DNA from: Candidatus Jettenia sp. AMX2
GTDB taxonomy: Bacteria > Planctomycetota > Brocadiia > Brocadiales > Brocadiaceae
Assembly (NCBI GenBank): GCA_030583665.1
Contig: CP129469.1
Location: 372,001-436,000 of the forward strand
Length of the DNA: 64,000 nt
Reading direction: 5' to 3'
Shown one piece after another: positions 1 to 64,000 of this stretch (the first letter of the stretch is position 1; each line of letters starts with the position of its first letter). The notes under the pieces are model-generated. The model searched no databases. It was given only the letters and a program-made list of their open reading frames with translations, and was not told the DNA's origin. The translations under genes were made by a program, and so were the position numbers.

Positions 1-802
1 CGTTCCTGATACTGGAATGTATATTTATCCTGAAATTCCGCCAGCACATGCAACTGTTGTTTTTACCCTGGATTGTCCAACCCTTGACCGGCTTGGCAAA
101 ATTAAAGAAATTCTTCCTCATGATTCAATAATTATTAATATAGACCATCATATTTCCAATGAGTATTTTGGTACTATCAACTGGGTTGACGAAAACATGT
201 GCTCAACAGGTGAGATGATTTTATTGCTTTTGAGGGAAATGAATATCGAAATTAATCCTGATATTGCTACTGCGTTATATGTTGCAATTGTTACAGATAC
301 TGGAAGATTCACACACTCAAATACTACGCCGGGTGCACTGAGGGCTGCTGCTTTTCTTATCGAAAAGGGGGCAAGACATAGTGAAATCTCCAATTATGTG
401 TATAATGCGCATCCATTTACTATGATTCAATTACATGCACAAGTACTTAACACGATCAGGCTTCACATGGAGAACAAGGTTGCAACAATTTTATTGACGA
501 GGGAGATGCTGGACAAGACACAAATTAATGCCATTGATGCACAGGAATTTGCCGATATTCCTGTATCGATCGACGGTGTTTCCGTAGGTGTGTTATTCCG
601 TGAGATGAAAGAACCTGACTGGGTTAAAGTGAGTCTAAGAAGCCGTAATGGATTTAATGTAAATAACATAGCTAAGACATTTGGGGGTGGAGGTCATAAA
701 TATGCTTCTGGATTTGAGATTAAAGGCAGTATAGCAAAAGTGCAGGAACTTGTTTTACATGAATTAGAGAAGGCGTTATCTGTAAAAATGCAGACCCTTT
801 AG
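1..802 (+). CDS. DHH/DHHA1 phosphoesterase, NrnA-like (5' end outside window)
   Basis: This is the C-terminal part of a DHH-superfamily phosphoesterase; the reading frame is open to the left edge, so the start lies upstream. The DHH motif is visible (NIDHHISNEYFG), and the DHHA1 substrate-binding domain ends in the glycine-rich GGGGHKYASG. This two-domain arrangement is that of NrnA-type oligoribonucleases/pAp phosphatases, which in bacteria degrade short RNA oligonucleotides and 3'-phosphoadenosine 5'-phosphate using Mn2+. A single-strand exonuclease of RecJ type is larger and less likely. In many genomes nrnA lies in the nusA-infB-rbfA operon; that context is outside the window. The DHH-family assignment is firm, the exact substrate is inferred. 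Confidence 0.85.
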   Translation, partial: VPDTGMYIYPEIPPAHATVVFTLDCPTLDRLGKIKEILPHDSIIINIDHHISNEYFGTINWVDENMCSTGEMILLLLREMNIEINPDIATALYVAIVTDTGRFTHSNTTPGALRAAAFLIEKGARHSEISNYVYNAHPFTMIQLHAQVLNTIRLHMENKVATILLTREMLDKTQINAIDAQEFADIPVSIDGVSVGVLFREMKEPDWVKVSLRSRNGFNVNNIAKTFGGGGHKYASGFEIKGSIAKVQELVLHELEKALSVKMQTL

Positions 803-887
803 TTCGCCTGTTTTCAAAGAAAGCTTTAATCCAGCAATTAAATCTCATTTTTATATAATACTTTATTCTGCTTATTTAAAATTAATT

Positions 888-1682
888 ATGTGTGTAAGTG
901 ATATAAAAAAAGAGTTGGTTTCTGTCATTCGCGCTTTTAAAACAACGATTGAAATTGAAAAAGAATTCGGTGTTGATACGGTTACCTGTGACAAATTGAA
1001 TACAAGGAAAAGTCCTGATGCGACGGAACCTTTAACAGACACGATCACTTCCTTTCCTATGGCATCAAAATCTGTTGAAAAGAAAACCACTGTGACCGAA
1101 AATAAAAAAAGGGCCGGGAAACTTTTGGAATTATTGCAGCAAGAGATGTTGGTCTGTCATAAGTGTCCGTTACAGAAAACAAGGACAAATCTTGTTTTTG
1201 GTACCGGCAATCCTGCGGCAGATCTTATGTTTGTTGGTGAAGCTCCAGGTCGTGACGAAGATACTCAAGGGGAGCCTTTTGTGGGCCGTGCCGGTCAACT
1301 ACTTAATAAGATCATTGAGGCTATTGGTATGAACCGGGGCGATGTCTATATTGCGAATGTGTTGAAATGCCGACCTCCGGCAAACCGGAACCCCCTTCCG
1401 GATGAAATTGCCCTTTGTATGCCGTATCTTCTGAAACAAATAGAAATAATTAAACCTAAGGTGCTTTGTGCTCTTGGAACCTTTGCAGCGCAAACATTAC
1501 TGGGTACAAAAGCTTCGGTTGGTGCTCTAAGAGGCAAATTTCACGATTATAAAGGTATTCCTCTGATGGTTACTTTCCATCCGGCATATCTTCTGAGAAA
1601 CCCAAATGATAAGGTAAAAGTATGGGAAGATATAAAGAAGGTCCGTGATCTTTTAAACAAATTGGCTTATAAAGTATCCTGA
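888..1682 (+). CDS. Uracil-DNA glycosylase, family 4 (Fe-S type)
   Basis: The protein has 264 residues and removes uracil from DNA in base-excision repair. The catalytic domain occupies roughly residues 85-260: CHKCP (Cys90, Cys93) begins the 4Fe-4S cluster ligands typical of family 4, GEAPGRDED is motif 1 and TFHPAYLLR is the C-terminal loop containing the active-site histidine. The first 80 residues are a low-complexity, charged extension that most family-4 enzymes lack but which resembles the DNA polymerase-associated versions. The chosen ATG lacks a clear ribosome-binding site; a TATAAT-like box lies just upstream near 855. It lies 85 bases after the NrnA-like gene and converges with the next gene. 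Confidence 0.9.
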   Translation: MCVSDIKKELVSVIRAFKTTIEIEKEFGVDTVTCDKLNTRKSPDATEPLTDTITSFPMASKSVEKKTTVTENKKRAGKLLELLQQEMLVCHKCPLQKTRTNLVFGTGNPAADLMFVGEAPGRDEDTQGEPFVGRAGQLLNKIIEAIGMNRGDVYIANVLKCRPPANRNPLPDEIALCMPYLLKQIEIIKPKVLCALGTFAAQTLLGTKASVGALRGKFHDYKGIPLMVTFHPAYLLRNPNDKVKVWEDIKKVRDLLNKLAYKVS

Positions 1683-1745
1683 CTCTGATATGTATGGACT
1701 GAAAAGGATTTTATACCAAACTAGGATTACGGCTACGAGCGTATT

Positions 1746-2912
1746 TTATTGTTCAAAAAGCGGTGTTGAAGATGTTTTTTGGACATTGCCAATGGCATAC
1801 AAATAGGTGTCGTTTGACCCAACATAAATAGTTCCGTCTGGGCCAATAGCAGGGGACGATTCAATGGTATCTTTTGTTTGAAAAGACCATTTAAGGGTTC
1901 CGTCTGTAATAATCGCATAAATTTTTCCGTCACTCGATCCGATATAAGTCGTTCCCTCCGCATCAATAACGGGAGAAGATGCTATCCAGCGGCTTGTTTT
2001 AAATTGCCATTTGAGTTTGCACTCAGATGATATCGCATATACAGAATTGTTATAAGAACCAAAAATAATTGTGCCGTCTTTTCCGATTGCAGGGGTACAG
2101 TGAACAGCTTTTCCGCAATTTACATACCACTTTATAATGCCATCTGGCTTAACAGCAACGAGCCTGCCATTATCGGTACCAACATATACAGTACCATCTT
2201 TGCCAACAGATGGAGAAGAATACGAGGGGTATGCACCACTGCCAAGCCGTTTCATCCATTTTTCGGCCCCTTCACTGGATAATGCATGCAGGGCACCACT
2301 TGTTTCAAAAAGGTATATAGTGCCGTCATGTCCTATCGCAGGCGAAGCCGTTATGTTGCTGTTAACCTTATGTTTCCATTTTAAACTGCCATCAAGGGCA
2401 AGTGCATAGAGGGTGTTGTCGTCAGAACCGAAATAAAGGGTATCAGATGTTATAGCTGCCGAAGAAAGAATAATGCCATCCGTTAAGAATGTCCATTTCT
2501 GCTTTCCTGCAGGATCAATTGCGTACATCTTCTTATCCCTTGAGCCGATATAGACTGTTCCATCATCTCCAAGAGCAGGCGAAGCGGTAATTTCATTATC
2601 TGCCTGAAATGTCCATTGCAAGGTACCATCTGGATTAAGGGCATATAATTTGCCATCGATAGAACCAAAATAGATGGTGCCATCAGGTCCGATGGAAGGT
2701 GAAGATGTAATACGGGTGTCAATTTTGAAAGACCACTTTAATGTATTGGTTTCTGCTCCCTTATATTCACTTCTTCCAGTATGCTGAATATTACCCCGAA
2801 ACATTTGCCAAGGGATTTTTATTGTTTCCCCTTGAATTATTTTGGATTGAGGGTAAGCAAAAATATTCATGGATACGAAGATGATTAGACAAAGACGTTT
2901 TTTTTTAAACAT
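1746..2912 (-). CDS. Secreted PQQ-type beta-propeller protein
   Basis: The protein has 388 residues with an N-terminal hydrophobic signal segment (KRLCLIIFVSMNIFAYP). The rest consists of eight repeats of about 40 residues with the pattern W-x-F ... SSPAIGxDGTIYxGSxDxxLYA, the PQQ_2/BamB-like blade signature; eight repeats would close a full eight-bladed propeller. No PQQ-dehydrogenase catalytic residues or metal ligands are obvious, so an enzymatic role is not supported; a scaffold or binding protein in the cell envelope or anammoxosome is more likely. It is divergent from the kinase gene and shares a 256-base intergenic region with a perfect palindrome. Function is unknown. Confidence 0.85.
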   Translation of the reverse strand: MFKKKRLCLIIFVSMNIFAYPQSKIIQGETIKIPWQMFRGNIQHTGRSEYKGAETNTLKWSFKIDTRITSSPSIGPDGTIYFGSIDGKLYALNPDGTLQWTFQADNEITASPALGDDGTVYIGSRDKKMYAIDPAGKQKWTFLTDGIILSSAAITSDTLYFGSDDNTLYALALDGSLKWKHKVNSNITASPAIGHDGTIYLFETSGALHALSSEGAEKWMKRLGSGAYPSYSSPSVGKDGTVYVGTDNGRLVAVKPDGIIKWYVNCGKAVHCTPAIGKDGTIIFGSYNNSVYAISSECKLKWQFKTSRWIASSPVIDAEGTTYIGSSDGKIYAIITDGTLKWSFQTKDTIESSPAIGPDGTIYVGSNDTYLYAIGNVQKTSSTPLFEQ

Positions 2913-2955
2913 AATAATGTATCTCAGAAATAGAGTTTTGGATTAGTACCTTGCT

Positions 2956-2983
2956 TTTTATCTATCAGGATGGATAGATAAAA
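2956..2983. promoter_or_regulatory. Perfect 11-bp palindrome, candidate regulator site (copy 1)
   Basis: Two perfect 11-base arms (TTTTATCTATC and its complement) are separated by six bases. The site lies between the divergent propeller and histidine-kinase genes, 44 bases ahead of the former. It is too AT-rich and lacks a T-tract for a normal terminator. A related palindrome with the same TTTTATCT/AGATAAAA core occurs just after the response-regulator gene (6975-7002). The pair brackets the two-component system, which suggests operator or enhancer sites; this is inference. Confidence 0.5.
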
Positions 2984-3168
2984 GATAAGAATAAGATTTT
3001 ACTATCCGATAGTAATATAAACTGCACCTTTCTGTCAATAAAATGTTTTAGATTGCAATAATTCAGAATAATCAAATTGAAAGCTTTTAAATTAAAGGTA
3101 AAATAAAAATGTCTAAAAGATAATAATTAAGGAAGATACTTCTCATTTTTTGGAGCAATGTTTCAAAG

Positions 3169-5481
3169 GTGATAGCGAACGGTAACAAAACAAAAGGTTT
3201 TATAAGATTTTTTAAGAGCATAAAAGTTAAACTTATCTGCTACTTTATCCTGATGACAACACTTCCCATTGTTATTGTGACCTGCACCGCATACAATCGT
3301 GGAAAAAAAGCCTTAAATGAAAGAGTAAGTGAGAAGTTAACTGCCATTGCTGATTTGAAAAAGGCGCAATTGAATAATTGGGTGCAGGAAAGGTTTGTTG
3401 ATATTGGTGTGCTTTCAACAAACAAGTCTTTAGAGGTTTCATTTTCCAATTTGCTATATTTGAGGAAGGCATTCCGTAGCATCGACAAGATGAAAGAATC
3501 GGAAATTGGTGAAGTTTACTGTAAAAGACTCTCTGAATATCTTCACCAGCTTAAGCTAAAGTTTATTTACTGTGATGAAATCTGCATCCTCAATGCAGAG
3601 GATGGAGAGATAGTAATATCTACAAATGAGTCAAATATCGGATTAATAGACAAAGAGTATCGGTATTATCTTTCCATGTTACAAAACAAAGATATACCTT
3701 TCAAAGGTATCCATTATGATAATTATATAAAACAGATAGGGATAAATTTTTTTGGTATTATGAAAAGGGTAGACCTGATCACTATGGAAGAAACAGAAAT
3801 TATTAATGGCATTGTTCTTATGCGTGTCAGTTCGAAGAATACGATAGAGCCGTTAATAGAAGAATGGCCCGGGAAAGGAGAAACGGGTGAAACTATTTTA
3901 CTTAGCCGGGAAGGGGACAAGTTGATTTTTCTTAATAATACGCGCCATCTTTCAAATACGGCGTTAAAAGCAAATATTTCTGTAAGATCATTTGTTCCTG
4001 AAGCTTTCATGATTGACCCTGAAGAAGAGGGTATTAGAAAAGCCTTTGATTATAGAGGCAGGGAAGTGCTCCTCGCTTTCCGGTATATACCTAATTTAAA
4101 GTGGGGATTAATTGTAAAGCAGGATACTTCTGAAGCCTTTAAACCTATTGTAGAATTAAAGAATCAGGTAATTACCATTGCAATTGTAAGTGTATTGGTC
4201 AGTGTGCTTATCGTTCTTGTCCTAACCCACGGGATTACCCAGCCGATCCTTCAGTTGGTTCAAGGTGCAAATGCGATTGGAAAAGGTGATCTCGGACATC
4301 GTATTCCAATCAATTCTCAGGATGAAATTGGTGTGCTTGCATCAGAATTTAATAAAATGACTGAGAAGCTGCAAGGGGTGTATGCCGGACTTGAGCGGAA
4401 TATTCGTGAGAGAACCTCACAATTGAGAGAGTCAGAAGAAAAATACCGGGAATCCATTAATTTGGCTAATGATGCAATTTTTACTCTTGACGTTGATTCC
4501 GCTCAGATTATCGATGCGAACAAAAAGGCTGAAGAATTATCCGGGTATTCAAAATATGAGTTAACGAGAAGGAGAATATGGGAAATTATTCCGGAATATG
4601 ACAGGGAAAAGGCAAAACAATTATGGTTATTGATCAACAAAACAGGTTCTGGCATGCTTGACAACATACACTGTCAGCGTGCAGACAAAGGCCTTGTTCC
4701 CACCAGTATTAGTGCCAGTGTTATTGAGTACGGTAAAAATAAGATTATTCAGTGGATTTGCAGGGATATTACCGAGAGAAAAAAGATGGAAATGCAATTA
4801 ATCCAGGCTGAAAGGCTGGCTGCTGTGGGAGAATTGGCGGCAGGTGTGGCTCACGAGGTGAATAATCCATTAGGGGGATTGCAAAATTTCGTAAAGATGA
4901 TGAAGAAAGAGCCTGAGAATATTCCCCAGAATTTAGAGTTTTTAGATTTAATGTCGGAAGGATTGAAAAGGATAGAGGTTATTATAAAACGGCTGATGGC
5001 ATTTTCCAGGCCCTATTCTACCCACCGTTCCTATCAGAGTTTAAACGATATTGTTGAGAATTCTCTCCGGTTTGTGGATCATCGAATAAAAGAACAAGGT
5101 ATTCTTTTGAAGAAAATTTTCTCTAAAAATCTTCCTGAAATTCACGCTGATGCCGACAATATTTCGCAGGTTATCATCAATGTTATTGTAAATGCATTAG
5201 ATAGCATGCCAAATGGGGGGGGGGTAACAATTGAAACGGGCTACTGCGATGGCCAGACATCATGTGTACAAGTTAAAATTACTGATAGCGGACCTGGAAT
5301 ACCAGACGATATTCTCAATAAAATATTTCATCCATTTTTCACAACAAAAGAAACGGGAAGTGGTTTAGGGTTGGCAATCAGCAAGAGAATTATTGATGAT
5401 CACAATGGTAGTATAATTGCAAAAAGCTGGCAGGGTAAAGGAACGGCGTTTTTTGTACGCTTGCCAGCAAGAAAAACTTAA
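3169..5481 (+). CDS. Membrane sensor histidine kinase (Cache-HAMP-PAS-HisKA-HATPase)
   Basis: The 770-residue kinase starts at a GTG with a GGAG-like site upstream. A first membrane helix (about residues 20-45) is followed by a roughly 280-residue extracytoplasmic sensor of Cache type, a second helix near 325-350 (ITIAIVSVLVSVLIVLVL), a HAMP domain (TQPILQLVQGANAIGKGDLGH region), a PAS domain (about 425-540) with a C-terminal DITERKKMEMQL linker, and a HisKA domain with phospho-acceptor His562 in AHEVNNPL. The ATPase carries N, G1 (DSGPGIP), F and G2 (GSGLGLAI) boxes. It lies 95 bases before its likely partner, the sigma-54 activator, and both lie immediately upstream of hydrazine synthase. 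A role in hzs control is inferred from position only; the ligand is unknown. Confidence 0.9.
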   Translation: MIANGNKTKGFIRFFKSIKVKLICYFILMTTLPIVIVTCTAYNRGKKALNERVSEKLTAIADLKKAQLNNWVQERFVDIGVLSTNKSLEVSFSNLLYLRKAFRSIDKMKESEIGEVYCKRLSEYLHQLKLKFIYCDEICILNAEDGEIVISTNESNIGLIDKEYRYYLSMLQNKDIPFKGIHYDNYIKQIGINFFGIMKRVDLITMEETEIINGIVLMRVSSKNTIEPLIEEWPGKGETGETILLSREGDKLIFLNNTRHLSNTALKANISVRSFVPEAFMIDPEEEGIRKAFDYRGREVLLAFRYIPNLKWGLIVKQDTSEAFKPIVELKNQVITIAIVSVLVSVLIVLVLTHGITQPILQLVQGANAIGKGDLGHRIPINSQDEIGVLASEFNKMTEKLQGVYAGLERNIRERTSQLRESEEKYRESINLANDAIFTLDVDSAQIIDANKKAEELSGYSKYELTRRRIWEIIPEYDREKAKQLWLLINKTGSGMLDNIHCQRADKGLVPTSISASVIEYGKNKIIQWICRDITERKKMEMQLIQAERLAAVGELAAGVAHEVNNPLGGLQNFVKMMKKEPENIPQNLEFLDLMSEGLKRIEVIIKRLMAFSRPYSTHRSYQSLNDIVENSLRFVDHRIKEQGILLKKIFSKNLPEIHADADNISQVIINVIVNALDSMPNGGGVTIETGYCDGQTSCVQVKITDSGPGIPDDILNKIFHPFFTTKETGSGLGLAISKRIIDDHNGSIIAKSWQGKGTAFFVRLPARKT

Positions 5482-5576
5482 CTTTCTCCCTGAATGAACA
5501 AGAGAAAGAGCTTTATATATGTTTTATAGAAAGACGAATGGTACGTGTAAATATATTTATGTTTCAGAGGTGATTT

Positions 5577-6962
5577 ATGGGTAGCAGGATTTTAATAGTA
5601 GACGATGAAAAATTGATGCGCATATCTTTGGAAAGCCAGTTAAAGAAAGAAGGGTATAATGTAAAATCTGTGGACAGTGCCTTGAATGGCCTTAAGATGG
5701 TTAAATCAGAGGAATATGATGTGGTAGTGACAGATTTAAGGTTATCCGAAATGAACGGCATAGAATTTCTGAAAGAGATTAAAAAATATAATCAGGATAT
5801 TATTGTTGTTATTATGACTGCGTATGGCACAGTTGAAAGTGCCGTATCCGCAATCAAGGAAGGAGCATACGATTATATTGCTAAGCCATTTTCTACTGAT
5901 GAGTTGATTATAAAATTGCAAAGAGCTCTTCACTATAAAAATACAACAGCAGAGGTAAATCGTTTGAGGAAAGAAATACAGGGGGAATTTGAGTTTTGTA
6001 ATATTATTGGTAATAGTGAGGCTATGAAAAAGGTTATTGAAAACGTTGAGAATGTCTCAGAAAGAGATACTACCGTACTGATAAAAGGAGAAAGCGGTAC
6101 CGGAAAGGAAAAGATAGCGGGCGCAATTCATTACCATAGTAACAGGAGAACGGGGCCGTTTATTAGGGTAAGCTGTGCTGCATTAAACAGAGAAATACTG
6201 GAAAGTGAACTTTTTGGACATGAAAAAGGAGCTTTTACCGGCGCGATCAGGACAAGACGCGGAAGATTTGAGTTGGCAACCGGCGGTTCAATTTTTTTGG
6301 ATGATATCGATGACATCCCATTGGATATGCAGGTGAAATTATTGCGTGTGCTTCAGGAGAAAACATTCGAAAGAGTTGGCGGTGAAGAAACCCTTTGTGT
6401 AGACGTAAGGGTTATTTGCGCAACCAAGAAAGACCTTTTTGATCATGTGAAAGAGGGTTATTTCAGAGAGGATTTGTTTTACCGGTTAAATGTTGTTCCT
6501 ATTAATATCCCTCCGCTTCGTGAGCGAAAGGAGGACATTCCCAGTCTGATAAATCATTTTTTGAAAAAGTTTGTATCTCAAAATGAAGATGCCCTGCCTG
6601 TTGTTTCCCGGGAAACACAAAATGTCTTACTTGCATACGATTGGCCCGGGAATGTCAGGGAACTTGAGAATGTTGTTGAACATGCGGTTGCATTTTCCAA
6701 ATCAGAAGGAATTTCCCTGGAAGCGCTTCCAGAATATATCAGAAAAGTTGACGTGCGCACAGATTTATTATCAATGAACTTATCAAACAGAGAAACAATC
6801 AACTTACAAGACGCTCTTACCGAAGTTGAAATAAAACTTATACAATGGGCACGCAAGAAGGCGAATGGCAACCAGGTAAGAATGGCAGAAATATTGGATA
6901 TACCAAGAACAACCCTTCGCAACAGATTAATGAAATTACAATTATTCGAGAAATCGGTTTAG
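5577..6962 (+). CDS. NtrC-family sigma-54-dependent response regulator
   Basis: The 461-residue protein has a receiver domain (phospho-acceptor Asp53 in VTDLRLSEMNG; Lys103 in AKPF), an AAA+ domain (about 140-375) with Walker A GESGTGKE at 171-178 and the sigma-54 contact loop GAFTGA at 218-223, and a C-terminal Fis-type helix-turn-helix (MAEILDIPRTTLRNRL). The Walker B region reads FLDDIDD where most family members have FLDEIGD, so the catalytic glutamate is an aspartate; the second activator in this window has the normal DE. The gene follows its histidine kinase and ends 486 bases before hzsB, where a sigma-54-like promoter is present. It is the prime candidate for controlling hydrazine synthase. 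The GTGATTT-proximal ATG is preceded by AGAGG. Confidence 0.93.
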   Translation: MGSRILIVDDEKLMRISLESQLKKEGYNVKSVDSALNGLKMVKSEEYDVVVTDLRLSEMNGIEFLKEIKKYNQDIIVVIMTAYGTVESAVSAIKEGAYDYIAKPFSTDELIIKLQRALHYKNTTAEVNRLRKEIQGEFEFCNIIGNSEAMKKVIENVENVSERDTTVLIKGESGTGKEKIAGAIHYHSNRRTGPFIRVSCAALNREILESELFGHEKGAFTGAIRTRRGRFELATGGSIFLDDIDDIPLDMQVKLLRVLQEKTFERVGGEETLCVDVRVICATKKDLFDHVKEGYFREDLFYRLNVVPINIPPLRERKEDIPSLINHFLKKFVSQNEDALPVVSRETQNVLLAYDWPGNVRELENVVEHAVAFSKSEGISLEALPEYIRKVDVRTDLLSMNLSNRETINLQDALTEVEIKLIQWARKKANGNQVRMAEILDIPRTTLRNRLMKLQLFEKSV

Positions 6963-6974
6963 GAGAAAACAAAT

Positions 6975-7002
6975 CATTTTTATCTGACGATAGATAAAAA
7001 TG
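6975..7002. promoter_or_regulatory. Perfect 11-bp palindrome, candidate enhancer site (copy 2)
   Basis: CATTTTTATCT and its exact complement are separated by six bases. The site lies 12 bases after the stop of the NtrC-type regulator and about 210-240 bases upstream of the predicted sigma-54 start site of hzsBCA, a distance suitable for an upstream activator sequence. The core matches the palindrome at 2956-2983. It could also act as a weak transcription stop, but it has no GC-rich stem. Confidence 0.5.
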
Positions 7003-7015
7003 GTGTGACCTTAAA

Positions 7016-7044
7016 TTGACACGTTTTATGTTGTTTATTATTAA
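7016..7044 (+). promoter_or_regulatory. Candidate sigma-70 promoter of hzsBCA
   Basis: A consensus -35 TTGACA is followed after 17 bases by TATTAA as a -10 element. Spacing is ideal and the -35 is perfect, but the -10 matches only partly. If used, it would give an untranslated leader of about 400 bases before hzsB. It may work alongside the sigma-54-like promoter further downstream. Confidence 0.4.
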
Positions 7045-7085
7045 ATAGATATGACAATATCTTTATATTAAAACCTGTTTTAGAT

Positions 7086-7099
7086 GACCATTTATGGTC
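7086..7099. promoter_or_regulatory. Inverted repeat GACCAT-TT-ATGGTC upstream of hzs promoter
   Basis: Two perfect six-base arms are separated by two bases. The site is about 115-125 bases upstream of the predicted sigma-54 start, a typical enhancer distance for NtrC-type activators. Binding by the adjacent regulator is inference only. Confidence 0.35.
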
Positions 7100-7186
7100 T
7101 TTTGCCTCGTTTTGCTATATTGGGAGTGTTTTTGTAATTACCAAATAAATAATCACTTATGTTGTAAGTAGAATGTGTCTGACGAG

Positions 7187-7202
7187 TGGTATTTCTTTTG
7201 CT
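7187..7202 (+). promoter_or_regulatory. Candidate sigma-54 (-24/-12) promoter of hzsBCA
   Basis: The sequence TGGTATTTCTTTTGCT has the invariant GG and GC dinucleotides exactly ten bases apart and keeps the TTGCT -12 element; the -24 element is TGGTAT instead of TGGCAC. The predicted start site is near 7213, leaving a leader of about 235 bases. A sigma-54 activator gene lies directly upstream. The same 14 bases (GGTATTTCTTTTGC) recur upstream of the porin gene at 49214-49227. Confidence 0.55.
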
Positions 7203-7305
7203 CACGCTGATGATTGTTATTATACGAAAAATTTTTGCGATTCGTTATAAACACAAGATTATTAACTAATGCTATACTGAATACTGTTTTTTTATAATCA
7301 GTTTT

Positions 7306-7319
7306 GAAAGGAGGTGATT
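7306..7319 (+). promoter_or_regulatory. Distal Shine-Dalgarno-like element in the hzs leader
   Basis: GAAAGGAGGTGATT is a nearly full complement of the 16S rRNA 3' end, yet it lies about 130 bases upstream of the hzsB start, which has its own AGGAGGT site. Equivalent elements occur upstream of HOX, HDH and the porin. No start codon at normal spacing opens a sizeable frame: the nearest TTG gives an 11-codon ORF. Confidence 0.45.
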
Positions 7320-7447
7320 GTTAAGGTTACGAATTTGCAAAAATAAGTTGTAAAGATTAGTGGTTTGAGTAATAGGATTTTATTTTTGTTTTGTTCCGTT
7401 TTATTTTTGGTTCCAACGTTTAATTCCAAGAGACAGGAGGTAGATAG

Positions 7448-8578
7448 ATGCGAAGAGGAATAATAGGTGCGTTGGTGATAGGAGGAGCGATGGTGACGGG
7501 GGGCGGGATAGCCAGTGCGGGATTTATCCAGGGTACCCATGTCAAGACAGAGCATCCGTCGCCGTTTTTTGTCACGACGTCACCGGATGGGAGTATTTTG
7601 TTTGTGGTAAATCAGTCGGGTCACAGTGTAACATTTATTGATACACGGACACAGAAGATCATGGGTGAGGTTGCGGTACAGGTGCAGCCGGAGGCTGCGG
7701 CACCAACGCCTGATGGTTCTTTCTTGTATGTATGCAATGCGGAGAGCGACAGCGTATCGGTGGTAGACGTTGCGAGGAGGCAGGTAGTAAAGGACATCAG
7801 GGTAGGCGACTGGCCGAGTGGGATAAAGATATCGAAGGATGGTAAGACTGCGTATGTTGCATGTTCAGGGAATATGTGGAACACGGTAGATGTGATCGAT
7901 ACGGGGAGGATGGAGAAGATCAGGTCGATATATACGAGTGCATATGGTCCGAGGACATTGGATATATCACCTGATGGGAAGCAGTTGGCGGTTATCAATG
8001 ATTCGGTTGGTTCCATTAACCGGAGCGTGGATTTTATAGATGTGGCTACGGGGAAGGTGACAGAGAACCGGATAATCAAGGAGAGTTCAAACCTCAGGGA
8101 CGTGGTGTATACGCCGGATGGCAAGTATGTTGTTGTCACGTATGAGACTCCGAAGAACTGGTTGCCGGTATGTGAGGCAGAGAACGGGCAGGTGTTTACG
8201 AACAACATAGCGGTGTTGGAGACAAAGCCGGGTGGAAAGGTAGCACGGTTGCCGCTGGATGAGTTGAACAATTATGATGGGAATCCGTATGGTTTGGCGA
8301 TGGATCCGCAGGGAAAGTATCTGTATGTTGGGGTACGCGGGATGCATCGGGTTACTATTCTGTGTATGAACAAGGTTTTGGAGATTGTTCGTTCCAACAG
8401 CCAGGCAGAGCTTGATTATCTGAGGGATGATCTTGGACTGGTAAGGGATTATCTGATAGCAAGGGTTCCGGTAGGGCTTGGGCCAAGTTCAGTATGTTTG
8501 TCACCGGATGGTAAGTTTTGTTATGCGGCGAATTATTTTTCCAACAATATTTCTGTGATAAAGACGCCGGTGGATTAA
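7448..8578 (+). CDS. hzsB: Hydrazine synthase beta subunit
   Basis: The 376-residue protein has a signal peptide (cleavage likely after GIASA) and a YVTN-type seven-bladed beta-propeller: repeats such as SPDGSILFVVNQSGHSVTFI, TPDGSFLYVCNAESDSVSVV and SPDGKFCYAANYFSNNISVI are visible. HZS is the anammox enzyme that condenses NO-derived hydroxylamine with ammonia to give hydrazine; it works as a crescent-shaped dimer of alpha-beta-gamma heterotrimers inside the anammoxosome. The beta subunit carries no CxxCH heme motif and is structural, as here. The ATG is preceded by AGGAGGT. It opens an operon with hzsC and hzsA, the same order as the Kuenenia genes kuste2859-2861. Coding DNA is strikingly G-rich with many AGG and GGG codons. 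Confidence 0.96.
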   Translation: MRRGIIGALVIGGAMVTGGGIASAGFIQGTHVKTEHPSPFFVTTSPDGSILFVVNQSGHSVTFIDTRTQKIMGEVAVQVQPEAAAPTPDGSFLYVCNAESDSVSVVDVARRQVVKDIRVGDWPSGIKISKDGKTAYVACSGNMWNTVDVIDTGRMEKIRSIYTSAYGPRTLDISPDGKQLAVINDSVGSINRSVDFIDVATGKVTENRIIKESSNLRDVVYTPDGKYVVVTYETPKNWLPVCEAENGQVFTNNIAVLETKPGGKVARLPLDELNNYDGNPYGLAMDPQGKYLYVGVRGMHRVTILCMNKVLEIVRSNSQAELDYLRDDLGLVRDYLIARVPVGLGPSSVCLSPDGKFCYAANYFSNNISVIKTPVD

Positions 8579-8636
8579 TATTGATTGTTGGATTGTAAGA
8601 GGCGTTAGGAAAGGATAATTTAGGAGGAATGAGAGA

Positions 8637-9662
8637 ATGAGCAGAGGAATAGTGAAGATCGGTTTGGTTGCAGCCCTTGGTATTGCAGGGGTAGCAACGA
8701 CCGGTGAATTGATGGCGGGGATGCCACAGGTTATCGGGGTGATTCAGACGGGGCCGGAATGGGAGATGCTTCCAAGAGGTGAGCCATTAACGGTGCCTGA
8801 GGTACATTACCGGGTAAAGCATTCACCGTTTAAGAGTGAGCTGGTGAGATACGGTCAGTTTATATTCAATGATGCTTCCTGGGGTCTGCAGGGTGAGTAT
8901 GCATGCGCCAGTTGTCATTATGAGAGAGGTCAGACAACGGGTTTGATCTGGGATTTAGGAGATGAAGGCTGGGGGAGCTGGAAGAACACGAAGTACATTC
9001 GTGGCGGAAGGTATCTGCCGCCGTTCAGGCATGAGGGTTTCACGGGTCATCCTGATGAGATCGTGGGAGCGACGAGTTCTCTGGACCGTGTATGCGGAAG
9101 GGATCCTGGTTTTGTGTTCAGGAGTGAGAACTTTTCACCTGAGAGGCTTGAGGCGATCATTTGCTATATCAGGGCATTGGAGTTTACGGGTAGTCCGTTC
9201 AGAAATCCGGATGGGAGTCTGACAGAGGCGCAGAAGCGTGGCGAGAAGATATTTAACGATCCGAAGGTAGGATGTGCAGAGTGTCATCCTGGTGATGCGC
9301 TGGATACGAGGTCACTGTTTAGCGATGCACAGACGCATGATGTAGGAACCGGAAGGGTAGGAGTAAAGGGGTTCCGTTCAACGCCGGGTAAGGTATTTAA
9401 CCAGGCAGCGCTGGAGGCAGGGGAAGATCCTTATGGTGAAGAGAGTGATACGCCGATTATCGGGTTAGACCTGGTGAAGGAGTTTGACACGCCGACGCTG
9501 AGGGATATTTATGCATCAGGCACCTATTTTCATGATGGTGGGGCAAGGACGCTGATGGACACGATTAATAATACGGTGAATGACAAGGACATGCACGGCA
9601 GGACATCCCATCTGACACAGCAGGAGATGGAAGACCTGGTAGAGTTTATGAAGGCGTTATAA
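8637..9662 (+). CDS. hzsC: Hydrazine synthase gamma subunit (diheme, CCP/MauG-like)
   Basis: The 341-residue precursor has a signal peptide (cleavage near ELMAG) and two c-heme motifs, CASCH at 90-94 and CAECH at 213-217, in the fold of diheme cytochrome c peroxidases and MauG. In the crystal structure of the Kuenenia enzyme one gamma heme is the proposed site where NO is reduced to hydroxylamine, and a tunnel leads to the alpha subunit. Further histidines expected as distal ligands are present (for example TSHL and YFHDGG). The gene follows hzsB by 58 bases with an AGGAGG site and precedes hzsA. It is not fused to hzsB, unlike in Scalindua. Confidence 0.96.
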   Translation: MSRGIVKIGLVAALGIAGVATTGELMAGMPQVIGVIQTGPEWEMLPRGEPLTVPEVHYRVKHSPFKSELVRYGQFIFNDASWGLQGEYACASCHYERGQTTGLIWDLGDEGWGSWKNTKYIRGGRYLPPFRHEGFTGHPDEIVGATSSLDRVCGRDPGFVFRSENFSPERLEAIICYIRALEFTGSPFRNPDGSLTEAQKRGEKIFNDPKVGCAECHPGDALDTRSLFSDAQTHDVGTGRVGVKGFRSTPGKVFNQAALEAGEDPYGEESDTPIIGLDLVKEFDTPTLRDIYASGTYFHDGGARTLMDTINNTVNDKDMHGRTSHLTQQEMEDLVEFMKAL

Positions 9663-9706
9663 GGTTTTAGGGAAAAAAATCAGAAATGAAAGGAGAAGAC
9701 CAACTG

Positions 9707-12139
9707 ATGAGTAATAAGAGAGTATCAGTAGCAATGGCATCAGCGCTGGTGGCTGGTGCGTTGGTCTGTGGGGAAATCTTTGCGGCTAACAACCAGGTAA
9801 TGACTGGCGGTTCCAAGCCGGGGAAGGCCTTATGGACAGATTATAGTGGCATGTCGAAGGAAGTGCAGGGTCCTGTAGATACGATTCTGTTTACACAGTC
9901 ACCGAGGACAGAGAAGGGTGATCCGTATCACAACTATCCGCATTATGTTTCTGAGGGTAGCAGGATTGTATCACTGAACCTGAAGACGAAGGAACTGAAG
10001 GTATTAACAGGTGATTTTGCGTCAGCGTTTGACCCATGCACCTATTGGGACGGGAAGAAGTTTACGTTTGCCGGTATTCACAAGAAGGGCGGCGGATGTC
10101 AGATCTGGGAGATGAACATTGACGGAAGTGGATTGAGGCAGATGACAGATTATAAGGGAACCTGCCGCAGTCCCATTTATTATGCAGCGGGGAGTATCGA
10201 GGAAGGAAAGGGACGTATTATATGGCGTGACAGGTATTTTGAGGGAGACTGGAAGGAAAGAGGGACGGTAGACAAGACCGGATTCATCATTTTTGCAGGA
10301 GCTCCCGAAGGGGTGATGGACGAGTATCATCAGCCCTATGCTTACAACCTGTACCGTTTGGATACTCAGGGTGGACATGTAACGGAGAGAATAACCGGGC
10401 ATGTATTGTCAGGAATTGAGTATTCACAGTTAAATACCACGATAGATCAGATTACGTATAATTTAAGTTCGAATTATGATCCGTGGTTAACCCCGGATGG
10501 AAACATCCTGTTTTCGAGCGTGCAGGCGAACGGTAGCAGGGCAGGCGGAGAAGGCAGGGTAATGCTTTGTGTGGACAACTGGGATGGTGCATATCCAAGG
10601 CATATATTTGGGAATTATGATGATAGTATTGGAGGGACATGCGGGAGATCGCAGGCCAAGATAACCTTTGGAGACAGGAAGATTGTCTTTGTTGAGTCAC
10701 CATACAGGAATTGGGGTGTAGGGCAGCTGGCAGCAGTGAGCTGGGATGCTCCGTTCAACAAGACCTATGAGAGGGTAAACAAGGATGAAGGCGGGTTGTA
10801 CCGGAGTCCGTATCCGCTTCCGGATGACAGGATGCTGGTATCGTATGCATCCCGTGGTGATTTTGGGATATACTGGTTTGATTTTAAGAATTGCCGTGCC
10901 GGTGAGTTGGTGTATGATGATCCGGAGTGGAACGAGCACCAGCCAGCCCCTGTATATACGAAGTACAGGCCAAGGTGGATCAACACCTTTACGGCAGGTA
11001 AGGATTTTGGGGTGACGGTAGTTACCTATCAGCCGTTTGATCAGGTGAAGGTGGAAGGGTATCCGCATTCCTGGGGAACCTGGATTTGTTTTGACACGAC
11101 GTTAACGCAGGCACCGGTAGGTCCCTATCCGCACCAGAGGGCGAAGGTAACAAAGCCTGGTGATATAAAGGCGGTAAGGATTATTCAGGGAGTACCGTGC
11201 GTTGAGCCGGATGCATCACGTTTCAAAGCAGGAGCGGGAAGTCATCTTCTGGGAGGAGCCAGGTCAAGCACGAATTCCGGGACGGCGTTTCAGCAGAGGA
11301 AGATCATTGGATATCAGTATGTAGAGGATGATGGTTCAGTGGTAACATCCCAGGTATCCGATACTCCGTATTACATCCAGAATCTGGATGAGAGGGGGAT
11401 GGCGGTACAGTCTGCACTGATGTGGGCATATTTAAGGCCATATCATGGGAGGATATGTAGTGGATGTCATGACGGTTCGTATTCAGGAAGGGCATTCCAG
11501 AATCAGCATACGAAGGCGTTGTACAACTGGTGGTATGATGACAGGAGTCACTATGATTCACCTTTTGCATTTGCATACATAAAGTTTGACAAGCAGGGAA
11601 TTTATCAAGGTGTAAAGCACGGGGATGATGTTGTGGTACCGTCAGACGTATATTATGGTGGTCCGTCAGGAACGACGTCCCAGCCGGTGGAAGGGTTAAC
11701 GGAGGAGAAGAGAAGGACGGTGGATTTCAGGAGGGACATTCAGCCGATTATAGATGCGAAGTGTGCGAAGTGTCATGATGCAAACAATCCGCCGGAGTTG
11801 ACAGGTGGTGCAGAGCCAGTTAACGTTGATGGGATAGCGGCATTCAGCAGGGCATACAACAGCCTGCTGGTCCCACAGAGGGGCAAGGATCCGAACATTG
11901 GTGGCAAGTATGTAAATCCGTCAGCGGCCATCAACAGCTTGCTTGTCTGGAGGTTATATGAAGAGCCGTTAAGTCAGTTTACGCCGAAGGAAGACGTATT
12001 TCCGAAGGAAGGCCGGGTGTTGCATGATAAGTTCCTTACCCAGGAAGAAAGGTATATGATTGTAGAATGGATTGACATTGGTGCACAATGGGATAACATT
12101 CAGGGGCCTGACTTCTATGCAGGGTATCGGGGAAGGTAA
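9707..12139 (+). CDS. hzsA: Hydrazine synthase alpha subunit (catalytic diheme subunit)
   Basis: The chosen ATG (GAAAGGAGA upstream) gives an 810-residue precursor; an in-frame ATG seven codons earlier overlaps that site and is less likely. A signal peptide ends near EIFAA. The large N-terminal part is a propeller, followed by a heme domain with CSGCH at 584-588 and CAKCH at 686-690. Tyr592 lies four residues after the first heme histidine; in the Kuenenia enzyme the equivalent Tyr591 ligates heme alpha-I, the site where hydroxylamine and ammonia are combined. Keeping this residue supports a working enzyme. A strong terminator follows 55 bases after the stop, closing the hzsBCA operon. Confidence 0.97.
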   Translation: MSNKRVSVAMASALVAGALVCGEIFAANNQVMTGGSKPGKALWTDYSGMSKEVQGPVDTILFTQSPRTEKGDPYHNYPHYVSEGSRIVSLNLKTKELKVLTGDFASAFDPCTYWDGKKFTFAGIHKKGGGCQIWEMNIDGSGLRQMTDYKGTCRSPIYYAAGSIEEGKGRIIWRDRYFEGDWKERGTVDKTGFIIFAGAPEGVMDEYHQPYAYNLYRLDTQGGHVTERITGHVLSGIEYSQLNTTIDQITYNLSSNYDPWLTPDGNILFSSVQANGSRAGGEGRVMLCVDNWDGAYPRHIFGNYDDSIGGTCGRSQAKITFGDRKIVFVESPYRNWGVGQLAAVSWDAPFNKTYERVNKDEGGLYRSPYPLPDDRMLVSYASRGDFGIYWFDFKNCRAGELVYDDPEWNEHQPAPVYTKYRPRWINTFTAGKDFGVTVVTYQPFDQVKVEGYPHSWGTWICFDTTLTQAPVGPYPHQRAKVTKPGDIKAVRIIQGVPCVEPDASRFKAGAGSHLLGGARSSTNSGTAFQQRKIIGYQYVEDDGSVVTSQVSDTPYYIQNLDERGMAVQSALMWAYLRPYHGRICSGCHDGSYSGRAFQNQHTKALYNWWYDDRSHYDSPFAFAYIKFDKQGIYQGVKHGDDVVVPSDVYYGGPSGTTSQPVEGLTEEKRRTVDFRRDIQPIIDAKCAKCHDANNPPELTGGAEPVNVDGIAAFSRAYNSLLVPQRGKDPNIGGKYVNPSAAINSLLVWRLYEEPLSQFTPKEDVFPKEGRVLHDKFLTQEERYMIVEWIDIGAQWDNIQGPDFYAGYRGR

Positions 12140-12194
12140 TCATTGCCTTGTTCCTGCATTGCAGGTATGGAAGAACGGTAAGAAGTAAATAAGG

Positions 12195-12240
12195 AAAGAG
12201 CCGGGTTTGCATGGTCTCGCCATACTGCCCGGCTCTTTTT
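12195..12240 (+). terminator. Rho-independent terminator of hzsBCA
   Basis: AAAGAGCCGGG pairs perfectly with CCCGGCTCTTT; the loop holds a second partial stem (GCATGG...CCAT) and the hairpin is followed by a run of T. It separates hzsA from the HOX gene, which has its own promoter. Confidence 0.9.
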
Positions 12241-12305
12241 GTTTACAGGCGTCAAAAAAGGGTTTTTCTTTCATAATCCATGCAGGTGGTTTGTTGAAAA
12301 TATCC

Positions 12306-12333
12306 TTGACAAGGTTATGTTCCCCGTTATAAT
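12306..12333 (+). promoter_or_regulatory. Consensus sigma-70 promoter of the HOX gene
   Basis: TTGACA and TATAAT, both perfect, are 16 bases apart. The predicted start near 12340 gives a leader of about 180 bases. The perfect match fits the very high expression expected for anammox octaheme proteins. Confidence 0.85.
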
Positions 12334-12394
12334 GAAAAGACTTTTGTTTAACCACAAGTTGAAGTACTTTTTAAACCTTTAGAGGTAAATAACC

Positions 12395-12406
12395 GGAAGG
12401 AGGTGG
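12395..12406 (+). promoter_or_regulatory. Distal Shine-Dalgarno-like element in the HOX leader
   Basis: GGAAGGAGGTGG lies about 115 bases before the HOX start, which has its own GAAAGGAGA site. The only frame beginning at the element (GTG) stops after five codons. It matches the elements before hzsB, HDH and the porin. Confidence 0.4.
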
Positions 12407-12518
12407 TAAGGGTAGCCTAAAAAGCTGTTGTGTAAAGGGTTATCGATTTGTTGTTGCGGATGTTGCAAAATATAAAGATGTTTTGTGAATTGTGTCTTAA
12501 GAGAAAGGAGAAGGATTA

Positions 12519-14126
12519 ATGCTTGAAATCTTTAAAAAGCCATTATCCAAAGCTGCAGGGTTGGCGTTTGTGCTAGCAGGGGCAACGCTTGTAACGTGTG
12601 CTGTTGGGAATGGAACAGCGAAAGCTGAGGGGCCGACATTTCAGGATGTTGCATCTCAGGTATTTGGCCAGGCGGTAGGCCCGGATAATGACGGAACCTT
12701 GTATATATTTGGGTTGACAGCAAAATATACACCGCCTGAATATTTTGAGGGGAGAGGACCTTATAAATCATTTTTAAAATTTTTACCCTCAATTCGGTGG
12801 TATGATCCTGAGCATTACTGGACGCCAGGCAGCCAAAATGAAGGAGTTTTTAAAAACGAAGAGTGCGTTCTTTGCCATACAGTGCAAACCCCTACCATTG
12901 TTAAGGATTGGAAGTTGAGTGCCCATGGTGATGCTGGCAAGAGGAGAGGCATTGTAACTAAAGATGGGAAACAGTTTGAAGGTGTTGTTGGCTGTGATAA
13001 ATGTCACGGTAACGATCATCAAAAGCTTTTTATGCCTACCTATAAACATTGCGGAGAATGCCATCCGAAAGAGACAGCAGAACATAGGTCAGGTGAGTTA
13101 GGCTCCCATACTCATGCGTTCACAGTAAATACGCTTGAATTTTCATGGCAGTTAGGAAAACCGGCAGAAGAGGTTGCTGGTTGTGCAGAATGTCATGCTA
13201 TTGCTGAAAACAGGTGCGATGGTTGCCATACAAGGCATGTATTTAGCCCTGCTGAAGCACGAAAACCAAGTGCATGCAGATATTGCCATATGGGTATTGA
13301 CCATGACGAATGGGCAATGTATAACACATCCATTCACGGCTGTCTGTGTGAGGCTGAGTCAGCGACTATGGATTGGAGTAAGCCAAGCAAAAAAGGAAAC
13401 TACAGGGTTCCGACATGTGCCTACTGTCATATGCAGGATGGGAACCATAATCCGCAGCAGTTCAGCACAATTTACAGCGATATGGGGATGTTCCAGGTTG
13501 AGCGTGGAGCTCCAAGGTTTAAGGCAAAGAGAGATGCATGGATAAAGAAATGCCAGGACTGTCATTCTCCGAGGTTTGCTGCTGACAAACTGAATGAAAT
13601 GGACGCTGGTATAAGGGTAAGTTTTACAAAATGGAGGGAAGCCGCGGCTATCATCGTTGGCTGCTTCCTGGACGGTGTTGTTGATCCGATGCCGGAAGGT
13701 TCACCGCCTGACTGGTATGGGCATTATACCTTTAGTTTATTGCCCGGTGGTGATCCAAGATTCTATGCGACATCGAATATCGAGCGGCTGGGTCTTGAAA
13801 TGATCTGTTATTTGATTGGCAATACCTATAAGGCTCTGGCTCATATGAGTATGTATAATGCAACCTATGGAAATGGCGGTGCATTTGAAACAGACAGAAA
13901 GTTGATTGAAATCAAGACTGAGGCTGCCAAGTTGCGCAGGTTTGCTGCCATCGAGAAGCACATTGGTCTAGAGCATCAGTCAGAATTGTTTTGGAAACAT
14001 GGTGAATATTCAGATCTTCTGCCGGGTTGGAACAGGAAAGAAGGTGATGTGGATCAAGAATGGTTTAAGAGGACTGATATACCTCACCGTGCGAATGCAG
14101 ATGCTGGCGTTGAAATACACCATTAA
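12519..14126 (+). CDS. hox: Octaheme hydroxylamine oxidase, HAO-like (HOX type)
   Basis: The 535-residue precursor has a signal peptide (cleavage near GTAKA) and eight CxxCH motifs between residues 116 and 349 (CVLCH, CDKCH, CGECH, CAECH, CDGCH, CRYCH, CAYCH, CQDCH), the HAO fold with a catalytic P460-type heme 4. Tyr450 in NATYGNGG is at the position of the tyrosine that is covalently cross-linked to heme 4 in the neighbouring subunit of the homotrimer, a mark of oxidising rather than reducing family members. Length and sequence resemble Kuenenia kustc1061, which oxidises hydroxylamine to NO and so recycles leaked intermediate into hydrazine synthesis. The HOX assignment over other anammox HAO paralogues is from recall, not alignment. 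Confidence 0.9.
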   Translation: MLEIFKKPLSKAAGLAFVLAGATLVTCAVGNGTAKAEGPTFQDVASQVFGQAVGPDNDGTLYIFGLTAKYTPPEYFEGRGPYKSFLKFLPSIRWYDPEHYWTPGSQNEGVFKNEECVLCHTVQTPTIVKDWKLSAHGDAGKRRGIVTKDGKQFEGVVGCDKCHGNDHQKLFMPTYKHCGECHPKETAEHRSGELGSHTHAFTVNTLEFSWQLGKPAEEVAGCAECHAIAENRCDGCHTRHVFSPAEARKPSACRYCHMGIDHDEWAMYNTSIHGCLCEAESATMDWSKPSKKGNYRVPTCAYCHMQDGNHNPQQFSTIYSDMGMFQVERGAPRFKAKRDAWIKKCQDCHSPRFAADKLNEMDAGIRVSFTKWREAAAIIVGCFLDGVVDPMPEGSPPDWYGHYTFSLLPGGDPRFYATSNIERLGLEMICYLIGNTYKALAHMSMYNATYGNGGAFETDRKLIEIKTEAAKLRRFAAIEKHIGLEHQSELFWKHGEYSDLLPGWNRKEGDVDQEWFKRTDIPHRANADAGVEIHH

Positions 14127-14166
14127 TCTGTTAAACTGAAACAAAAGTTAAGTTTAAATAAAATCA

Positions 14167-14206
14167 CAATGAGGGTGGCAGAAGTAAAAGTTTGCTGCCC
14201 TCATTG
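14167..14206 (+). terminator. Hairpin after HOX, possible terminator or attenuator
   Basis: CAATGAGGG-T-GGCAG pairs with CTGCCCTCATTG with one bulged base, followed by a weak T-rich stretch (TATTTAT). It lies between HOX and trpB, so it may reduce but perhaps not abolish read-through into the tryptophan genes. Confidence 0.55.
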
Positions 14207-14241
14207 TATTTATGGATATAGTTAATCGCGAGGATTTATTT

Positions 14242-15489
14242 ATGGAAACTAAAGTATTAAATTCCACGCAGGTAAAATTACAAAAAGTACCTGAAGGTTT
14301 GACGTTGCCGGATAAAATGGGCCACTTTGGACGGTTTGGTGGGAAGTTTGTTCCGGAAACAATAATGCCCGCCCTTGATGAATTAGAAAAAGCTTATTTG
14401 GAAGCTAGAAATGATCCAACTTTTACGACAGAACTGGAATATTATTTACAGGAGTATGTTGGCCGTCCTTCTCCGTTATATTATGCTGAACGGCTAACAA
14501 AAAAACTGAACGGTGCAAAGATATACCTTAAAAGAGAAGATCTGAATCATACAGGGGCACATAAGATAAATAACACTATTGGCCAGATACTGCTTGCTAT
14601 GCGAATGAATAAGAAAAGAATCATTGCTGAAACAGGGGCTGGACAACATGGAGTAGCCACAGCAACTGCTGCTGCGATGTTCGGAATAGAGTGCAATGTA
14701 TACATGGGAGAAGAAGACATGAGACGTCAGTCGTTGAATGTCTTTAGAATGAAGTTGCTCGGCGCAAAAGTAATACCAGTAACAAGTGGTTCAAGAACAT
14801 TGAAGGATGCAACAAATGAGGCGCTGAGAGACTGGATGGCATCTGTACAGCATACACACTATATTATTGGATCAATTGTTGGCCCGCATCCATATCCGAT
14901 GATGGTTAGAGATTTTCAGCTGGTAATTGGCAGGGAGGCAAAGAAACAGATAATTGAGAAAGAAAACAGACTTCCGGATTATCTTATAGCCTGTGTTGGT
15001 GGGGGTAGCAATTCAATAGGTTTATTCCACCCTTTCATTGAAGATAAGCACGTAAAGATGATCGGTGTGGAAGCCGGAGGGGTTGGATTTGGTATTGGCC
15101 AGCACGCATCTACATTGACCAATGGTAAAATTGGTATTTTACATGGCAGTGCAAGTTATGTTTTACAGGATGAGGATGGCCAAACATTGCCGGTTCATTC
15201 CATATCTGCCGGATTAGACTATCCTGGTGTTGGCCCTGAACACAGCTACTTAAAAGATATTGGAAGGACAGAATATGTCTCTATCACAGATGATGAGGCT
15301 GTAAATGCTTTTCAGGACTGTGCAAGGCTTGAAGGAATTATTCCCGCCCTTGAGGCATCACATGCGATTGCATATACCATAAAACTTGCTCCCACACTCA
15401 GTAAGGATAGCCTCATTATTGTGTGTTTGTCAGGCAGCGGTGACAAAGATTCCTTCGAAGTAGCAAAAAAACTTGGTTATAAGATTTAA
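14242..15489 (+). CDS. trpB: Tryptophan synthase beta chain
   Basis: TrpB condenses indole with L-serine using pyridoxal phosphate. The ATG preceded by GCGAGG gives 415 residues; an upstream in-frame ATG lacks such a site. Family marks are [10 protein letters not shown] at the N-terminus, the Schiff-base lysine in HTGAHKINN, the substrate loop ETGAGQHG and the phosphate-binding GGGSNS. It is of the standard TrpB1 type, which fits having trpA next door. The pair lies between two respiratory heme-protein genes without other trp genes, an unexpected position; only the HOX hairpin and no clear promoter separate it from HOX. Confidence 0.97.
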
Positions 15490-15552
15490 TCAAACATTAT
15501 TTATATAACTCATTGGTATCTATTTTTGAAAAGTGTTTATTGACAGGTTTCC

Positions 15553-16356
15553 ATGAACAGAATTGATAGAAAATTCCAGGAATTGAAAAGAAAACAAAAA
15601 CCTGCTTTTATACCATTTATTACAGCAGGGTATCCCGACCTGCAAACCACAATGGACCTAATACTGGAATTTGAAAAGAAGGGCGCTGATATTATCGAGC
15701 TTGGTATTCCCTTTTCTGACCCGATAGCAGACGGCCCGGTCATTCAGGATTCTTATTATAAGGCGCTGGATAAGGGTGTTAAGGTCGCGCAAATATTTGA
15801 TATGGTATTACAGCTTCGTAAAATATCAGATATTCCCATTGTTTCAATGGTTTCATATAGTATAGTATATAAAAGCGGATACCAGGAGTTTGTTGAAAAG
15901 GCATGCAGGGCAGGATTGGATGGTTTGACTATTCCTGATTTACCCGTAGAAGAAAATGATGAATTTTTTGAATTAGCGAAGAAATATAATTTTAAGCTTA
16001 TTTGTTTTATCGCTCCTACAACAACAAATGAACGTATGTCTGCCATTATACAAAGATCTCAGGGTTTTTTGTATTATATTTCTGTCGTAGGGATCACAGG
16101 CGTAAGAGATGCATTACCAGATGATATTTTTCAAAATATCAATAAGATAAAACAGATGACAAGTACGCCAATCTGTGTGGGCTTTGGTGTCTCAACCCCA
16201 GAACAGGTAAAGATGATTGGTAAGCTAGCCGATGGGGTTATTGTTGGGAGTGCAATTATTAAGGAGGTGGGAAAATATTTAAATACCTCTCCCGGTGAAC
16301 TAGTAAAAAACGTTAGTGGTTTTGTTGGGGAATTGGCAAAGGGGGTAAATATTTAA
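15553..16356 (+). CDS. trpA: Tryptophan synthase alpha chain
   Basis: The 267-residue TIM barrel cleaves indole-3-glycerol phosphate and channels indole to TrpB. FIPFITAGYPD and ELGIPFSDPIADGPVIQ contain the two catalytic acids, the Glu of ELG and the Asp of IADG; the phosphate-binding GVSTPEQ and GSAI segments are present. It follows trpB by 63 bases and is probably co-transcribed. Nothing like a terminator follows; the HDH promoter starts about 80 bases downstream. Confidence 0.97.
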   Translation: MNRIDRKFQELKRKQKPAFIPFITAGYPDLQTTMDLILEFEKKGADIIELGIPFSDPIADGPVIQDSYYKALDKGVKVAQIFDMVLQLRKISDIPIVSMVSYSIVYKSGYQEFVEKACRAGLDGLTIPDLPVEENDEFFELAKKYNFKLICFIAPTTTNERMSAIIQRSQGFLYYISVVGITGVRDALPDDIFQNINKIKQMTSTPICVGFGVSTPEQVKMIGKLADGVIVGSAIIKEVGKYLNTSPGELVKNVSGFVGELAKGVNI

Positions 16357-16434
16357 CTAAATTATTGCAAATATGATTAATGTTTAAAGATTTATAAATA
16401 TTCATGTTTGATAATAAAATAATTAACTTTTATA

Positions 16435-16462
16435 TTGACTTAAGTACAAGTTTAAGTATAAT
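16435..16462 (+). promoter_or_regulatory. Sigma-70 promoter of the HDH gene
   Basis: TTGACT and a perfect TATAAT are separated by 16 bases, the same spacing as in the HOX promoter. The predicted start near 16469 gives a leader of about 165 bases before the HDH start. Confidence 0.8.
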
Positions 16463-16552
16463 GGCAATTCCAACTATTGTTTGAAATCTTACAGGTAGCA
16501 GTTAGATAAATTGCGTAATACAGGTGTGTAGGCTTTAAATGTTTTGAAAATT

Positions 16553-16566
16553 GAAAGGAGGTGATC
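16553..16566 (+). promoter_or_regulatory. Distal Shine-Dalgarno-like element in the HDH leader
   Basis: GAAAGGAGGTGATC is a perfect 14-base complement of a typical 16S rRNA 3' end but lies about 70-100 bases before the plausible start codons. A frame beginning at the element with a non-standard CTG would stop in TAG just before the ATG at 16636; the frame starting with GTG stops after seven codons. Related elements precede hzsB, HOX and the porin. Confidence 0.45.
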
Positions 16567-16635
16567 TGCAAGAGTCAGTGGTAGCGTTTGTTTTAATAAG
16601 GGCAATCGATTGGCGATTGTGGAGGATTGAATAGG

Positions 16636-18372
16636 ATGGAAAGGAGGAAAACGTATACTAATATGCATAAATTTTTAAAAGTAACATTGGCTTCAGCATT
16701 GGTAGGGTGTGGAGTGATGGGTGCCATGTCCGGTCTAATGCAGAAAGAGGCAAAAGCAGTAGAGATTATTACTCACTGGGTACCTCACGAAGTGTATGGT
16801 ATGCCGGGAGAACCAGACAACAACGGTAAGGTGTTCTTTTCCGGATTGGCAGCGAAATATATGGGGTATCCCAAGGATGAAAACCCGCCGCCATATCCTG
16901 GTAAATACAGTAAGTTCTGGAGAACATTACCGGCATATCGTTATTATATTCCTGATTTTATGTACAACAGGGATGAAGTAAGGCCCTCAAATCCCATTAA
17001 AGGAACATTTCAGAATGAGCAGTGCGTTGCATGTCATTCTGTTATGACACCTGGTATTGTCAGGGACTGGAAGAAGAGCGCTCATTCAAGGGCAGAACCA
17101 GCTCCAACGGGATGTGATACCTGTCATGGGAATAACCACCAGAAGTTAAGCATGCCTTCTTCAAAGGCTTGTGGAACAAGTGAATGCCACGAGACACAGT
17201 ACAACGAGCAAGGACAGGGTGGTATCGGTTCACATGCATCTTGTTCAAGTTTTGCTCAGGTTGAATGTGCTTGGTCAATTGAAAGGCCACCGGGAGATAC
17301 GGCCGGTTGTACTTTCTGTCATACAAGTTCGGAGGAAAGATGCAGTACCTGCCACCAGAGGCATCAGTTTGATCCGAAGGTTGCAAGACATGCTGAGCAA
17401 TGCAAGACATGTCACTGGGGTAAGGATCACAGGGATTGGGAAGCATATGACATTGGTCTCCATGGTGTTGTATATCAGGTAAACAAATGGGATCCGAAGC
17501 AGTTTGATTGGGACAAAAAACTGGCAGACGCTGATTATGTTGGTCCGACGTGTCAGTACTGCCATATGAGGGGTGGTCATCACAACGTGCAGAGGTTTGG
17601 CACCGTGTATACCAGTATGGGTATGTCAATGGCCGATCGCGGCGCGCCAATCTGGAAAGAGAAAAGGGATCGCTGGGCATCTGTGTGTGACGATTGTCAT
17701 TCACCACGGTTTGCAAAGGAAAATCTGCAGGCAATGGATGAATCCGTCAAGGATGCAGGTTTGAAGTATCGCGAGACCTTTAAGGTTGCAGAAGACCTTC
17801 TTAAGGATGGCGTACATGATCCGATGCCAAAGGATCTGTGTCCTGACTGGTCAGGTCAGCATATCTGGAGTTTGAAGATCGGTGCTTATCATGATGGTCC
17901 GGAATACGGCGGTCAGACCGGCGAGTCCGGTGAGTTCAGGATGTCAAACGTTAGCAACGTTGAAAGGCTTTGCTTTGAGAGCGTAGGGTATTTCCAAACC
18001 TACATTTACAAGGGCATGGCACATGGTTCATGGAATGATGCGACCTATAACGACGGTTCTTTCGGTATGGATCGTTGGTTGGTTAACATAAAACATGATG
18101 CTTCCAAGGCAAGGAGACTTGCAGCCCTGGAGAAGAAGGTTGGTATTACTTGGGTACCAGAATCTTTCTGGAAGACAGGTGAGTGGCTTGATGAGTTAAC
18201 AGGCCCTTACATAGTAAAGAATCATCCTGGAAAGACCATCTTCGATCTGTGTCCTGATCCGGGTTGGTTAGATACCCACCATGCACCTGTTGAGGAGGTT
18301 GAGTACATCAACAGGAAACTGGAAGAGTTAGGCATGAGGTCTGAATCACATGGGCTCCACGGAGTTCACTAA
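16636..18372 (+). CDS. hdh: Octaheme hydrazine dehydrogenase
   Basis: HDH oxidises hydrazine to N2, giving four low-potential electrons in the anammoxosome. Eight heme motifs lie between residues 130 and 355: CVACH, CDTCH, CGTSECH (CX4CH, also known for heme 3 of the Kuenenia enzyme), CTFCH, CSTCH, CKTCH, CQYCH and CDDCH. The cross-linking tyrosine is Tyr471 in DATYNDGS. The protein closely resembles Kuenenia kustc0694. The start is uncertain: ATG 16636 has GGAGG ten bases upstream, while ATG 16663 (peptide MHKFLKVTLASAL) has AAGGAGG at a long 15-base distance and matches the ortholog's N-terminus as I recall it. Both keep the signal peptide, cleaved near KEAKA. It follows trpA and has its own promoter and terminator. 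Confidence 0.96.
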   Translation: MERRKTYTNMHKFLKVTLASALVGCGVMGAMSGLMQKEAKAVEIITHWVPHEVYGMPGEPDNNGKVFFSGLAAKYMGYPKDENPPPYPGKYSKFWRTLPAYRYYIPDFMYNRDEVRPSNPIKGTFQNEQCVACHSVMTPGIVRDWKKSAHSRAEPAPTGCDTCHGNNHQKLSMPSSKACGTSECHETQYNEQGQGGIGSHASCSSFAQVECAWSIERPPGDTAGCTFCHTSSEERCSTCHQRHQFDPKVARHAEQCKTCHWGKDHRDWEAYDIGLHGVVYQVNKWDPKQFDWDKKLADADYVGPTCQYCHMRGGHHNVQRFGTVYTSMGMSMADRGAPIWKEKRDRWASVCDDCHSPRFAKENLQAMDESVKDAGLKYRETFKVAEDLLKDGVHDPMPKDLCPDWSGQHIWSLKIGAYHDGPEYGGQTGESGEFRMSNVSNVERLCFESVGYFQTYIYKGMAHGSWNDATYNDGSFGMDRWLVNIKHDASKARRLAALEKKVGITWVPESFWKTGEWLDELTGPYIVKNHPGKTIFDLCPDPGWLDTHHAPVEEVEYINRKLEELGMRSESHGLHGVH

Positions 18373-18456
18373 GAGTAGTGATCAATATGTTGAAAAGTCC
18401 CTATGATGAGAGAATCTGAAGCTAAAGTTGTTTATTTCTCTCTTGGGAATATCTTT

Positions 18457-18494
18457 AAAGAAGCTGTGCGAAGTCTGCACAGCTTCTTTTTTTT
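18457..18494 (+). terminator. Rho-independent terminator of HDH
   Basis: AAAGAAGCTGTGC pairs perfectly with GCACAGCTTCTTT around a seven-base loop, followed by a T run. It closes the anammox core locus. Confidence 0.93.
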
Positions 18495-18602
18495 ACCAAG
18501 TTTGTAAATTTGGAATTTAAATGTAAATTTATTGCCAGAAAAATCCAGACTGTCCAGCGGTAATTCTGCAATTTTTTTTTGATTGATGAGGTACAGGTGT
18601 TT

Positions 18603-19817
18603 ATGAAAATGTTTAGATACTTCCCTTTACTCGTTTTGTTAATAAGCTTTTGTTTGATCATTTCGTGCGGTAAGACAAAGAAGCATATGGAAATTGCTGA
18701 ATCTTTGTTGCGTGAAGAAAAATTAGATGAAGCATTGGAAGAGTACACAAAAGCAATAAATAAAAATGCAAATCTTGCTGAAGCCTATTACGGAAGAGGG
18801 CGGGTTTATTTTGCTATGCAAAAGCTAAACGAAGCAGCAAATGATTTCAGAAAGGCAATTGATATTAAATCAGATTACATTGATGCGTATAAAAAATTAG
18901 CAGAAACGTTTATAAAAATCGGAGCCCCGGATGATGAATTTCAAAAACGTTTCAAGGCTGTTCAGGCTGAACCTGACAATGCAATGACTCATGTCGATCT
19001 TGGGGTTTTTTATCATAAATTAGAGCAGGATATAGATGCAATAGAACAATATCAGCAAGCATTGGAACTTGATCCAAATAATCCTTATATCATGTACAAC
19101 CTCGGGGTAGGGTATCTTGATATGGGTTTGTATGAAGATGCTGAGGTTATTTTTAGTAAGGCAATTGAGATTGATGATAAATATGATAATGCACACTACA
19201 ATCTTGCCGTTGCCCTTTATAAAAGAGGCAAGATCGATGAATGCATTAAATCTCTTAATAAAACACTGGAAGTAAATTCAAAATATTCTAATGCATATGT
19301 TATTTTTGGATTAATTAAACTGAGAGAAAAAAAGTTCGATGAAGCGATTGCACAATATAACATGGCTATGGAAATTGATCCGGATAATCTTGAAGCGCGG
19401 TATCAAAGAGCCATAGTTTATGCATTGCAGGAAAGATTTGAAGATGCAATTGCAGAAAATATGAAAATACTGGAAAAGAATCCAAAGCATGCAAATGCAG
19501 CGTATAATATTGGTGTAATCTACCACAGAACAAATCAACTTGACAGGGCAATGGAATGGTATGACAAGGTTGCAAAAAAGATCGATCCGCTTTACGAAGA
19601 TGCTTATTATAACAGAGGGCAGATTTATTCAATGAAGGGCGACCATAGTAAAGCTTATAGTGATTATATTACATATTCAATGATCACAAAATGGAGAACG
19701 GGGAAGGATCCGGCAGTTGTATATCAGCAGGATGAGATTAAGGAACTGTTCTTAAAATCAACACCAACATTAGAAGGTCAGATAAAAGATCGGGATATTG
19801 AATCGAATACAAATTAA
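18603..19817 (+). CDS. TPR-repeat lipoprotein
   Basis: The ATG gives 404 residues with a lipoprotein signal: hydrophobic stretch LLVLLISFCLIIS followed by Cys22 in IISCGK. The rest is a run of about ten tetratricopeptide repeats (for example LAEAYYGRGRVYFAMQKLNE, NPYIMYNLGVGYLDMGLYED), a helical scaffold for protein-protein contacts. It stands 230 bases after HDH, behind the terminator. Whether it helps assemble the heme proteins is unknown; a second TPR lipoprotein gene lies at 59 kb. Confidence 0.85.
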   Translation: MKMFRYFPLLVLLISFCLIISCGKTKKHMEIAESLLREEKLDEALEEYTKAINKNANLAEAYYGRGRVYFAMQKLNEAANDFRKAIDIKSDYIDAYKKLAETFIKIGAPDDEFQKRFKAVQAEPDNAMTHVDLGVFYHKLEQDIDAIEQYQQALELDPNNPYIMYNLGVGYLDMGLYEDAEVIFSKAIEIDDKYDNAHYNLAVALYKRGKIDECIKSLNKTLEVNSKYSNAYVIFGLIKLREKKFDEAIAQYNMAMEIDPDNLEARYQRAIVYALQERFEDAIAENMKILEKNPKHANAAYNIGVIYHRTNQLDRAMEWYDKVAKKIDPLYEDAYYNRGQIYSMKGDHSKAYSDYITYSMITKWRTGKDPAVVYQQDEIKELFLKSTPTLEGQIKDRDIESNTN

Positions 19818-20200
19818 CTAATGTCCCATCTAAACGGTGTAAACGTTTTAGTTCTCAATTGGGTTCGATCTGTAAAATACCGGACATTGCAACAACTTTG
19901 CAAATACACAACAAATATGAAAATATTTTAGGAATCACTATGAATAAGGAGTACAACTTCTACGGTTTTTACCGGAAAATAATAACAGAACATACTACAA
20001 ATCTGAAAGTGCGATGTGCTCATGGACGGGACGGGGATATGCTAATTCATCAAATCATCTGATGTTTCCATTTTTTGATTATCAGTTGACAAGATAAATT
20101 TGCATATCCTTCGCATTATGAGTTACTTACACATGCTTTATGTCATCCCACGGTTATTTTATGCAACTCGTACCTCCATCAGTTCTGCTATTTTTACTTA
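19818..20200. other. Gap between convergent genes
   Basis: The stretch lies between the 3' ends of the TPR gene and the nucleotidyltransferase gene. A short open frame (ATG at 19940, 41 codons, AGGA upstream) has no recognisable features and is not supported as a gene. A small AACG/CGTT hairpin lies near 19835-19855. No RNA gene or mobile remnant was recognised. Confidence 0.4.
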
Positions 20201-20992
20201 TTATCGGCACGTAGGGGTTACAATGTGTTTCTTGCCGTGTTTTACTGTTTCAGTGTTCTGAGTGAAGTACATTTGTGCATCGTAATAAGCCTGCTTGTCT
20301 CCTATGTCATACCACTTTTCTGCAAAATTACAGCCATAAACGTCATCAACATGGGATAACCATCCGATAAAGTGTCCTACGGTATCGTAATGATTGCCAG
20401 ATGTAAGATATTCCGAAAATCTGCCTAGTTTACATCCGGCAAAATAATAAAGACACATAGATACAAGAGATGATTCGGGTCGTTCAGGTTTTTCCTGAAT
20501 GCCCGTAACCTTTAATCCTGAGCCAAACTTAACAACACCAAACCTTTTGGCCGCAGCCAAGTCTTGAAGATCTACCACGCCAATTGATGATGAAGGTTTT
20601 TTACTCTGTGCAAAGGTAATAAATGTATCCAGATTGCCGGTAAAGATATTATCTCCTCCAATAATGAGCAAATCATCATCGATTATTTTCTTCTTAATGG
20701 CCAGATGTATATCGCCGATTGTACCCAGCCTGTCATTCTCAGATCTCGTTCCGTCATTTATAAGTTCAATATCGGTTTTGTTGTCAAAATTCTCAAGCCA
20801 TATATTAAAATGATGAAAGAATTTCTCATTGGTGATAATATAAAGCTTTTCTATGGAATTGGTTTTTTGTATTTTTTTTATGATATGTTCTATTATCGGT
20901 TTTCCGTCTATTGGTAGTAAGGGTTTCGGGGTATTCTCGGTCAGGGGGTACAATCTTGTGCCATAACCTGCTGCCAGGATTAATGCTTTCAT
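20201..20992 (-). CDS. NDP-sugar nucleotidyltransferase
   Basis: The 263-residue enzyme transfers a nucleotidyl group to a sugar-1-phosphate. The N-terminus ALILAAGYGTRLYPLTENTPKP is the GxGTRLxPLT...PKP nucleotide-binding signature; GGDNIF holds the metal-binding Asp, and IQEKPERP follows the family pattern of dTTP:glucose-1-phosphate enzymes. GGAGAGAGG precedes the start. It is the last gene of a minus-strand exopolysaccharide group with the sugar transferase and exosortase. The sugar and nucleotide used cannot be told from sequence. Confidence 0.9.
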   Translation of the reverse strand: MKALILAAGYGTRLYPLTENTPKPLLPIDGKPIIEHIIKKIQKTNSIEKLYIITNEKFFHHFNIWLENFDNKTDIELINDGTRSENDRLGTIGDIHLAIKKKIIDDDLLIIGGDNIFTGNLDTFITFAQSKKPSSSIGVVDLQDLAAAKRFGVVKFGSGLKVTGIQEKPERPESSLVSMCLYYFAGCKLGRFSEYLTSGNHYDTVGHFIGWLSHVDDVYGCNFAEKWYDIGDKQAYYDAQMYFTQNTETVKHGKKHIVTPTCR

Positions 20993-21143
20993 TTTCCTCT
21001 CTCCTTAAAATTGGTCCTATTAGGCTAAAAATCTTTACTATGCACAGAATTAATGGAAACCATTGCAGAGGACGAAGAGACCTCTCCTCTGTGGTGATAT
21101 ATTAAAAACTCGTACCCTTTGGGAAATACAAAATCTACAGTTT

Positions 21144-22550
21144 TTATTTTGCTCCTATTCCTAACAGTACGGTTGGGAATGTTTTTAAAAGTATTTTAAA
21201 ATCGAGCCAAAGAGACCAGTTGTCGATATATTCCAAATCAAGTCGCATCCATTCTTCAAAATCAACTATTTTATTTCTCCCGTTTACCTGCCAAAGGCAG
21301 GTTATCCCGGGTGGCATGCTTAGCCGCCTTCGTTGCCAAGGCTCATAGCGCTCTACTTCTGATGGAATGGGTGGTCTCGGACCAACGAGACTCATGTCTC
21401 CTTTGAAAACATTCCATAACTGTGGTAATTCATCTATGCTGAACTTCCTTAAAAATTTTCCTACCATTGTGATCCTGGGGTCATTTTTTATCTTAAAGAC
21501 AGGGCCTTGCATTTCATTGAATACAAGAAGATCCTTAAGCATAGCTTCAGCATCTTCGACCATTGTCCTGAATTTGTACAAGGTAAACTTTCTTCCATGC
21601 AGACTGGACCTGTACTGTCTAAAGAATACACATCCTTTTGATGTAGTTTTTACAGCAATTGCCGTAATCGCTAAAACCGGAGACAAGAGAACAAGGGCTG
21701 TTCCGGAAATTACCAGGTCGAACAGCCGTTTTATAAAAAGAGACATGAGTTTATCAGGTGTATTTTCAAATCGCAGCATGGGGAATCCATCAAGATACGT
21801 CTGTTTTGCCTTCGATATTCTGAGTTCGAATAAATCTACTGCTACACTTACTTGTATTCCTTCCGTTTCACATATATACATTGTTTCTTCTATCATACCC
21901 AACCACGAACGTGGAACAACAAATACTACTTCGTCAATGACATACGTGTGTATTAACTGGTTCACATCCTTAAGATCACCTATTACAGGATGTCCGCAAA
22001 TTACGCTCCCCTTTGTTACTTCATTATCAATAAGGCCGATGATCTTTATGCCCCACTCGATATTTCTGTTTATTGAATTTATAAAACGCTGTGCCCTTTT
22101 ACCCGTCCCTACAATCAGGATATTTCGTATATCAATACCCTTTTTTTGTTGGTATTTGAAGTAACGTATAAGGATAATCTTTTCAATACTTATTAACAAC
22201 ATCGCAAAGATAAATGAATAAAATATGTGTAATCTGCTGATTGAATGGAATTTTGTTGCGTAAAGAAAACCTGAAAAAAATGCCCATCCAAAGAGACCTG
22301 CCTCCGTAACAATGAGCAGGACATCGGTTATTTGTTTCGTTCTGAAAGATTCATATAATCCAAAGTAGGAAAGGAGTCCTCCCCATATAACAAGCAACAC
22401 CGGTAGAACGACCATATATTTCATAGGGTCTTTAAAGAATTCTTCAAAATTATTCTTTAACAAAAAACCAACAAAAAAGGTTATACAAATAACAAAAAGA
22501 TCTAAGGTCAACATTAATCTTTTTAGAAGAATCTGGCGCTCTTTTACCAT
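21144..22550 (-). CDS. Polyprenyl-phosphate sugar-1-phosphate transferase (WbaP/EpsE type)
   Basis: The 468-residue membrane enzyme starts polysaccharide synthesis by moving a sugar phosphate to undecaprenyl phosphate. Four or five N-terminal helices are followed by a Rossmann-like domain (ILIVGTGKRAQRFINSI) and, after a re-entrant helix, the C-terminal catalytic domain with KRLFDLVISG, YKFRTMVEDAE, the active DE of FSIDELPQLWNV and SLVGPRPP. It follows the exosortase gene by 25 bases, as is usual in PEP-CTERM/exosortase exopolysaccharide loci. A deleted copy of the catalytic domain of the same family is at 51 kb. Confidence 0.93.
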   Translation of the reverse strand: MVKERQILLKRLMLTLDLFVICITFFVGFLLKNNFEEFFKDPMKYMVVLPVLLVIWGGLLSYFGLYESFRTKQITDVLLIVTEAGLFGWAFFSGFLYATKFHSISRLHIFYSFIFAMLLISIEKIILIRYFKYQQKKGIDIRNILIVGTGKRAQRFINSINRNIEWGIKIIGLIDNEVTKGSVICGHPVIGDLKDVNQLIHTYVIDEVVFVVPRSWLGMIEETMYICETEGIQVSVAVDLFELRISKAKQTYLDGFPMLRFENTPDKLMSLFIKRLFDLVISGTALVLLSPVLAITAIAVKTTSKGCVFFRQYRSSLHGRKFTLYKFRTMVEDAEAMLKDLLVFNEMQGPVFKIKNDPRITMVGKFLRKFSIDELPQLWNVFKGDMSLVGPRPPIPSEVERYEPWQRRRLSMPPGITCLWQVNGRNKIVDFEEWMRLDLEYIDNWSLWLDFKILLKTFPTVLLGIGAK

Positions 22551-22575
22551 TTATTCAGAACTCCGCATCATAAAT

Positions 22576-24228
22576 TCATTTTGCCTTTCCAAAAATATAA
22601 TCCAATTGGCCAGGGGGCGTTGCACTAAACAAATTATCTACAAATTCCTTTGCTAACAGCAGTGCTTTCTCAATACCATCATTACTGCATGGTACATCAA
22701 GCCGTATCATCAGCCCGGATTTCTTTTTATTGAGTAGTGAATACCATAGTTCTTTTATTTTTTGCCCCGTCCAGTTAACGACGTTTTTATCTATACACAA
22801 CCAGTAAAGCATCAGATAGTTTTCTTTACTCCCTTCAAGATAAAGACAGTTTGCCGTCAGTGTTCGGTTTAAAAGGGGAAAACAAACAGAATTTAATTCC
22901 CTTACGGTGAAACCGGAACTACTGGCACAAACCGTGGGATTATGGAAATTACCTGCATCCAGGATGATCAGGTAAAGATTTTCACTGTTCGTATTAAGAT
23001 ATTCGCGCTCTAAGATGTTACTGATAAAGTGGTATTTGTCTTCACCCAGATTCCATTCCTGCCCTGTAGCCTTTCCTTCCCATTCGTGGATAGTAAAAGG
23101 TATTTGAAGCATGGGTAGGGTATCAATGCCTGCGTATTTTGCCCTTCTTGTAGTAAAGCTGTAAGTAATAGTAAACAGTAATAACGCTATTGCGACCCAT
23201 TCCCTGCTCTGTTTTTTTCCTTTGATAATGTATTCAGAGAATGGCGGAAATAATTGGCCCTCACGGATTGTATGGGACACAACAGATGTCTGTTCATCGT
23301 TATAAGGTTTTCTTGGAGTAGTATGAATAACTGTTGTATTGCCTCTGTCTGGCTGTTTCATATGTTTTTCGAGCAGGTGTTCCAGGCCTAGTAACCAGAC
23401 TATCGTAATTACAAACAGCAAGATTCCACTGAAACCGTGAAAAAAACCCTGTCCGGCATCTTCACCAAAATAATAAGTAATAAGACAAATCGCTATTACA
23501 CGGATAAGATTGCTTACTATTGACAAGGGGATTATGGAGAAACCAAGAATAAGTTTTTTTAGAAGACTGCCCCTGGTAACATATACATAAACCAGCATAA
23601 GGGAAAACAATGAGATTATAGTACGGAAACCGCTGCATGGTTGCCCCATAAACAACTCATTTTCTCCGATGAATAACAAAAGTCCTTCTCTTCCGACAGG
23701 ATAATGGAAAAATTTCAGAATAACTTCTGTGGCTATTGAAACGCCGAAACGCAGAGGAAGGGTTGCATTGTCGATAATTCCAACCGGAACCGGAGGTATA
23801 AGCGCCAGATAAAGAGTGGGAAAAGTTAAAACATGTAAGATTTCCCTTCCATAAAGACAGCTTATTGTACCATAAAGAACGGGAATGAGAGAAAGCGAAA
23901 CAAGAAACGTAAAACGGTAATGCCATCCGAAAGCAAACATGCCTAATCCAATTGCTAAGGTTGCAAAACCAGCAATGGAATTTCCGGATGCCTTCGTGAT
24001 GTGAAGATTTCTTAAAATACCTCGTTTTCTCCATACCAGCCAGAAAAATATGGGAAGGATAAAATATGCATGGGTATAATCATTTGCCTTCCATTGTCCT
24101 CTGTAAAGCTGGAAAAAAACAGGTGCGTAAAGTACGATTATTAATAACCAAACAACACCATGGGCCATGATTTTCATTTTATCCGGCTTTTCTTTACGCA
24201 ATATGTCTAAAAAGTAATTCTGTATCAA
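22576..24228 (-). CDS. Exosortase fused to EpsI domain
   Basis: The 550-residue protein is an exosortase, a membrane cysteine protease/transpeptidase that processes PEP-CTERM proteins. The N-terminal 330 residues hold about eight helices with the catalytic Cys in QPCSGFRT, the conserved Arg in SNLIRV and the His in FFHGFSG. The C-terminal part (about 360-550) is an EpsI/DUF3485 domain with the WEG motif and DAGNFHNPTVC. Fusion of exosortase and EpsI is known from exopolysaccharide-linked systems. It overlaps nothing and precedes the polyprenyl transferase. No PEP-CTERM target protein was found in the window. Confidence 0.9.
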   Translation of the reverse strand: MIQNYFLDILRKEKPDKMKIMAHGVVWLLIIVLYAPVFFQLYRGQWKANDYTHAYFILPIFFWLVWRKRGILRNLHITKASGNSIAGFATLAIGLGMFAFGWHYRFTFLVSLSLIPVLYGTISCLYGREILHVLTFPTLYLALIPPVPVGIIDNATLPLRFGVSIATEVILKFFHYPVGREGLLLFIGENELFMGQPCSGFRTIISLFSLMLVYVYVTRGSLLKKLILGFSIIPLSIVSNLIRVIAICLITYYFGEDAGQGFFHGFSGILLFVITIVWLLGLEHLLEKHMKQPDRGNTTVIHTTPRKPYNDEQTSVVSHTIREGQLFPPFSEYIIKGKKQSREWVAIALLLFTITYSFTTRRAKYAGIDTLPMLQIPFTIHEWEGKATGQEWNLGEDKYHFISNILEREYLNTNSENLYLIILDAGNFHNPTVCASSSGFTVRELNSVCFPLLNRTLTANCLYLEGSKENYLMLYWLCIDKNVVNWTGQKIKELWYSLLNKKKSGLMIRLDVPCSNDGIEKALLLAKEFVDNLFSATPPGQLDYIFGKAK

Positions 24229-24354
24229 AACAATTATCGGTTGGAGTTTAAATAAATTTAGAAAATAAATTAAGCAGATGTTTTATCGTAAAAGGATTAC
24301 TCTTTTTGGGCTAAATGGGGGTATTAAAACGTATGAAGATGTTAAAGATTTTTG

Positions 24355-24678
24355 TTACTTCATAAACATGACACCAAAACTATATGTTTTATCAGAAACG
24401 GTTTCTACCCATACTACCAATGTTAGAACCGGAACTGTTGTTTGGATATCTGAAGTAACCGGTATAGGTAATAATATGCGGATAACAGATCCCTTTTCCG
24501 GCGGTTTACTTTCGATACGGATTTTCATACCACCATTACTCACATCAACGATTTCACATTTAATTTCATCCATTCCAGGTATGTGTACTAAATTACCTAA
24601 AACGGTAAAACTTGCAGGAACAGGACTAGCAAACTGGAAACGATTATATTTTCTTTTTCCTTCTTCTTGGTTATTCAT
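24355..24678 (-). CDS. PilZ-domain protein
   Basis: The 107-residue protein shows the c-di-GMP-binding marks of PilZ: an N-terminal RKYNR (RxxxR) and DVSNGGM (D/NxSxxG) about 40 residues later, followed by beta-strands (VIRILLPIPV, VVWVETVSDKTYSFGVMF). It lies upstream of the exosortase gene, suggesting c-di-GMP control of exopolysaccharide output; a diguanylate cyclase is encoded at 57-59 kb. Confidence 0.85.
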   Translation of the reverse strand: MNNQEEGKRKYNRFQFASPVPASFTVLGNLVHIPGMDEIKCEIVDVSNGGMKIRIESKPPEKGSVIRILLPIPVTSDIQTTVPVLTLVVWVETVSDKTYSFGVMFMK

Positions 24679-24979
24679 AGAGGAATTATATATTGCTTTT
24701 CTTGTTCTGTAAATACCAAATTTAGTATATATTCTTATGAGTGTATTCTTTTTAAAATAGTAGTCGGATAACCAAACGGATGAATGGTGCGATACCTTCT
24801 ATGATATATACTTTTCTTGTGTGTGCCTACTAACACAGTTTATGTGAAAGCGTGAAAAAGCGAACGGTATATGTTAATAAAATTCCAGATGATATGCATG
24901 CCATTTTCAAGTTTGTATGTAAAAATAAAAATTGTTTTGTTTTTTTGTGGAAGGGTTATGCAATGAGTAAAAAACAGTT

Positions 24980-25204
24980 ATGTTGTTAGGAGTGTCGTTA
25001 GTATTGGGTATATTTGTTGCAGCGGAGATTTTTGCAAATGGAAACTTACGTGATATAAACAGAAACAAAAATTACAATACATACCTTGGTGGATTTTTTA
25101 GATATATCAAAAAGCTTCTGTCTTTCGAAAAATATCGGATAAATCTCCAGAAAGAAATAGCACGATCGGTTCTTTATGTTTACATAGCGTACATACCGTG
25201 CTAA
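24980..25204 (+). CDS. Small putative secreted protein, possibly frameshifted at its start
   Basis: The frame of 74 codons begins with a convincing signal-type segment (LLGVSLVLGIFVAAEIFANG), then a basic region without known domain. ATG 24980 lacks a ribosome-binding site. A better start, ATG 24963 with GGAAGGG upstream (MSKKQL), is in another frame and stops after eight codons; one added base near 24978 would join the two into MSKKQ-x-MLLGVSL. It may be a recently frameshifted gene or a sequencing error. The end overlaps the stop of the opposite barrel gene by four bases. Confidence 0.4.
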   Translation: MLLGVSLVLGIFVAAEIFANGNLRDINRNKNYNTYLGGFFRYIKKLLSFEKYRINLQKEIARSVLYVYIAYIPC

Positions 25205-26427
25205 AAACCTGCAGCTAATCCCAGAAATACGGTATTTTTTGAATATTCACGGGCTCCGGAATCTGAATCTGATTGTGAATACGTATATGTTAAGGTTCCT
25301 ATTAAATTTCTACTAATATCATATTTTACTGTAGTATTTGCCCCCCATAGCCTTCGTTCTGTATCTGTAGCAATAAAGGTGCCTTCACCATAAAAAAAAG
25401 ACAGGTTTCCCCCCAGCCTTCTTAGCATTCGTCTTGTCAGGGAAGCAGATACCCGCCAGTTGTTAAATATCTGTGCAAAGTATGGATTGGTTTCATATTT
25501 CTTGCTAAATAATAACATTGCACGAGTTCTTTCGTCTTTAACATAAGTTAATTGTGAGCGAACGAAGGGTTCGGTGAGATTCTCATCATCAAAAGAGTCA
25601 ATAATATCGACTCCGGTATTTACGTCTAAAAAAAGCTTTTTTGTGATATACTGCCTAATACCAGGGCCGATTGTATGGATGGTAGCATCGTTTTCCTTTT
25701 CAAATTGTACGATGGTAAAATCATACAAAAAGGAAAATATCGTGGCTGTTGGATGGTATGAATAAGACAGGCTAAAACCAGGCTTGTTTAAGAGCGAATT
25801 TGGCCTGTCAGTCCCGGAAAATTTGTTTGCTTCATTGGCATATTTTACAGCAAAAGAAACTTGTTTTGTGACGTCATTTGAGTACTGGATATTAAACCTG
25901 TTCCGGAAATATTCAAACCGTCCGGTTGTTCTGCCAAATTGTTGCGAGAAATAACCCTCATCTTCAGATGAAGGTGCTTCGAAGTGTGTAAAGACATTGT
26001 TCAGGCTTAGGCGGTGACGTTTTGAAAACTCATTTTTGAAATTAAAAATTATATCTTGTGTTATGTTGTTAAAATTGCTGTTTCTGGCAAATAGCTGCTG
26101 GGTTATGTTGCCGGTAAGATCGAATGTCCTTTTTTTCCCTTCGTATTTTGCACCGATCCCGAGCCGTAATTTCGTTATGAAATCTTCCCGTTTATCTTCT
26201 TTTGAAAAAGTGGTATTATCATCGTAGGTTTCTCCTATTGACACCTCGGTAATCCCCATTTTGAACCCCCGGTAATCATAAGAAAGAGCACCAAGGAATC
26301 GTGTGATGGTGAGGTCTACCCTGTCACTATCGAAGGCATACGCGCTTGTGTAGGTAGTGATGAAGATAACTACCCAAAAGCCTGCGGCTGATAGTATTAT
26401 GAATAAATATCTTGACAGTTTATTCAC
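25201..26427 (-). CDS. Outer-membrane beta-barrel protein, exosortase/EPS-associated type
   Basis: The 408-residue protein starts at GTG (AGGATTAAG upstream), has a signal peptide (LFIILSAAGFWVVIFITTYTSA region) and is rich in alternating amphipathic strands with aromatic girdles (for example RLSLNNVFTHFEAPS, NRFNIQYSNDVTKQVSFAVKYA). It ends in a typical C-terminal strand VFLGLAAGF with terminal phenylalanine, the signal for BAM insertion. It resembles the barrels found next to exosortase loci, and lies upstream of the PilZ-exosortase group on the same strand. A polysaccharide-export role is inference. Confidence 0.75.
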   Translation of the reverse strand: MNKLSRYLFIILSAAGFWVVIFITTYTSAYAFDSDRVDLTITRFLGALSYDYRGFKMGITEVSIGETYDDNTTFSKEDKREDFITKLRLGIGAKYEGKKRTFDLTGNITQQLFARNSNFNNITQDIIFNFKNEFSKRHRLSLNNVFTHFEAPSSEDEGYFSQQFGRTTGRFEYFRNRFNIQYSNDVTKQVSFAVKYANEANKFSGTDRPNSLLNKPGFSLSYSYHPTATIFSFLYDFTIVQFEKENDATIHTIGPGIRQYITKKLFLDVNTGVDIIDSFDDENLTEPFVRSQLTYVKDERTRAMLLFSKKYETNPYFAQIFNNWRVSASLTRRMLRRLGGNLSFFYGEGTFIATDTERRLWGANTTVKYDISRNLIGTLTYTYSQSDSDSGAREYSKNTVFLGLAAGF

Positions 26428-26980
26428 CTTAATCCTGTATACTTATGAAATATTCGTGTTGTATCCAAAGCTTTTGTTCGACATTTAAAACATCATCCTC
26501 TTGTTCATCAACTATAACGGTTGAACCTAAAAATTGCATGACATGATATAAACAAGCAAATCAAACCGTCTGCTTGTTAAATATCTGTTTGGATTATACA
26601 AAACAAAATCAGATTTGCAATTGTAAAATTCAAATAAATTTTTCTACGCTGTTTATTGGCATCTCTGTTTTTGGTGCCTTTTTTGCCCGTTTTGAAAAAG
26701 GGATTGTAACTGAAAATCCGGGGAAAAAATAGCCATGGTAAACCTGTTTGGCTTTTTATTGTAATTTATTACCTGACAAAACCAAAATGTATTGATATTA
26801 TTAATCGATTATGTTATTGATATTGAAAATACTAAAAATTAAATTCTTTCATACTCCTGGATTCGTAAAAACAGCCAAAATATGTAGGTGTCCATGTAGA
26901 AGAGGTTTTTTGTTCTTTTTTGGATAAATCACCAGGCTTTCAAGATTTTTTCGCTTTTACAAATTTTGTTGGGTTTTGGA
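26428..26980. other. AT-rich divergent intergenic region
   Basis: This 553-base region separates the divergent barrel and LuxR-type genes. It is very AT-rich. The only element I can support is a sigma-54-like motif at 26672-26687, listed separately. No RNA gene or conserved ORF is apparent. Confidence 0.5.
26672..26687 (+). promoter_or_regulatory. Candidate sigma-54 promoter before the LuxR-kinase-activator group
   Basis: TTGGTGCCTTTTTTGCC has GG and GC exactly ten bases apart with a good TTGC -12 element. The start would be near 26698, about 280 bases before the LuxR-type gene, whose operon includes a sigma-54 activator that could act on it. One of many possible sites in AT-rich DNA, so moderate to low confidence. 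Confidence 0.35.
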
Positions 26981-27577
26981 ATGAATAACAATTTCGTTGA
27001 AAATAATTACGAAAACCTGCCTCCTGTAGCCTGTATTTTCTACCGTCCAAAAACAAAATATGCGAAGGAATCCCTTTCTTACAGTGAAGAAGTATTGAAT
27101 ATTATTTCTTTTTCATTAAATCCCGGGAAACACACCAAAGTATCTTCCTCTAATATTATTACACTTTGTTTAAAATGGACAAATTTGCTGGACGAAAGGC
27201 TAAAAAAGCCTGAAAACAAGAATAAACCTGTGCCTGTAGCAGATTTTATCGATATATTGCAGAGTAATAAGAGACGTTATACTGTTCGGGGAGTTATTAT
27301 GTCATGCGACAAAGAAGGAGAAAAACAGTATTTGTTCATATTAGAAAGGTTATGTAATGACAATGTAAATCTCCAGAAAGCTTTACGTCAATGGAAGTTG
27401 AGTCCACGGGAACAGGAAATAGTAATGTTGCTCATCGATGACCGTTGTAATAAGGAGATCGCCAAATCTCTTAATCTGAGTATAAATACGGTAAAAGGAT
27501 ATTTAAAACTTTTAATGTTGAAACTTGGGGTCAGCAGCAGGGCTGGGATTATCGGGCGCATTCTCTTTGGTAAGTGA
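26981..27577 (+). CDS. LuxR-family transcriptional regulator
   Basis: The protein of 198 residues has an unassigned N-terminal domain and a C-terminal LuxR/GerE helix-turn-helix: LSPREQEIVMLLIDDRCNKE then IAKSLNLSINTVKGYLKLLM and LGVSSRAGII. It has no receiver domain, so the signal is not a standard phospho-relay. ATG 26981 is chosen; an earlier in-frame TTG is possible. It lies 68 bases before a PAS kinase gene and a sigma-54 activator on the same strand. Confidence 0.85.
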   Translation: MNNNFVENNYENLPPVACIFYRPKTKYAKESLSYSEEVLNIISFSLNPGKHTKVSSSNIITLCLKWTNLLDERLKKPENKNKPVPVADFIDILQSNKRRYTVRGVIMSCDKEGEKQYLFILERLCNDNVNLQKALRQWKLSPREQEIVMLLIDDRCNKEIAKSLNLSINTVKGYLKLLMLKLGVSSRAGIIGRILFGK

Positions 27578-27645
27578 TGAATTATATTATTATGGTTATC
27601 CGCAGTTATTTTTAAAATACCTTCAGAATAAAGAGATAAGGAGAC

Positions 27646-28785
27646 ATGATGGAGGTATCTGAAAAATTTTTACAAACGGCCCTGGATGGCATTCATGATT
27701 GTATCAACATTATTGATAAAAATTTTCAGATTATTTTTGTGAATGAAGCTGCAAGTAAGATAGGCGGAAAAAATCGGTTATCAATGTTGGGAAATAAATG
27801 CCATAGAGAATTGTGGGGAAAAAGTTCCCCCTGTGAGACATGTGTAACGGGAAAGGTCTTTGAGACAGGCAGGCTTCAGCAGACAATTGTGTGGGAAACA
27901 GGGGTTGACGGGAAAAGGTATTGTATGGAGCATTCTGTATTTCCTATTGCAAACAAAGAAGGTAGCATAGAATATGCTGTCGAGATTTTCAGGGATATTA
28001 CAGAAAGAAGATTGCTGGAGGAAGAACGGGAGCAGCAACGATTGGAATTAGGCAAAAGGATACGTGAACTCCGGCATGCTTATGAAGAACTGGATTCCCT
28101 GCAAAATCAGCTTTTACAGACTGAGAAAATGGCTTCTATCGGCCTTCTTGCATCAAGCCTTGCTCATGAGCTGGATACGCCCCTTGCAACAATCTCAGGC
28201 TATTGTGAACTGTTACTGGAGGGCAATTGCGATGAAAAATTGTCAGGGCGCATCAGAACGATTTCTGAACAGATACAAAAGTGTCAGAAAACCATTCGAA
28301 ACTTGCTGGATTTTTCAAGAAAGTCTGACTGCGAAAGAAAATTGTGTAATATTCATCAGCTCATCAATAATACCCTGTCGTTAGTAGAACATCGTTTGAT
28401 AATCCGCAAAATACAAGTCCATAAAAAATTTAGTGATCAGGTACCGCCTCTACAGGTAGACGGGAATCAAATTCAGCAGGTGATTTTAAATCTTATCAAT
28501 AATGCAGTAGATGCCTTGCCCAGAGGGGGAGATATTTTTATAGAAACGGGGGTAAATACTGAATCAGGGTTTATCGTTATTGTTTTTGAAGATAACGGTA
28601 TTGGTATAGCAAGCGAAGACAAAGAACATGTCTTTGTGCCTTTTTTTACAACGAAAGAGCCTGGCAGGGGAACGGGGCTAGGTTTGTCGATTTGTAATAG
28701 TATAATTTCAGCACACCATGGGAAAATAACCATGGAGAGCAAATTGGGCAATGGCACAAAATTTATTATATCTTTGCCGGTATGA
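27646..28785 (+). CDS. PAS-domain histidine kinase, cytoplasmic
   Basis: The 379-residue kinase has an N-terminal PAS domain (ALDGIHDCINIIDKNFQIIFVN) ending with DITERRLLEEE, a short coiled coil, a HisKA domain with His174 in LAHELDTPLATI, and an HATPase with N box (NLINNAVDALP), G1 (DNGIGI) and G2 (GTGLGLSI). There is no membrane segment. The PAS contains CHRELWGKSSPCETC, a CxxC-rich stretch that could bind a metal or sense redox. AAGGAG precedes the ATG. The next gene, 28 bases on, is the likely partner. Confidence 0.93.
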   Translation: MMEVSEKFLQTALDGIHDCINIIDKNFQIIFVNEAASKIGGKNRLSMLGNKCHRELWGKSSPCETCVTGKVFETGRLQQTIVWETGVDGKRYCMEHSVFPIANKEGSIEYAVEIFRDITERRLLEEEREQQRLELGKRIRELRHAYEELDSLQNQLLQTEKMASIGLLASSLAHELDTPLATISGYCELLLEGNCDEKLSGRIRTISEQIQKCQKTIRNLLDFSRKSDCERKLCNIHQLINNTLSLVEHRLIIRKIQVHKKFSDQVPPLQVDGNQIQQVILNLINNAVDALPRGGDIFIETGVNTESGFIVIVFEDNGIGIASEDKEHVFVPFFTTKEPGRGTGLGLSICNSIISAHHGKITMESKLGNGTKFIISLPV

Positions 28786-28813
28786 ATAACGTTTTGCCTG
28801 AAGGATTACAGTT

Positions 28814-30172
28814 TTGAAAAAAATACTGATTGTAGATGATGATATAGCAATGGGAGAAATGTGCAGGGAACTCCTTGAAAGCAAGAGATATGCGGCTGAT
28901 GTTGTTTCAAGCAGCAGGGAAGCTATTGAGAAGTTGAAAACGAATGGAGTGTATTCCATTATCCTTACCGATCTGGTTATGCCTGACATGGATGGCATAG
29001 AGGTTCTTAAAAAGGCCAAACAGCTGAATCCGCAGATAGATGTTGTTGTAATGACAAGCTATGGCACTGTTACGAATGCTGTGGAAGCCATGAAGCTTGG
29101 AGCTGCTGATTACATCACAAAACCATTTAAACGTGATGAACTTGTTATTATCATAGAAAAAATACTGCGAATGCAGCGTCTTGAAGGGGAAGTGGACAGA
29201 TTACGCCTTGAGCTTGGGGAAAAATATACATTTGCAAATATTGTCGGTGAAAGCCAGAAGATGAAAAAAATTTATGAAATCATATCAAATGTATCGGGTA
29301 CAGAGGCTAATATTCTGATTCAGGGGGAAACAGGCACAGGGAAGGAACTGGTGGCAAGGGCTGTCCATTACAACAGCGAGCGCAAAGATCGCCCGTTCGT
29401 TAAGGTTGATTGTGCGGCTTTGGCAGAAACACTGTTGGAGAGCGAACTTTTTGGCCATGAGAAAGGGGCTTTTACCGGTGCAACGAAAGACCGTACCGGC
29501 CGCTTCAGAATGGCAGACCATGGTACAATATTCCTGGATGAAATCGGTAATATTCCTCTCCCGATCCAGGCAAAGTTGCTTCGTGTTCTCCAGGACGGTG
29601 AATTTGAATCCGTGGGAAGTGATCATCCCGTGAAAGTGGACGTACGTATCGTTGCGGCAACGAACGCTGATCTTGAGGACCGTGTTGACAAATGCCTTTT
29701 TCGCAGGGATCTTTTCTACCGGCTTAATGTTATCCGTATTTTTCTTCCCGCATTAAGGGAGCGTATAGATGACATACCCATGCTTGTCTCACATTTTTTG
29801 TCTATTCATAATAAAAAGAACAGAAAAACAGTAAAGGGTATTTCTACCGAGGCACTGAACAAACTTATGTCATATAACTGGCCGGGAAACGTAAGAGAAC
29901 TAGAGAACGTTATTGAACGTGCCGTAATTCTTTGTAAAAAGGATATGATAGAGTCTGCAGATATTCCTCTGTATCAGGAGAAAACGCATCTCCACCAGGA
30001 CTTGTCTGGGAAGCCGCTCCAGGCGCTAATGAATCAGGCAGAACGCCAGATTATTATTAATACTATGGAACTGGCACAAGCAGATAAGGAAAAAGCTGCT
30101 AAAATACTCCAGATTTCCAGGGCCAGTCTTTATAACAAGATTAAAAAATACAAGCTTACTGAACTGCTATAA
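28814..30172 (+). CDS. NtrC-family sigma-54-dependent response regulator
   Basis: The 452-residue activator starts at TTG with AAGGA upstream. It has a receiver domain (Asp53 in LTDLVMPDMDG, Lys103 in TKPF), an AAA+ domain with GETGTGKE, the GAFTGA loop and normal Walker B IFLDEIGN, and a Fis-type helix-turn-helix (AAKILQISRASLYNKIKKY). It pairs with the upstream PAS kinase. Target genes are unknown; a sigma-54-like motif lies at the head of this group, and the system could also act elsewhere. Confidence 0.94.
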   Translation: MKKILIVDDDIAMGEMCRELLESKRYAADVVSSSREAIEKLKTNGVYSIILTDLVMPDMDGIEVLKKAKQLNPQIDVVVMTSYGTVTNAVEAMKLGAADYITKPFKRDELVIIIEKILRMQRLEGEVDRLRLELGEKYTFANIVGESQKMKKIYEIISNVSGTEANILIQGETGTGKELVARAVHYNSERKDRPFVKVDCAALAETLLESELFGHEKGAFTGATKDRTGRFRMADHGTIFLDEIGNIPLPIQAKLLRVLQDGEFESVGSDHPVKVDVRIVAATNADLEDRVDKCLFRRDLFYRLNVIRIFLPALRERIDDIPMLVSHFLSIHNKKNRKTVKGISTEALNKLMSYNWPGNVRELENVIERAVILCKKDMIESADIPLYQEKTHLHQDLSGKPLQALMNQAERQIIINTMELAQADKEKAAKILQISRASLYNKIKKYKLTELL

Positions 30173-30197
30173 GCCTTTAAAATTAACCAAATTATCC

Positions 30198-30824
30198 ATG
30201 GAATATTTACCTGCTTTTTACCCGATAAACTGGTATAATTTTCTCCTTGCCTTTATACCAATCTTTGTTGCAATTGACGTTATAGGGTTATTGCCTATCT
30301 TTATATCATTTATAGAAGGCATAGAAAAACCTGTCAAAATAAAAATCATCAACCAATCCCTCTTAACTGCCTTTTCGGTCAGTGTTGGTTTTATTGTCGT
30401 TGGTAAGTTTGTTTTTGCAGTATTGGGGATTGAAATATATGATTTTAAAATGGCGGGGGGGTTACTGCTTCTTGTATTTGCCATCTATGACCTGCTTTTT
30501 TCAGAAAAAGGAAAAAGAACAGTAACTTCGGCAATAGGGGTCGTTCCTTTGGGGATTCCACTGGTTGTGGGGCCGGCTGTGCTGACCACACTCATTATTA
30601 CCATAAATGCCTACGGTTATGTTCCTACAATTTTCTCACTCATAGTAAATCTTTTTATTGTATGGATGGTATTAATGAATTCTGATTTTATCTACCGGCT
30701 TATGGGTGAAGGCGGTTCTCGGGCCTTTGCGAAGATTGCCTCTTTGTTACTGGCATCAATAGCTGTAATGATGATCCGGAGAGGGATTGTAGATATGGTT
30801 ATGTATATTAAAAATTCTCCATAA
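30198..30824 (+). CDS. marC: MarC-family integral membrane protein
   Basis: The 208-residue protein has six predicted membrane helices and the MarC family pattern: FIPIFVAIDVIGLLPIFISF at the N-terminus and the central VVPLGIPLVVGPAVLTTLI with conserved P-x-G-P. Despite the name, MarC members have no proven role in antibiotic resistance; transport function is unknown. It follows the response regulator by 25 bases. An imperfect GGATA...TATCC hairpin about 25-65 bases downstream may terminate transcription. Confidence 0.9.
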   Translation: MEYLPAFYPINWYNFLLAFIPIFVAIDVIGLLPIFISFIEGIEKPVKIKIINQSLLTAFSVSVGFIVVGKFVFAVLGIEIYDFKMAGGLLLLVFAIYDLLFSEKGKRTVTSAIGVVPLGIPLVVGPAVLTTLIITINAYGYVPTIFSLIVNLFIVWMVLMNSDFIYRLMGEGGSRAFAKIASLLLASIAVMMIRRGIVDMVMYIKNSP

Positions 30825-31096
30825 CTGTATTTTTGAAAAAGCAGTGAATGGATAGCATTACCGGCTGGCACTTTCTGGTATGTTATCCTTTCAGAGTTAT
30901 TTGGTTATAACTATAATCAAAATCTATCACCTTTCCAGGATTATTTCAATAGTTATTCATTGGAATATATCTTAATTTTGGAAGAGATATGCAGGTTTCT
31001 TACAAAACTGTTATAAAGTTTATTCGTTTGACTTCGTTGGTGATCCTGCATTACAATAATGAAATTATATTTGGATTTTTTTAGAGGAGAAAATGA

Positions 31097-32086
31097 ATGT
31101 TGAGCAGATTTGCTAAGATGGCAGGAATAGCATTGGGATTGATGGTATGTGTTCAGGTGTATGCTTTTACTGCGGAGACAGGTGCAGCAGAGTTACACAC
31201 GGTGGCAGTAAAGGATGCAGTACAAGAAACAGGCAAAGGCAAGGTTTTAGCTACTGTGAATGGTGAGAATGTTACTCAGGACGAGGTAAACAAAATACTT
31301 AACAGGTTCGCAGGCCGGATAGAAAAGGAGCAGATTCCTTTAGTAACAAAACAAATAGTTGAAAGTCTTGTTACACAAAAGTTGATTATGCAGTTTATAA
31401 GAGATAAAAAGGTTGAAGCAAGCCAAGCCGAAGTAGAAGAGGAACTAAACAGGGTAAGAAACGATGCGCTGGCTAATCCGGAATTGCAGGGGCAAACTTT
31501 GGAGGAAGTACTCGAATCCCATGGCGGCAGTGTTGAAGATTTAAGGAGGGATATCACTATATCTCTTTCTTTGGAAAAATATCTTGAGCAGGACCTGAAT
31601 GACCAGAAAATAAAGGCATATTTTGACAAAAACAAAGCCGCCTATGATGGCAGTGAAGTAAAGGCAAGCCATATTCTGGTAAACACACAAAGAATGGTAA
31701 CGGAAAAGGAATTGGCTCAGGCAAAGGAAAAGATTAAAAAGGCAAAGGCGGAGGTGGATGCAGGAAAAGATTTTGCGGAAGTTGCAAGACAATACTCTGA
31801 TTGTCCCTCCAGAGAGCAGGGTGGTGATCTGGGATTTTTTGAACGGAGGGGGAGAATGGTTGAGCCTTTTGCTGCCGCCGCATTTTCATTGAAGAAAGGA
31901 CAGATAAGTGATCCGATAGAAACACAATTCGGTTACCATATTATAAAGGTCACAGAAATAAAAAAAGGTCATGATATCAAGTTCGACGAGGTAAAACGTA
32001 ATGTCAAAGTCGATATGATGTCAGAAAGTCTCAATGTATTATTAAACGAGCTTAAGCAAAAGGCAAAAATAGAAATCAAGATATAA
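31097..32086 (+). CDS. Periplasmic parvulin-type peptidyl-prolyl isomerase (SurA/PrsA-like)
   Basis: The 329-residue protein has a signal peptide ([19 protein letters not shown]), a SurA-like N-terminal chaperone region ([18 protein letters not shown]) and a parvulin domain near residues 190-290 with [26 protein letters not shown], and [10 protein letters not shown]. Such proteins help fold secreted or outer-membrane proteins, here possibly anammoxosome proteins and porins. GAGGAGA lies before the ATG. It stands alone with a 270-base upstream region. Confidence 0.93.
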
Positions 32087-32219
32087 TTCTGTTGTACAGA
32101 ATTTTAAACGTGAAGGCACTTCTTTAATCCTGCTTGCGGAACTTTCGATATTCCAATGAAATTTACAGATTATCCAGGGTAATTTACAGATCAAGTTGAA
32201 AAAGGAGGTGTAAATTCAT

Positions 32220-32591
32220 ATGTCGGTGAAGGCAGTGAAAAAAAAAGTTACAAACAAAGTGGTGATAAGTTCCTTTTTCAAAACCATTTCCATTGATGGG
32301 AGGACGGAGCAGGTAACGGTGACAGTGAGGAGAACCCTTTTTTTTGATAATGAGGAAAGGTTCCCGTTTTTTATGATAAGGCGGATTGAAGTTGCCAGGG
32401 AGGCGCTTGATTCCGTGCCGGACAACTATATAAGATACGTGGTATTCCTGCACTTAACTGATGGAAGAAATATAATAGTCGATGAAGTTGGCGAATCATC
32501 CGTCCGTGGTGGTTTAAGAGAAATGAAAAACCTTGGGAAAAAGATTAGTGCAATTACAAGTAAAGAACTGAAATTATGTGAAGATTCGTGA
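32220..32591 (+). CDS. Conserved-looking hypothetical protein, 123 residues
   Basis: The ATG is preceded by a strong AAGGAGGTG site. The protein is soluble, with an N-terminal basic stretch (VKAVKKKVTNKVVIS) and alternating strands and helices; no known domain was recognised. Its last codons overlap a possible upstream start of the next frame, but the chosen start of that gene lies 58 bases downstream. It is the first of three genes ending with a radical SAM enzyme. Confidence 0.65.
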   Translation: MSVKAVKKKVTNKVVISSFFKTISIDGRTEQVTVTVRRTLFFDNEERFPFFMIRRIEVAREALDSVPDNYIRYVVFLHLTDGRNIIVDEVGESSVRGGLREMKNLGKKISAITSKELKLCEDS

Positions 32592-32649
32592 CCTTTTTTT
32601 ATCTTGCACTTCTTTGTGTCTGGCTTGTTCAGGCCAGGAGGATACTATT

Positions 32650-33219
32650 ATGGGGTATAAAGTGTTGTTTGCAATAATGATAGGTACAATAGTTTTAGGA
32701 ACGCCTGGATTGTCGAATGCATTCAATATTATTTTGACATCAGATCAGATACATGAAGCAAATAACTACGGCAGACAATATAAAGGGCCTGAAATTTTTT
32801 ATAGCGATGTGGTAAGACCAGCCTGTTTTGGTGATTTTCCGAAAGGGCCAGGTGGAGTTGTAATGAGTAAATATATTAATGTTGCTGTCACCTCGGCCAT
32901 GAAGGCATTGAAGGATGAAATTCTTACTGATGAGGAGATGCAGGAGATTCAGGATTCCACAGCCTTTAAGGTTGTTGTGAATATTACGGAAAATATTCAA
33001 TCACCGGAGGACGTTCAGATACTGCTCATCCAGGGGTCAAATAAAATGGTGCCCATGACGACTGAAGCTGGCATGAAGTATAAAGATAAAAGGCAGGATG
33101 TTATTGGCTTTTTCCCATACGACATGATAGATACTCATACAAGTACTACTACATCAATTATTGTTAATATAGGAGATGATCAAAAAGAATATAAAGTCGA
33201 TTTTTCAGAGATAAAATGA
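32650..33219 (+). CDS. Secreted protein of unknown function
   Basis: ATG 32650 follows AGGAGGATACTATT at good spacing and gives 189 residues with a clean signal peptide (YKVLFAIMIGTIVLGTPGLSNA). The mature part (FNIILTSDQIHEANNYGRQYKG onward) shows no known domain. Its stop overlaps the start of the radical SAM gene (ATGA), showing translational coupling; the two products may act together. Confidence 0.7.
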   Translation: MGYKVLFAIMIGTIVLGTPGLSNAFNIILTSDQIHEANNYGRQYKGPEIFYSDVVRPACFGDFPKGPGGVVMSKYINVAVTSAMKALKDEILTDEEMQEIQDSTAFKVVVNITENIQSPEDVQILLIQGSNKMVPMTTEAGMKYKDKRQDVIGFFPYDMIDTHTSTTTSIIVNIGDDQKEYKVDFSEIK

Positions 33220-34241
33220 TTAATGTTTCTTTTAAAAAAGAAAAGCCTGGTCCGGTAAGAACATTTAGGGATAAGTTATTTAATTACTCTTGTCATAAGA
33301 TTGGCAAGGAGAGAACGAAATTTATCTTTAAATTATATGATTTGGCAAGATTTGATTTTTTTGGCAAGCCAAAAGGTGCAATTGGAGCAATCGATATTAC
33401 TAACCGCTGCAACCTGCGTTGTAAACATTGCTATTTTTATGCACATGATTATGAGGAAAAATCAGAGCTTACCGATGACGAATGGATTGAAAAACTGGAG
33501 AGTTTAAAAGAGGAAAACTTCCCGTTCTACCAGTGTTCTTGGATTGGTGGCGAACCCTTACTGAGGAAGGAATTAATAGAATGCGGGATGAAATATTTCA
33601 GATCAAATCTGGTGGCTACCAATGGTACTATTGAACTTCCTGACTGGCCTGACGTAAATTTCTATATATCGGTAGATGGCAGAAAAGATACCCATGATGC
33701 TATCCGGGGAAGAGGTTGCCATGAAAAAATAAAGAATAATGCCAGGAGGCCGGAGTTAAAGATATTGGTATCGATGGTAATTAATACAATAAACTACCAT
33801 GATATTGAATACTTTATTGAAGAATGGAAAGATAACGGTGTGAAAGGATGTCTGTTTCAGATACACACTCCGGTAAGGGGGTTGAAGGACAATAATCTTT
33901 GGCCAGGCTGGGAATTACGTGATAAGATACTAGACAATCTTCTTAGATTAAAGGAAGAAAAATATGGTGATTTTATCGGTGTGCCTGCTCTTGTTTTGAA
34001 ACTTATGAAATCTGATAAGTGCAGGGAGATAACGCAGAATTGTATTTTCAGGGAGGTCGCGTTTTGTCTGGATCCCCAGGGAAAAATAAAAAAACCATGC
34101 ATGATGGGACCACAGGCAGATTGTTCACGATGCGGATGTGTTCTACCATTTCACATGTGGGCGCTTGATGACAAATGGTTGATGATAAGGGAACTTTTTC
34201 TGTCATTGAGACAGAAAGCTGGTAGAAAGGTTTTACCATAG
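33216..34241 (+). CDS. Radical SAM protein with C-terminal cysteine cluster
   Basis: The 341-residue enzyme carries CNLRCKHC (Cys65, Cys69, Cys72), binding the SAM-cleaving 4Fe-4S cluster, followed by the GGEPLL motif. The C-terminal region has eight or more cysteines (CREITQNC, AFCLDPQG, KPCMMG, CSRCGC), suggesting auxiliary clusters of SPASM or twitch type. Such enzymes modify peptides, proteins or small molecules; substrate unknown. Its start overlaps the stop of the secreted protein gene by four bases. It could modify that protein or a lipid, but this is speculation. Confidence 0.85.
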   Translation: MINVSFKKEKPGPVRTFRDKLFNYSCHKIGKERTKFIFKLYDLARFDFFGKPKGAIGAIDITNRCNLRCKHCYFYAHDYEEKSELTDDEWIEKLESLKEENFPFYQCSWIGGEPLLRKELIECGMKYFRSNLVATNGTIELPDWPDVNFYISVDGRKDTHDAIRGRGCHEKIKNNARRPELKILVSMVINTINYHDIEYFIEEWKDNGVKGCLFQIHTPVRGLKDNNLWPGWELRDKILDNLLRLKEEKYGDFIGVPALVLKLMKSDKCREITQNCIFREVAFCLDPQGKIKKPCMMGPQADCSRCGCVLPFHMWALDDKWLMIRELFLSLRQKAGRKVLP

Positions 34242-34268
34242 GTTCATAGTATACCAGACAACCTCCTG

Positions 34269-34330
34269 AATCCCTCTTTGTTAAGGGGGACTTGAGAAAT
34301 TCCCCTTTAGTAAAGGGGGTTATGGGGTTG
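34269..34330. repeat. Intergenic palindromic repeat, REP-like
   Basis: The stretch holds TCCCTCTTTGTTAAGGGGG and CCCCTTTAGTAAAGGGGG, i.e. paired CCCCTTT/AAAGGGG palindromes typical of dispersed intergenic repeats. It lies between the radical SAM and cobalamin genes. Copy number elsewhere cannot be judged from this window. Confidence 0.5.
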
Positions 34331-34385
34331 TTTTAAAATGAAAAAGTCGCTGCTGAAGGCAGCATAATCTAAAAAATTAGCAAGC

Positions 34386-34931
34386 ATGGAGAGCGGTCTC
34401 ATAATCGTAAATACTGGTGAAGGGAAGGGCAAGACTACCGCTGCTTTAGGTCTTGGTTTACGGGCTGTTGGGCATGGCATGAAAGTGCTTATGCTTCAAT
34501 TTATCAAAGGGTCATGGCATACAGGCGAACTTGATGCAGTAAAGCGGCTGGAACCGGATTTCAGGATTGTTCAATTAGGTCAGGGATTTATCAGAAAAGT
34601 ACGTAAGGGTAGTTCCGGAAATTATTCCGGTACCCATCCAGATACCGGGAATGCCCAGATAGCATGGGATTATGCGAAACAGGAAATATTTACGGACCTT
34701 TATGATATAATTATTCTCGACGAGATTAACAATCTCATCGATTATGGCCTTTTGGACGTTGATGTTGTTATCACTGCATTACAAGAAAGGCCAGCAAGGC
34801 TGCACGTAATCCTTACCGGGCGTAATGCTCACTACAAGATTATTGAAATAGCCGATATAGTAACTGATATGCATGAGACTAAGCATTGTTATAAAGATGG
34901 CATTAAGGCCCAAAGAGGCATCGAATTTTAA
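34386..34931 (+). CDS. cobO: Cob(I)yrinic acid a,c-diamide adenosyltransferase
   Basis: The 181-residue enzyme attaches the adenosyl group to cob(I)alamin or its precursors. The CobA/BtuR family marks are the N-terminal P-loop NTGEGKGKTTAALGLGLRA, LQFIKGSWHTGELDA and ILDEINNLIDYGL. Anammox bacteria need corrinoids for their acetyl-CoA pathway, so this is expected. ThyX follows 35 bases downstream. Confidence 0.94.
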   Translation: MESGLIIVNTGEGKGKTTAALGLGLRAVGHGMKVLMLQFIKGSWHTGELDAVKRLEPDFRIVQLGQGFIRKVRKGSSGNYSGTHPDTGNAQIAWDYAKQEIFTDLYDIIILDEINNLIDYGLLDVDVVITALQERPARLHVILTGRNAHYKIIEIADIVTDMHETKHCYKDGIKAQRGIEF

Positions 34932-34966
34932 ACGAATCCCGAAGGAATTGTTATATACACAGCAGA

Positions 34967-35713
34967 ATGACCAAATCAAGATTATATGTAACACTCTTGA
35001 GATACACTCAGAATCCCGAAGAAGTGATAGCCCAGGCGGCAAAACTCTGCTATACTTCGGCTTCTGTTAATGAATTGGAAAAACACATCAAGGATAAAGA
35101 TCAATCATCCTTTATCGAAAAGCTGATTGATATGGGGCATCTTTCTCCGATAGAACATGCCACTTTTACTTTTGGTATTGAAGGCGTCTCGCGTGTCTGT
35201 TCTCATCAAATTGTACGGCATAGACTAGCATCTTATTCTCAGCAGAGTCAGCGATATGTGGGTCAGCATGGAAAGAAAGGCGGAGGATTCAATTTTATCG
35301 TTCCGCCAAGTGTTGAAAAAGCAGGCAGAGAGCAGTGGTTTATTGAGAAGATGATGGTTGTTCAGGAATGGTATGATGAGCTTGTGGATGTGCTTGAAAA
35401 AAACGGAGAAACTTCTTTTGAAGATGCGCGTTTTTTGTTGCCTAACGCCACAGAAACAAAGATTATTGTTACCATGAATGCGCGTGAATTGCTGCATTTC
35501 TTCCGGGTACGCTGCTGTAACCGTGCTCAGTGGGAGATAAGAACTATGGCAATAGAAATGCTCCGGCTTGTAAAACAGGTTTCTTCAAACATCTTTAAGG
35601 ACGCAGGACCAGGCTGTGTTAGCGGTAAATGCCCGGAAGGGAAAATGACTTGTGGTCAAATGGATGAGGTTCGGGCAAAATTTAAAAACCTGTCTCATTT
35701 TCAAAATAGATGA
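34967..35713 (+). CDS. thyX: Flavin-dependent thymidylate synthase
   Basis: The 248-residue enzyme makes dTMP from dUMP using FAD and methylene-THF. The ThyX motif RHRLASYSQQSQRY (RHRxxSxxxxR class) is clear, with IEHATFTFGIEGVSR before it and RNRAQWEIR-type (CCNRAQWEIRTMA) after it. It overlaps nothing and starts with ATG; no strong ribosome-binding site is visible, so translation may be coupled to cobO. Confidence 0.96.
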   Translation: MTKSRLYVTLLRYTQNPEEVIAQAAKLCYTSASVNELEKHIKDKDQSSFIEKLIDMGHLSPIEHATFTFGIEGVSRVCSHQIVRHRLASYSQQSQRYVGQHGKKGGGFNFIVPPSVEKAGREQWFIEKMMVVQEWYDELVDVLEKNGETSFEDARFLLPNATETKIIVTMNARELLHFFRVRCCNRAQWEIRTMAIEMLRLVKQVSSNIFKDAGPGCVSGKCPEGKMTCGQMDEVRAKFKNLSHFQNR

Positions 35714-35945
35714 TACAATCATAAGGATTTGAAGGTCAGTTTGTTGGGTTTTTTGCAGGCAGGATAGGTACTGCCTGACAAATAACGAATGCCAAGCACC
35801 AAATATCAAATCTACCGGGATATCCCTTAACTCTTGAACGCCTAAACTCCTTTATAGGATAGAAGCAATCTGACAAATTCCAAATCGGTATTGGAATTTC
35901 TCATATTACCTAATGACTGACAAAATTAACTAAATCCCTTAACTC

Positions 35946-36242
35946 TCAAAACTCCTTAAGCATTAATTTTCCTCCGGCAATAGCAGGAACTATAGATATA
36001 TAATCACCATCTTTTATGGGGGTATTTAAATTGCCCATAAATCTGATGTCCTCATCGTTAAGGTAGAAATTAATAAATCTTCTTATTTGACCGTCATTAT
36101 CGCAAATTCTTTCTTTAATCCCTTTAAAATTAACCTCAAGGTTTTCTATAATATCTTTAATATTTTTCCCCTCCACCGTTACCTCCTCTGCTCCCTTCGT
36201 AAGTGTTCTTAATGGTGTTGGAATACGAACTGTTATTGACAT
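35946..36242 (-). CDS. ThiS/MoaD-like sulfur-carrier protein with C-terminal tail
   Basis: The 98-residue protein has the beta-grasp pattern of MoaD/ThiS (RIPTPLRTLTKGAEEVTVEG, FYLNDEDIRFMGNLNTPIKDGDYISIVP). The di-glycine that normally ends such carriers is at AIAGG but is followed by seven more residues (KLMLKEF). Known tailed carriers, such as HcyS of Wolinella, are trimmed by a JAMM-type protease before thiocarboxylation. The start has GAAGGAGA eight bases upstream. It follows the threonine-synthase-like gene by 53 bases and shares its SAM riboswitch, so it probably delivers sulfur to homocysteine or cysteine synthesis. Confidence 0.85.
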   Translation of the reverse strand: MSITVRIPTPLRTLTKGAEEVTVEGKNIKDIIENLEVNFKGIKERICDNDGQIRRFINFYLNDEDIRFMGNLNTPIKDGDYISIVPAIAGGKLMLKEF

Positions 36243-36294
36243 GCGTAAACTCTCCTTCTAAATTAGTTATACGATTATTTAAACCGTTATGTAG

Positions 36295-37539
36295 TTAGTG
36301 TGTTACTGCCATTTTCTCTTCCATAATAGCGTCGAACTCAGCGAGGGAAGGATTGATAGTCTTCGGTGTCTCGAGCTTATCGATAACTGCCTCCTGCGTC
36401 TTTAGCCCGTTTCCTGTAACGGAAATCACAATAGATTCGTTTCTTGGTATCTTACCTTGTTCAATAAGTTTCTTTGTGACCGCTACAGTTACACCTCCTG
36501 CAGTTTCTGTAAAAATACCTTCAGTTCTTGCCAGGAGTTTTATGCCTTCTACAAGCTCATCATCGGTTACATCCTCTGCCCATCCACCTGTCACGGTAAT
36601 GGTTTTTATGGAGAAGAATCCGTCTGCCGGATTGCCAATTGCGATTGATTGTGCGATTGTCTTTGGCTTTACAGGTTTTATTACGTCTGTCTCCATTTTG
36701 ACAGCAGTGGTTATTGGTGCGCTCCCGCTGGCCTGGGCGCCGTGTAGTTTTGTATCTGCTTTATCGATAAGTCCTAATTTTTCAAATTCCTTAATAGATT
36801 TTTCAATTTTTGTAATTAAAGACCCGCCTGCCATAGGGACGACAATATGCCGCGGAGCCTTCCACCCAAGCTGTTCCATAATTTCATAACCATAGGTCTT
36901 AGAACCTTCTCCATAATAAGGCCTTAAATTCACATTTACAATAGCCCAGCCGTATTTATCTGCTATCTCGGAGCAGAGCTTATTTACATTATCGTAGTTT
37001 CCTCTGACCTTTATTACGTTTGTGCCATAGATTAATGTCCCGATAATTTTCCCCTGTTCAAGATCTGCCGGCATAATAATATAACTTTCAAGGCCTGCCT
37101 GTACCGCCTGCGCTGCTACCGCATTTCCTAAGTTGCCTGTGGTAGCGCATCCTACCGTCTTATATCCGAATTCCTTTGCTTTTGTCAGGGCCGTTGATAC
37201 AACACGGTCTTTAAAAGAAAAAGTGGGATAATTTACGGAATCATTTTTTATATAAAGTTCTTCTACGCCCAGTATCTTTGCCAGATTATATGCCTTAATA
37301 AGAGGTGTAAAGCCAACATGTGCGCCAACCGTAGGCTCGCCGTCAACAGGGAGGAGTTCCCGGTAACGCCACATCGTTTTACCCCGTGATTCTATTACTT
37401 TTCTGGTAAGAATTTTTTTGATTTTCTCGTAATCGTATTCAACCTCTAAAGGACCAAAGCAAAACTCACAAACGTGTAAAGGCTCTTTTGGATACGGCTT
37501 TCCACATTCCCGGCATTTTAAACCTTTCACAAATCCCAT
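36295..37539 (-). CDS. thrC: Threonine-synthase-family PLP enzyme, SAM-riboswitch controlled
   Basis: The start ATG is chosen because GGAGGCGAAAAG precedes it, giving 414 residues. An N-terminal zinc ribbon (CRECGKPYPKEPLHVCEFC) is followed by a fold-type II PLP domain with the Schiff-base Lys in YPTFSFKDR and CATTGNLGNAVAAQA. By family it would convert O-phosphohomoserine to threonine. However, a SAM-I riboswitch heads the transcript and a sulfur-carrier gene follows, within a methionine-cycle neighbourhood, so it may instead insert sulfur into O-phosphohomoserine to give homocysteine. Sequence alone cannot decide. An ordinary ThrC elsewhere in the genome would favour the second role. Confidence 0.88.
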   Translation of the reverse strand: MGFVKGLKCRECGKPYPKEPLHVCEFCFGPLEVEYDYEKIKKILTRKVIESRGKTMWRYRELLPVDGEPTVGAHVGFTPLIKAYNLAKILGVEELYIKNDSVNYPTFSFKDRVVSTALTKAKEFGYKTVGCATTGNLGNAVAAQAVQAGLESYIIMPADLEQGKIIGTLIYGTNVIKVRGNYDNVNKLCSEIADKYGWAIVNVNLRPYYGEGSKTYGYEIMEQLGWKAPRHIVVPMAGGSLITKIEKSIKEFEKLGLIDKADTKLHGAQASGSAPITTAVKMETDVIKPVKPKTIAQSIAIGNPADGFFSIKTITVTGGWAEDVTDDELVEGIKLLARTEGIFTETAGGVTVAVTKKLIEQGKIPRNESIVISVTGNGLKTQEAVIDKLETPKTINPSLAEFDAIMEEKMAVTH

Positions 37540-37568
37540 CTTTTCGCCTCCGGCTAATCTAGCCAATA

Positions 37569-37750
37569 AAAAAGCCTCTTTCTCTATATAAATAAGATAG
37601 GAAGAGGCTTTCTTGTGTCCCTATCTTATCTTTTCCCATAATATGAGACAGGAATTAGCACCAGCATCTTATCCTTCAGCATATACTTTCGGATAAGACC
37701 GGTTGCTGTGGCTTCTCAGGGCCAGTCCCTCAGCCACTCTCGATAAGACA
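37569..37750 (-). ncRNA. SAM-I (S-box) riboswitch with terminator/antiterminator
   Basis: Reading the minus strand, the aptamer (37748 to 37624) shows the S-box landmarks in order: TCTTATCGAGAG, GAGGGACTGGCCC, GCAACC and GGTGCTAATTCC, closed by P1 arms TCTTATC and GATAAGA. Downstream an intrinsic terminator is formed by AAGCCTCTT and AAGAGGCTTTTTT (37610-37571). The 3' arm of P1, GATAAGATAG (37630-37621), can instead pair with CTATCTTATT inside the terminator (37600-37591), forming the antiterminator. SAM binding should therefore stop transcription before the threonine-synthase-like gene. S-box riboswitches normally regulate methionine, SAM and sulfur genes. Confidence 0.95.
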
Positions 37751-37862
37751 ACTAACTGTGAGGAATTATAACGAAAAATCCATACGCTGTCAATTGTTAT
37801 TAGGCAAATCAAAAGGGGGGAACAGGAACAAAAAAAGTTTGGATTTGTTTCCTGATGGCAAA

Positions 37863-37890
37863 TGTGTCATTCTGAGCGAAGCGAAGAATC
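37863..37890. repeat. Short dispersed-type repeat
   Basis: GTCATTCTGAGCGAAGCGAAG is a common intergenic repeat core in many bacterial genomes. It abuts the end of the DUF1015 gene. Only this copy is in the window. Confidence 0.3.
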
Positions 37891-39199
37891 AATATAATGC
37901 ATTAATAACGATGCCGGTAATTAACTTAGGGTAAAAGTACGTTGATTTCGGAGGCATGACCTTTCGCTCCATAGCAATTTCTTTCACCTGTTCAATACGG
38001 GTTGGCTTCAGAAAAAATGCCAACTGGTACCGATTTGACTTTACCAACGATATTGCCTCTGCTTCATCCTTCACATATTTTACGTAGTCCTTCATGGTAA
38101 CATCGAACGAATTAATACCTAGTATCTTATTAATAATCATACCATGAAGGATACCGGTATCCAGATGCATCCATTCAGGATGGTCTTGAGCAAATACCGT
38201 ATCTGACGATATGGTTTTGAATAACAATAATTTATAAAAATTATCTTCTTGCCCGATATACATGATAAAGGTATGGTTTTTCTCATCATTATAAAGTTTT
38301 GATATAAGATCATTTATTTGACAACCCTTTCCCAGTAACTCAACCTCAAAAGATTCTCTTAAAGAACCGAGGATTTGGTCTGGCCGATATTCTTTAACGT
38401 TGCGTATTAGCCGGTGGGCTGGCAGAATTTTTAAACCGGGATTGCTCATAGAGACACATACCATCATTACATAATCCAGGGGCAAATCATCGGCAAGCTT
38501 GCCATTATCCCTTCTCATCTGCTCCTGGTATGCTAACGAAGTCTCATAACGATGATGTCCGTCAGCAATAAAGAGGGGTTTTTCCTTCATAAGGGAAACC
38601 AATTTATTGATAACATGCTGTTCATTTATTACCCATATCTTATTTCTTACACCGTCATTGTCTGTAAAATCGATTTCTGGCGCTGCTGTTGTTATCGTGG
38701 AGAGGTAGGTATCTATTGCGTTGTCTTCATCCGGGAAAAGTGCAAAAATTGAACTGAGATTTGCACGGCATGACCGGATGAGTTTCAGTCGGTCAACCTT
38801 TGGGCCCGAAAGTGTCTGTTCGTGAGGATAGATATCTCCCTTATCAAACGGTTCTAGTTTTACTAACGAAATAAAACCCCTGCGGACCGATTGTCTCATA
38901 CCATAGGAAAACTCCTGGTCGTAAATATAAATCGCAGGGGTATCCTCTTGCTTGAGTATTCCATTCTCTTTCCAGTTTCGCAGGAGTTCTGCTGCACGGG
39001 TATATTTGTTAACCTCCTCATTATCTTCTGTGAAATCTTTTCCAAAATCAAGGCGAACAATATTGTTGGGATGTATCCGGTAATACCGTTCCTGTTCCTG
39101 GGGCGAAATTACGTCATATGGAGGAGTAACGACCAAAGAGATATCCTTGATGACATCCTGATTGTATCGTATGCCTCTGAATGGTTTTATAATAGCCAT
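37889..39199 (-). CDS. DUF1015 family protein
   Basis: The 436-residue protein matches the DUF1015 pattern: AIIKPFRGIRYN and VVTPPYDVISPQEQ at the N-terminus, LYIYDQEF-like (AIYIYDQEFSYG), PHEQTLSGPKVDRLKLIRSC and FIADGHHRYETSLAYQ in the middle. Members are widespread, often linked with phosphoserine or SAM-cycle genes, and their biochemistry is unproven. It follows ahcY by six bases, so the two are co-translated; a link to S-adenosylhomocysteine or serine metabolism is inferred. Confidence 0.9.
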   Translation of the reverse strand: MAIIKPFRGIRYNQDVIKDISLVVTPPYDVISPQEQERYYRIHPNNIVRLDFGKDFTEDNEEVNKYTRAAELLRNWKENGILKQEDTPAIYIYDQEFSYGMRQSVRRGFISLVKLEPFDKGDIYPHEQTLSGPKVDRLKLIRSCRANLSSIFALFPDEDNAIDTYLSTITTAAPEIDFTDNDGVRNKIWVINEQHVINKLVSLMKEKPLFIADGHHRYETSLAYQEQMRRDNGKLADDLPLDYVMMVCVSMSNPGLKILPAHRLIRNVKEYRPDQILGSLRESFEVELLGKGCQINDLISKLYNDEKNHTFIMYIGQEDNFYKLLLFKTISSDTVFAQDHPEWMHLDTGILHGMIINKILGINSFDVTMKDYVKYVKDEAEAISLVKSNRYQLAFFLKPTRIEQVKEIAMERKVMPPKSTYFYPKLITGIVINALY

Positions 39200-39205
39200 A
39201 GATAA

Positions 39206-40465
<1,260 letters not shown>

Positions 40466-40529
40466 TTAACTCTCCTTTCCTTTGCATTCTGTAAATATTT
40501 CTATTCCACCTTTATTTCTTCAGGTTTCT

Positions 40530-40955
40530 TTACAAAAATTTACCGGCTAAAGCCTTTAAATAAATACAATAAAATTCTATAAAAATGGAAACATTTTTAT
40601 AGACAACCTCATCCTTGTAATCACCGTATTCATGGATAATCCGGTTTCTCAGCCCCGTTGTTCTTGCTAATTTTGCCGCAACCTCTTTTTCCAGAATCCC
40701 TGTTTCACCCATTTTTACAAAGGAATCATGGTAAGATTCAGCAACAACACCACGTTTTGATAAAATGAAACTGTTTATATCGCACGCTACTTCTACGATT
40801 AGCTGCAAAAGTCTTTCTATTGCACGGCGTTTGATTTTGTCCTGTACGTATTGATGAAAGCTCAGAGAATCAAAGCATTTCAATTCTTCGTAATAGTTTT
40901 TAAGATAATGGAGCTTACCAATTAAAATCTCTTTTTCGTCGGGAAGCCAATTCAT
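40530..40955 (-). CDS. hepT: HepT-like HEPN toxin
   Basis: The start overlapping the antitoxin stop (ATGA) gives 141 residues. The HEPN RNase motif is complete: Arg103-x4-His108-x-Tyr110 in RNRIIHEY. HepT cleaves RNA or tRNA and is silenced when its partner nucleotidyltransferase AMPylates the motif tyrosine. The protein is an all-helical DUF86-type domain. It forms a type VII toxin-antitoxin pair with the next gene. Confidence 0.88.
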   Translation of the reverse strand: MNWLPDEKEILIGKLHYLKNYYEELKCFDSLSFHQYVQDKIKRRAIERLLQLIVEVACDINSFILSKRGVVAESYHDSFVKMGETGILEKEVAAKLARTTGLRNRIIHEYGDYKDEVVYKNVSIFIEFYCIYLKALAGKFL

Positions 40956-41359
40956 CTCATCTCTTGTATAGAATTCTTTAACAGATGCTCTCTTATCTTT
41001 CTGAACTTCTTTGTTTCCCAATATTTCTTGAGACTGCGAAGCCTGAATTCTACCAGCATGGCATGGCTCTTCCAGGCCAAGGGTTTGCCCTTTTTTATAA
41101 TCTGATACAACAGCAACGGAGATGCCTCATTTAAAAATGCAACATCAATCTTTTCCGTCTGAAAAAAATCAAGGATGATGTCATAAACTGTTGTTTTATC
41201 ATAACGAAGGTTTTCAAAATAAACGCCAATATCAATATCACTATCTGCGCGAAACCTGTCTGAAACAACAGAGCCAAACAGAAAGATTATATCTGCTCCG
41301 GTAAGATACATAAGTCTTTGATAATCTTTGCTTAGAATGGCATCTTTTGTCAACATCAT
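40952..41359 (-). CDS. mntA: MntA-like nucleotidyltransferase antitoxin
   Basis: The 135-residue minimal nucleotidyltransferase has the exact GSx10DxD motif (Gly29-Ser30 ... Asp41-x-Asp43 in FGSVVSDRF...SDIDIGV). MntA transfers AMP to the tyrosine of HepT and so neutralises it. It is translated first and its stop overlaps the toxin start, as usual. The pair interrupts the methionine/SAM gene neighbourhood between ahcY and metK and was likely acquired. Confidence 0.88.
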   Translation of the reverse strand: MMLTKDAILSKDYQRLMYLTGADIIFLFGSVVSDRFRADSDIDIGVYFENLRYDKTTVYDIILDFFQTEKIDVAFLNEASPLLLYQIIKKGKPLAWKSHAMLVEFRLRSLKKYWETKKFRKIREHLLKNSIQEMR

Positions 41360-41484
41360 TGAAGCTCATGCAAGAAAAATTTCTACTGCTGTGAATTTAC
41401 CATTGGATAGGGTACTGGTGTTCACTGTTTCGTTATCTGAAATTGCCTGATTACCTTTAGTTTTAGGCCATTTTGTGGCGTGGT

Positions 41485-42651
41485 TTAAATACCCGCAGCC
41501 TTTTTCAGGGCATCAACCATATCCATCTTTTCCCAGGCAAACGTTTCTTCAGAGCGGCCGAAATGGCCATGACGGGCGGTGATTTTGTATATAGGCCTTC
41601 TCAGCTTTAACCGTTCAATAATCCCATTGGGGGTCATATCGAAAATGTTTTCACAAATCTGAGTGAGTTGATCATCTGGAACTTTACCGGTGCCTTCTGT
41701 TGAAATATGAATAGCGAGTGGTTTTGCTACGCCTATAGCATAGGCCACCTGTGCCTCACAACGGTCTGCCAGTCCCGCAGCCACTATGTTTTTTGCCATA
41801 TGCCTGGCTGCATAGCATGCACTTCGGTCAACCTTTGTCGGGTCTTTTCCTGAAAAAGCACCACCGCCGTGACGACCCCAGCCTCCGTAAGTATCTACGA
41901 TGATTTTTCGTCCTGTCAAGCCGCAGTCACCCTGAGGGCCGCCGATCACAAAACGCCCTGTCGGATTTACATGATAAATTGTTTTACTGTCCAGCAAATT
42001 TTCAGGAACTACCTGTTTTACAACTTTCCCGATCATGTCTTCTTTAATAGTCTCGTACTTTACATCCGGTGCATGTTGTGTAGAAACGACTATCGTATGG
42101 ACGCGGACAGGTGTATGATCCTGATACTCTACGGTTACCTGTGATTTAGCATCAGGGCGTAAATAAGGCAGTATGCCTTTTTGTCTCAGATCAGCCAGCT
42201 TAATAATAATCCTGTGTGCCAGCATGATTGGAAGCGGCATTAATTCCGGTGTGTCGTTGCAGGCATAACCAAACATCATACCCTGATCTCCTGCTCCGTG
42301 TTCTTTGTATAACCCTTCACCGCTTACGCCTTGTGAAATATCCGGTGATTGTTTGCCAATGCTTGTCAGTACAGCGCAGGTGTTATAATCAAATCCCATT
42401 GAAGCATCAGTATAACCAATTTCCTTTATGGTATTTCTTACAACTTCAGGGATATTTATATTAGCATTCGTGGTAAATTCTCCAGCTACAAAAGCAATGC
42501 CAGTCGTGACAAGCGTCTCGCATGCGACCCTGCTCATGGGATCCTGTTGAAGCATGGCATCCAAGACAGCGTCCGAGATTTGATCCGCAACCTTATCCGG
42601 GTGCCCCATAGATACCGATTCTGAAGTAAATAAATGCCTTCCTTTCTTCAT
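41485..42651 (-). CDS. metK: S-adenosylmethionine synthetase
   Basis: MetK makes SAM from methionine and ATP. The start overlapping the waaA stop (ATGA) gives 388 residues and begins [20 protein letters not shown], the standard MetK N-terminus; a longer in-frame start would only add sequence inside waaA. Motifs [12 protein letters not shown] and [17 protein letters not shown] are present. It is the last gene of a waaA-metK pair and, unlike the threonine-synthase-like gene, no riboswitch precedes it. Confidence 0.97.
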
Positions 42652-43961
42652 ACCGATGTAGCCCTTTCCTTCAATAAAATTTTCTTTAATACTTTCCAAT
42701 TACGATCGGTAGCACCCTTTTGGCTTATTACAACTGATTGTGCCCTTTCACCCACCTTTCGGGCATCATCCGGATGCTCCAGTATATACTCCATAGCATT
42801 GAGCAACGATGTCTCATCCTGAACAATCCGGAGAGCATCTGCCTTTTTTAATAACTGAACTTCTTCGTGAAAATTGAACGTATACGGCCCCACGATGACA
42901 GGTTTCGCCAGCCCTGCCGGTTCCAGGACATTTTGCCCGCCTTCCGGTACAAGGCTTTTCCCGACAAAAACACAATCAGCTATACTGTAAATAGCAGACA
43001 ATTCTCCAACGGTATCAATAAGTATGACTGTTTCATAGACATGCCTGTCTGCCTTGTTTCCCTTGTCGAGCGTGGTCTTTTTTATGTACGAAAGCTCCAT
43101 GGATTTAATTAAGGTAATTATCTCATCAGCCCTTTCAATGTGTCTGGGTACCAAAATTAATCTCAGGGTTTTAAATTTTTTTCTCATACGCTGGAATATT
43201 CTCAGGAGAATGGATTCTTCTCCCTTGTGGGTGCTACCGCAAACAATAACCTTGTCCTGCTTGCCTATACCAAACTGTTGTATTAACCGTGTTTTCGTAT
43301 CCTCTGAAACCTCTGTTACAATGTTGTCGAATTTCATATTCCCCGTAATTCTGATTTGCGTTTGGGATATACCGAGATTCATAAGCCGGGCCGCATCAGT
43401 CCCTGTTCTCGCACAGAATACATTTTCTTTTTTTGTTAACCCTTCAGAGAACTTTTTTGAAATTTTATTGATCATGCGGAACCACTTTACCGACTTCTCA
43501 GATATCCTTGCATTCAACAGCACGATAGGAATATTTCTTTCTGCTGCCGCTATCAATACATTAGGCCATAGTTCTAATTCAATGAATATCATACATTCAG
43601 GATGTATAGCATGCAAGACTTTGTCAACTATCCAGCTCAAATCAAGAGGGAAATAAAAAACTCTTTTTTCAGGAAAATATTTTTCGGCAACACAAAATCC
43701 TGTATTGGTATTTACCGACAAAACTATATCCCATGTATTAAACCCTTTTTCTAAATATTTTACAAGTGTTTTTATTTCAATCACCTCACCGACCGAAGCA
43801 CAGTGTATCCACACGCAGGGACTGCTTCCCTTTCTTCTTTCCACCCATCCTAACCGTTGTGTTATTCCGGCACGGTATCGTTTCTTTGTTAACAATTTTA
43901 TTGAAAGATATGGCAGGCAGAGGATAAGCGCTGCCGTATAAATTACATTAATAATTGACAT
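42648..43961 (-). CDS. waaA: 3-deoxy-D-manno-octulosonic acid (KDO) transferase
   Basis: The 437-residue enzyme adds KDO to lipid A precursor at the inner membrane. An N-terminal membrane anchor ([19 protein letters not shown]) is followed by [11 protein letters not shown], with the catalytic Glu in this loop, FIELELWPN, and the C-terminal nucleotide site ([19 protein letters not shown]). Its presence shows a lipopolysaccharide-bearing, Gram-negative-type envelope, as known for anammox planctomycetes. The stop overlaps metK by four bases. Confidence 0.95.
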
Positions 43962-44093
43962 GTGATGTGAGTGTACCTTGGATTATGCACCTTGGATCGT
44001 TAGGAGTTATCTGAGAAGAGCCGGGATTACCTGAAATTCCGGAAAATACCGTCTAAATCTCAGGTATCTTTTGGATTTAGCGCCGGAAACCTG

Positions 44094-46718
44094 TTACGAG
44101 TGCATGACCCTGCCACAGCATTGTTTAAATTTTTTCCCGCTGCCACAGGGGCAAGGCTGGTTCCTGCCAATTTTTATCGACACCCTGATAGGTTCTGCCT
44201 TTTGCTCTGTATGTCCTTCCGTATGGGTATTTTTACCGGGGTTTGAGGGAACGGCGGCCGGGCTCTTCCCGGTTACAACCGATCCGGAAGGTTCCTGATG
44301 TACAAACTGACTTGGATGCCATATATCTCTCTTTACCGGTTCTTTGCTGAGCTGTAGCCTGAAGATAAGGTCTGTTACTTCATCTCTTATTGACAGATTC
44401 ATGCTTTCAAACATGGTAAGCGCTTCTCTCTTGTATTCAATTCTTGGGTCTACCTGTGCGTATCCACGAAGACCGATCCCGGATCTCAGGTGGTCCATCG
44501 CATAAAGATGATCTTTCCATTTCGTATCAATTTTTTCCAGCAAAAGTATTTGTGCAATCATTTCCATTTGATCCTTACCAACAGCCTGTTCTTTTTCCTC
44601 GTAAGCAGCAAATGCCTTTTCCCTGAGAAATGCCTCAGTACCCTGCGGCATTCTCTCTCCGATTTCATCCAGGTCAACCTCAAGTCCAAATTTCAGCTTA
44701 AACCATGCTGTCAGATCGAACCGTCCTTCGCTATTAGCATTTTTCTTCGTGTCAAAGGCCAAACGAACCATTTCCTGTATACTATCTTCGATCATTTTGA
44801 AGATGTAATCACGGAGATTGCGCTTTTCAAGGACGTTTTGCCTCATGCTGTAGATCGTTTTTCTCTGCTCATCCATAACCTCATCATAATCAAGCAGGTG
44901 TTTCCGTATTTCAAAATTATGCTGCTCTACCTTTTTTTGCGCACGTTCAATGGATTTTGTGACCATTGAATGCTCAATTGCCATCCCTTCTTCCATGCCG
45001 AACATCTTCAGCAACGAGCTTACCCGTTCTGAAGCAAAAATACGCATCAAATCGTCCTGCAGTGATACATAGAATCGGGAAGAGCCAGGATCCCCCTGAC
45101 GGCCTGCGCGCCCACGCAACTGGTTATCAATACGCCTTGCCTCATGCCGTTCTGTTCCAACAATATGTAGCCCTCCGATGGCAGCTACCCCTTCTCCGAG
45201 GACAATATCTGTTCCTCTCCCGGCCATGTTTGTTGCAATCGTAACGTTTCCACGCTGACCGGCTTTTGCCACGATATGTGCTTCTCTTTCGTGTTGCTTG
45301 GCATTAAGTACTTCATGGCCGATACCTTCCCTGCTAAGTTTTTCGCTGAGCATCTCGGATTTTTCGATAGAGACCGTCCCAACCAGAATGGGTCTTCCCT
45401 CTTTATGAACCTCTGCAATTTCTTTTATGATAGCATCGAATTTTTCCTTTTCTGTCCGGTAAACTCTGTCCGGATAGTTGGTGCGGTGTATGGGTTTATT
45501 GGGAGGAATAGCAACAACTTCCAGTCGGTAAATTTTGTCAAATTCTGCTGCCTCCGTCATTGCTGTACCGGTCATTCCGGCCAGTTTCTTATAGAGCCGG
45601 TAAAAATTCTGGAGTGTAATCGTGGCCAGGGTCTGATTTTCCTCCTTGATGCGCTGGCGTTCTTTTGCCTGCACAGCCTGGTGCAGCCCATCGCTCCACA
45701 CACGACCTTCCATCAGACGTCCGGTAAATTCATCGACAATGATTACTTCACCGCCTTTGACAATGTAGTCCTTGTCATTCTTAAAAAGGTGGTGCGCACG
45801 GAGGGACTGCTCAATATAGTGGGGCCATTCCATATTTCTGTCGGTGTAGATACTGTCTACATTCAGAAGTTTTTCAACCTCTTCTGTTCCTTCCTCTGTA
45901 AGGTGTACCATCCGCTCCTTTTCTTTTATTTCAAAATGTTTTCCGGCTTTCAGCTGTTTGGCAACCTTATCTGCAATATAATATTTTTCCGTCGATTCTT
46001 CTGTTGACCCTGAGATAATTAAAGGTGTGCGTGCCTCATCAATCAATATGCTGTCGACTTCATCAATGATGGCATAATTTAGTCCGCGCCTAATCTGTAC
46101 CTGATCTTCCGGCCTGATTCTCATATTATCACGGAGATAATCAAAACCGAATTCGTTATTTGTTCCATAGGTTATGTCGCATAAATAGGCAGCTTTTTTT
46201 TCTTCATAATCCTGGTGTGACTGAATAGCCCCCGTTTTTAATCCCAGAAATTCAAACAACGGCGCCATCCAGTCCCTGTCACGTCTTGCCAGATAATCGT
46301 TAACGGTAACGATATGGACCCCTTTACCTGTGAGTGCATTCAAATAAGCAGGCAGGGTAGCAACCAGCGTCTTTCCCTCACCGGTCGTCATTTCAGCAAT
46401 CTTTCCCTGGTGCAGGACAATGCCACCAATTAACTGAACGTCAAAATGACGCATTGTCCGGTTAGGACTGTCAGGATTCGGTGCTATGAGTACCCTCCGG
46501 CTTGCCTCTCTTACTGTGGCGAACGCTTCGGGAAGGATGTCATCCATTGTCTCACCCCTTGATAACCTCTCCCTGAACTCATCGGTTTTTTGACGAAGTT
46601 CAGCATCGGTGAGCGACATCATTATTGGTTCGAGGGCATTAATTTGGTCTACAACAGGTTTGATCGTTTTCAGAAACCGGTCATTTGCGGTTCCAAATAT
46701 TTTTGTTAATAAATTCAT
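44094..46718 (-). CDS. secA: Preprotein translocase ATPase SecA
   Basis: The 874-residue motor drives proteins through SecYEG. It has Walker A MTTGEGKTLVA, the DEVDSILIDEART Walker B, GMTGTA, the NMAGRGTDI helicase motif and a C-terminal zinc-binding tail (CPCGSGKKFKQCCG) for SecB and lipid contact. All anammox heme enzymes here need Sec export. It stands alone, with 132 bases to waaA downstream. Confidence 0.98.
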   Translation of the reverse strand: MNLLTKIFGTANDRFLKTIKPVVDQINALEPIMMSLTDAELRQKTDEFRERLSRGETMDDILPEAFATVREASRRVLIAPNPDSPNRTMRHFDVQLIGGIVLHQGKIAEMTTGEGKTLVATLPAYLNALTGKGVHIVTVNDYLARRDRDWMAPLFEFLGLKTGAIQSHQDYEEKKAAYLCDITYGTNNEFGFDYLRDNMRIRPEDQVQIRRGLNYAIIDEVDSILIDEARTPLIISGSTEESTEKYYIADKVAKQLKAGKHFEIKEKERMVHLTEEGTEEVEKLLNVDSIYTDRNMEWPHYIEQSLRAHHLFKNDKDYIVKGGEVIIVDEFTGRLMEGRVWSDGLHQAVQAKERQRIKEENQTLATITLQNFYRLYKKLAGMTGTAMTEAAEFDKIYRLEVVAIPPNKPIHRTNYPDRVYRTEKEKFDAIIKEIAEVHKEGRPILVGTVSIEKSEMLSEKLSREGIGHEVLNAKQHEREAHIVAKAGQRGNVTIATNMAGRGTDIVLGEGVAAIGGLHIVGTERHEARRIDNQLRGRAGRQGDPGSSRFYVSLQDDLMRIFASERVSSLLKMFGMEEGMAIEHSMVTKSIERAQKKVEQHNFEIRKHLLDYDEVMDEQRKTIYSMRQNVLEKRNLRDYIFKMIEDSIQEMVRLAFDTKKNANSEGRFDLTAWFKLKFGLEVDLDEIGERMPQGTEAFLREKAFAAYEEKEQAVGKDQMEMIAQILLLEKIDTKWKDHLYAMDHLRSGIGLRGYAQVDPRIEYKREALTMFESMNLSIRDEVTDLIFRLQLSKEPVKRDIWHPSQFVHQEPSGSVVTGKSPAAVPSNPGKNTHTEGHTEQKAEPIRVSIKIGRNQPCPCGSGKKFKQCCGRVMHS

Positions 46719-46954
46719 AACTTGGTACTAAAAAATTTTTTATAGAGTTTCGTAAATTATCTTTCTTGACTCAATGTTGATGATGTCTTTATTACTTGGC
46801 AGAGGAGAAGCATTTACCGGATTAGGCATCAGTGCATTTATTCCAAATTCCAGCAAACGCTTTACCCCCAACCGTTGAACCTGATTAGATATCATAATTT
46901 TAACAATTGTAAGAAAATATCAATTGATAGTCAAGGTAATGTTTGATGCAATGA

Positions 46955-48718
46955 TTAAAACAGGCCCTTTACCTTTCCGGTAATTACATCAACATCAACA
47001 CGTCTGAATGCAGGGTCGGAACTCGTTCCCGGCATAAGTTTGATGTCGCCCGCCAATGGTACCACAAACCCTGCACCTTTGAATGTCAATATATCACGAA
47101 TACGCAATCTCCAGTTTTTCGGTGCACCTTTTAATTGCGGGTTGTCGGTAATAGACAGATGAGTTTTTACCATGCAGGTTCCCATTTTTACAATGTCGGG
47201 ATCATTGTCCAGTGTCTTGATTTTTGCTAGGGCCTCCGGGGCATAGTCAACGCCATCGGCACCATAAACCTCTTTTGCAATCAGTTCAATACGCGTCTTT
47301 AAAGGCGCACTTAATTCGTAAAGAAATTTAAAATTCGTAGGATGGTTGCATGCATCAATTACTGCATCTGCTAGTTCTAAGGCGCCTTCACCTCCTTTGA
47401 GCCAGTGTTGAGATACTGCAACACGGGCACCAGCCGCGTCTGCTATATTACGAATTATTTTAATTTCAGCTTCAGTGTCAGTATGGAAGTGATTGATACA
47501 GACAACAGGATTGATTCCGGCTTTCCTTACCGTCTCAATGTGATGAACCAGGTTTTCCGTTCCTTTTTCCACCCATCCAACATTTTCTTCTTTATAGCAC
47601 GGGTCCAAAGGGCGTCCAGGAACAGGAACAGGGGCACCACCGTGGCATTTCATTGCGCGAACAGTGGTAACAATTACTGCTGCATTTGGGTGTTGGCCTG
47701 AATAACGGCATTTCAGGTTCCAGAATTTTTCAAAACCGATATCCGCACCGAAGCCTGATTCGGTCACATGGTAATCACCCAATTTTAAACCGAGCCTGTC
47801 CGCAAGAATTGATGACTGGCCAATGGCTATGTTGGCAAATGGACCTGCATGAACGAATACTGGTTGCCCTTCGATCGTTTGCATCAGATTCGGATTAATA
47901 GCTCCCACCATCCAGGCAGTCATCGCACCTGCGACTTCAAGGTCAGTGGTGGTTACCGGATTCCCTTTTTTATCATAAGCAACAACGATTTTTCCTATCC
48001 GTTCCCTCATATCTTTCAAATCGGTCGCTACGGAGAGGATCGCCATAAGTTCGGAAGACACTGCTATGGCAAATCCGGATTCCATCATAAAACCGTCCAT
48101 CTTGCCGCCGATGCCGATTATTATTTTCCTTAATGCCTGGGCACAAAAATCAATAATCCATTTTAATTCTATCCTGTCCGGGTCGATGTACAGCCGTCTT
48201 AGGTTTCTTTTTGCAAGCTCTTCGTCATTATAGTTAAATTCGTGCTGCAGCCTTGATGTTATTGCCACCATAGCGAGATTGTGAGCATTGATTATAGCAT
48301 TGATGTCTCCAGTTAATCCCAGGGAAAATGGAGTTAAGGGAATACATTGAGAGAGTCCACCGCCTGCTGCTGATCCCTTGATATTCATAGTAGGTCCCCC
48401 TGAAGGCTGGCGTATAGCCCCGACGACCTTTTTACCTCTTTTTCCTAATCCCTGTACCAGTCCCATCGTGGTGGTTGATTTTCCCTCCCCCAGCGGGGTT
48501 GGCGTTATCGCAGTTACATCAATAAATTTCCCATCTGGTTTTTTTTCCAATCGTTTTAAAACCTTGTTAAAATCAACCTTTGCCACGTAATGTCCGTGTG
48601 GGAGAAGTTCTTCTTTTTCCAGGCCTAATTCTTCTGCCAGTTGATATACCGTTTTCATTCGGGTTTCTGCGTCTTCCGCTATTTCCCAATCCGCATGCTT
48701 CGTGGGGTCCAATGCCAT
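46955..48718 (-). CDS. fhs: Formate-tetrahydrofolate ligase
   Basis: The 587-residue enzyme makes 10-formyl-THF from formate and ATP, the entry of the methyl branch of the Wood-Ljungdahl pathway by which anammox bacteria fix CO2. [16 protein letters not shown] is the nucleotide-binding signature, followed by [19 protein letters not shown] and the C-terminal [17 protein letters not shown]. Length is close to the usual 555-590 residues. A GGAGAAA site precedes the start. No other pathway gene is adjacent. Confidence 0.97.
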
Positions 48719-48928
48719 TTTTTTCTCCTTAACCTTAAGTTTGTTGTGATGGTTTAAGATTAAATTAAAACGTTAATTTACGAAAAGGGCCACTTAAACT
48801 AAATTATCTCTTTTTATTACCTAATTGCACATAATTTTGTAATCGAAATGTGAAATTATACCGATAATGTTATGAAGGTCAAGGAATAATGAGTATAAAC
48901 AGAGAAAAATTTCATCGAAAAATTTTTA

Positions 48929-48957
48929 TTGACAAATGTATTGGTAAATATTATAAA
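48929..48957 (+). promoter_or_regulatory. Strong sigma-70-like promoter without an adjacent gene
   Basis: TTGACA-N17-TATAAA points rightward in the 710-base region between fhs and the porin. The start near 48964 would give a leader of about 465 bases before the porin, or drive a small RNA; no ORF follows closely. A weak ATGG...CCAT hairpin lies near 49025-49050. The rest of the region is AT-rich with no RNA gene I recognise. Confidence 0.55.
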
Positions 48958-49212
48958 GGTGCAATCGAAATATTCTTTAAGCTATTCACTTGCATCATAT
49001 CATCCACTTTATGGTTAATTTAATGCATATGGCAAAAATACCATAAGAGTTCTTAATTTTTCTTTATTCAATAGAAAGGGCCGCATTTCACACTTTCTCA
49101 TTGATGTCTTAAGTGTCAGTTTGTAGGCAGGTTAAAGAGGGCATTATCAGACGGATTGACAATTTAGGATTACTGAAATATTTAACGGTATCATGAAAAT
49201 GGAGAATGAATA

Positions 49213-49228
49213 AGGTATTTCTTTTGCG
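49213..49228 (+). promoter_or_regulatory. Candidate sigma-54 promoter of the porin gene
   Basis: AGGTATTTCTTTTGCG has GG and GC ten bases apart and shares 14 consecutive bases with the hzs sigma-54-like element. The distance from GG to the distal GAAAGGAGG element is 116 bases here and 118 bases at hzs. The start would be near 49239, about 190 bases before the ATG. Confidence 0.45.
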
Positions 49229-49329
49229 AAATCGCAATATTTGAGTATCATTCTGCTCGCAAAATTGTGTATTTTATGATTATTTTGAGTTTTAGGTAAA
49301 ATATATCTGGCTATACAAAAATATTTTGA

Positions 49330-49340
49330 GAAAGGAGGGA
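49330..49340 (+). promoter_or_regulatory. Distal Shine-Dalgarno-like element in the porin leader
   Basis: GAAAGGAGGGA lies about 90 bases before the porin start, which has its own GAAAGGGGGG site. No start codon follows at normal spacing. It corresponds to the elements before hzsB, HOX and HDH. Confidence 0.4.
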
Positions 49341-49428
49341 TAAGAAATAAAGAAAACTATTATCGCCATTAGTTTTGCAGCTTGTGAAATAGAACGGTAA
49401 ACGTTAATTTTTGAAAGGGGGGTACTAT

Positions 49429-50640
49429 ATGAAGTATGTATTGAAATTCTGGCTGGCTTGTATCGTATGGCTGGCCTGCATTGCCGGGGGAGCAATAACG
49501 AGCTTTCCGTCATCAGCTTATGCTGCTGAAGATGAGAGCCGGTTGGCTGCCTTCATGAGGGGTATAGAATTTTCTGGCTTTGTTGATACCTATTATAGTT
49601 ACAGGTATTCAAGGCCTGATAAGGTGGAAACAGGGAGCGAAAACCAGTTTCTAAATTTAAGGGCGTGGGATAGAAGGCACAATTCCTTTGCATTGAGCAA
49701 TATACAGCTTTCTGTGTTCAAACCATCGACAGAGGAGAGTCCTATTGGTTTTGGTTTTGTTACCCATTTTGGTGATATTGCTAATCAGGTAATGAATCCG
49801 GATACCAATGAATTTGGAGATGAGATATCTGACAAATTTGCCATCCAGCAGGGGTTTGTTACCTATAAAGCTCCTATAGGCAATGGGTTGGATTTTAAGG
49901 TTGGAAGGTTTGCAACCTGGATTGGCTCAGAACTCATAGAGACCGTTGATAATCCGAACTATTCCCGCGGACTCCTGTTCACTAATGCAATTCCATATAC
50001 CCATACAGGGATCGCTATCAGCTATCCTTTATTGGATACCTTAACGACATCTGCGTTCTTTGTAAACAGTTGGGATGGTCAAGACCAGGATAATAATTCA
50101 GCAAAGAGTTTTGGATACCAGTTTCACTGGGCCTTTGGACAGAATACGGACGTGGTATTTAATGGTATCCATGGGGCAGAACGCGAGGACAGCAGCAAGG
50201 ATTTGAGGCACCTCTGGGATATTGTTGTTGCTCATAGGGTTATGGAAGGGACAAAGCTTATCCTCAATGGTATTTTTGGAACAGAGGCCGGTGGGGGAGC
50301 AACCGGAGGTGTTGGTAAATGGTGGGGGTTCTCCGGTATTCTTTCACAGGACATTACCGATGCCTTTGGTCTTGCACTGAGGGGTGAGTATTTTGATGAC
50401 GGCGATGGTGCTATGACAGGTGTTGCTACTGGAGCCGGTATTGAAGATTCCTTAGGTGCGCTTGTTGGTACTCGCGAAAAAGGTCTTCGGGTCTGGGGAG
50501 CAACACTTACCGCCAATATTAAGATCAGGGAAAACCTCCTGGTAAGACCTGAGGTCCGTTACGATGAGGCAAACCAAGGGGCATTCAGGGGTCACAGGAG
50601 CGACCTTTCAACGGCAATGAGTTTTGCCTATCTGTTCTAA
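49429..50640 (+). CDS. Outer-membrane porin, OmpL-like (BBP2/DUF1597 type)
   Basis: The ATG after GAAAGGGGGG gives 403 residues with a signal peptide ending SAYAA. The N-terminus of the mature protein, FSGFVDTYYSYRY, and the run of strands with aromatic edges match the OmpL-like beta-barrel porin-2 family; the C-terminus is a beta-strand ending in FAYLF with terminal phenylalanine, the BAM signal. It resembles the abundant porin proposed for Kuenenia (kustd1878), from recall. It has a long leader with sigma-70- and sigma-54-like elements and a terminator, all pointing to high and regulated expression. Confidence 0.88.
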   Translation: MKYVLKFWLACIVWLACIAGGAITSFPSSAYAAEDESRLAAFMRGIEFSGFVDTYYSYRYSRPDKVETGSENQFLNLRAWDRRHNSFALSNIQLSVFKPSTEESPIGFGFVTHFGDIANQVMNPDTNEFGDEISDKFAIQQGFVTYKAPIGNGLDFKVGRFATWIGSELIETVDNPNYSRGLLFTNAIPYTHTGIAISYPLLDTLTTSAFFVNSWDGQDQDNNSAKSFGYQFHWAFGQNTDVVFNGIHGAEREDSSKDLRHLWDIVVAHRVMEGTKLILNGIFGTEAGGGATGGVGKWWGFSGILSQDITDAFGLALRGEYFDDGDGAMTGVATGAGIEDSLGALVGTREKGLRVWGATLTANIKIRENLLVRPEVRYDEANQGAFRGHRSDLSTAMSFAYLF

Positions 50641-50680
50641 TCGGAATAATTCCTCAGTATCATTTTGATTTAGATGCTAT

Positions 50681-50720
50681 AATCCCCCTATGCTTCATTG
50701 CATTATGGTATAGGGGGATT
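50681..50720 (+). terminator. Hairpin terminator after the porin
   Basis: AATCCCCCTAT pairs perfectly with ATAGGGGGATT around an 18-base loop, followed by TTACCTTTT. The stem is strong but the T-tract is interrupted. The roughly 220 bases beyond hold nothing recognisable before the sugar-transferase remnant. Confidence 0.75.
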
Positions 50721-50943
50721 TACCTTTTCATGGCAGTGTTCCGGAATAGTGATAAAATTTTGGTGGAATATACGGCAAGGAAATTGCCCAGCTTTATTAT
50801 CGAAGAATAACATTACTTGCAGTGCCAAGATATAAATTTTTGTGGACTTGTTCTGTTGAGGCTGTTTTCAGAAAGAGGAATATAGGATATATGGTATTTT
50901 TTAACGGTAATGGAGAGCGGCACACTCTTTAACTATTCGGAGA

Positions 50944-51479
50944 ATGCTTATCTTGAAGAAACAAACAAGCTTGAACGAGAAAGGTGTTATTGATGTTTTG
51001 AATCCTTTTGTTTATCAGGTTCCCAAAGAGGATATTTGCAGATTAGATGGTTATTTTAAACGAATTTTTGATATTTTCTGTAGTATTTTCCTTTTAACTG
51101 TTTTTTCCCCTTTCTTTTTCACCATTGCTATGCTGATAAAAGCGGAGAGCAGGGGGCCGGTTTTTTTATTCAGAAAAGATGCGGTAGGTAGGGAATTTCA
51201 TATGTATAAATTAATGTATTGAAGGGTGAGGTGAGTCTTGTGGGGCCAAGGCCGCTATCAAATGAAGAAATGACCAGGAACAACCACTGGAAAACAGTAA
51301 GGCTTTCTGTCAAACCCGGACTAACCGGATTATGGCAAATAAAGGGGAGGGGAAGTAATAAATTTATTGATTGGGTAAACTATGATCTTGAATATGTACA
51401 AAAAGGCTCTTTTCTTATGGATGTTAAGATAGTATTTTTAACAATATTTGCAGTGACTATAAAGGGAGGCGCTGTTTAA
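50944..51479 (+). pseudogene. Deleted sugar transferase (WcaJ/RfbP-type) remnant
   Basis: Two adjacent frames encode the two ends of a polyprenyl sugar-phosphate transferase. The first (50944-51222) has the membrane helix and KRIFDIFCSIFLL ... FLFRKDAVGREFHMYKL, then stops. The second (51219-51479) resumes one frame over with GEVSLVGPRPLSNEE, GLTGLWQIKGRG and DLEYVQKGSF. Compared with the intact enzyme at 21-22 kb, about 60 residues containing the FRTM and active DELPQLWNV segment are missing. An internal deletion with frame change removed the active site, so the gene is dead. Confidence 0.85.
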
Positions 51480-51597
51480 TATTCGCAGTGAAAGGAATTG
51501 TTATGCAGGATTTGAGGTGTTCCGTGCCAGGGAAATACCTGCGGTGAGAAAATGTTATTAAGTGGTAAACTTTTGTTTTGGCTCAGGGTAAACTCCG

Positions 51598-52553
51598 CTA
51601 CGAAACAATCTGTAAATAATCAACGATTATATCAGAAATGTGTTCTATTGAAATATGTCCGGCTTTATTTTTTACAGGGTGTGAAACAAAAAGATGTGCA
51701 TCATCGTAGGTATGCATTCCTCTGAATTGCTTTAAGCCAAATACTGCGTTCGTTCCTGCTGACGCTTTCAGATCAAAACCATGATTTGGTAAAAGGTAGA
51801 GATCGGGTCCCATACCAGCGTAGGCACCGTAAAATATTTCCTTTTTTGCCATCACGTCAAGAAACGCATCAAGTTCTGTATAAAATCTTTCAAACACAGA
51901 AAAGTATTTCCCTTCTTTTGCAGAATCAAAGAAAAAATGATGAAGCCGGTCAGTCTCTGTGATAATACCGATAAACAATTGCCAGTCTTCGTTCTCATAG
52001 AGGTATTCTATTGCCTGTTTTCTTTTTGCAAAGGTTTCAAAAAGATCAGTAAAAAACATCTCCGGGCTTTCAGTTGCCTTTTGAGAATCAACATCTGTTT
52101 TGTAACCTATTTTGTTGAGATAGTGAAAGACCCTTTCGGGGTACGTTGCTTTTTTTAGGTCCAGGGCAACAAAGCCGCTTACCTTCACACCCTGTAATGG
52201 TATTGCCGGATATGTCTGTGGAATGTTAAAGGCAATAGTTTTAATATCTTCTTTTTCCCAGAAAGGTTTTTCTTTGATAGAATGAAAATTCGGGAATCTG
52301 TATTCGTAATTTTGCCAGTCAACCCCCATAAAACCGAATATCCCATGCTGGCCCGGATTTTTTCCTGTGATAAAACTGCTCCAGGCTACGGAAGATATTT
52401 CAGGCAATGAAGACTTCATTTTAAGCAGCTCCCCGCTTTTACACAATGCAGAGAATTCAGGTAGCAACCCTCCGGAGAGATAATGCTTAAGTAAGGTATA
52501 GGGTACGCCGTCGAGTCCGATAATTACAACTTTCTTCCAGATTTTTTCATAAG
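51598..52553 (-). pseudogene. Degenerate alkaline-phosphatase-superfamily (phosphodiesterase) gene
   Basis: This is a shorter paralogue of the gene upstream. The metal/nucleophile segment (VAWSSFITGKNPGQHGIFGF) and ETDRLHHFFF are kept, but the segment holding the SDHG metal site and about 130 further residues is absent: DAFLDVMA runs straight into KKEIFYGAYAGMGPDL. The N-terminal IIGLDGVPYTLL lies upstream of any in-frame start. The ATG near 52553 (MKK) is one base out of frame because a run of six A would need to be seven. Lost start frame and lost catalytic core together indicate a pseudogene. Read from the first in-frame TTG, 289 codons remain open (to 52467). Confidence 0.75.
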
Positions 52554-52598
52554 CAGGCGGGACCTGTACTATGTATCAAAAGAAAGAAGAGGTTACGG

Positions 52599-54068
52599 TT
52601 ATTCAATATAGCCCAATGCCTCAAGCCTTTCCCTGATCTCACTCTCTTCGCATTCATTATAAACAGCAGCTTCATTCTGTATGATTTTACCGCGAAGACT
52701 ATTTTGGGTTTCCATACCAAAAAGATTAAGAATCGTTGGTGCAATATCCAAAAGATGTACCTTTGTCAATTTTTTACTGTGGGTATTTGCCAAATCACTC
52801 ATAATAAAAATCCCCTGCTGGGAATGATTTGCATAATCAATACCCCTGTCGTTTTCAAATACGTGAACCTTCCCATGTCCTATGCTCCCGATAGATCTCC
52901 AGGAAAGGTCTCCAAAAAGAACGATGAGATCGGGAGGTATGCCATTACATTCCTTGTAGATTTCTTGGGGTTTATAAACCTTGCTGCCAATGGGCCTGCC
53001 TTCTTCGTCTCCCAAGGCTTCGAGTTTTTCTTTTAACTCATCTCTGGTTTTTTCGTAATCTTCAGATTTAATCGTACCATGCGGTTCTCTTCCTTTTATA
53101 TTTAAAAACAGTCTCGAATAATAACCGCCCTCGCCCCATGCCTTTGTTTTCCCCCAGTCAATTTCTGCTTTTTCAATGGGGGTAACTGTATCAGGTTTAT
53201 TTTTCAAAGCAAGAAATCCCTCTTTTAACAACCATTCATTGATACAGATGCCACCGTCCATTTTTTTAGCACCGTGGTCTGATACGACAAGTACCGTGGT
53301 ATCCTTTTCCAGAAGCGACAAAATTACCCCTATTTCTCGGTCAACGTATTGATAATAATCAAAAATAGCATGGTTAAATGGGGAACCGTGTTCATATGAT
53401 CGATGGGTTTTATCGGTGTATTTCCAGAATCCATGGTGTATTCGGTCTATCCCCATTTCCACCATCATAAAAAAATCCCATTCTTTCGTATTAAGCAAAT
53501 GTCTTGCTACTTTAAATCTCTTTTCGGTCATTTTATAAATGTCATCAAGTATCCTTTGTTTGTTTTCTGACCTGAAATCATCAACGTCCAGCATATACCC
53601 ACCGGCAACAGCTTCAATCTCATCCTTTAATTCCGGAGGGTACGTGTATTGATTTTTCGTACCAAGGGTGAGAAAACAACTGATCATACAGCCATTTATT
53701 GGTTTGGGAGGGTAGGTTTGTGGTACACCAACCAGGATAGATTTTTTACCTTTCTTTGAAAGGATATCCCATAGGGTATTGTCTTTTACACCGAGAGAAT
53801 TTGCAAATGATAACTGGTCATAAGAATAATCTTTTCTGTTTCTGAAACCATAACAACCTAATTCTCCCGGATCCTTGCCCGTAACCATAGCTGTCCATGC
53901 CGGCACGGTTATTGGTGGTATAATACTTTCGAGCTCACCATATATACCACTGTTGATAAGTTTTTTCATGTTTGGGAGATCATCGATCCATTCATCAAAA
54001 ACAAGTTGAGGCGTTGCACAATCAAGACCAATGACTATAACCTTTTTGTTGTGATTATTCATAGACAT
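52599..54068 (-). CDS. Alkaline-phosphatase-superfamily phosphodiesterase/nucleotide pyrophosphatase-like protein
   Basis: The chosen ATG gives 489 residues. Metal and catalytic residues of the type I phosphodiesterase family are all visible: VIGLDCATP, VPAWTAMVTGKDPGE (nucleophile Thr), MGIDRIHHGFW, VVSDHGAKK and the late NHSQQG, followed by LDIAPTILNLFGM. There is no signal peptide, so it probably acts in the cytoplasm. Similar genes are often found near surface-sugar loci; the substrate is unknown. The related degenerate gene lies immediately downstream. No clear ribosome-binding site was found. Confidence 0.85.
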   Translation of the reverse strand: MSMNNHNKKVIVIGLDCATPQLVFDEWIDDLPNMKKLINSGIYGELESIIPPITVPAWTAMVTGKDPGELGCYGFRNRKDYSYDQLSFANSLGVKDNTLWDILSKKGKKSILVGVPQTYPPKPINGCMISCFLTLGTKNQYTYPPELKDEIEAVAGGYMLDVDDFRSENKQRILDDIYKMTEKRFKVARHLLNTKEWDFFMMVEMGIDRIHHGFWKYTDKTHRSYEHGSPFNHAIFDYYQYVDREIGVILSLLEKDTTVLVVSDHGAKKMDGGICINEWLLKEGFLALKNKPDTVTPIEKAEIDWGKTKAWGEGGYYSRLFLNIKGREPHGTIKSEDYEKTRDELKEKLEALGDEEGRPIGSKVYKPQEIYKECNGIPPDLIVLFGDLSWRSIGSIGHGKVHVFENDRGIDYANHSQQGIFIMSDLANTHSKKLTKVHLLDIAPTILNLFGMETQNSLRGKIIQNEAAVYNECEESEIRERLEALGYIE

Positions 54069-54299
54069 TACTTTGTTAAAAAAGTCCGTCAAAATAATTT
54101 TTTTAAGTCGTAAGTAATGGATCGTATAACTTATTATTTATTAATGTTTTACGACTTATTTTGTGCTTGATTTATTCCTTTACTCCTGGTATTAATTGTA
54201 CTTGTGAACATACTACCAATTAATACAAAGGAGCAAAGGATTGAGTATTTTTACAGCAAATATTTCTCTGTTAAATAAATTCCTGAAACACTTTTCCTC

Positions 54300-54530
54300 G
54301 TGCCTCAGCAAAAAAATAATGGCTGTGTTTGTTCTTGCTATTTATGCACTCTTCAAAGATTACAAAAGGTAAGAGAAAAAATACGGCAAAAAGTAGAACT
54401 CGATCTCGTGGAGAAATATGAATCGTCCAGGGCGCATGGTCAGTATTCCTGGGAGGGATTGTGGCTTCCTTCGGAAAAGATAAAAAAAGTTCAGGATGTG
54501 ATGAAAAAAAGGGACAAGATCGTTTTGATT
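54300..54530 (+). pseudogene. 5' part of a small membrane-protein gene split by IS4-family element
   Basis: The frame starts at GTG and gives MPQQKNNGCVCSCYLC..., a charged helix and DVMKKRDKIVLI, at which point the insertion begins. Removing the element and one copy of the nine-base duplication joins it exactly to 55844-55924, giving about 102 residues with a C-terminal membrane helix. The CxCxxC stretch near the N-terminus could bind a metal. Function unknown. Confidence 0.7.
54522..54530. repeat. Left target-site duplication
   Basis: GTTTTGATT is directly repeated at 55835-55843, flanking the insertion sequence. A perfect nine-base duplication indicates a fairly recent transposition. Confidence 0.92.
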
Positions 54531-55834
54531 CAGCATTGTCCGGTTAAGTATTTGCGAAGCAAATAATCAACAAAGTTTTTTGTATGGAGGTAATTATTTG
54601 CTTGACTTTTTGAAATAAATTACCATGGCAAAATTTTTATAACACTTTAATTATAAAGGAGTTATAAAAATGCCATATACAATTGAACCGTTAAACAAAA
54701 AGCAAAAGGCACCTTCATTTCACGAACTCTTAGTTCCTATTGATAACATTATTAACCATGTGCCTATTCTCCAATCAAAAGGAAACAGGTCTTTGCAAAT
54801 GAATTTTGAACAACAACTGAGAGCACTCATTTTTTATCATCTTGAGGAACACTCCTCTGGAAGACACCTCCTTGAGGTACTCGAAAAAGATGATTTTGCA
54901 AAAACAAACATAGCTCCTCCTGATGGTATTAAAAAAAGCAGCTTTTTCGAAGCCATAAACCACAGAGGGCTGGAGCAATTACTCTATATTTTTCAAAGGC
55001 TTCAGGCTGATGCTGCTCAAATATTACCAAAGCAACATGAAACACTTGGAGATATCGTTTCTATTGACGGATCATTAATAGATGCCGTCCTTTCCATGCA
55101 TTGGGCAGACTATAGAGATGGTTCAAAAAAAGCAAAGGCACACCTTGGCTTTGATATTAACCATTCTATCCCCACAAAAATATTTCTAACAGACGGTAAA
55201 GGTGATGAACGTCCCTTTCTCTCTGCCAGTCAGACAGGTGTTATGGATCGTTATTATCAATGCCATAAGGATTTTGACTTATGGCAAACGGAAGAAAAAC
55301 ACTTTGTATGCCGCATTAAAAGAAAAACCCATAAAACGGTTATAGAGACTAATCCTGTAAACCCTGATTCTATTGTCTTCTATGATGCTACTGTTCTCCT
55401 TGGAACACCTCATGTAAATCAAACAAAAAAACCGGTTCGACTTATCGGATACCGTGTTGATGGTAAAGAATATTGGGTCGCTACAGATCGATACGACATC
55501 ACCGCTGAAGAGGTTACGTATATTTATAAGCTTCGTTGGGATATCGAGATATTCTTTGGATGGTGGAAATGCCATCTTAAAGTCTATCACCTTATAGCAA
55601 GATCGCAATATGGTCTCATGGTACAAATACTTGCAGGGTTAATAACCTATTTATTGTTAGCGATCTACTGTCATAATAATTTCAAAGAGAAAGTTTCTAT
55701 TAAACGAGTCAGGGAACGGAGAATAAAGATTAACAATGAGGCTCGAAATCTTGATTTTGGAAACTTTTCTCAACACAATTTCAAAGAACATACAAAAAAT
55801 TATGACTACGCAAATACTTAACCGGACAATGCTG
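54531..55834 (+). mobile_element. IS4-family insertion sequence, complete
   Basis: The 1304-base element has terminal inverted repeats of 26 perfect bases beginning CAGCATTGTCCGGTTAAG at both ends, one transposase gene, and nine-base target duplications. Everything needed for mobility appears intact. Its leading end supplies the last codons to the interrupted gene. Confidence 0.95.
54670..55821 (+). CDS. IS4-family transposase
   Basis: The 383-residue DDE transposase begins after TATAAAGGAGTTATAAAA. Catalytic acids are visible: SIDGSLIDA (first Asp), FLTDGKGDER (second Asp) and the YREK signature Y-x2-R-x3-E-x6-K in YKLRWDIEIFFGWWK, diagnostic of the IS4 family. The N-terminal region (HELLVPIDNIINHVPI) is the usual DNA-binding part. 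The gene's end overlaps the right inverted repeat. Confidence 0.95.
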   Translation: MPYTIEPLNKKQKAPSFHELLVPIDNIINHVPILQSKGNRSLQMNFEQQLRALIFYHLEEHSSGRHLLEVLEKDDFAKTNIAPPDGIKKSSFFEAINHRGLEQLLYIFQRLQADAAQILPKQHETLGDIVSIDGSLIDAVLSMHWADYRDGSKKAKAHLGFDINHSIPTKIFLTDGKGDERPFLSASQTGVMDRYYQCHKDFDLWQTEEKHFVCRIKRKTHKTVIETNPVNPDSIVFYDATVLLGTPHVNQTKKPVRLIGYRVDGKEYWVATDRYDITAEEVTYIYKLRWDIEIFFGWWKCHLKVYHLIARSQYGLMVQILAGLITYLLLAIYCHNNFKEKVSIKRVRERRIKINNEARNLDFGNFSQHNFKEHTKNYDYANT

Positions 55835-55924
55835 GTTTTGATTGAAATCGTGGTACTATTTTCTTTTATGGTCTGTATTTCTTTTGCACTTTTCCGAATT
55901 GCAAAAGTTTTTTTCCTGCCGTAA
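55835..55924 (+). pseudogene. 3' part of the IS-split small membrane-protein gene
   Basis: It begins with the second target duplication (GTTTTGATT) and continues in frame with the 5' part as VLIEIVVLFSFMVCISFALFR and IAKVFFLP, a membrane helix with basic end. The stop is at 55922-55924. A longer frame reading through the right end of the element also ends here but is not a gene of its own. Confidence 0.7.
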
Positions 55925-55944
55925 CCATAATACTAATTTTTAAA

Positions 55945-56018
55945 TGGGCCCACAAGGATTCGAACCTTGGACACGCGGATTATGAGTCCGCTGCTCTAAC
56001 CGGCTGAGCTATGGGCCC
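55945..56018 (-). tRNA. tRNA with CAU anticodon (probably Ile2; Met possible)
   Basis: The 74-base gene folds into a full cloverleaf: acceptor stem GGGCCCA/TGGGCCC, D-arm AGCTCAGCCGGTTAGAGC, anticodon stem-loop GCGGACTCATAATCCGC with CAT, and T-arm CAAGGTTCGAACCTTG. No CCA is encoded. Acceptor positions C4 and C5 resemble those of lysidine-modified tRNA-Ile2 in other bacteria, but elongator Met cannot be excluded. Confidence 0.93.
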
Positions 56019-56287
56019 TTATTAACTTTTAGAAGGACTTACTCATATCACAGATACCACTGATGAAAATCCTGATCATATGGGATTGACATTTCTCTGT
56101 AATGAGAAACAATTATAACAAATTATTTACTATTTTCAATTTGATTTTATGTGATTTACAGAAGAGGGTATTGGAAAACAAGCGTTCGAAGAAATGATGT
56201 CCATACTTGCATCCTTTCTCTCGCAACCAATTGGATTAATCATATTGCCTAGTACAACGTTTCATAAAAACCTATGCAAAAACAAAT

Positions 56288-56367
56288 GTCATTGCGAGGA
56301 GTGGAACGACGAAGCAAACTCTTGTTCTATAAAGCCTTAAGATTGCTTCGCTGTCGCTCGCAATGAC
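56288..56367. repeat. Intergenic inverted repeat (CATTGCGAG type)
   Basis: GTCATTGCGAGGAGTGGAAC begins the element and CTCGCAATGAC ends it, with GAAGCAAACT/AGATTGCTTCG-like inner complementarity. Such CATTGCGAGG...CCTCGCAATG repeats are dispersed in many genomes. It lies between the tRNA and the LAB-N gene; nothing else is seen in that gap. Confidence 0.6.
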
Positions 56368-56402
56368 AATAACATAGGTAAACATATTTGTAGAACGATA
56401 CA

Positions 56403-56708
56403 CTAGCCTGCAATTTGTTTCGAATTGGTGAGTGTATTTTTCTTTTGATATATTAACATAACATTTCGTATATAAATAAAGAGCCCCAGGCATTGACCGA
56501 TGATAAACACAGGGTCACGCCGGTAGATTGAATAGATCAATAATACAACACTGCCTGCTATACTTAAGTACCAGAATACCTCTGGAATTATACTTTCCTT
56601 CTGTTTTTCCGAAATAATCCATTGTACAAGAAACCTGGATCCAAATATTATCTGTCCGATAAAACCTAAGATAATCCAGCTATGGATGTGTGTTGCAATA
56701 TTAGTCAT
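56403..56708 (-). CDS. Lipid-A-disaccharide synthase N-terminal domain (LAB-N) protein
   Basis: ATG 56708 overlaps the end of the glycosyltransferase gene by eight bases and gives 101 residues. FIGQIIFGSRFLVQWIISEK followed by three hydrophobic helices and SVVLLIYSIYRRDPVFIIGQ is the LAB-N pattern, found alone or fused to lipid glycosyltransferases. Paired with a GT2 enzyme, it probably takes part in lipid-sugar transfer, as in aminoarabinose or phosphoglycolipid flipping systems. Confidence 0.88.
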   Translation of the reverse strand: MTNIATHIHSWIILGFIGQIIFGSRFLVQWIISEKQKESIIPEVFWYLSIAGSVVLLIYSIYRRDPVFIIGQCLGLFIYIRNVMLIYQKKNTLTNSKQIAG

Positions 56709-57465
56709 GTTTAACCTCATAATGAAGTTTACGTTTTTTCATCCAACGGATAACCAACAAATCGATAAATGCCCTGAATGCCCTGTTTCGTATTCCATAT
56801 TTCGATTTTCCGAATTTCCTCGGGTGGTGACTTACGGCAATTTCAGTAACGGTAAAACCTTCCATTTTAACGAGTGTAGGTAAGAACCGGTGCATACCAT
56901 GAAATAGTTTTATTTGTTTAAGACATTCTTTCCGGTATGCCTTAAGGGAACAACCGGTATCTTTTATATCTTCCCAGGAGAGCTTATTCCTTATGAAATT
57001 TGCTACTATGGAAGAGACCCGTTTGACCCATGGATCATTTCTTTTCTGTCTCCACCCGCAGACCATATCATATGTATGCAATTTTTCAAGTAATTTAGGA
57101 ATATCAGCCGGGTCATTCTGCATATCGGCGTCCATAGAGACAATATATCTTCCGGCGGCATGTTGGAAACCGGCATCCAGAGCAGCTGTTTGCCCTGTAT
57201 TTTTTTTAAAATGAATTGACCGGAAATTTGCATAGCGTGCGCAGCATTCTTTCAGTTTTTCTGTACTTCCGTCAGTGCTACCATCGTCAACAATAATTAC
57301 TTCATAGCTTCGTCCCTGCATTGCACTGATAAGAGAGTGAATCAAAGGTTCTATTGTATCGACTTCGTTATACAAAGGGATTACAACAGATATATCGGGA
57401 TTTTCGAACTGGCTGGGTGACATTGACATATTTAAAAATATAGTAATTAACGGTCCATGGTTCAT
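56701..57465 (-). CDS. Family 2 glycosyltransferase (polyprenyl-phosphate type)
   Basis: The 254-residue GT-A enzyme shows DISVVIPLYNE, IIVDDGSTDGS, the metal-binding SMDADMQNDP and the GCSLKAYRKEC acceptor loop, as in dolichol/undecaprenyl-phosphate mannosyl- or glucosyltransferases. Unlike ArnC-type members it lacks two C-terminal membrane helices, which may be supplied by the LAB-N partner. Its start overlaps the stop of the upstream cyclase gene by four bases. Donor sugar unknown. Confidence 0.9.
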   Translation of the reverse strand: MNHGPLITIFLNMSMSPSQFENPDISVVIPLYNEVDTIEPLIHSLISAMQGRSYEVIIVDDGSTDGSTEKLKECCARYANFRSIHFKKNTGQTAALDAGFQHAAGRYIVSMDADMQNDPADIPKLLEKLHTYDMVCGWRQKRNDPWVKRVSSIVANFIRNKLSWEDIKDTGCSLKAYRKECLKQIKLFHGMHRFLPTLVKMEGFTVTEIAVSHHPRKFGKSKYGIRNRAFRAFIDLLVIRWMKKRKLHYEVKHD

Positions 57466-58877
57466 TCCGGCCGGATATGATTTAAATCTTCTTTGTGAAA
57501 ACGATAGGCATTTTTGTTATTTTTTTTACAGGAGTACATGGCAATATCGGCTTGTTTAATCAGGATGTCCTGGTCGTGAGAATCCACCGGGTAAATGCTT
57601 ATGCCGATACTTACTGCAACATAGATCTCATGTCCGTCAATTTGGAAGGGTTTGCAGAGTGACTCAAAGATTTTTTGTGCGACAATGGCTGCGTCGTATT
57701 CCTCATAAATACCAGAGAGGATGACCATGAATTCATCACCTCCGATGCGGGCGATCGTATCACCTCCGCGTACGCATTGTGTTAATCGCTCAGCAGCGGC
57801 CTTGAGCAATATATCACCAGTATGATGTCCAAAGGTATCGTTCACAAATTTAAAACCATCAAGGTCCAGAACCAGAATAGCCACTAACTGATGATTCCGT
57901 TTTGCATTGATTATGGCAACGTGCAAACGGTCCTGTACCAGAAAACGATTTGGCAGACTCGTAAGGTGATCATGATAGGCCATATGTTTAATGATGTCTT
58001 CTGATTGTTTGCGGGCGAGTGCAGTACCTATTATTGCTGCAGTGATATTGAGCAGATTAAAATCTTCTTCATCCCATGCCGCGGTGGAATCGACATTATC
58101 AAAACCAATAAATCCTGCCAGCTTTTCCTCTACATGCAGAGGCAAGGCCAGCAATGACTTTATACCCTGTTTTTCTAAAATATCTTTTTCGGCAGATGCT
58201 TCCGGAGGCATTTGAGAGACATCGGCAATATGGATTACATTGCCTGCATATAGATTATTCATCCACCATGGGCACCTTGAGGAAGGTTGATTCTGAAGGT
58301 TCTGAATTTCAGGTGTTACGCCATCATTACACCACTCATAGGTATTATCCAGAATATCCCCGTTCTTTCTGAACTGAAAGAGGTATGCCCTGCTGGCTCC
58401 GCTTAGCCGGCCTATGTCTGCCAGTGCGGAGTTAATGGCATTATTTAAATCCGAAATAACAAGAAATCTCGTGGAAATATTGGCTACCGTCTTTTCAAAA
58501 TCTACCCTGCGCTTTATGGATGCTTCTGTTTTTATTCGTTCTGAAATATCCCTGGCAACACCAATGATGCCGATAATATTCCCTTTTTCATCACTTAAGG
58601 GGTTATTCAAATGTTCACACATTGTTATGGTTTTGTTGAAACAGAGCTCATATTGCTGACTTTCTCCCTGTAGTACCCTACGATAGGCATCCATTGCCTT
58701 TTTCAGATCTTCTTTGCCGAAAAGCGGGGCAAATGGCTTCCCTGTAAATTCTTCCGGTTTATGACCTGTAAATTTTTCAAATATCTTATTTACAAATAAG
58801 ATATTTCCTTTGGTATCAAGAACATAAACAAGGTCGTTTATTTCTGAAAGTACTTTTTCATAGATTAAAGGGTTCAT
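57462..58877 (-). CDS. PAS-GAF diguanylate cyclase (GGDEF)
   Basis: The 471-residue enzyme makes c-di-GMP. An N-terminal PAS domain (NDLVYVLDTKGNILFVNKIF) ends with GVARDISERIKTE, followed by a GAF domain (about 130-290) and a GGDEF domain with DHLTSLPNRF, the metal and substrate region and the intact active loop RIGGDEFMVIL. No membrane helix is seen, so the sensor is cytoplasmic. It is coupled to the glycosyltransferase and LAB-N genes, linking second messenger to envelope glycan; the PilZ protein at 24 kb is a possible receptor. Confidence 0.93.
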   Translation of the reverse strand: MNPLIYEKVLSEINDLVYVLDTKGNILFVNKIFEKFTGHKPEEFTGKPFAPLFGKEDLKKAMDAYRRVLQGESQQYELCFNKTITMCEHLNNPLSDEKGNIIGIIGVARDISERIKTEASIKRRVDFEKTVANISTRFLVISDLNNAINSALADIGRLSGASRAYLFQFRKNGDILDNTYEWCNDGVTPEIQNLQNQPSSRCPWWMNNLYAGNVIHIADVSQMPPEASAEKDILEKQGIKSLLALPLHVEEKLAGFIGFDNVDSTAAWDEEDFNLLNITAAIIGTALARKQSEDIIKHMAYHDHLTSLPNRFLVQDRLHVAIINAKRNHQLVAILVLDLDGFKFVNDTFGHHTGDILLKAAAERLTQCVRGGDTIARIGGDEFMVILSGIYEEYDAAIVAQKIFESLCKPFQIDGHEIYVAVSIGISIYPVDSHDQDILIKQADIAMYSCKKNNKNAYRFHKEDLNHIRPE

Positions 58878-59262
58878 AAGTTTTAGGTTTGCTATTCCCG
58901 GGACGCTGGGAAATCCTGAATATTTATCATTCTGAATTAGAACCGGATACTATCAATGCTTTCGGAATAGCAGTTGAAAGGGAAATCCGCCTCCTATTAT
59001 AAGGTTATAAACGTTTCATTATAATAAACACAAACGGGATGATTATACCATATTCATTGTGGGATGGGAATAGTCAATTATACAATTTAATTCTTCCAGG
59101 GTGGGCTAATTTGGGAAGGGTTTAAAATAAATCAGGAAGAGCTATATTGATTAAGAGCGATTTTAACTTGTTTTTATTATTGACTTTACTATAAATTCTC
59201 TATAAAGTAATAGTGATTTTAAATGGACAGGTTAATTTGTGCATAAAAGACCAAAGGTATAC
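58878..59262. other. Divergent intergenic region
   Basis: The region separates the cyclase from the TPR lipoprotein gene. A TTGACT-N15-TATAAA promoter-like element at 59180-59206 points to the latter. No RNA gene or further structure was recognised. Confidence 0.45.
59180..59206 (+). promoter_or_regulatory. Candidate promoter of the TPR lipoprotein gene
   Basis: TTGACT and TATAAA are 15 bases apart, slightly short, with TAAAGT two bases later as an alternative -10. It would start transcription about 50 bases before the gene. Confidence 0.4.
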
Positions 59263-60549
59263 ATGAAAAACATACTAATAGGCATCTGCTTGTTTTTATG
59301 CTTTACAGGTTGTGCTTCTGTGAGTGAAAAGACAGGGAGTCGCAGTGAAAGTGATAAATATCAGTTAGCGATGGAATTTAATAATCTTGGTGCAAGCTAT
59401 ATCAACAGAAATATGATTGATGAGGCGATTATTCTGTTTAAAAGGGCTTTGATAATAAAACCAGGTTTTGCTGAAGCGCATAACAATCTTGGGGTAGCCT
59501 TTTGCAGGAAGGAAATGTTTGATGATGCAATTACTGAATTTAAACTTGCTATTGAAAGCAATCCAAACTTTTCCAGGGCACATGATAATCTGGGGGTTGT
59601 ATATAGAAATAAAAAGATGTTTGAGGAAGCTATCGCTGCACATACTTTGGCACTGAAAATAAACCCGAAAGATGTGGGGGCGCAGCGGAATCTGGATCTT
59701 GCCATGGAAGAAAAAAAACTGTACGAAAAGAATCATATATATCAAACTACCGGTGATGCGGTTTCTCCAGGGAATGTTTCTGCATACAGGCAGTATACAA
59801 GGGGATTTTATGATAAGGCTGAGCAGTCCTTTAAGAAGATTTTACAGGAAAATCCTGACGACCAGATGGTAGCGAGGTATCTTGGCCATACATATGTCAG
59901 GAAAGGGATGCTGGATGAGGCAATAGAAATGTACAAACAGATTATTCTGAAGGACCCAGACAATGCTGCAATCCGTTTCGACCTTGCTGATGTATATGTT
60001 AGAAAAGGTTTCTATAACGAAGCAATCTCGGAATATGAGAAGGTCATCACGATAAATCCCGGTGATACCCATGCCTTTTATAAACTGGGTGAGGCTTACA
60101 CCAGGAAGGGTTTCTTTGATAAAGCAGTTGGCATGTATAACAAAATACTTGTATTAAATCCGAATTTTTCCGAAGCATATAGTAAGCTTGGTGACCTTTA
60201 TATGCAGGAAGGGCTTTATGACGATGCAATTTCTGTATGGGAAAAATTGCTGGAGTTACATCCTGCTTCGGTAAATGTACATCTCAGTCTTGGACTTGCT
60301 TATGCTGGTAAGAAGATGCTGGAAGATTCTATTCGTGAATTCAGGAAGGCCGCGAAGGCTAATCCCGGGGATAAAGACGCTCTTTATCGCCTGGCATTGA
60401 TTTATGAGGAAAAAGGGATGATAGATGAAGCTGTTGCAGAGTATAAAAAGGCCCTGCATGTAGATTCCGGAAGAAAAGGGACCATGGGTTTTGATGGTGT
60501 AAGTGAACGCAAAAAATCTGAAAATGTATTTGTTAAATCCGATAATTAA
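59263..60549 (+). CDS. TPR-repeat lipoprotein
   Basis: The ATG after AAAGG gives 428 residues; an earlier in-frame GTG would bury the lipoprotein signal. ILIGICLFLCFTGC is a signal II peptide with lipobox FTGC. About ten TPR units follow (FAEAHNNLGVAFCRKEMFDD, NFSEAYSKLGDLYMQEGLYD, DALYRLALIYEEKGMIDEA). It is a scaffold protein on the membrane surface. Two small genes follow on the same strand. Similar architecture to the TPR lipoprotein after HDH. Confidence 0.85.
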   Translation: MKNILIGICLFLCFTGCASVSEKTGSRSESDKYQLAMEFNNLGASYINRNMIDEAIILFKRALIIKPGFAEAHNNLGVAFCRKEMFDDAITEFKLAIESNPNFSRAHDNLGVVYRNKKMFEEAIAAHTLALKINPKDVGAQRNLDLAMEEKKLYEKNHIYQTTGDAVSPGNVSAYRQYTRGFYDKAEQSFKKILQENPDDQMVARYLGHTYVRKGMLDEAIEMYKQIILKDPDNAAIRFDLADVYVRKGFYNEAISEYEKVITINPGDTHAFYKLGEAYTRKGFFDKAVGMYNKILVLNPNFSEAYSKLGDLYMQEGLYDDAISVWEKLLELHPASVNVHLSLGLAYAGKKMLEDSIREFRKAAKANPGDKDALYRLALIYEEKGMIDEAVAEYKKALHVDSGRKGTMGFDGVSERKKSENVFVKSDN

Positions 60550-60562
60550 AAGATAAATAACT

Positions 60563-60799
60563 ATGGAACAAAAATTAAGAGCGATTGTTATCATTGCAAT
60601 GGCATCCTTTATTTCTATCATTGCAATGGTTGCTTTTGTACGTATTTCCAATGCACTTGATCAGTTGAGGGGTGCAGATTTGTTAATGAGATGTTTTTCA
60701 CTGTGGATCAAGAGTATTATCTTAACCCAGTCCGTACTGGTGGTTGGGGGTTTGTTTTTATTCATGCTAAGAAAACCCAAAGGGATGGGCAATAAATGA
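60563..60799 (+). CDS. Small membrane protein with two helices
   Basis: The 78-residue protein has helices at about residues 7-26 (IVIIAMASFISIIAMVAFV) and 48-68 (SIILTQSVLVVGGLFLFML). No family was recognised. It follows the TPR gene by 13 bases and overlaps the next gene by four bases (ATGA), so the three genes form an operon. Confidence 0.65.
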   Translation: MEQKLRAIVIIAMASFISIIAMVAFVRISNALDQLRGADLLMRCFSLWIKSIILTQSVLVVGGLFLFMLRKPKGMGNK

Positions 60800-61206
60800 C
60801 GCGTTTTGTTGTTTTTCTGATTGCTGTCTATGTTCTGTATTATCTTATAAAAAGCAATTTTAAAAGCAAGGCAGATAAGAATATCAGGCGAACGTATGCA
60901 AAAAAACATGAAAACTCGGTCAATCCCCGCTTGAAAGAGATCGCCTATGTTTTTTATTCCGCAGTAAAAGACGGTAGTACCTGCGAGGTGTGTATAGCTT
61001 TGGATGGAAAACACGTATTGCCTGGCCATAAAATTCTCCCTCAGATAAAACCACCTCATGCAGGGTGTAGAAGTACGAAGGGATGCCGTTGCACACTGGT
61101 ATATGTGACGAGGGATGAAGAAGGTGGCAGGGAGATAGAATCGTTTCTGAAAAAACAGGGTGGTGTGTGCGATAGACAAACGATAGAAAGAGAATTTGCC
61201 AGATAA
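60796..61206 (+). CDS. Membrane-anchored protein with phage-head-like cysteine motif
   Basis: The 136-residue protein has one N-terminal helix (VVFLIAVYVLYYLI). Its centre reads CEVCIALDGKH then PPHAGCRSTKGCRCTLVYV. The spacing C-x2-C-x3-DG...PP-H-x-x-C-R resembles the zinc-binding C-terminus of Mu gpF-like phage head morphogenesis proteins, here without the rest of that protein. Function unknown; capture of a phage-derived zinc module is an inference. Confidence 0.6.
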   Translation: MTRFVVFLIAVYVLYYLIKSNFKSKADKNIRRTYAKKHENSVNPRLKEIAYVFYSAVKDGSTCEVCIALDGKHVLPGHKILPQIKPPHAGCRSTKGCRCTLVYVTRDEEGGREIESFLKKQGGVCDRQTIEREFAR

Positions 61207-61252
61207 AATTAAAGCCGTGATTAGAAATTTCGTTTTATTTATATAACTTTGG

Positions 61253-61278
61253 TAGAGACGCAAGATTTTGCGTCTCTA
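61253..61278. repeat. Short perfect inverted repeat
   Basis: TAGAGACGCAA and TTGCGTCTCTA pair perfectly around a four-base loop, followed by TTATTATT. It is a known type of dispersed palindrome and may also terminate the upstream three-gene operon. It lies just before cutA. Confidence 0.6.
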
Positions 61279-61296
61279 TTATTATGGGAGGAGGTT

Positions 61297-61623
61297 ATGT
61301 CTCAGATTATTGTCATTTTCTCAACCGCCGGTTCCTTAGAGGAGGCGAGGAAAATTGGTCAAACCCTTGTAGATGAGGGTCTTGTTGCCTGTTGCAACAT
61401 TGTTCAGTCTGTTGAGTCTATTTTCCGATGGAAAGGGGAACTGCAGAATGAACGTGAGGTACTGATGATATGTAAGGCGAGACATGATTCATTTGGTAGA
61501 GTTGAAAAACGCATCAAAGAATCACATAGCTATGAAGTACCCGAGATTATTGCTGTACCCGTTACCCATGGCTCAAAAAAATATCTGGATTGGGTACTGG
61601 ATGAAACAAAGAATAATCGTTAG
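61297..61623 (+). CDS. cutA: CutA divalent-ion tolerance protein
   Basis: The start ATG after GGGAGGAGG gives 108 residues, the usual CutA length; an upstream in-frame start is inside the inverted repeat. QIIVIFSTAGSLEEARKIGQ, GLVACCNI and the trimer signature YEVPEIIAVPV are present. CutA forms very stable trimers; its role in metal tolerance is debated. Confidence 0.94.
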   Translation: MSQIIVIFSTAGSLEEARKIGQTLVDEGLVACCNIVQSVESIFRWKGELQNEREVLMICKARHDSFGRVEKRIKESHSYEVPEIIAVPVTHGSKKYLDWVLDETKNNR

Positions 61624-61907
61624 ATTTATACCTCAATACACATTTCTTTTCACATTCCAGGCTCACCTCAAAAATAGCAGCCAGAATTATAGTATTTAAG
61701 ATTTTGTTTGACAAAGGTGTACTCAGGACATAACCTTAAACTTATAATATCTTCCCAGATTTATTTTGATATTTTAGCAAAACGGTATGTTTAAACAACA
61801 AGGCATGCAGGGCAAATCTATGATTTACCTTCCCGCAGAAATGCAAGGGTAAAAGCCACGCCAGCGTCCCCCTTCTGATTCGTTGGGTGTGAAAGAGGTA
61901 TAATACA

Positions 61908-64000
61908 ATGTTTTCAGATGCAATTATCCGTATCCAAAAATTGAGCCGGAAATTCAGGGAATATCTTGCTAATTTCCTTGATTTTGTTGCCCTTCTCAGT
62001 TTCAGGGGAGGTAAAGCTCCGGATGATCAGGATATTATAACCTTAACTATGCAGTCAGTTTGCAAAAGGCTTGTTGTGAACAGATTGTACCGTGGGATGA
62101 CCATCTTGTTTTCTACTGGCCTTATGCTTTTGCTATTGGGTACAATGCTTACAAGGATTTTGCTGGAGTTTTCGTTTGGCCTGTTTGTTTATTACCTTGT
62201 GAGTCTGGCGGTGCTTTTTTTTGTTTTTTTACGGCTAGTCCTCTTCCCTCTATGTTCTTTGTCAAGCAGGGAAAAAATAGCATTATTCATTGAGCAGCAG
62301 TATCCTTCCTTAAACAATTCCCTTATAAGTTCAATTCAGTTAACCAGGCATACATTACGCGGAAAGGCCGCTAAGTATTCCGGGCAAATGATTTCAAAAC
62401 TGATACATAATACCGCAAGCCAGTTAAAAATTCTTGATATGGATCGCATTGTCGGAAAAGGCTTTCCTGTGCCAAGCGGTATAATCCTTATTGTTTCTCT
62501 TGTTGTTTTTATTGCAATATATGCATTCAACCATTCATATTTTCACAGGAATATACCACTTTTGTTCAGCTATTTTGGTGCGGCTGGAGGTATTACCGAA
62601 AAGGATTTTGCTATTTATTCAGGCCCGGTTCTTGGAGATATCACCCTTATGTATCAATATCCTCTCTATACAGGATTACAAAAAAGGGTTGTATATAATA
62701 CCAGCGGGGATATCAGGGCAATAAAGGGTAGCGAGGTGCAAATAAGTGCATTGAGTGACCGTTCACTGCTATCAGCAGAAATAATCATTAACAATTCAGT
62801 CAGGGTCCCCCTGATAGTTGAAAACAGTAAAACAATAAAGGGTACCTTATCTTTATTTGAGAGTGGGTCGTTTGTCTTTGAAACTACAGATCTTAGTGGT
62901 AAGGTTTTCAGGGATCCGGCATTGCATACAATTCAGGTTGATCAGGATCAATTTCCTTCTGTTTCCATAAATTCTCCGGCAAAGGATCTTACTGTTACTG
63001 AAAAGGATACCATAGAGCTTCAGTATAATGCTAAGGACGATTTCGGTATAAGTGAAACGACCCTTGTATTCGAAAGGGAAAACGAAAGGAATGCCAGGAA
63101 AATTGCAAGTTTTGGCAAGAGGCAAACTGAGTACGTGGGAGCGTACCGGTGGTCTTTGAGTGAATTAGATCTTCGTTCTGAAGAAAAGATTGCATACTAT
63201 ATAGAAGTAAAAGACAACGATACTATATCGGGTCCCAAAACAGGCAGTTCTAAAATCTATTACTTGGAGGTCTACGGTTTCCGGAAAAAACATCAGGAAT
63301 TGATACACCTTCAGGAGATGCTTATGCGGGAAATGCTTCACCTGTTAGCTGACGAGTTGACTAGGCGGATGGATGATGAGAGATGTACTTCGAAGGACTA
63401 TTTGGCTTTGTCTCAGGAAGATATTCAAGTCCGTATTGAGAGGATCAATAATCTTTTTACGGATATTCTGGCAGGCATGCAGGAGGATACTATGGCAAAC
63501 TTCAGTGTTTATTATTCCCTGGAAAACATGAGAAATAAATTCCTCAGGATTACCGATAGAAAACAGAGGGCTGTTATGAGATCAATTTGGGATGCTTATG
63601 AAAGCGATATACCAGTGAGCGTATTGAACGAATTACAAAAGATTCAGGATGAAGAGATTGCCGGGGTTGAGGATATAATCCTTTTGCTTAATGAGATAAT
63701 AGAAAAGCAAAAAGTTGAGGATATTTTGGATACCGGAAAGAACCTTATTCAATCACAAAATACTATTGAGAAACTTCTTGATAAACTGCGTGAGGGTGGA
63801 GATGAAAAACTAAACGAGAAGGTATTGTCTGAGATCAGGCGTATTGAGGAAACTATTCAGCAGATGATGGAAAAACTTATGAAGATGGCGCAGGGAGAGC
63901 ATATGGATGAATTCTTGAATGCGGATGCGCTGAAAAAGATTGAGCAGAACGATATTATGGAAGAATTGAATGCAATGAAAGATGCTTTCAATAAAGGGGA
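61908..64000 (+). CDS. Large membrane-anchored coiled-coil protein, DUF4175-like (3' end outside window)
   Basis: The frame is open from ATG 61908 (AAAGAGGT upstream) to the window end, at least 697 codons. Two N-terminal helices (about residues 65-110, with MTILFSTGLMLLLLGTML) and a third near 190-210 (GIILIVSLVVFIAIYAF) are followed by a beta-rich extracytoplasmic part (INSPAKDLTVTEKDTIELQY) and then a long glutamine/glutamate-rich coiled coil (LLDKLREGGDEKLNEKVLSEI region). This arrangement matches DUF4175-type proteins, often found beside MoxR/BatA genes in planctomycetes. The identification is moderate; no enzymatic motif is seen. Confidence 0.7.
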   Translation, partial: MFSDAIIRIQKLSRKFREYLANFLDFVALLSFRGGKAPDDQDIITLTMQSVCKRLVVNRLYRGMTILFSTGLMLLLLGTMLTRILLEFSFGLFVYYLVSLAVLFFVFLRLVLFPLCSLSSREKIALFIEQQYPSLNNSLISSIQLTRHTLRGKAAKYSGQMISKLIHNTASQLKILDMDRIVGKGFPVPSGIILIVSLVVFIAIYAFNHSYFHRNIPLLFSYFGAAGGITEKDFAIYSGPVLGDITLMYQYPLYTGLQKRVVYNTSGDIRAIKGSEVQISALSDRSLLSAEIIINNSVRVPLIVENSKTIKGTLSLFESGSFVFETTDLSGKVFRDPALHTIQVDQDQFPSVSINSPAKDLTVTEKDTIELQYNAKDDFGISETTLVFERENERNARKIASFGKRQTEYVGAYRWSLSELDLRSEEKIAYYIEVKDNDTISGPKTGSSKIYYLEVYGFRKKHQELIHLQEMLMREMLHLLADELTRRMDDERCTSKDYLALSQEDIQVRIERINNLFTDILAGMQEDTMANFSVYYSLENMRNKFLRITDRKQRAVMRSIWDAYESDIPVSVLNELQKIQDEEIAGVEDIILLLNEIIEKQKVEDILDTGKNLIQSQNTIEKLLDKLREGGDEKLNEKVLSEIRRIEETIQQMMEKLMKMAQGEHMDEFLNADALKKIEQNDIMEELNAMKDAFNKG

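Follow-up and report, generated by a model that had tools for sequence, protein, structure and literature searches.

RpoN/NtrC-family systems combine a promoter that has GG at −24 and GC at −12, ten bases apart, and a TTGC core with upstream dyads, a GAFTGA-containing activator and RpoN; such a promoter is silent unless its activator switches it on. The NtrB/NtrC-glnK-amtB system places a sigma-54 promoter on an ammonium transporter and responds to ammonium limitation, and its kinase, NtrB, is soluble. At the level of mRNA, the STAB-SD of Bacillus thuringiensis cry3A binds the 30S subunit without initiating translation and blocks 5'-3' decay (PMC4113751). In anammox bacteria, the gene content and expression of the kuste2854-2861 hzs cluster have been described (PMC12053348), and it is known from earlier work that members of the family carry a pair of identical hzs copies, each in its own gene neighbourhood (PMC12758564). 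No description of a promoter or of transcriptional control of hydrazine synthase was found in the open-access literature searched; the kind of promoter reported below is known, but that it serves the central enzyme of anammox seems not to have been described there.

Here we compare these systems with a 64,000-nucleotide stretch of Candidatus Jettenia sp. AMX2 DNA (the window, to which positions given without a contig refer), which carries copy A of the hzs operon and a BBP2-family porin gene. The features around hzs copy A are as follows.

3169-5481, + strand: sensor histidine kinase with N-terminal dCache-like sensor, HAMP, PAS, HisKA and HATPase domains (Pfam and structure model)
5577-6962, + strand: NtrC-family response regulator with receiver, AAA+ domain carrying GAFTGA, and Fis HTH (Pfam); presumed activator of hzs copy A
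7006-7021, unstranded: upstream dyad 1, TGACCTTAAATTGACA in this genome and mostly TGACCATAAATAGTCA in orthologues; conserved column block, presumed activator site
7085-7100, unstranded: upstream dyad 2, TGACCATTTATGGTCT; conserved column block, presumed activator site
7187-7202, + strand: predicted sigma-54 promoter of hzs copy A, TGGTATTTCTTTTGCT, from orthologue conservation; predicted start near 7213
7306-7319, + strand: hzs leader element GAAAGGAGGTGATT, STAB-SD-like, complementary to the 16S rRNA 3' tail at 13 of 15 positions
7435-7440, + strand: ordinary Shine-Dalgarno of hzsB, AGGAGG, just before the ATG at 7448
7448-8578, + strand: hzsB (HZS beta), with beta-propeller matches; the second copy is 100% identical from residue 3
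8637-9662, + strand: hzsC (HZS gamma, cytochrome c-type; Pfam)
9686-12139, + strand: hzsA (HZS alpha; HZS_alpha Pfam)

The sequence-only reading had proposed that hzs and the porin share a sigma-54-like element. The 14-mer GGTATTTCTTTTGC is indeed located on the + strand at 7188-7201 and 49214-49227, and these are its only exact copies in the whole 3.46-Mb genome. Both elements have GG and GC ten bases apart and a TTGC core, and the genome encodes RpoN (PF04552, E=3.5e-61). As that reading had cautioned, the bare motif carries no weight by itself: GGYAYN5TTGC occurs 180 times genome-wide and the N6-spaced control 182 times. The genome-wide search that it had suggested gave no excess over the wrong spacing. 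A promoter of this type was found to be kept at hzs copy B and in amt orthologues. Exact matches lay upstream of genes in 18/100 cases versus 3/30 for the control, which is too weak as sole evidence. In a position-weight scan of 570 kb, a sample of stretches chosen around motif matches that covers ~16% of the genome, 28 of 63 high scorers lay outside genes versus 19 of 100 lower scorers. The case for the promoters rests on orthologue conservation.

For hzs copy A, we aligned the interval between the regulator and hzsB from 22 loci of Brocadiaceae and Scalindua, the latter accounting for three of the 22. GGYAYN5TTGC is present in all 22 leaders (shuffle mean 0.13), and on the opposite strand it is absent from all 22. 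The leaders are mostly divergent and variable in length, yet GG-N10-GC is invariant in the alignment. At 12 hzs-A loci, the motif occurred in the intergenic segment in 12/12 and in each of six control segments from the same loci in 0/12. The same motif is found in 22/29 upstream regions of porin orthologues (shuffles 0.15) and in none on the opposite strand, and it is missing from some porin relatives. Read in this way, both elements have the conservation pattern of sigma-54-like promoters, as had been proposed, and sequence comparison lends strong support to the conclusion that such promoters precede both genes; RpoN would bind at 7187-7202 and 49213-49228. In contrast to known RpoN systems, the predicted promoter here would serve the cell's central catabolic enzyme, and at the −24 box GGTAT or GGTAC is commoner than TGGCAC, the consensus given in the literature (PMC12316311). 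The identity of the 14-mer itself did not survive the comparison: the spacer bases differ among orthologues, and we rejected GGTATTTCTTTTGC as a shared regulator site or common element of hzs and the porin.

The earlier reading had also attached meaning to the similar distances between the promoters and a downstream element, GAAAGGAGG. The distances of 118 and 116 are correct (start to start, the element beginning at 7306 and 49330), but the promoter-to-GAAAGGAGG distance spreads widely in orthologues. The element lies 133 ± 10 nt from the start codon in 16 hzs-A orthologues, 100 ± 5 nt for amt and 126 ± 17 nt for the porin, whereas it lies 119 ± 41, 112 ± 41 and 55 ± 26 nt, respectively, from the promoter. 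The steadier distance to the start codon indicates that the 118/116 match is coincidental and that the element is part of the mRNA. It was found in 16/22 hzs-A and 16/26 amt orthologues (shuffles about 0.1; hzs-A 0.12), and GAAAGGAGG or GAAAGGGGG is present in the leaders of most promoter-bearing porin orthologues, at varying distances from the promoter. We consider the leader element to be a real feature, distinct from the promoters.

The 3' tail of this genome's 16S rRNA, located by its sequence at two sites, reads GGATCACCTCCTTTC. GAAAGGAGGTG of the hzs leader complements this tail, and GAAAGGAGGTGATTG of the same leader matches the complement of the tail at 13/15 positions; the porin element reaches 9/15. 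The strongest such element (14/15) precedes an HAO-like multihaem gene, at 16553-16567, where the promoter is sigma-70-like (TTGACT/TATAAT, by eye), so the element occurs independently of sigma-54. GAAAGGAGG also occurs in leaders before ammonium transporter, porin-like, TonB-receptor-like and small exported protein genes (partly by eye; G000:C1:2183802, 3400844, 2673013 and 3198383). Like the cry3A STAB-SD, the element resembles a Shine-Dalgarno sequence, could pair with the 16S tail, lies far upstream of the start codon and is apparently non-initiating; unlike it, this element is from a planctomycete, and its effect on mRNA stability is predicted from sequence. By analogy, the leader element most likely captures 30S subunits with no initiation at that site and would stabilise these mRNAs. 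Alternatively, GAAAGGAGG could begin a short regulatory peptide that acts by attenuation, a reading to which the near-perfect ribosome-binding sequence and a TTG, GTG or ATG 3-14 nt downstream in some species lend some weight; since the candidate peptides vary in length and sequence and are absent from several species, no conserved reading frame follows the element in the orthologues, and no conserved RNA structure was found in the hzs-A leader, we regard it as unlikely though worth keeping in mind. Rfam matches over the window comprised a tRNA and a SAM riboswitch only, the latter at 37623-37749 on the − strand, upstream of the gene at 36295-37566.

Upstream of the hzs-A promoter, the dyad TGRCCN6RGTC is present in 21/22 loci and at least twice in 15/22 (shuffles 0.04), with the two sites at about −200 and −120. 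TGRCCATNNATRGTC, at dyad 2, has no other mismatch-free copy in the genome. Kuenenia copy A retains both dyads and the promoter, as TGGCGCACTTCTTGCT, and no kinase or regulator genes adjoin it in the stretch read (L374, G032:C1:2898000-2912100). This stretch holds two neighbouring copy-A operons with a dyad-2 site at both, the promoter having been read at the first. A broken extra hzsB-like copy with several stop codons was seen elsewhere (G035:C7:89034-90147). It is quite improbable that dyad 2 terminates the regulator operon instead of being an activator site: it does score as a terminator, with a 5-pair stem followed by TTTT, but the stem is short and only three of its pairs are G-C, the consensus of dyad 1 is almost identical yet no T run follows it, and Kuenenia keeps the dyads where no regulator gene adjoins.

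The presumed ligand of these dyads as activator sites is the regulator at 5577-6962, which, as the sequence-only reading had stated, is an NtrC-type protein encoded just upstream of hzs, with a sigma-54 activator domain, GAFTGA and a Fis-type HTH. Its orthologue adjoining hzs is 80-89% identical in Brocadiaceae and 62-64% in Scalindua. The neighbouring kinase differs from the soluble NtrB in that it has a dCache-like sensor and membrane helices: AF2 modelled residues 1-355 with a mean pLDDT of 78.6 and placed the putative sensor between long helices of the kind found in membrane sensors, and Foldseek matches it to dCache sensors such as PscC, Tlp3 and DctB (PDB). This sensor part is 70-75% identical in 12 Brocadiaceae loci and 40% in a Scalindua. 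The genome contains 16 strong sigma-54 activator genes, and a further sigma-54-type response regulator lies between hzs and the porin in the window (28814-30172).

The features around the porin are as follows.

48991-49018, unstranded: conserved porin upstream block, TGCATCATATCATCCAC..ATGGTTAA, from orthologue alignment; presumed site of a different activator
49163-49184, unstranded: second conserved AT-rich block upstream of the porin (alignment)
49213-49228, + strand: predicted sigma-54 promoter of the porin, AGGTATTTCTTTTGCG, from orthologue conservation; predicted start near 49239
49330-49338, + strand: porin leader element GAAAGGAGG, in leaders of orthologues
49429-50640, + strand: BBP2-family outer-membrane porin (Pfam BBP2, E=2.5e-71)

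Searches of both genomes found one BBP2 gene in this genome and one in that of Kuenenia. The core of the porin block is present in 13/29 porin regions and 0/22 hzs-A leaders (shuffles 0.06). It had been suggested that the activator next to hzs governs both genes through the shared element, and the common promoter type and the published co-induction under ammonium limitation would fit a single activator at 5577-6962. However, its presumed dyads, found in 21/22 hzs leaders, are missing from all 29 porin regions, which have the different conserved block instead, and the shared spacer is unconserved; control of both genes by this one activator is thus very improbable. As for common control in general, physiological co-control of hzs and the porin is consistent with the published co-induction of hzs and the BBP2 gene, while a single shared activator does not fit the dyad counts.

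In addition to the two promoters in the window, similar promoters were found at two further transcription units. The second hzs operon, copy B (L119, G000:C1:1134500-1146500), matches copy A without a difference for 4791 bases, an identity that points to gene conversion or to a duplication of very recent date, and its upstream sequence is unrelated. It has a sigma-54-like promoter of its own (G000:C1:1138785-1138800), close to TTTGGTAYN3TTRTGCT in form, with GGYAYN6TGC in 19/21 orthologues, and a different dyad, the hzs-A dyads being present in 0/21. Its gene order is a regulator paralogous to that of copy A (42% identical), a small cysteine-rich gene and then hzs, and both the copy A and the copy B arrangement recur in Brocadiaceae. 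The kuste2854-2861 cluster resembles copy B in having a sigma-54 regulator, a hypothetical gene and hzs, whereas the passages found on it (PMC12053348) cover which genes it holds and how they are expressed and mention no promoter, dyads or copy A circuit. The cysteine-rich protein of copy B (L119:4364-4924) is apparently exported, recurs in the family and has no Pfam match. The AmtB-type ammonium transporter has GGAAYN5TTGC in 23/26 orthologues and GGNAN6TTGC in 25/26. Shuffle means for the four promoter sets (hzs-A, porin, hzs-B and amt) are 0.1-0.5, with none on the opposite strand; since orthologous loci share descent, these counts are not independent events. Sigma-54-like sites also precede an Hsp20-like and two GroEL-like genes (gene names assigned by eye; G000:C1:2426657, 2277024 and 476066), in agreement with the sigma-54 prediction for chaperones in Planctomycetota (PMC12316311).

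The four transcription units have one promoter type with differing conserved upstream sites, which argues for several activators. This differs from NtrB/NtrC-glnK-amtB in that upstream sites are not the same among hzs, the porin and amt. The common factor of these genes would therefore be the sigma factor and not a single activator, each pairing of activator and site being presumed. That the elements are chance matches or parts of a generally conserved leader, with sigma-70 transcribing the genes, is scarcely credible: the motif as such is no commoner than background, but hzs-A leaders that diverge in sequence and length all keep GG-N10-GC, four unrelated upstream regions converge on the motif, and sigma-70-like sites are absent from 6960-7450 and no commoner than in shuffles in the hzs and porin upstream regions.

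We hold with good confidence that sigma-54 promoters served by several activators, together with a stabilising leader that binds 30S subunits, explain these observations overall. At hzs copy A, the membrane histidine kinase with the dCache-like sensor would phosphorylate the neighbouring NtrC-family regulator, which may then bind the dyads at about −200 and −120 and loop to the RpoN holoenzyme waiting at 7187-7202; ATP hydrolysis would open the complex, and transcription would begin near 7213. The porin and the ammonium transporter would use the same sigma factor with other upstream sites, and copy B its own sigma-54 promoter behind the paralogous regulator, such that several activators may converge on RpoN. 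On the mRNAs of hzs copy A, the porin and amt, the 16S-complementary leader sequence would lie roughly 100-140 nt before the start codon, where it may capture 30S subunits without initiation and so stabilise the mRNA.

In K. stuttgartiensis under ammonium limitation, hzs, the BBP2-domain gene KSMBR1_3177 and the amt_1-3 cluster are up, and the same study lists naxLS and the focA_5/nar1 pair among the induced genes (PMC7438415). We matched the Kuenenia loci to the published locus tags through gene order and the uniqueness of each family rather than through accessions, and on this assignment both the BBP2 gene and the first gene of the three-gene amt cluster have the promoter. The transcriptome reads were not assignable to individual hzs copies (PMC7438415); because the copies are near-identical, the induction is not attributable to one hzs promoter. 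The strongest argument for a functional link is that independent transcriptome data agree with the promoters derived from sequence, and the published induction makes low ammonium the likely physiological signal. It is quite possible, if short of probable, that these genes form a sigma-54 regulon of ammonium scarcity, in which each of the two identical hzs operons has its own activator and to which the BBP2 porin and the amt cluster also belong, with the stabilising 30S-binding leader on hzs-A, porin and amt, and that the core enzyme is throttled and not constitutive.

Anammox is unique in using hydrazine synthase, and the conserved sigma-54 promoter, together with the kinase and regulator presumed to serve it, makes control of this enzyme a directly testable circuit. 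This circuit links published responses to ammonium limitation to DNA and could aid the monitoring of anammox reactors. Judging by the leader element, an mRNA stabiliser of the Bacillus type may occur in planctomycetes too. Different switches for the same enzyme offer a possible reason for the persistence of two identical hzs operons, and the core enzyme of these bacteria is probably tuned to ammonium supply.

Follow-up and report, generated by a model that had tools for sequence, protein, structure and literature searches.

Distal complements of the 16S rRNA 3' tail in the leaders of core anammox genes as candidate non-initiating 30S docking sites

In addition to an ordinary Shine-Dalgarno (SD) site near the start codon, the leaders of several core anammox genes carry a distal element that is complementary to almost all of the single-stranded 16S rRNA 3' tail and is conserved across genera and families. 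On this computed support we propose, with roughly even confidence, that each element lets a 30S ribosomal subunit dock, without initiating, on the 5' leader of an anammox mRNA of very high abundance.

The window, a 64 kb stretch of a source genome that consists of a single 3.46 Mb contig, contains four such elements, ahead of hzsB, HOX, HDH and a porin gene (Table 1). Among the genomes compared, the nearest relative belongs to the genus Loosdrechtia. The 16S rRNA 3' end in the source genome reads ...GGCTGGATCACCTCCTTTCT, so a full complement would read AGAAAGGAGGTGATCC. When pairing with this tail was ranked over both strands of the window, ranks 1, 2 and 3 fell to the HDH, hzsB and HOX elements and rank 5 to the porin element, while the best near SD among 28 window open reading frames (ORFs) reached -17.3 kcal/mol (duplex with the 16S tail), weaker than all four distal elements. 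The sequence-only reading that first pointed to these elements had described matches to the 16S 3' end of 13-14 bases for hzsB and HDH, far beyond ordinary sites, upstream of highly expressed genes that each have their own near SD. These points held: the hzsB and HDH matches are perfect over 13 and 14 nt, the duplexes exceed that of the best near SD, a near SD is present at all four genes, and the association with high expression is supported. The distances it gave to the start codons (130, 115, 80 and 90 nt) were accurate for hzsB (129 nt), HOX (~112 nt) and the porin (90 nt) and somewhat short for HDH (96 nt).

Table 1. Positions of the distal elements and associated features in the window
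Feature	Position	Strand	Basis and remarks
TATAAT, 7 nt before hzsB element	7293..7298	+	sequence; without good -35, uncertain
hzsB distal 16S-complementary element GAAAGGAGGTGAT	7306..7318	+	13 nt perfect; -23.9 kcal/mol; 129 nt before ATG 7448
hzsB near SD AGGAGGT	7435..7441	+	sequence, duplex scan
hzsB, hydrazine synthase beta (beta-propeller)	7448..8578	+	orthologues
Hydrazine synthase alpha	9686-12139		Pfam
HOX promoter TTGACA-16-TATAAT	12306..12333	+	perfect in 25/25 element-bearing HOX leaders
HOX distal element GGAAGGAGGTGGT	12395..12407	+	9 nt exact, 13 with G.U; -22.0 kcal/mol; ~112 nt before ATG 12519; conserved
HOX near SD GAAAGGAG	12503..12510	+	sequence, duplex scan
HOX, HAO-family octahaem protein	12519..14126	+	PF13447, PF22142
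HDH promoter TTGACT-16-TATAAT	16435..16462	+	score >=11/12 in 23/24 element-bearing HDH leaders
HDH distal element GAAAGGAGGTGATC	16553..16566	+	14 nt perfect; -27.0 kcal/mol; 96 nt before ATG 16663; conserved
HDH inverted repeat CAATCG...CGATTG, between element and near SD	16603..16619	+	RNAalifold consensus hairpin (16 HDH leaders); local hairpin z
HDH near SD GAAAGGAGG	16639..16647	+	sequence
HDH, hydrazine dehydrogenase (HAO-family octahaem)	16663..18372	+	PF13447
Porin distal element AGAAAGGAGG	49329..49338	+	10 nt perfect; -18.9 kcal/mol; 90 nt before ATG 49429; conserved in other genera
Porin near SD GAAAGGGGGG	49413..49422	+	sequence, duplex scan
BBP2 family outer-membrane porin	49429..50640	+	PF07642

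Genome statistics were drawn from pattern searches and selected stretches. Genome-wide, the pattern GRAAGGRGGTG occurs at 20 sites, two of them antisense 16S, whereas its reversal occurs at 3. An excess in the same direction was seen in five other Brocadiaceae, and most other planctomycetes searched were without it. Distal sites in the source genome precede hzsB, HOX, HDH, a focA-type nitrite transporter gene, two amt genes and the gene for one secreted protein with a CxxCH haem motif; the other matches are near SDs, lie within coding sequence or insertion sequences, or have no assigned gene. The distal targets that recur in five other complete or near-complete genomes, some at distances measured from a secondary in-frame start, are focA, amt, HOX, HDH, hzsB, an hzsC paralogue and the gene for a 114-aa secreted protein. 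The targets that recur encode secreted or membrane proteins of core metabolism, with ~70-150 nt between the distal element and the start of the gene. The amt genes bear out an earlier suggestion that ammonium transporters might share the pattern; the same suggestion for hao paralogues failed, as those examined are without the element.

Copies of a gene within one genome can differ in whether they carry the element. The Kuenenia genome (G032) has six focA genes, and only the copy at 1.15 Mb carries the distal element. By position, from which we infer the correspondence to published locus tags, this copy matches focA_2, which is highly expressed; published descriptions give hardly any expression for focA_1, 3 and 4 and low expression for focA_5. 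The source genome holds two near-identical hzs copies, the first with the element and the second without. The second hzsB (G000:C1:1139480-1140601, L261) lies closely behind another gene, like operonic copies in other genera.

The element is conserved among orthologues. At least 9 of the 11 letters of the consensus GAAAGGGGGTG were found in the best window of 30/30 focA, 27/30 HOX, 26/27 HDH and 9/25 hzsB leaders. Those hzsB leaders that lack the element mostly continue from an upstream gene, and the element is present where hzsB appears to start its own transcript. No reverse-complement control leader reached 9 letters (0/112); nine simply reversed controls did, owing to a partial symmetry in the composition of the motif. 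Of 18 readable porin leaders from the source genome and other genera, 17 contain AGAAAGGAGG or a closely similar variant with G, and HDH elements extend to Scalindua.

Start codons are cleared behind the elements. Across 113 leaders from eight gene families, ATG, GTG or TTG was seen 5-11 nt behind the GGRGG core 5 times against 68 expected from the leaders' own background, a comparison among related sequences to which we attach no formal probability. Taken separately, focA, HDH, hzsB and porin leaders had no such codon, with 19.0, 14.6, 4.9 and 7.5 expected. This near-absence suggests that the elements are non-initiating sites.

A 30S subunit would pair with the distal element and, because no start codon is in reach, would stay there, while the 70-150 nt between element and start would still allow a second ribosome to initiate at the near SD. 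Such docking could have two outputs, protection of the message or standby loading, both of which the sequence-only reading had raised as possibilities. In the first, the anchored 30S would most likely shield the leader from 5'-end-dependent decay and keep the message ribosome-bound and long-lived, as the STAB-SD does for cry3A, a stability that would suit slow-growing cells keeping large enzyme stocks. We lean towards protection, which is favored by the tight pairing, the open near SDs, the very abundant proteins and the cry3A parallel; the hairpins described below favor standby.

The decay route is a complication for protection. No protein scored over the TIGR00649 cut-off for RNase J in seven anammox genomes, while B. 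subtilis was positive in the same search, and the weak matches examined look to us like other metallo-beta-lactamase-fold proteins. The published STAB-SD mechanism can therefore not be transferred unchanged, and protection would have to counter a different route of decay, such as RNase E or Y. In addition, since the predicted HOX and HDH transcripts start upstream of the element, they would have to be processed before their extreme 5' ends could be protected.

Under the standby alternative, which we consider possible but rather unlikely, the 30S subunit binds the open distal element, waits, and passes over a hairpin to the near SD, thereby raising the initiation rate. Between element and near SD, local hairpins do exceed shuffled sequences in stability, if weakly (mean z -1.5 for HOX, -1.4 for HDH and -1.1 for focA), and in predicted folds the element is unpaired somewhat more often than the leader on average (unpaired probability 0.51-0.59 vs 0.43-0.45). 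However, the near SDs are themselves open (0.53-0.69 unpaired), so that a standby site is not obviously needed, a transient standby contact should not require pairing as tight as 13-14 bp, and hzsB has no local hairpin more stable than shuffles. Whole-leader folding energies gave no signal (z near 0). RNAalifold found no consensus structure in the whole focA and HOX alignments, probably because of indels. Many HOX leaders (e.g. L165) contain a long hairpin, CUACGGUUGCC...GGUAAUAACGGUAG, between element and near SD, which seems to covary.

How the element varies bears on whether 16S rRNA is its partner. In 101 aligned elements, positions facing a 16S U showed 107 departures from A to G and 4 to a pyrimidine, and positions facing a 16S C were almost invariably G; weak hzsB windows, which probably do not represent elements, account for many of the exceptions. 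Since changes from A-U to G.U retain pairing, the variation follows the rules of pairing with the 16S tail. One position departs from this picture: at position 7, HDH, HOX and focA leaders favor G although A pairs better with 16S. Pairing strength does not account for this preference, and a G that pairs more weakly than possible counts against docking. It speaks instead for a motif reader distinct from 16S rRNA, either a small RNA or an RNA-binding protein, that would govern a post-transcriptional regulon of anammox genes, as does the fact that the fixed consensus is common to functionally linked genes. We nonetheless judge such a reader improbable, given that the motif varies by 16S pairing rules, that the identical sequence is the ordinary near SD of csp genes, and that no Rfam family matches. 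Covariance models gave no hit at E <=1 in 7000-17000, so no known Rfam leader RNA was recognized there. The csp (cold-shock protein) genes of anammox genomes carry the consensus as a near SD ~9-11 nt before the ATG (L188, L202, L239, L250, L258), which makes the G.U form a probable functional site of ribosome binding.

Docking on the mRNA presupposes that the element is transcribed, which the consensus promoters upstream of it indicate for HOX and HDH (Table 1). There the element begins 38-115 nt after the -10, and the predicted transcription starts lie ~30-110 nt upstream of the element. Transcription starting downstream of the elements had been named at the outset as an observation that would speak against them; the predicted HOX and HDH promoters lie on the other side. 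No clear promoter was found in focA and hzsB leaders. The TATAAT in front of the source hzsB element ends so close to it that its use as a -10 could place the transcript start right at the element. A DNA-level role, as a transcription factor site or promoter-proximal pause signal that ends up in the leader owing to promoter proximity, would fit the nearly constant distance from the -10 in HOX (60-75 nt in 24/25). We hold it to be very unlikely, because that distance varies from 38 to 115 nt in HDH, the site is not a palindrome and has the sense orientation in every leader studied, and a DNA site would not need start codons to be cleared behind it.

Least credible is that the element serves as the SD site of a short leader peptide: the source porin leader has a frame reading KKTIIAISFAAC after an ATA codon and one amt leader (L232) has ATG-AAA-TAA at the right distance, but start codons are depleted ~14-fold at 5-11 nt, HDH, HOX and focA conserve no frame behind the element, and the porin frame is missing from other genera. 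The earlier statement that no start codon opens a consistent leader peptide is thus borne out, and we reject this candidate. A chance purine run was also ruled out, by the conservation among orthologues and the genome enrichment of 20 sites vs 3, as was a relic near SD of decayed genes, by the family-wide conservation.

The closest known parallel to the proposed docking sites is the STAB-SD of cry3A in Bacillus thuringiensis, an SD-like sequence ~125 nt upstream of the start that does not initiate translation and stabilizes the mRNA (Agaisse and Lereclus 1996, reviewed in PMC4113751). Both are distal 16S complements ahead of massively expressed genes, do not initiate (in anammox, judging by sequence) and are accompanied by a separate near SD. 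The anammox elements differ in being conserved across an order and common to at least eight gene families, in pairing over a longer stretch (up to 14 nt), often in G.U form and frequently with a hairpin before the start, and in residing in genomes without detectable RNase J, where stabilization is proposed by analogy. A STAB-SD is placed at the 5' end of the stable transcript and blocks the 5'-3' exonuclease RNase J. As there is no detectable RNase J for the element to block, we do not count it as a strict STAB-SD member; by analogy, a STAB-SD variant shared by several genes, with a putative role in stabilization, is the most apt description of the elements.

Other systems share single features. 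Ribosome standby sites (PMC3936740) likewise involve an upstream 30S contact apart from the SD, with a structured leader between; there they are open regions, whereas the anammox elements have an extended anti-SD match and a near SD that is not clearly hidden. Extended SD motifs in Staphylococcus aureus (PMC13009471) also pair with the 16S tail beyond the usual core, but initiate at a start codon, while the anammox elements lie at sites without one. The polypurine 5' stabilizer of mycobacterial katG resembles them as a purine-rich 16S complement linked to mRNA stability (PMC2358910). In katG, however, the sequence serves as the near SD at 4 nt from the start and depends on translation, in contrast to a distal element without a start codon. 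A 16S-complementary polypurine 5' stabilizer linked to mRNA stability was also reportedly found in B. subtilis (Hue et al. 1995).

The view that such elements had not been described stands for anammox bacteria, for which the literature searched yielded no account, but not in general, since Bacillus thuringiensis and other Gram-positives have the same kind of element, the STAB-SD (PMC4113751). Our findings extend the STAB-SD idea from single Gram-positive genes to core genes of a Planctomycetota order, and suggest that the principle may not need RNase J. They bear on how slow or starved anammox cells maintain very high levels of hydrazine synthase and related enzymes, with a short conserved element linking these genes below the level of transcription. 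More tentatively, we propose a dedicated leader class, in which an anchored non-initiating 30S would mark and protect core energy-metabolism and transporter messages, a post-transcriptional regulon defined by 16S pairing and operating without RNase J. We know of no genetic system for anammox bacteria. The element is also a candidate leader for stable expression.

Some further observations concern individual loci. In 16639-16665, the HDH near SD lies 15 nt before the ATG, which is unusually far, and this spacing is kept in the HDH leaders of other genera. The conserved 114-aa secreted protein has a distal element together with a TATAAT-like sequence upstream in five anammox genomes (L181, L200, L216, L227, L257). 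Elsewhere in the window, Rfam matches were limited to a tRNA and a SAM riboswitch (RF00162, 85.8 bits) at 37623-37749 (-), which precedes a minus-strand ORF at 36295-37566.
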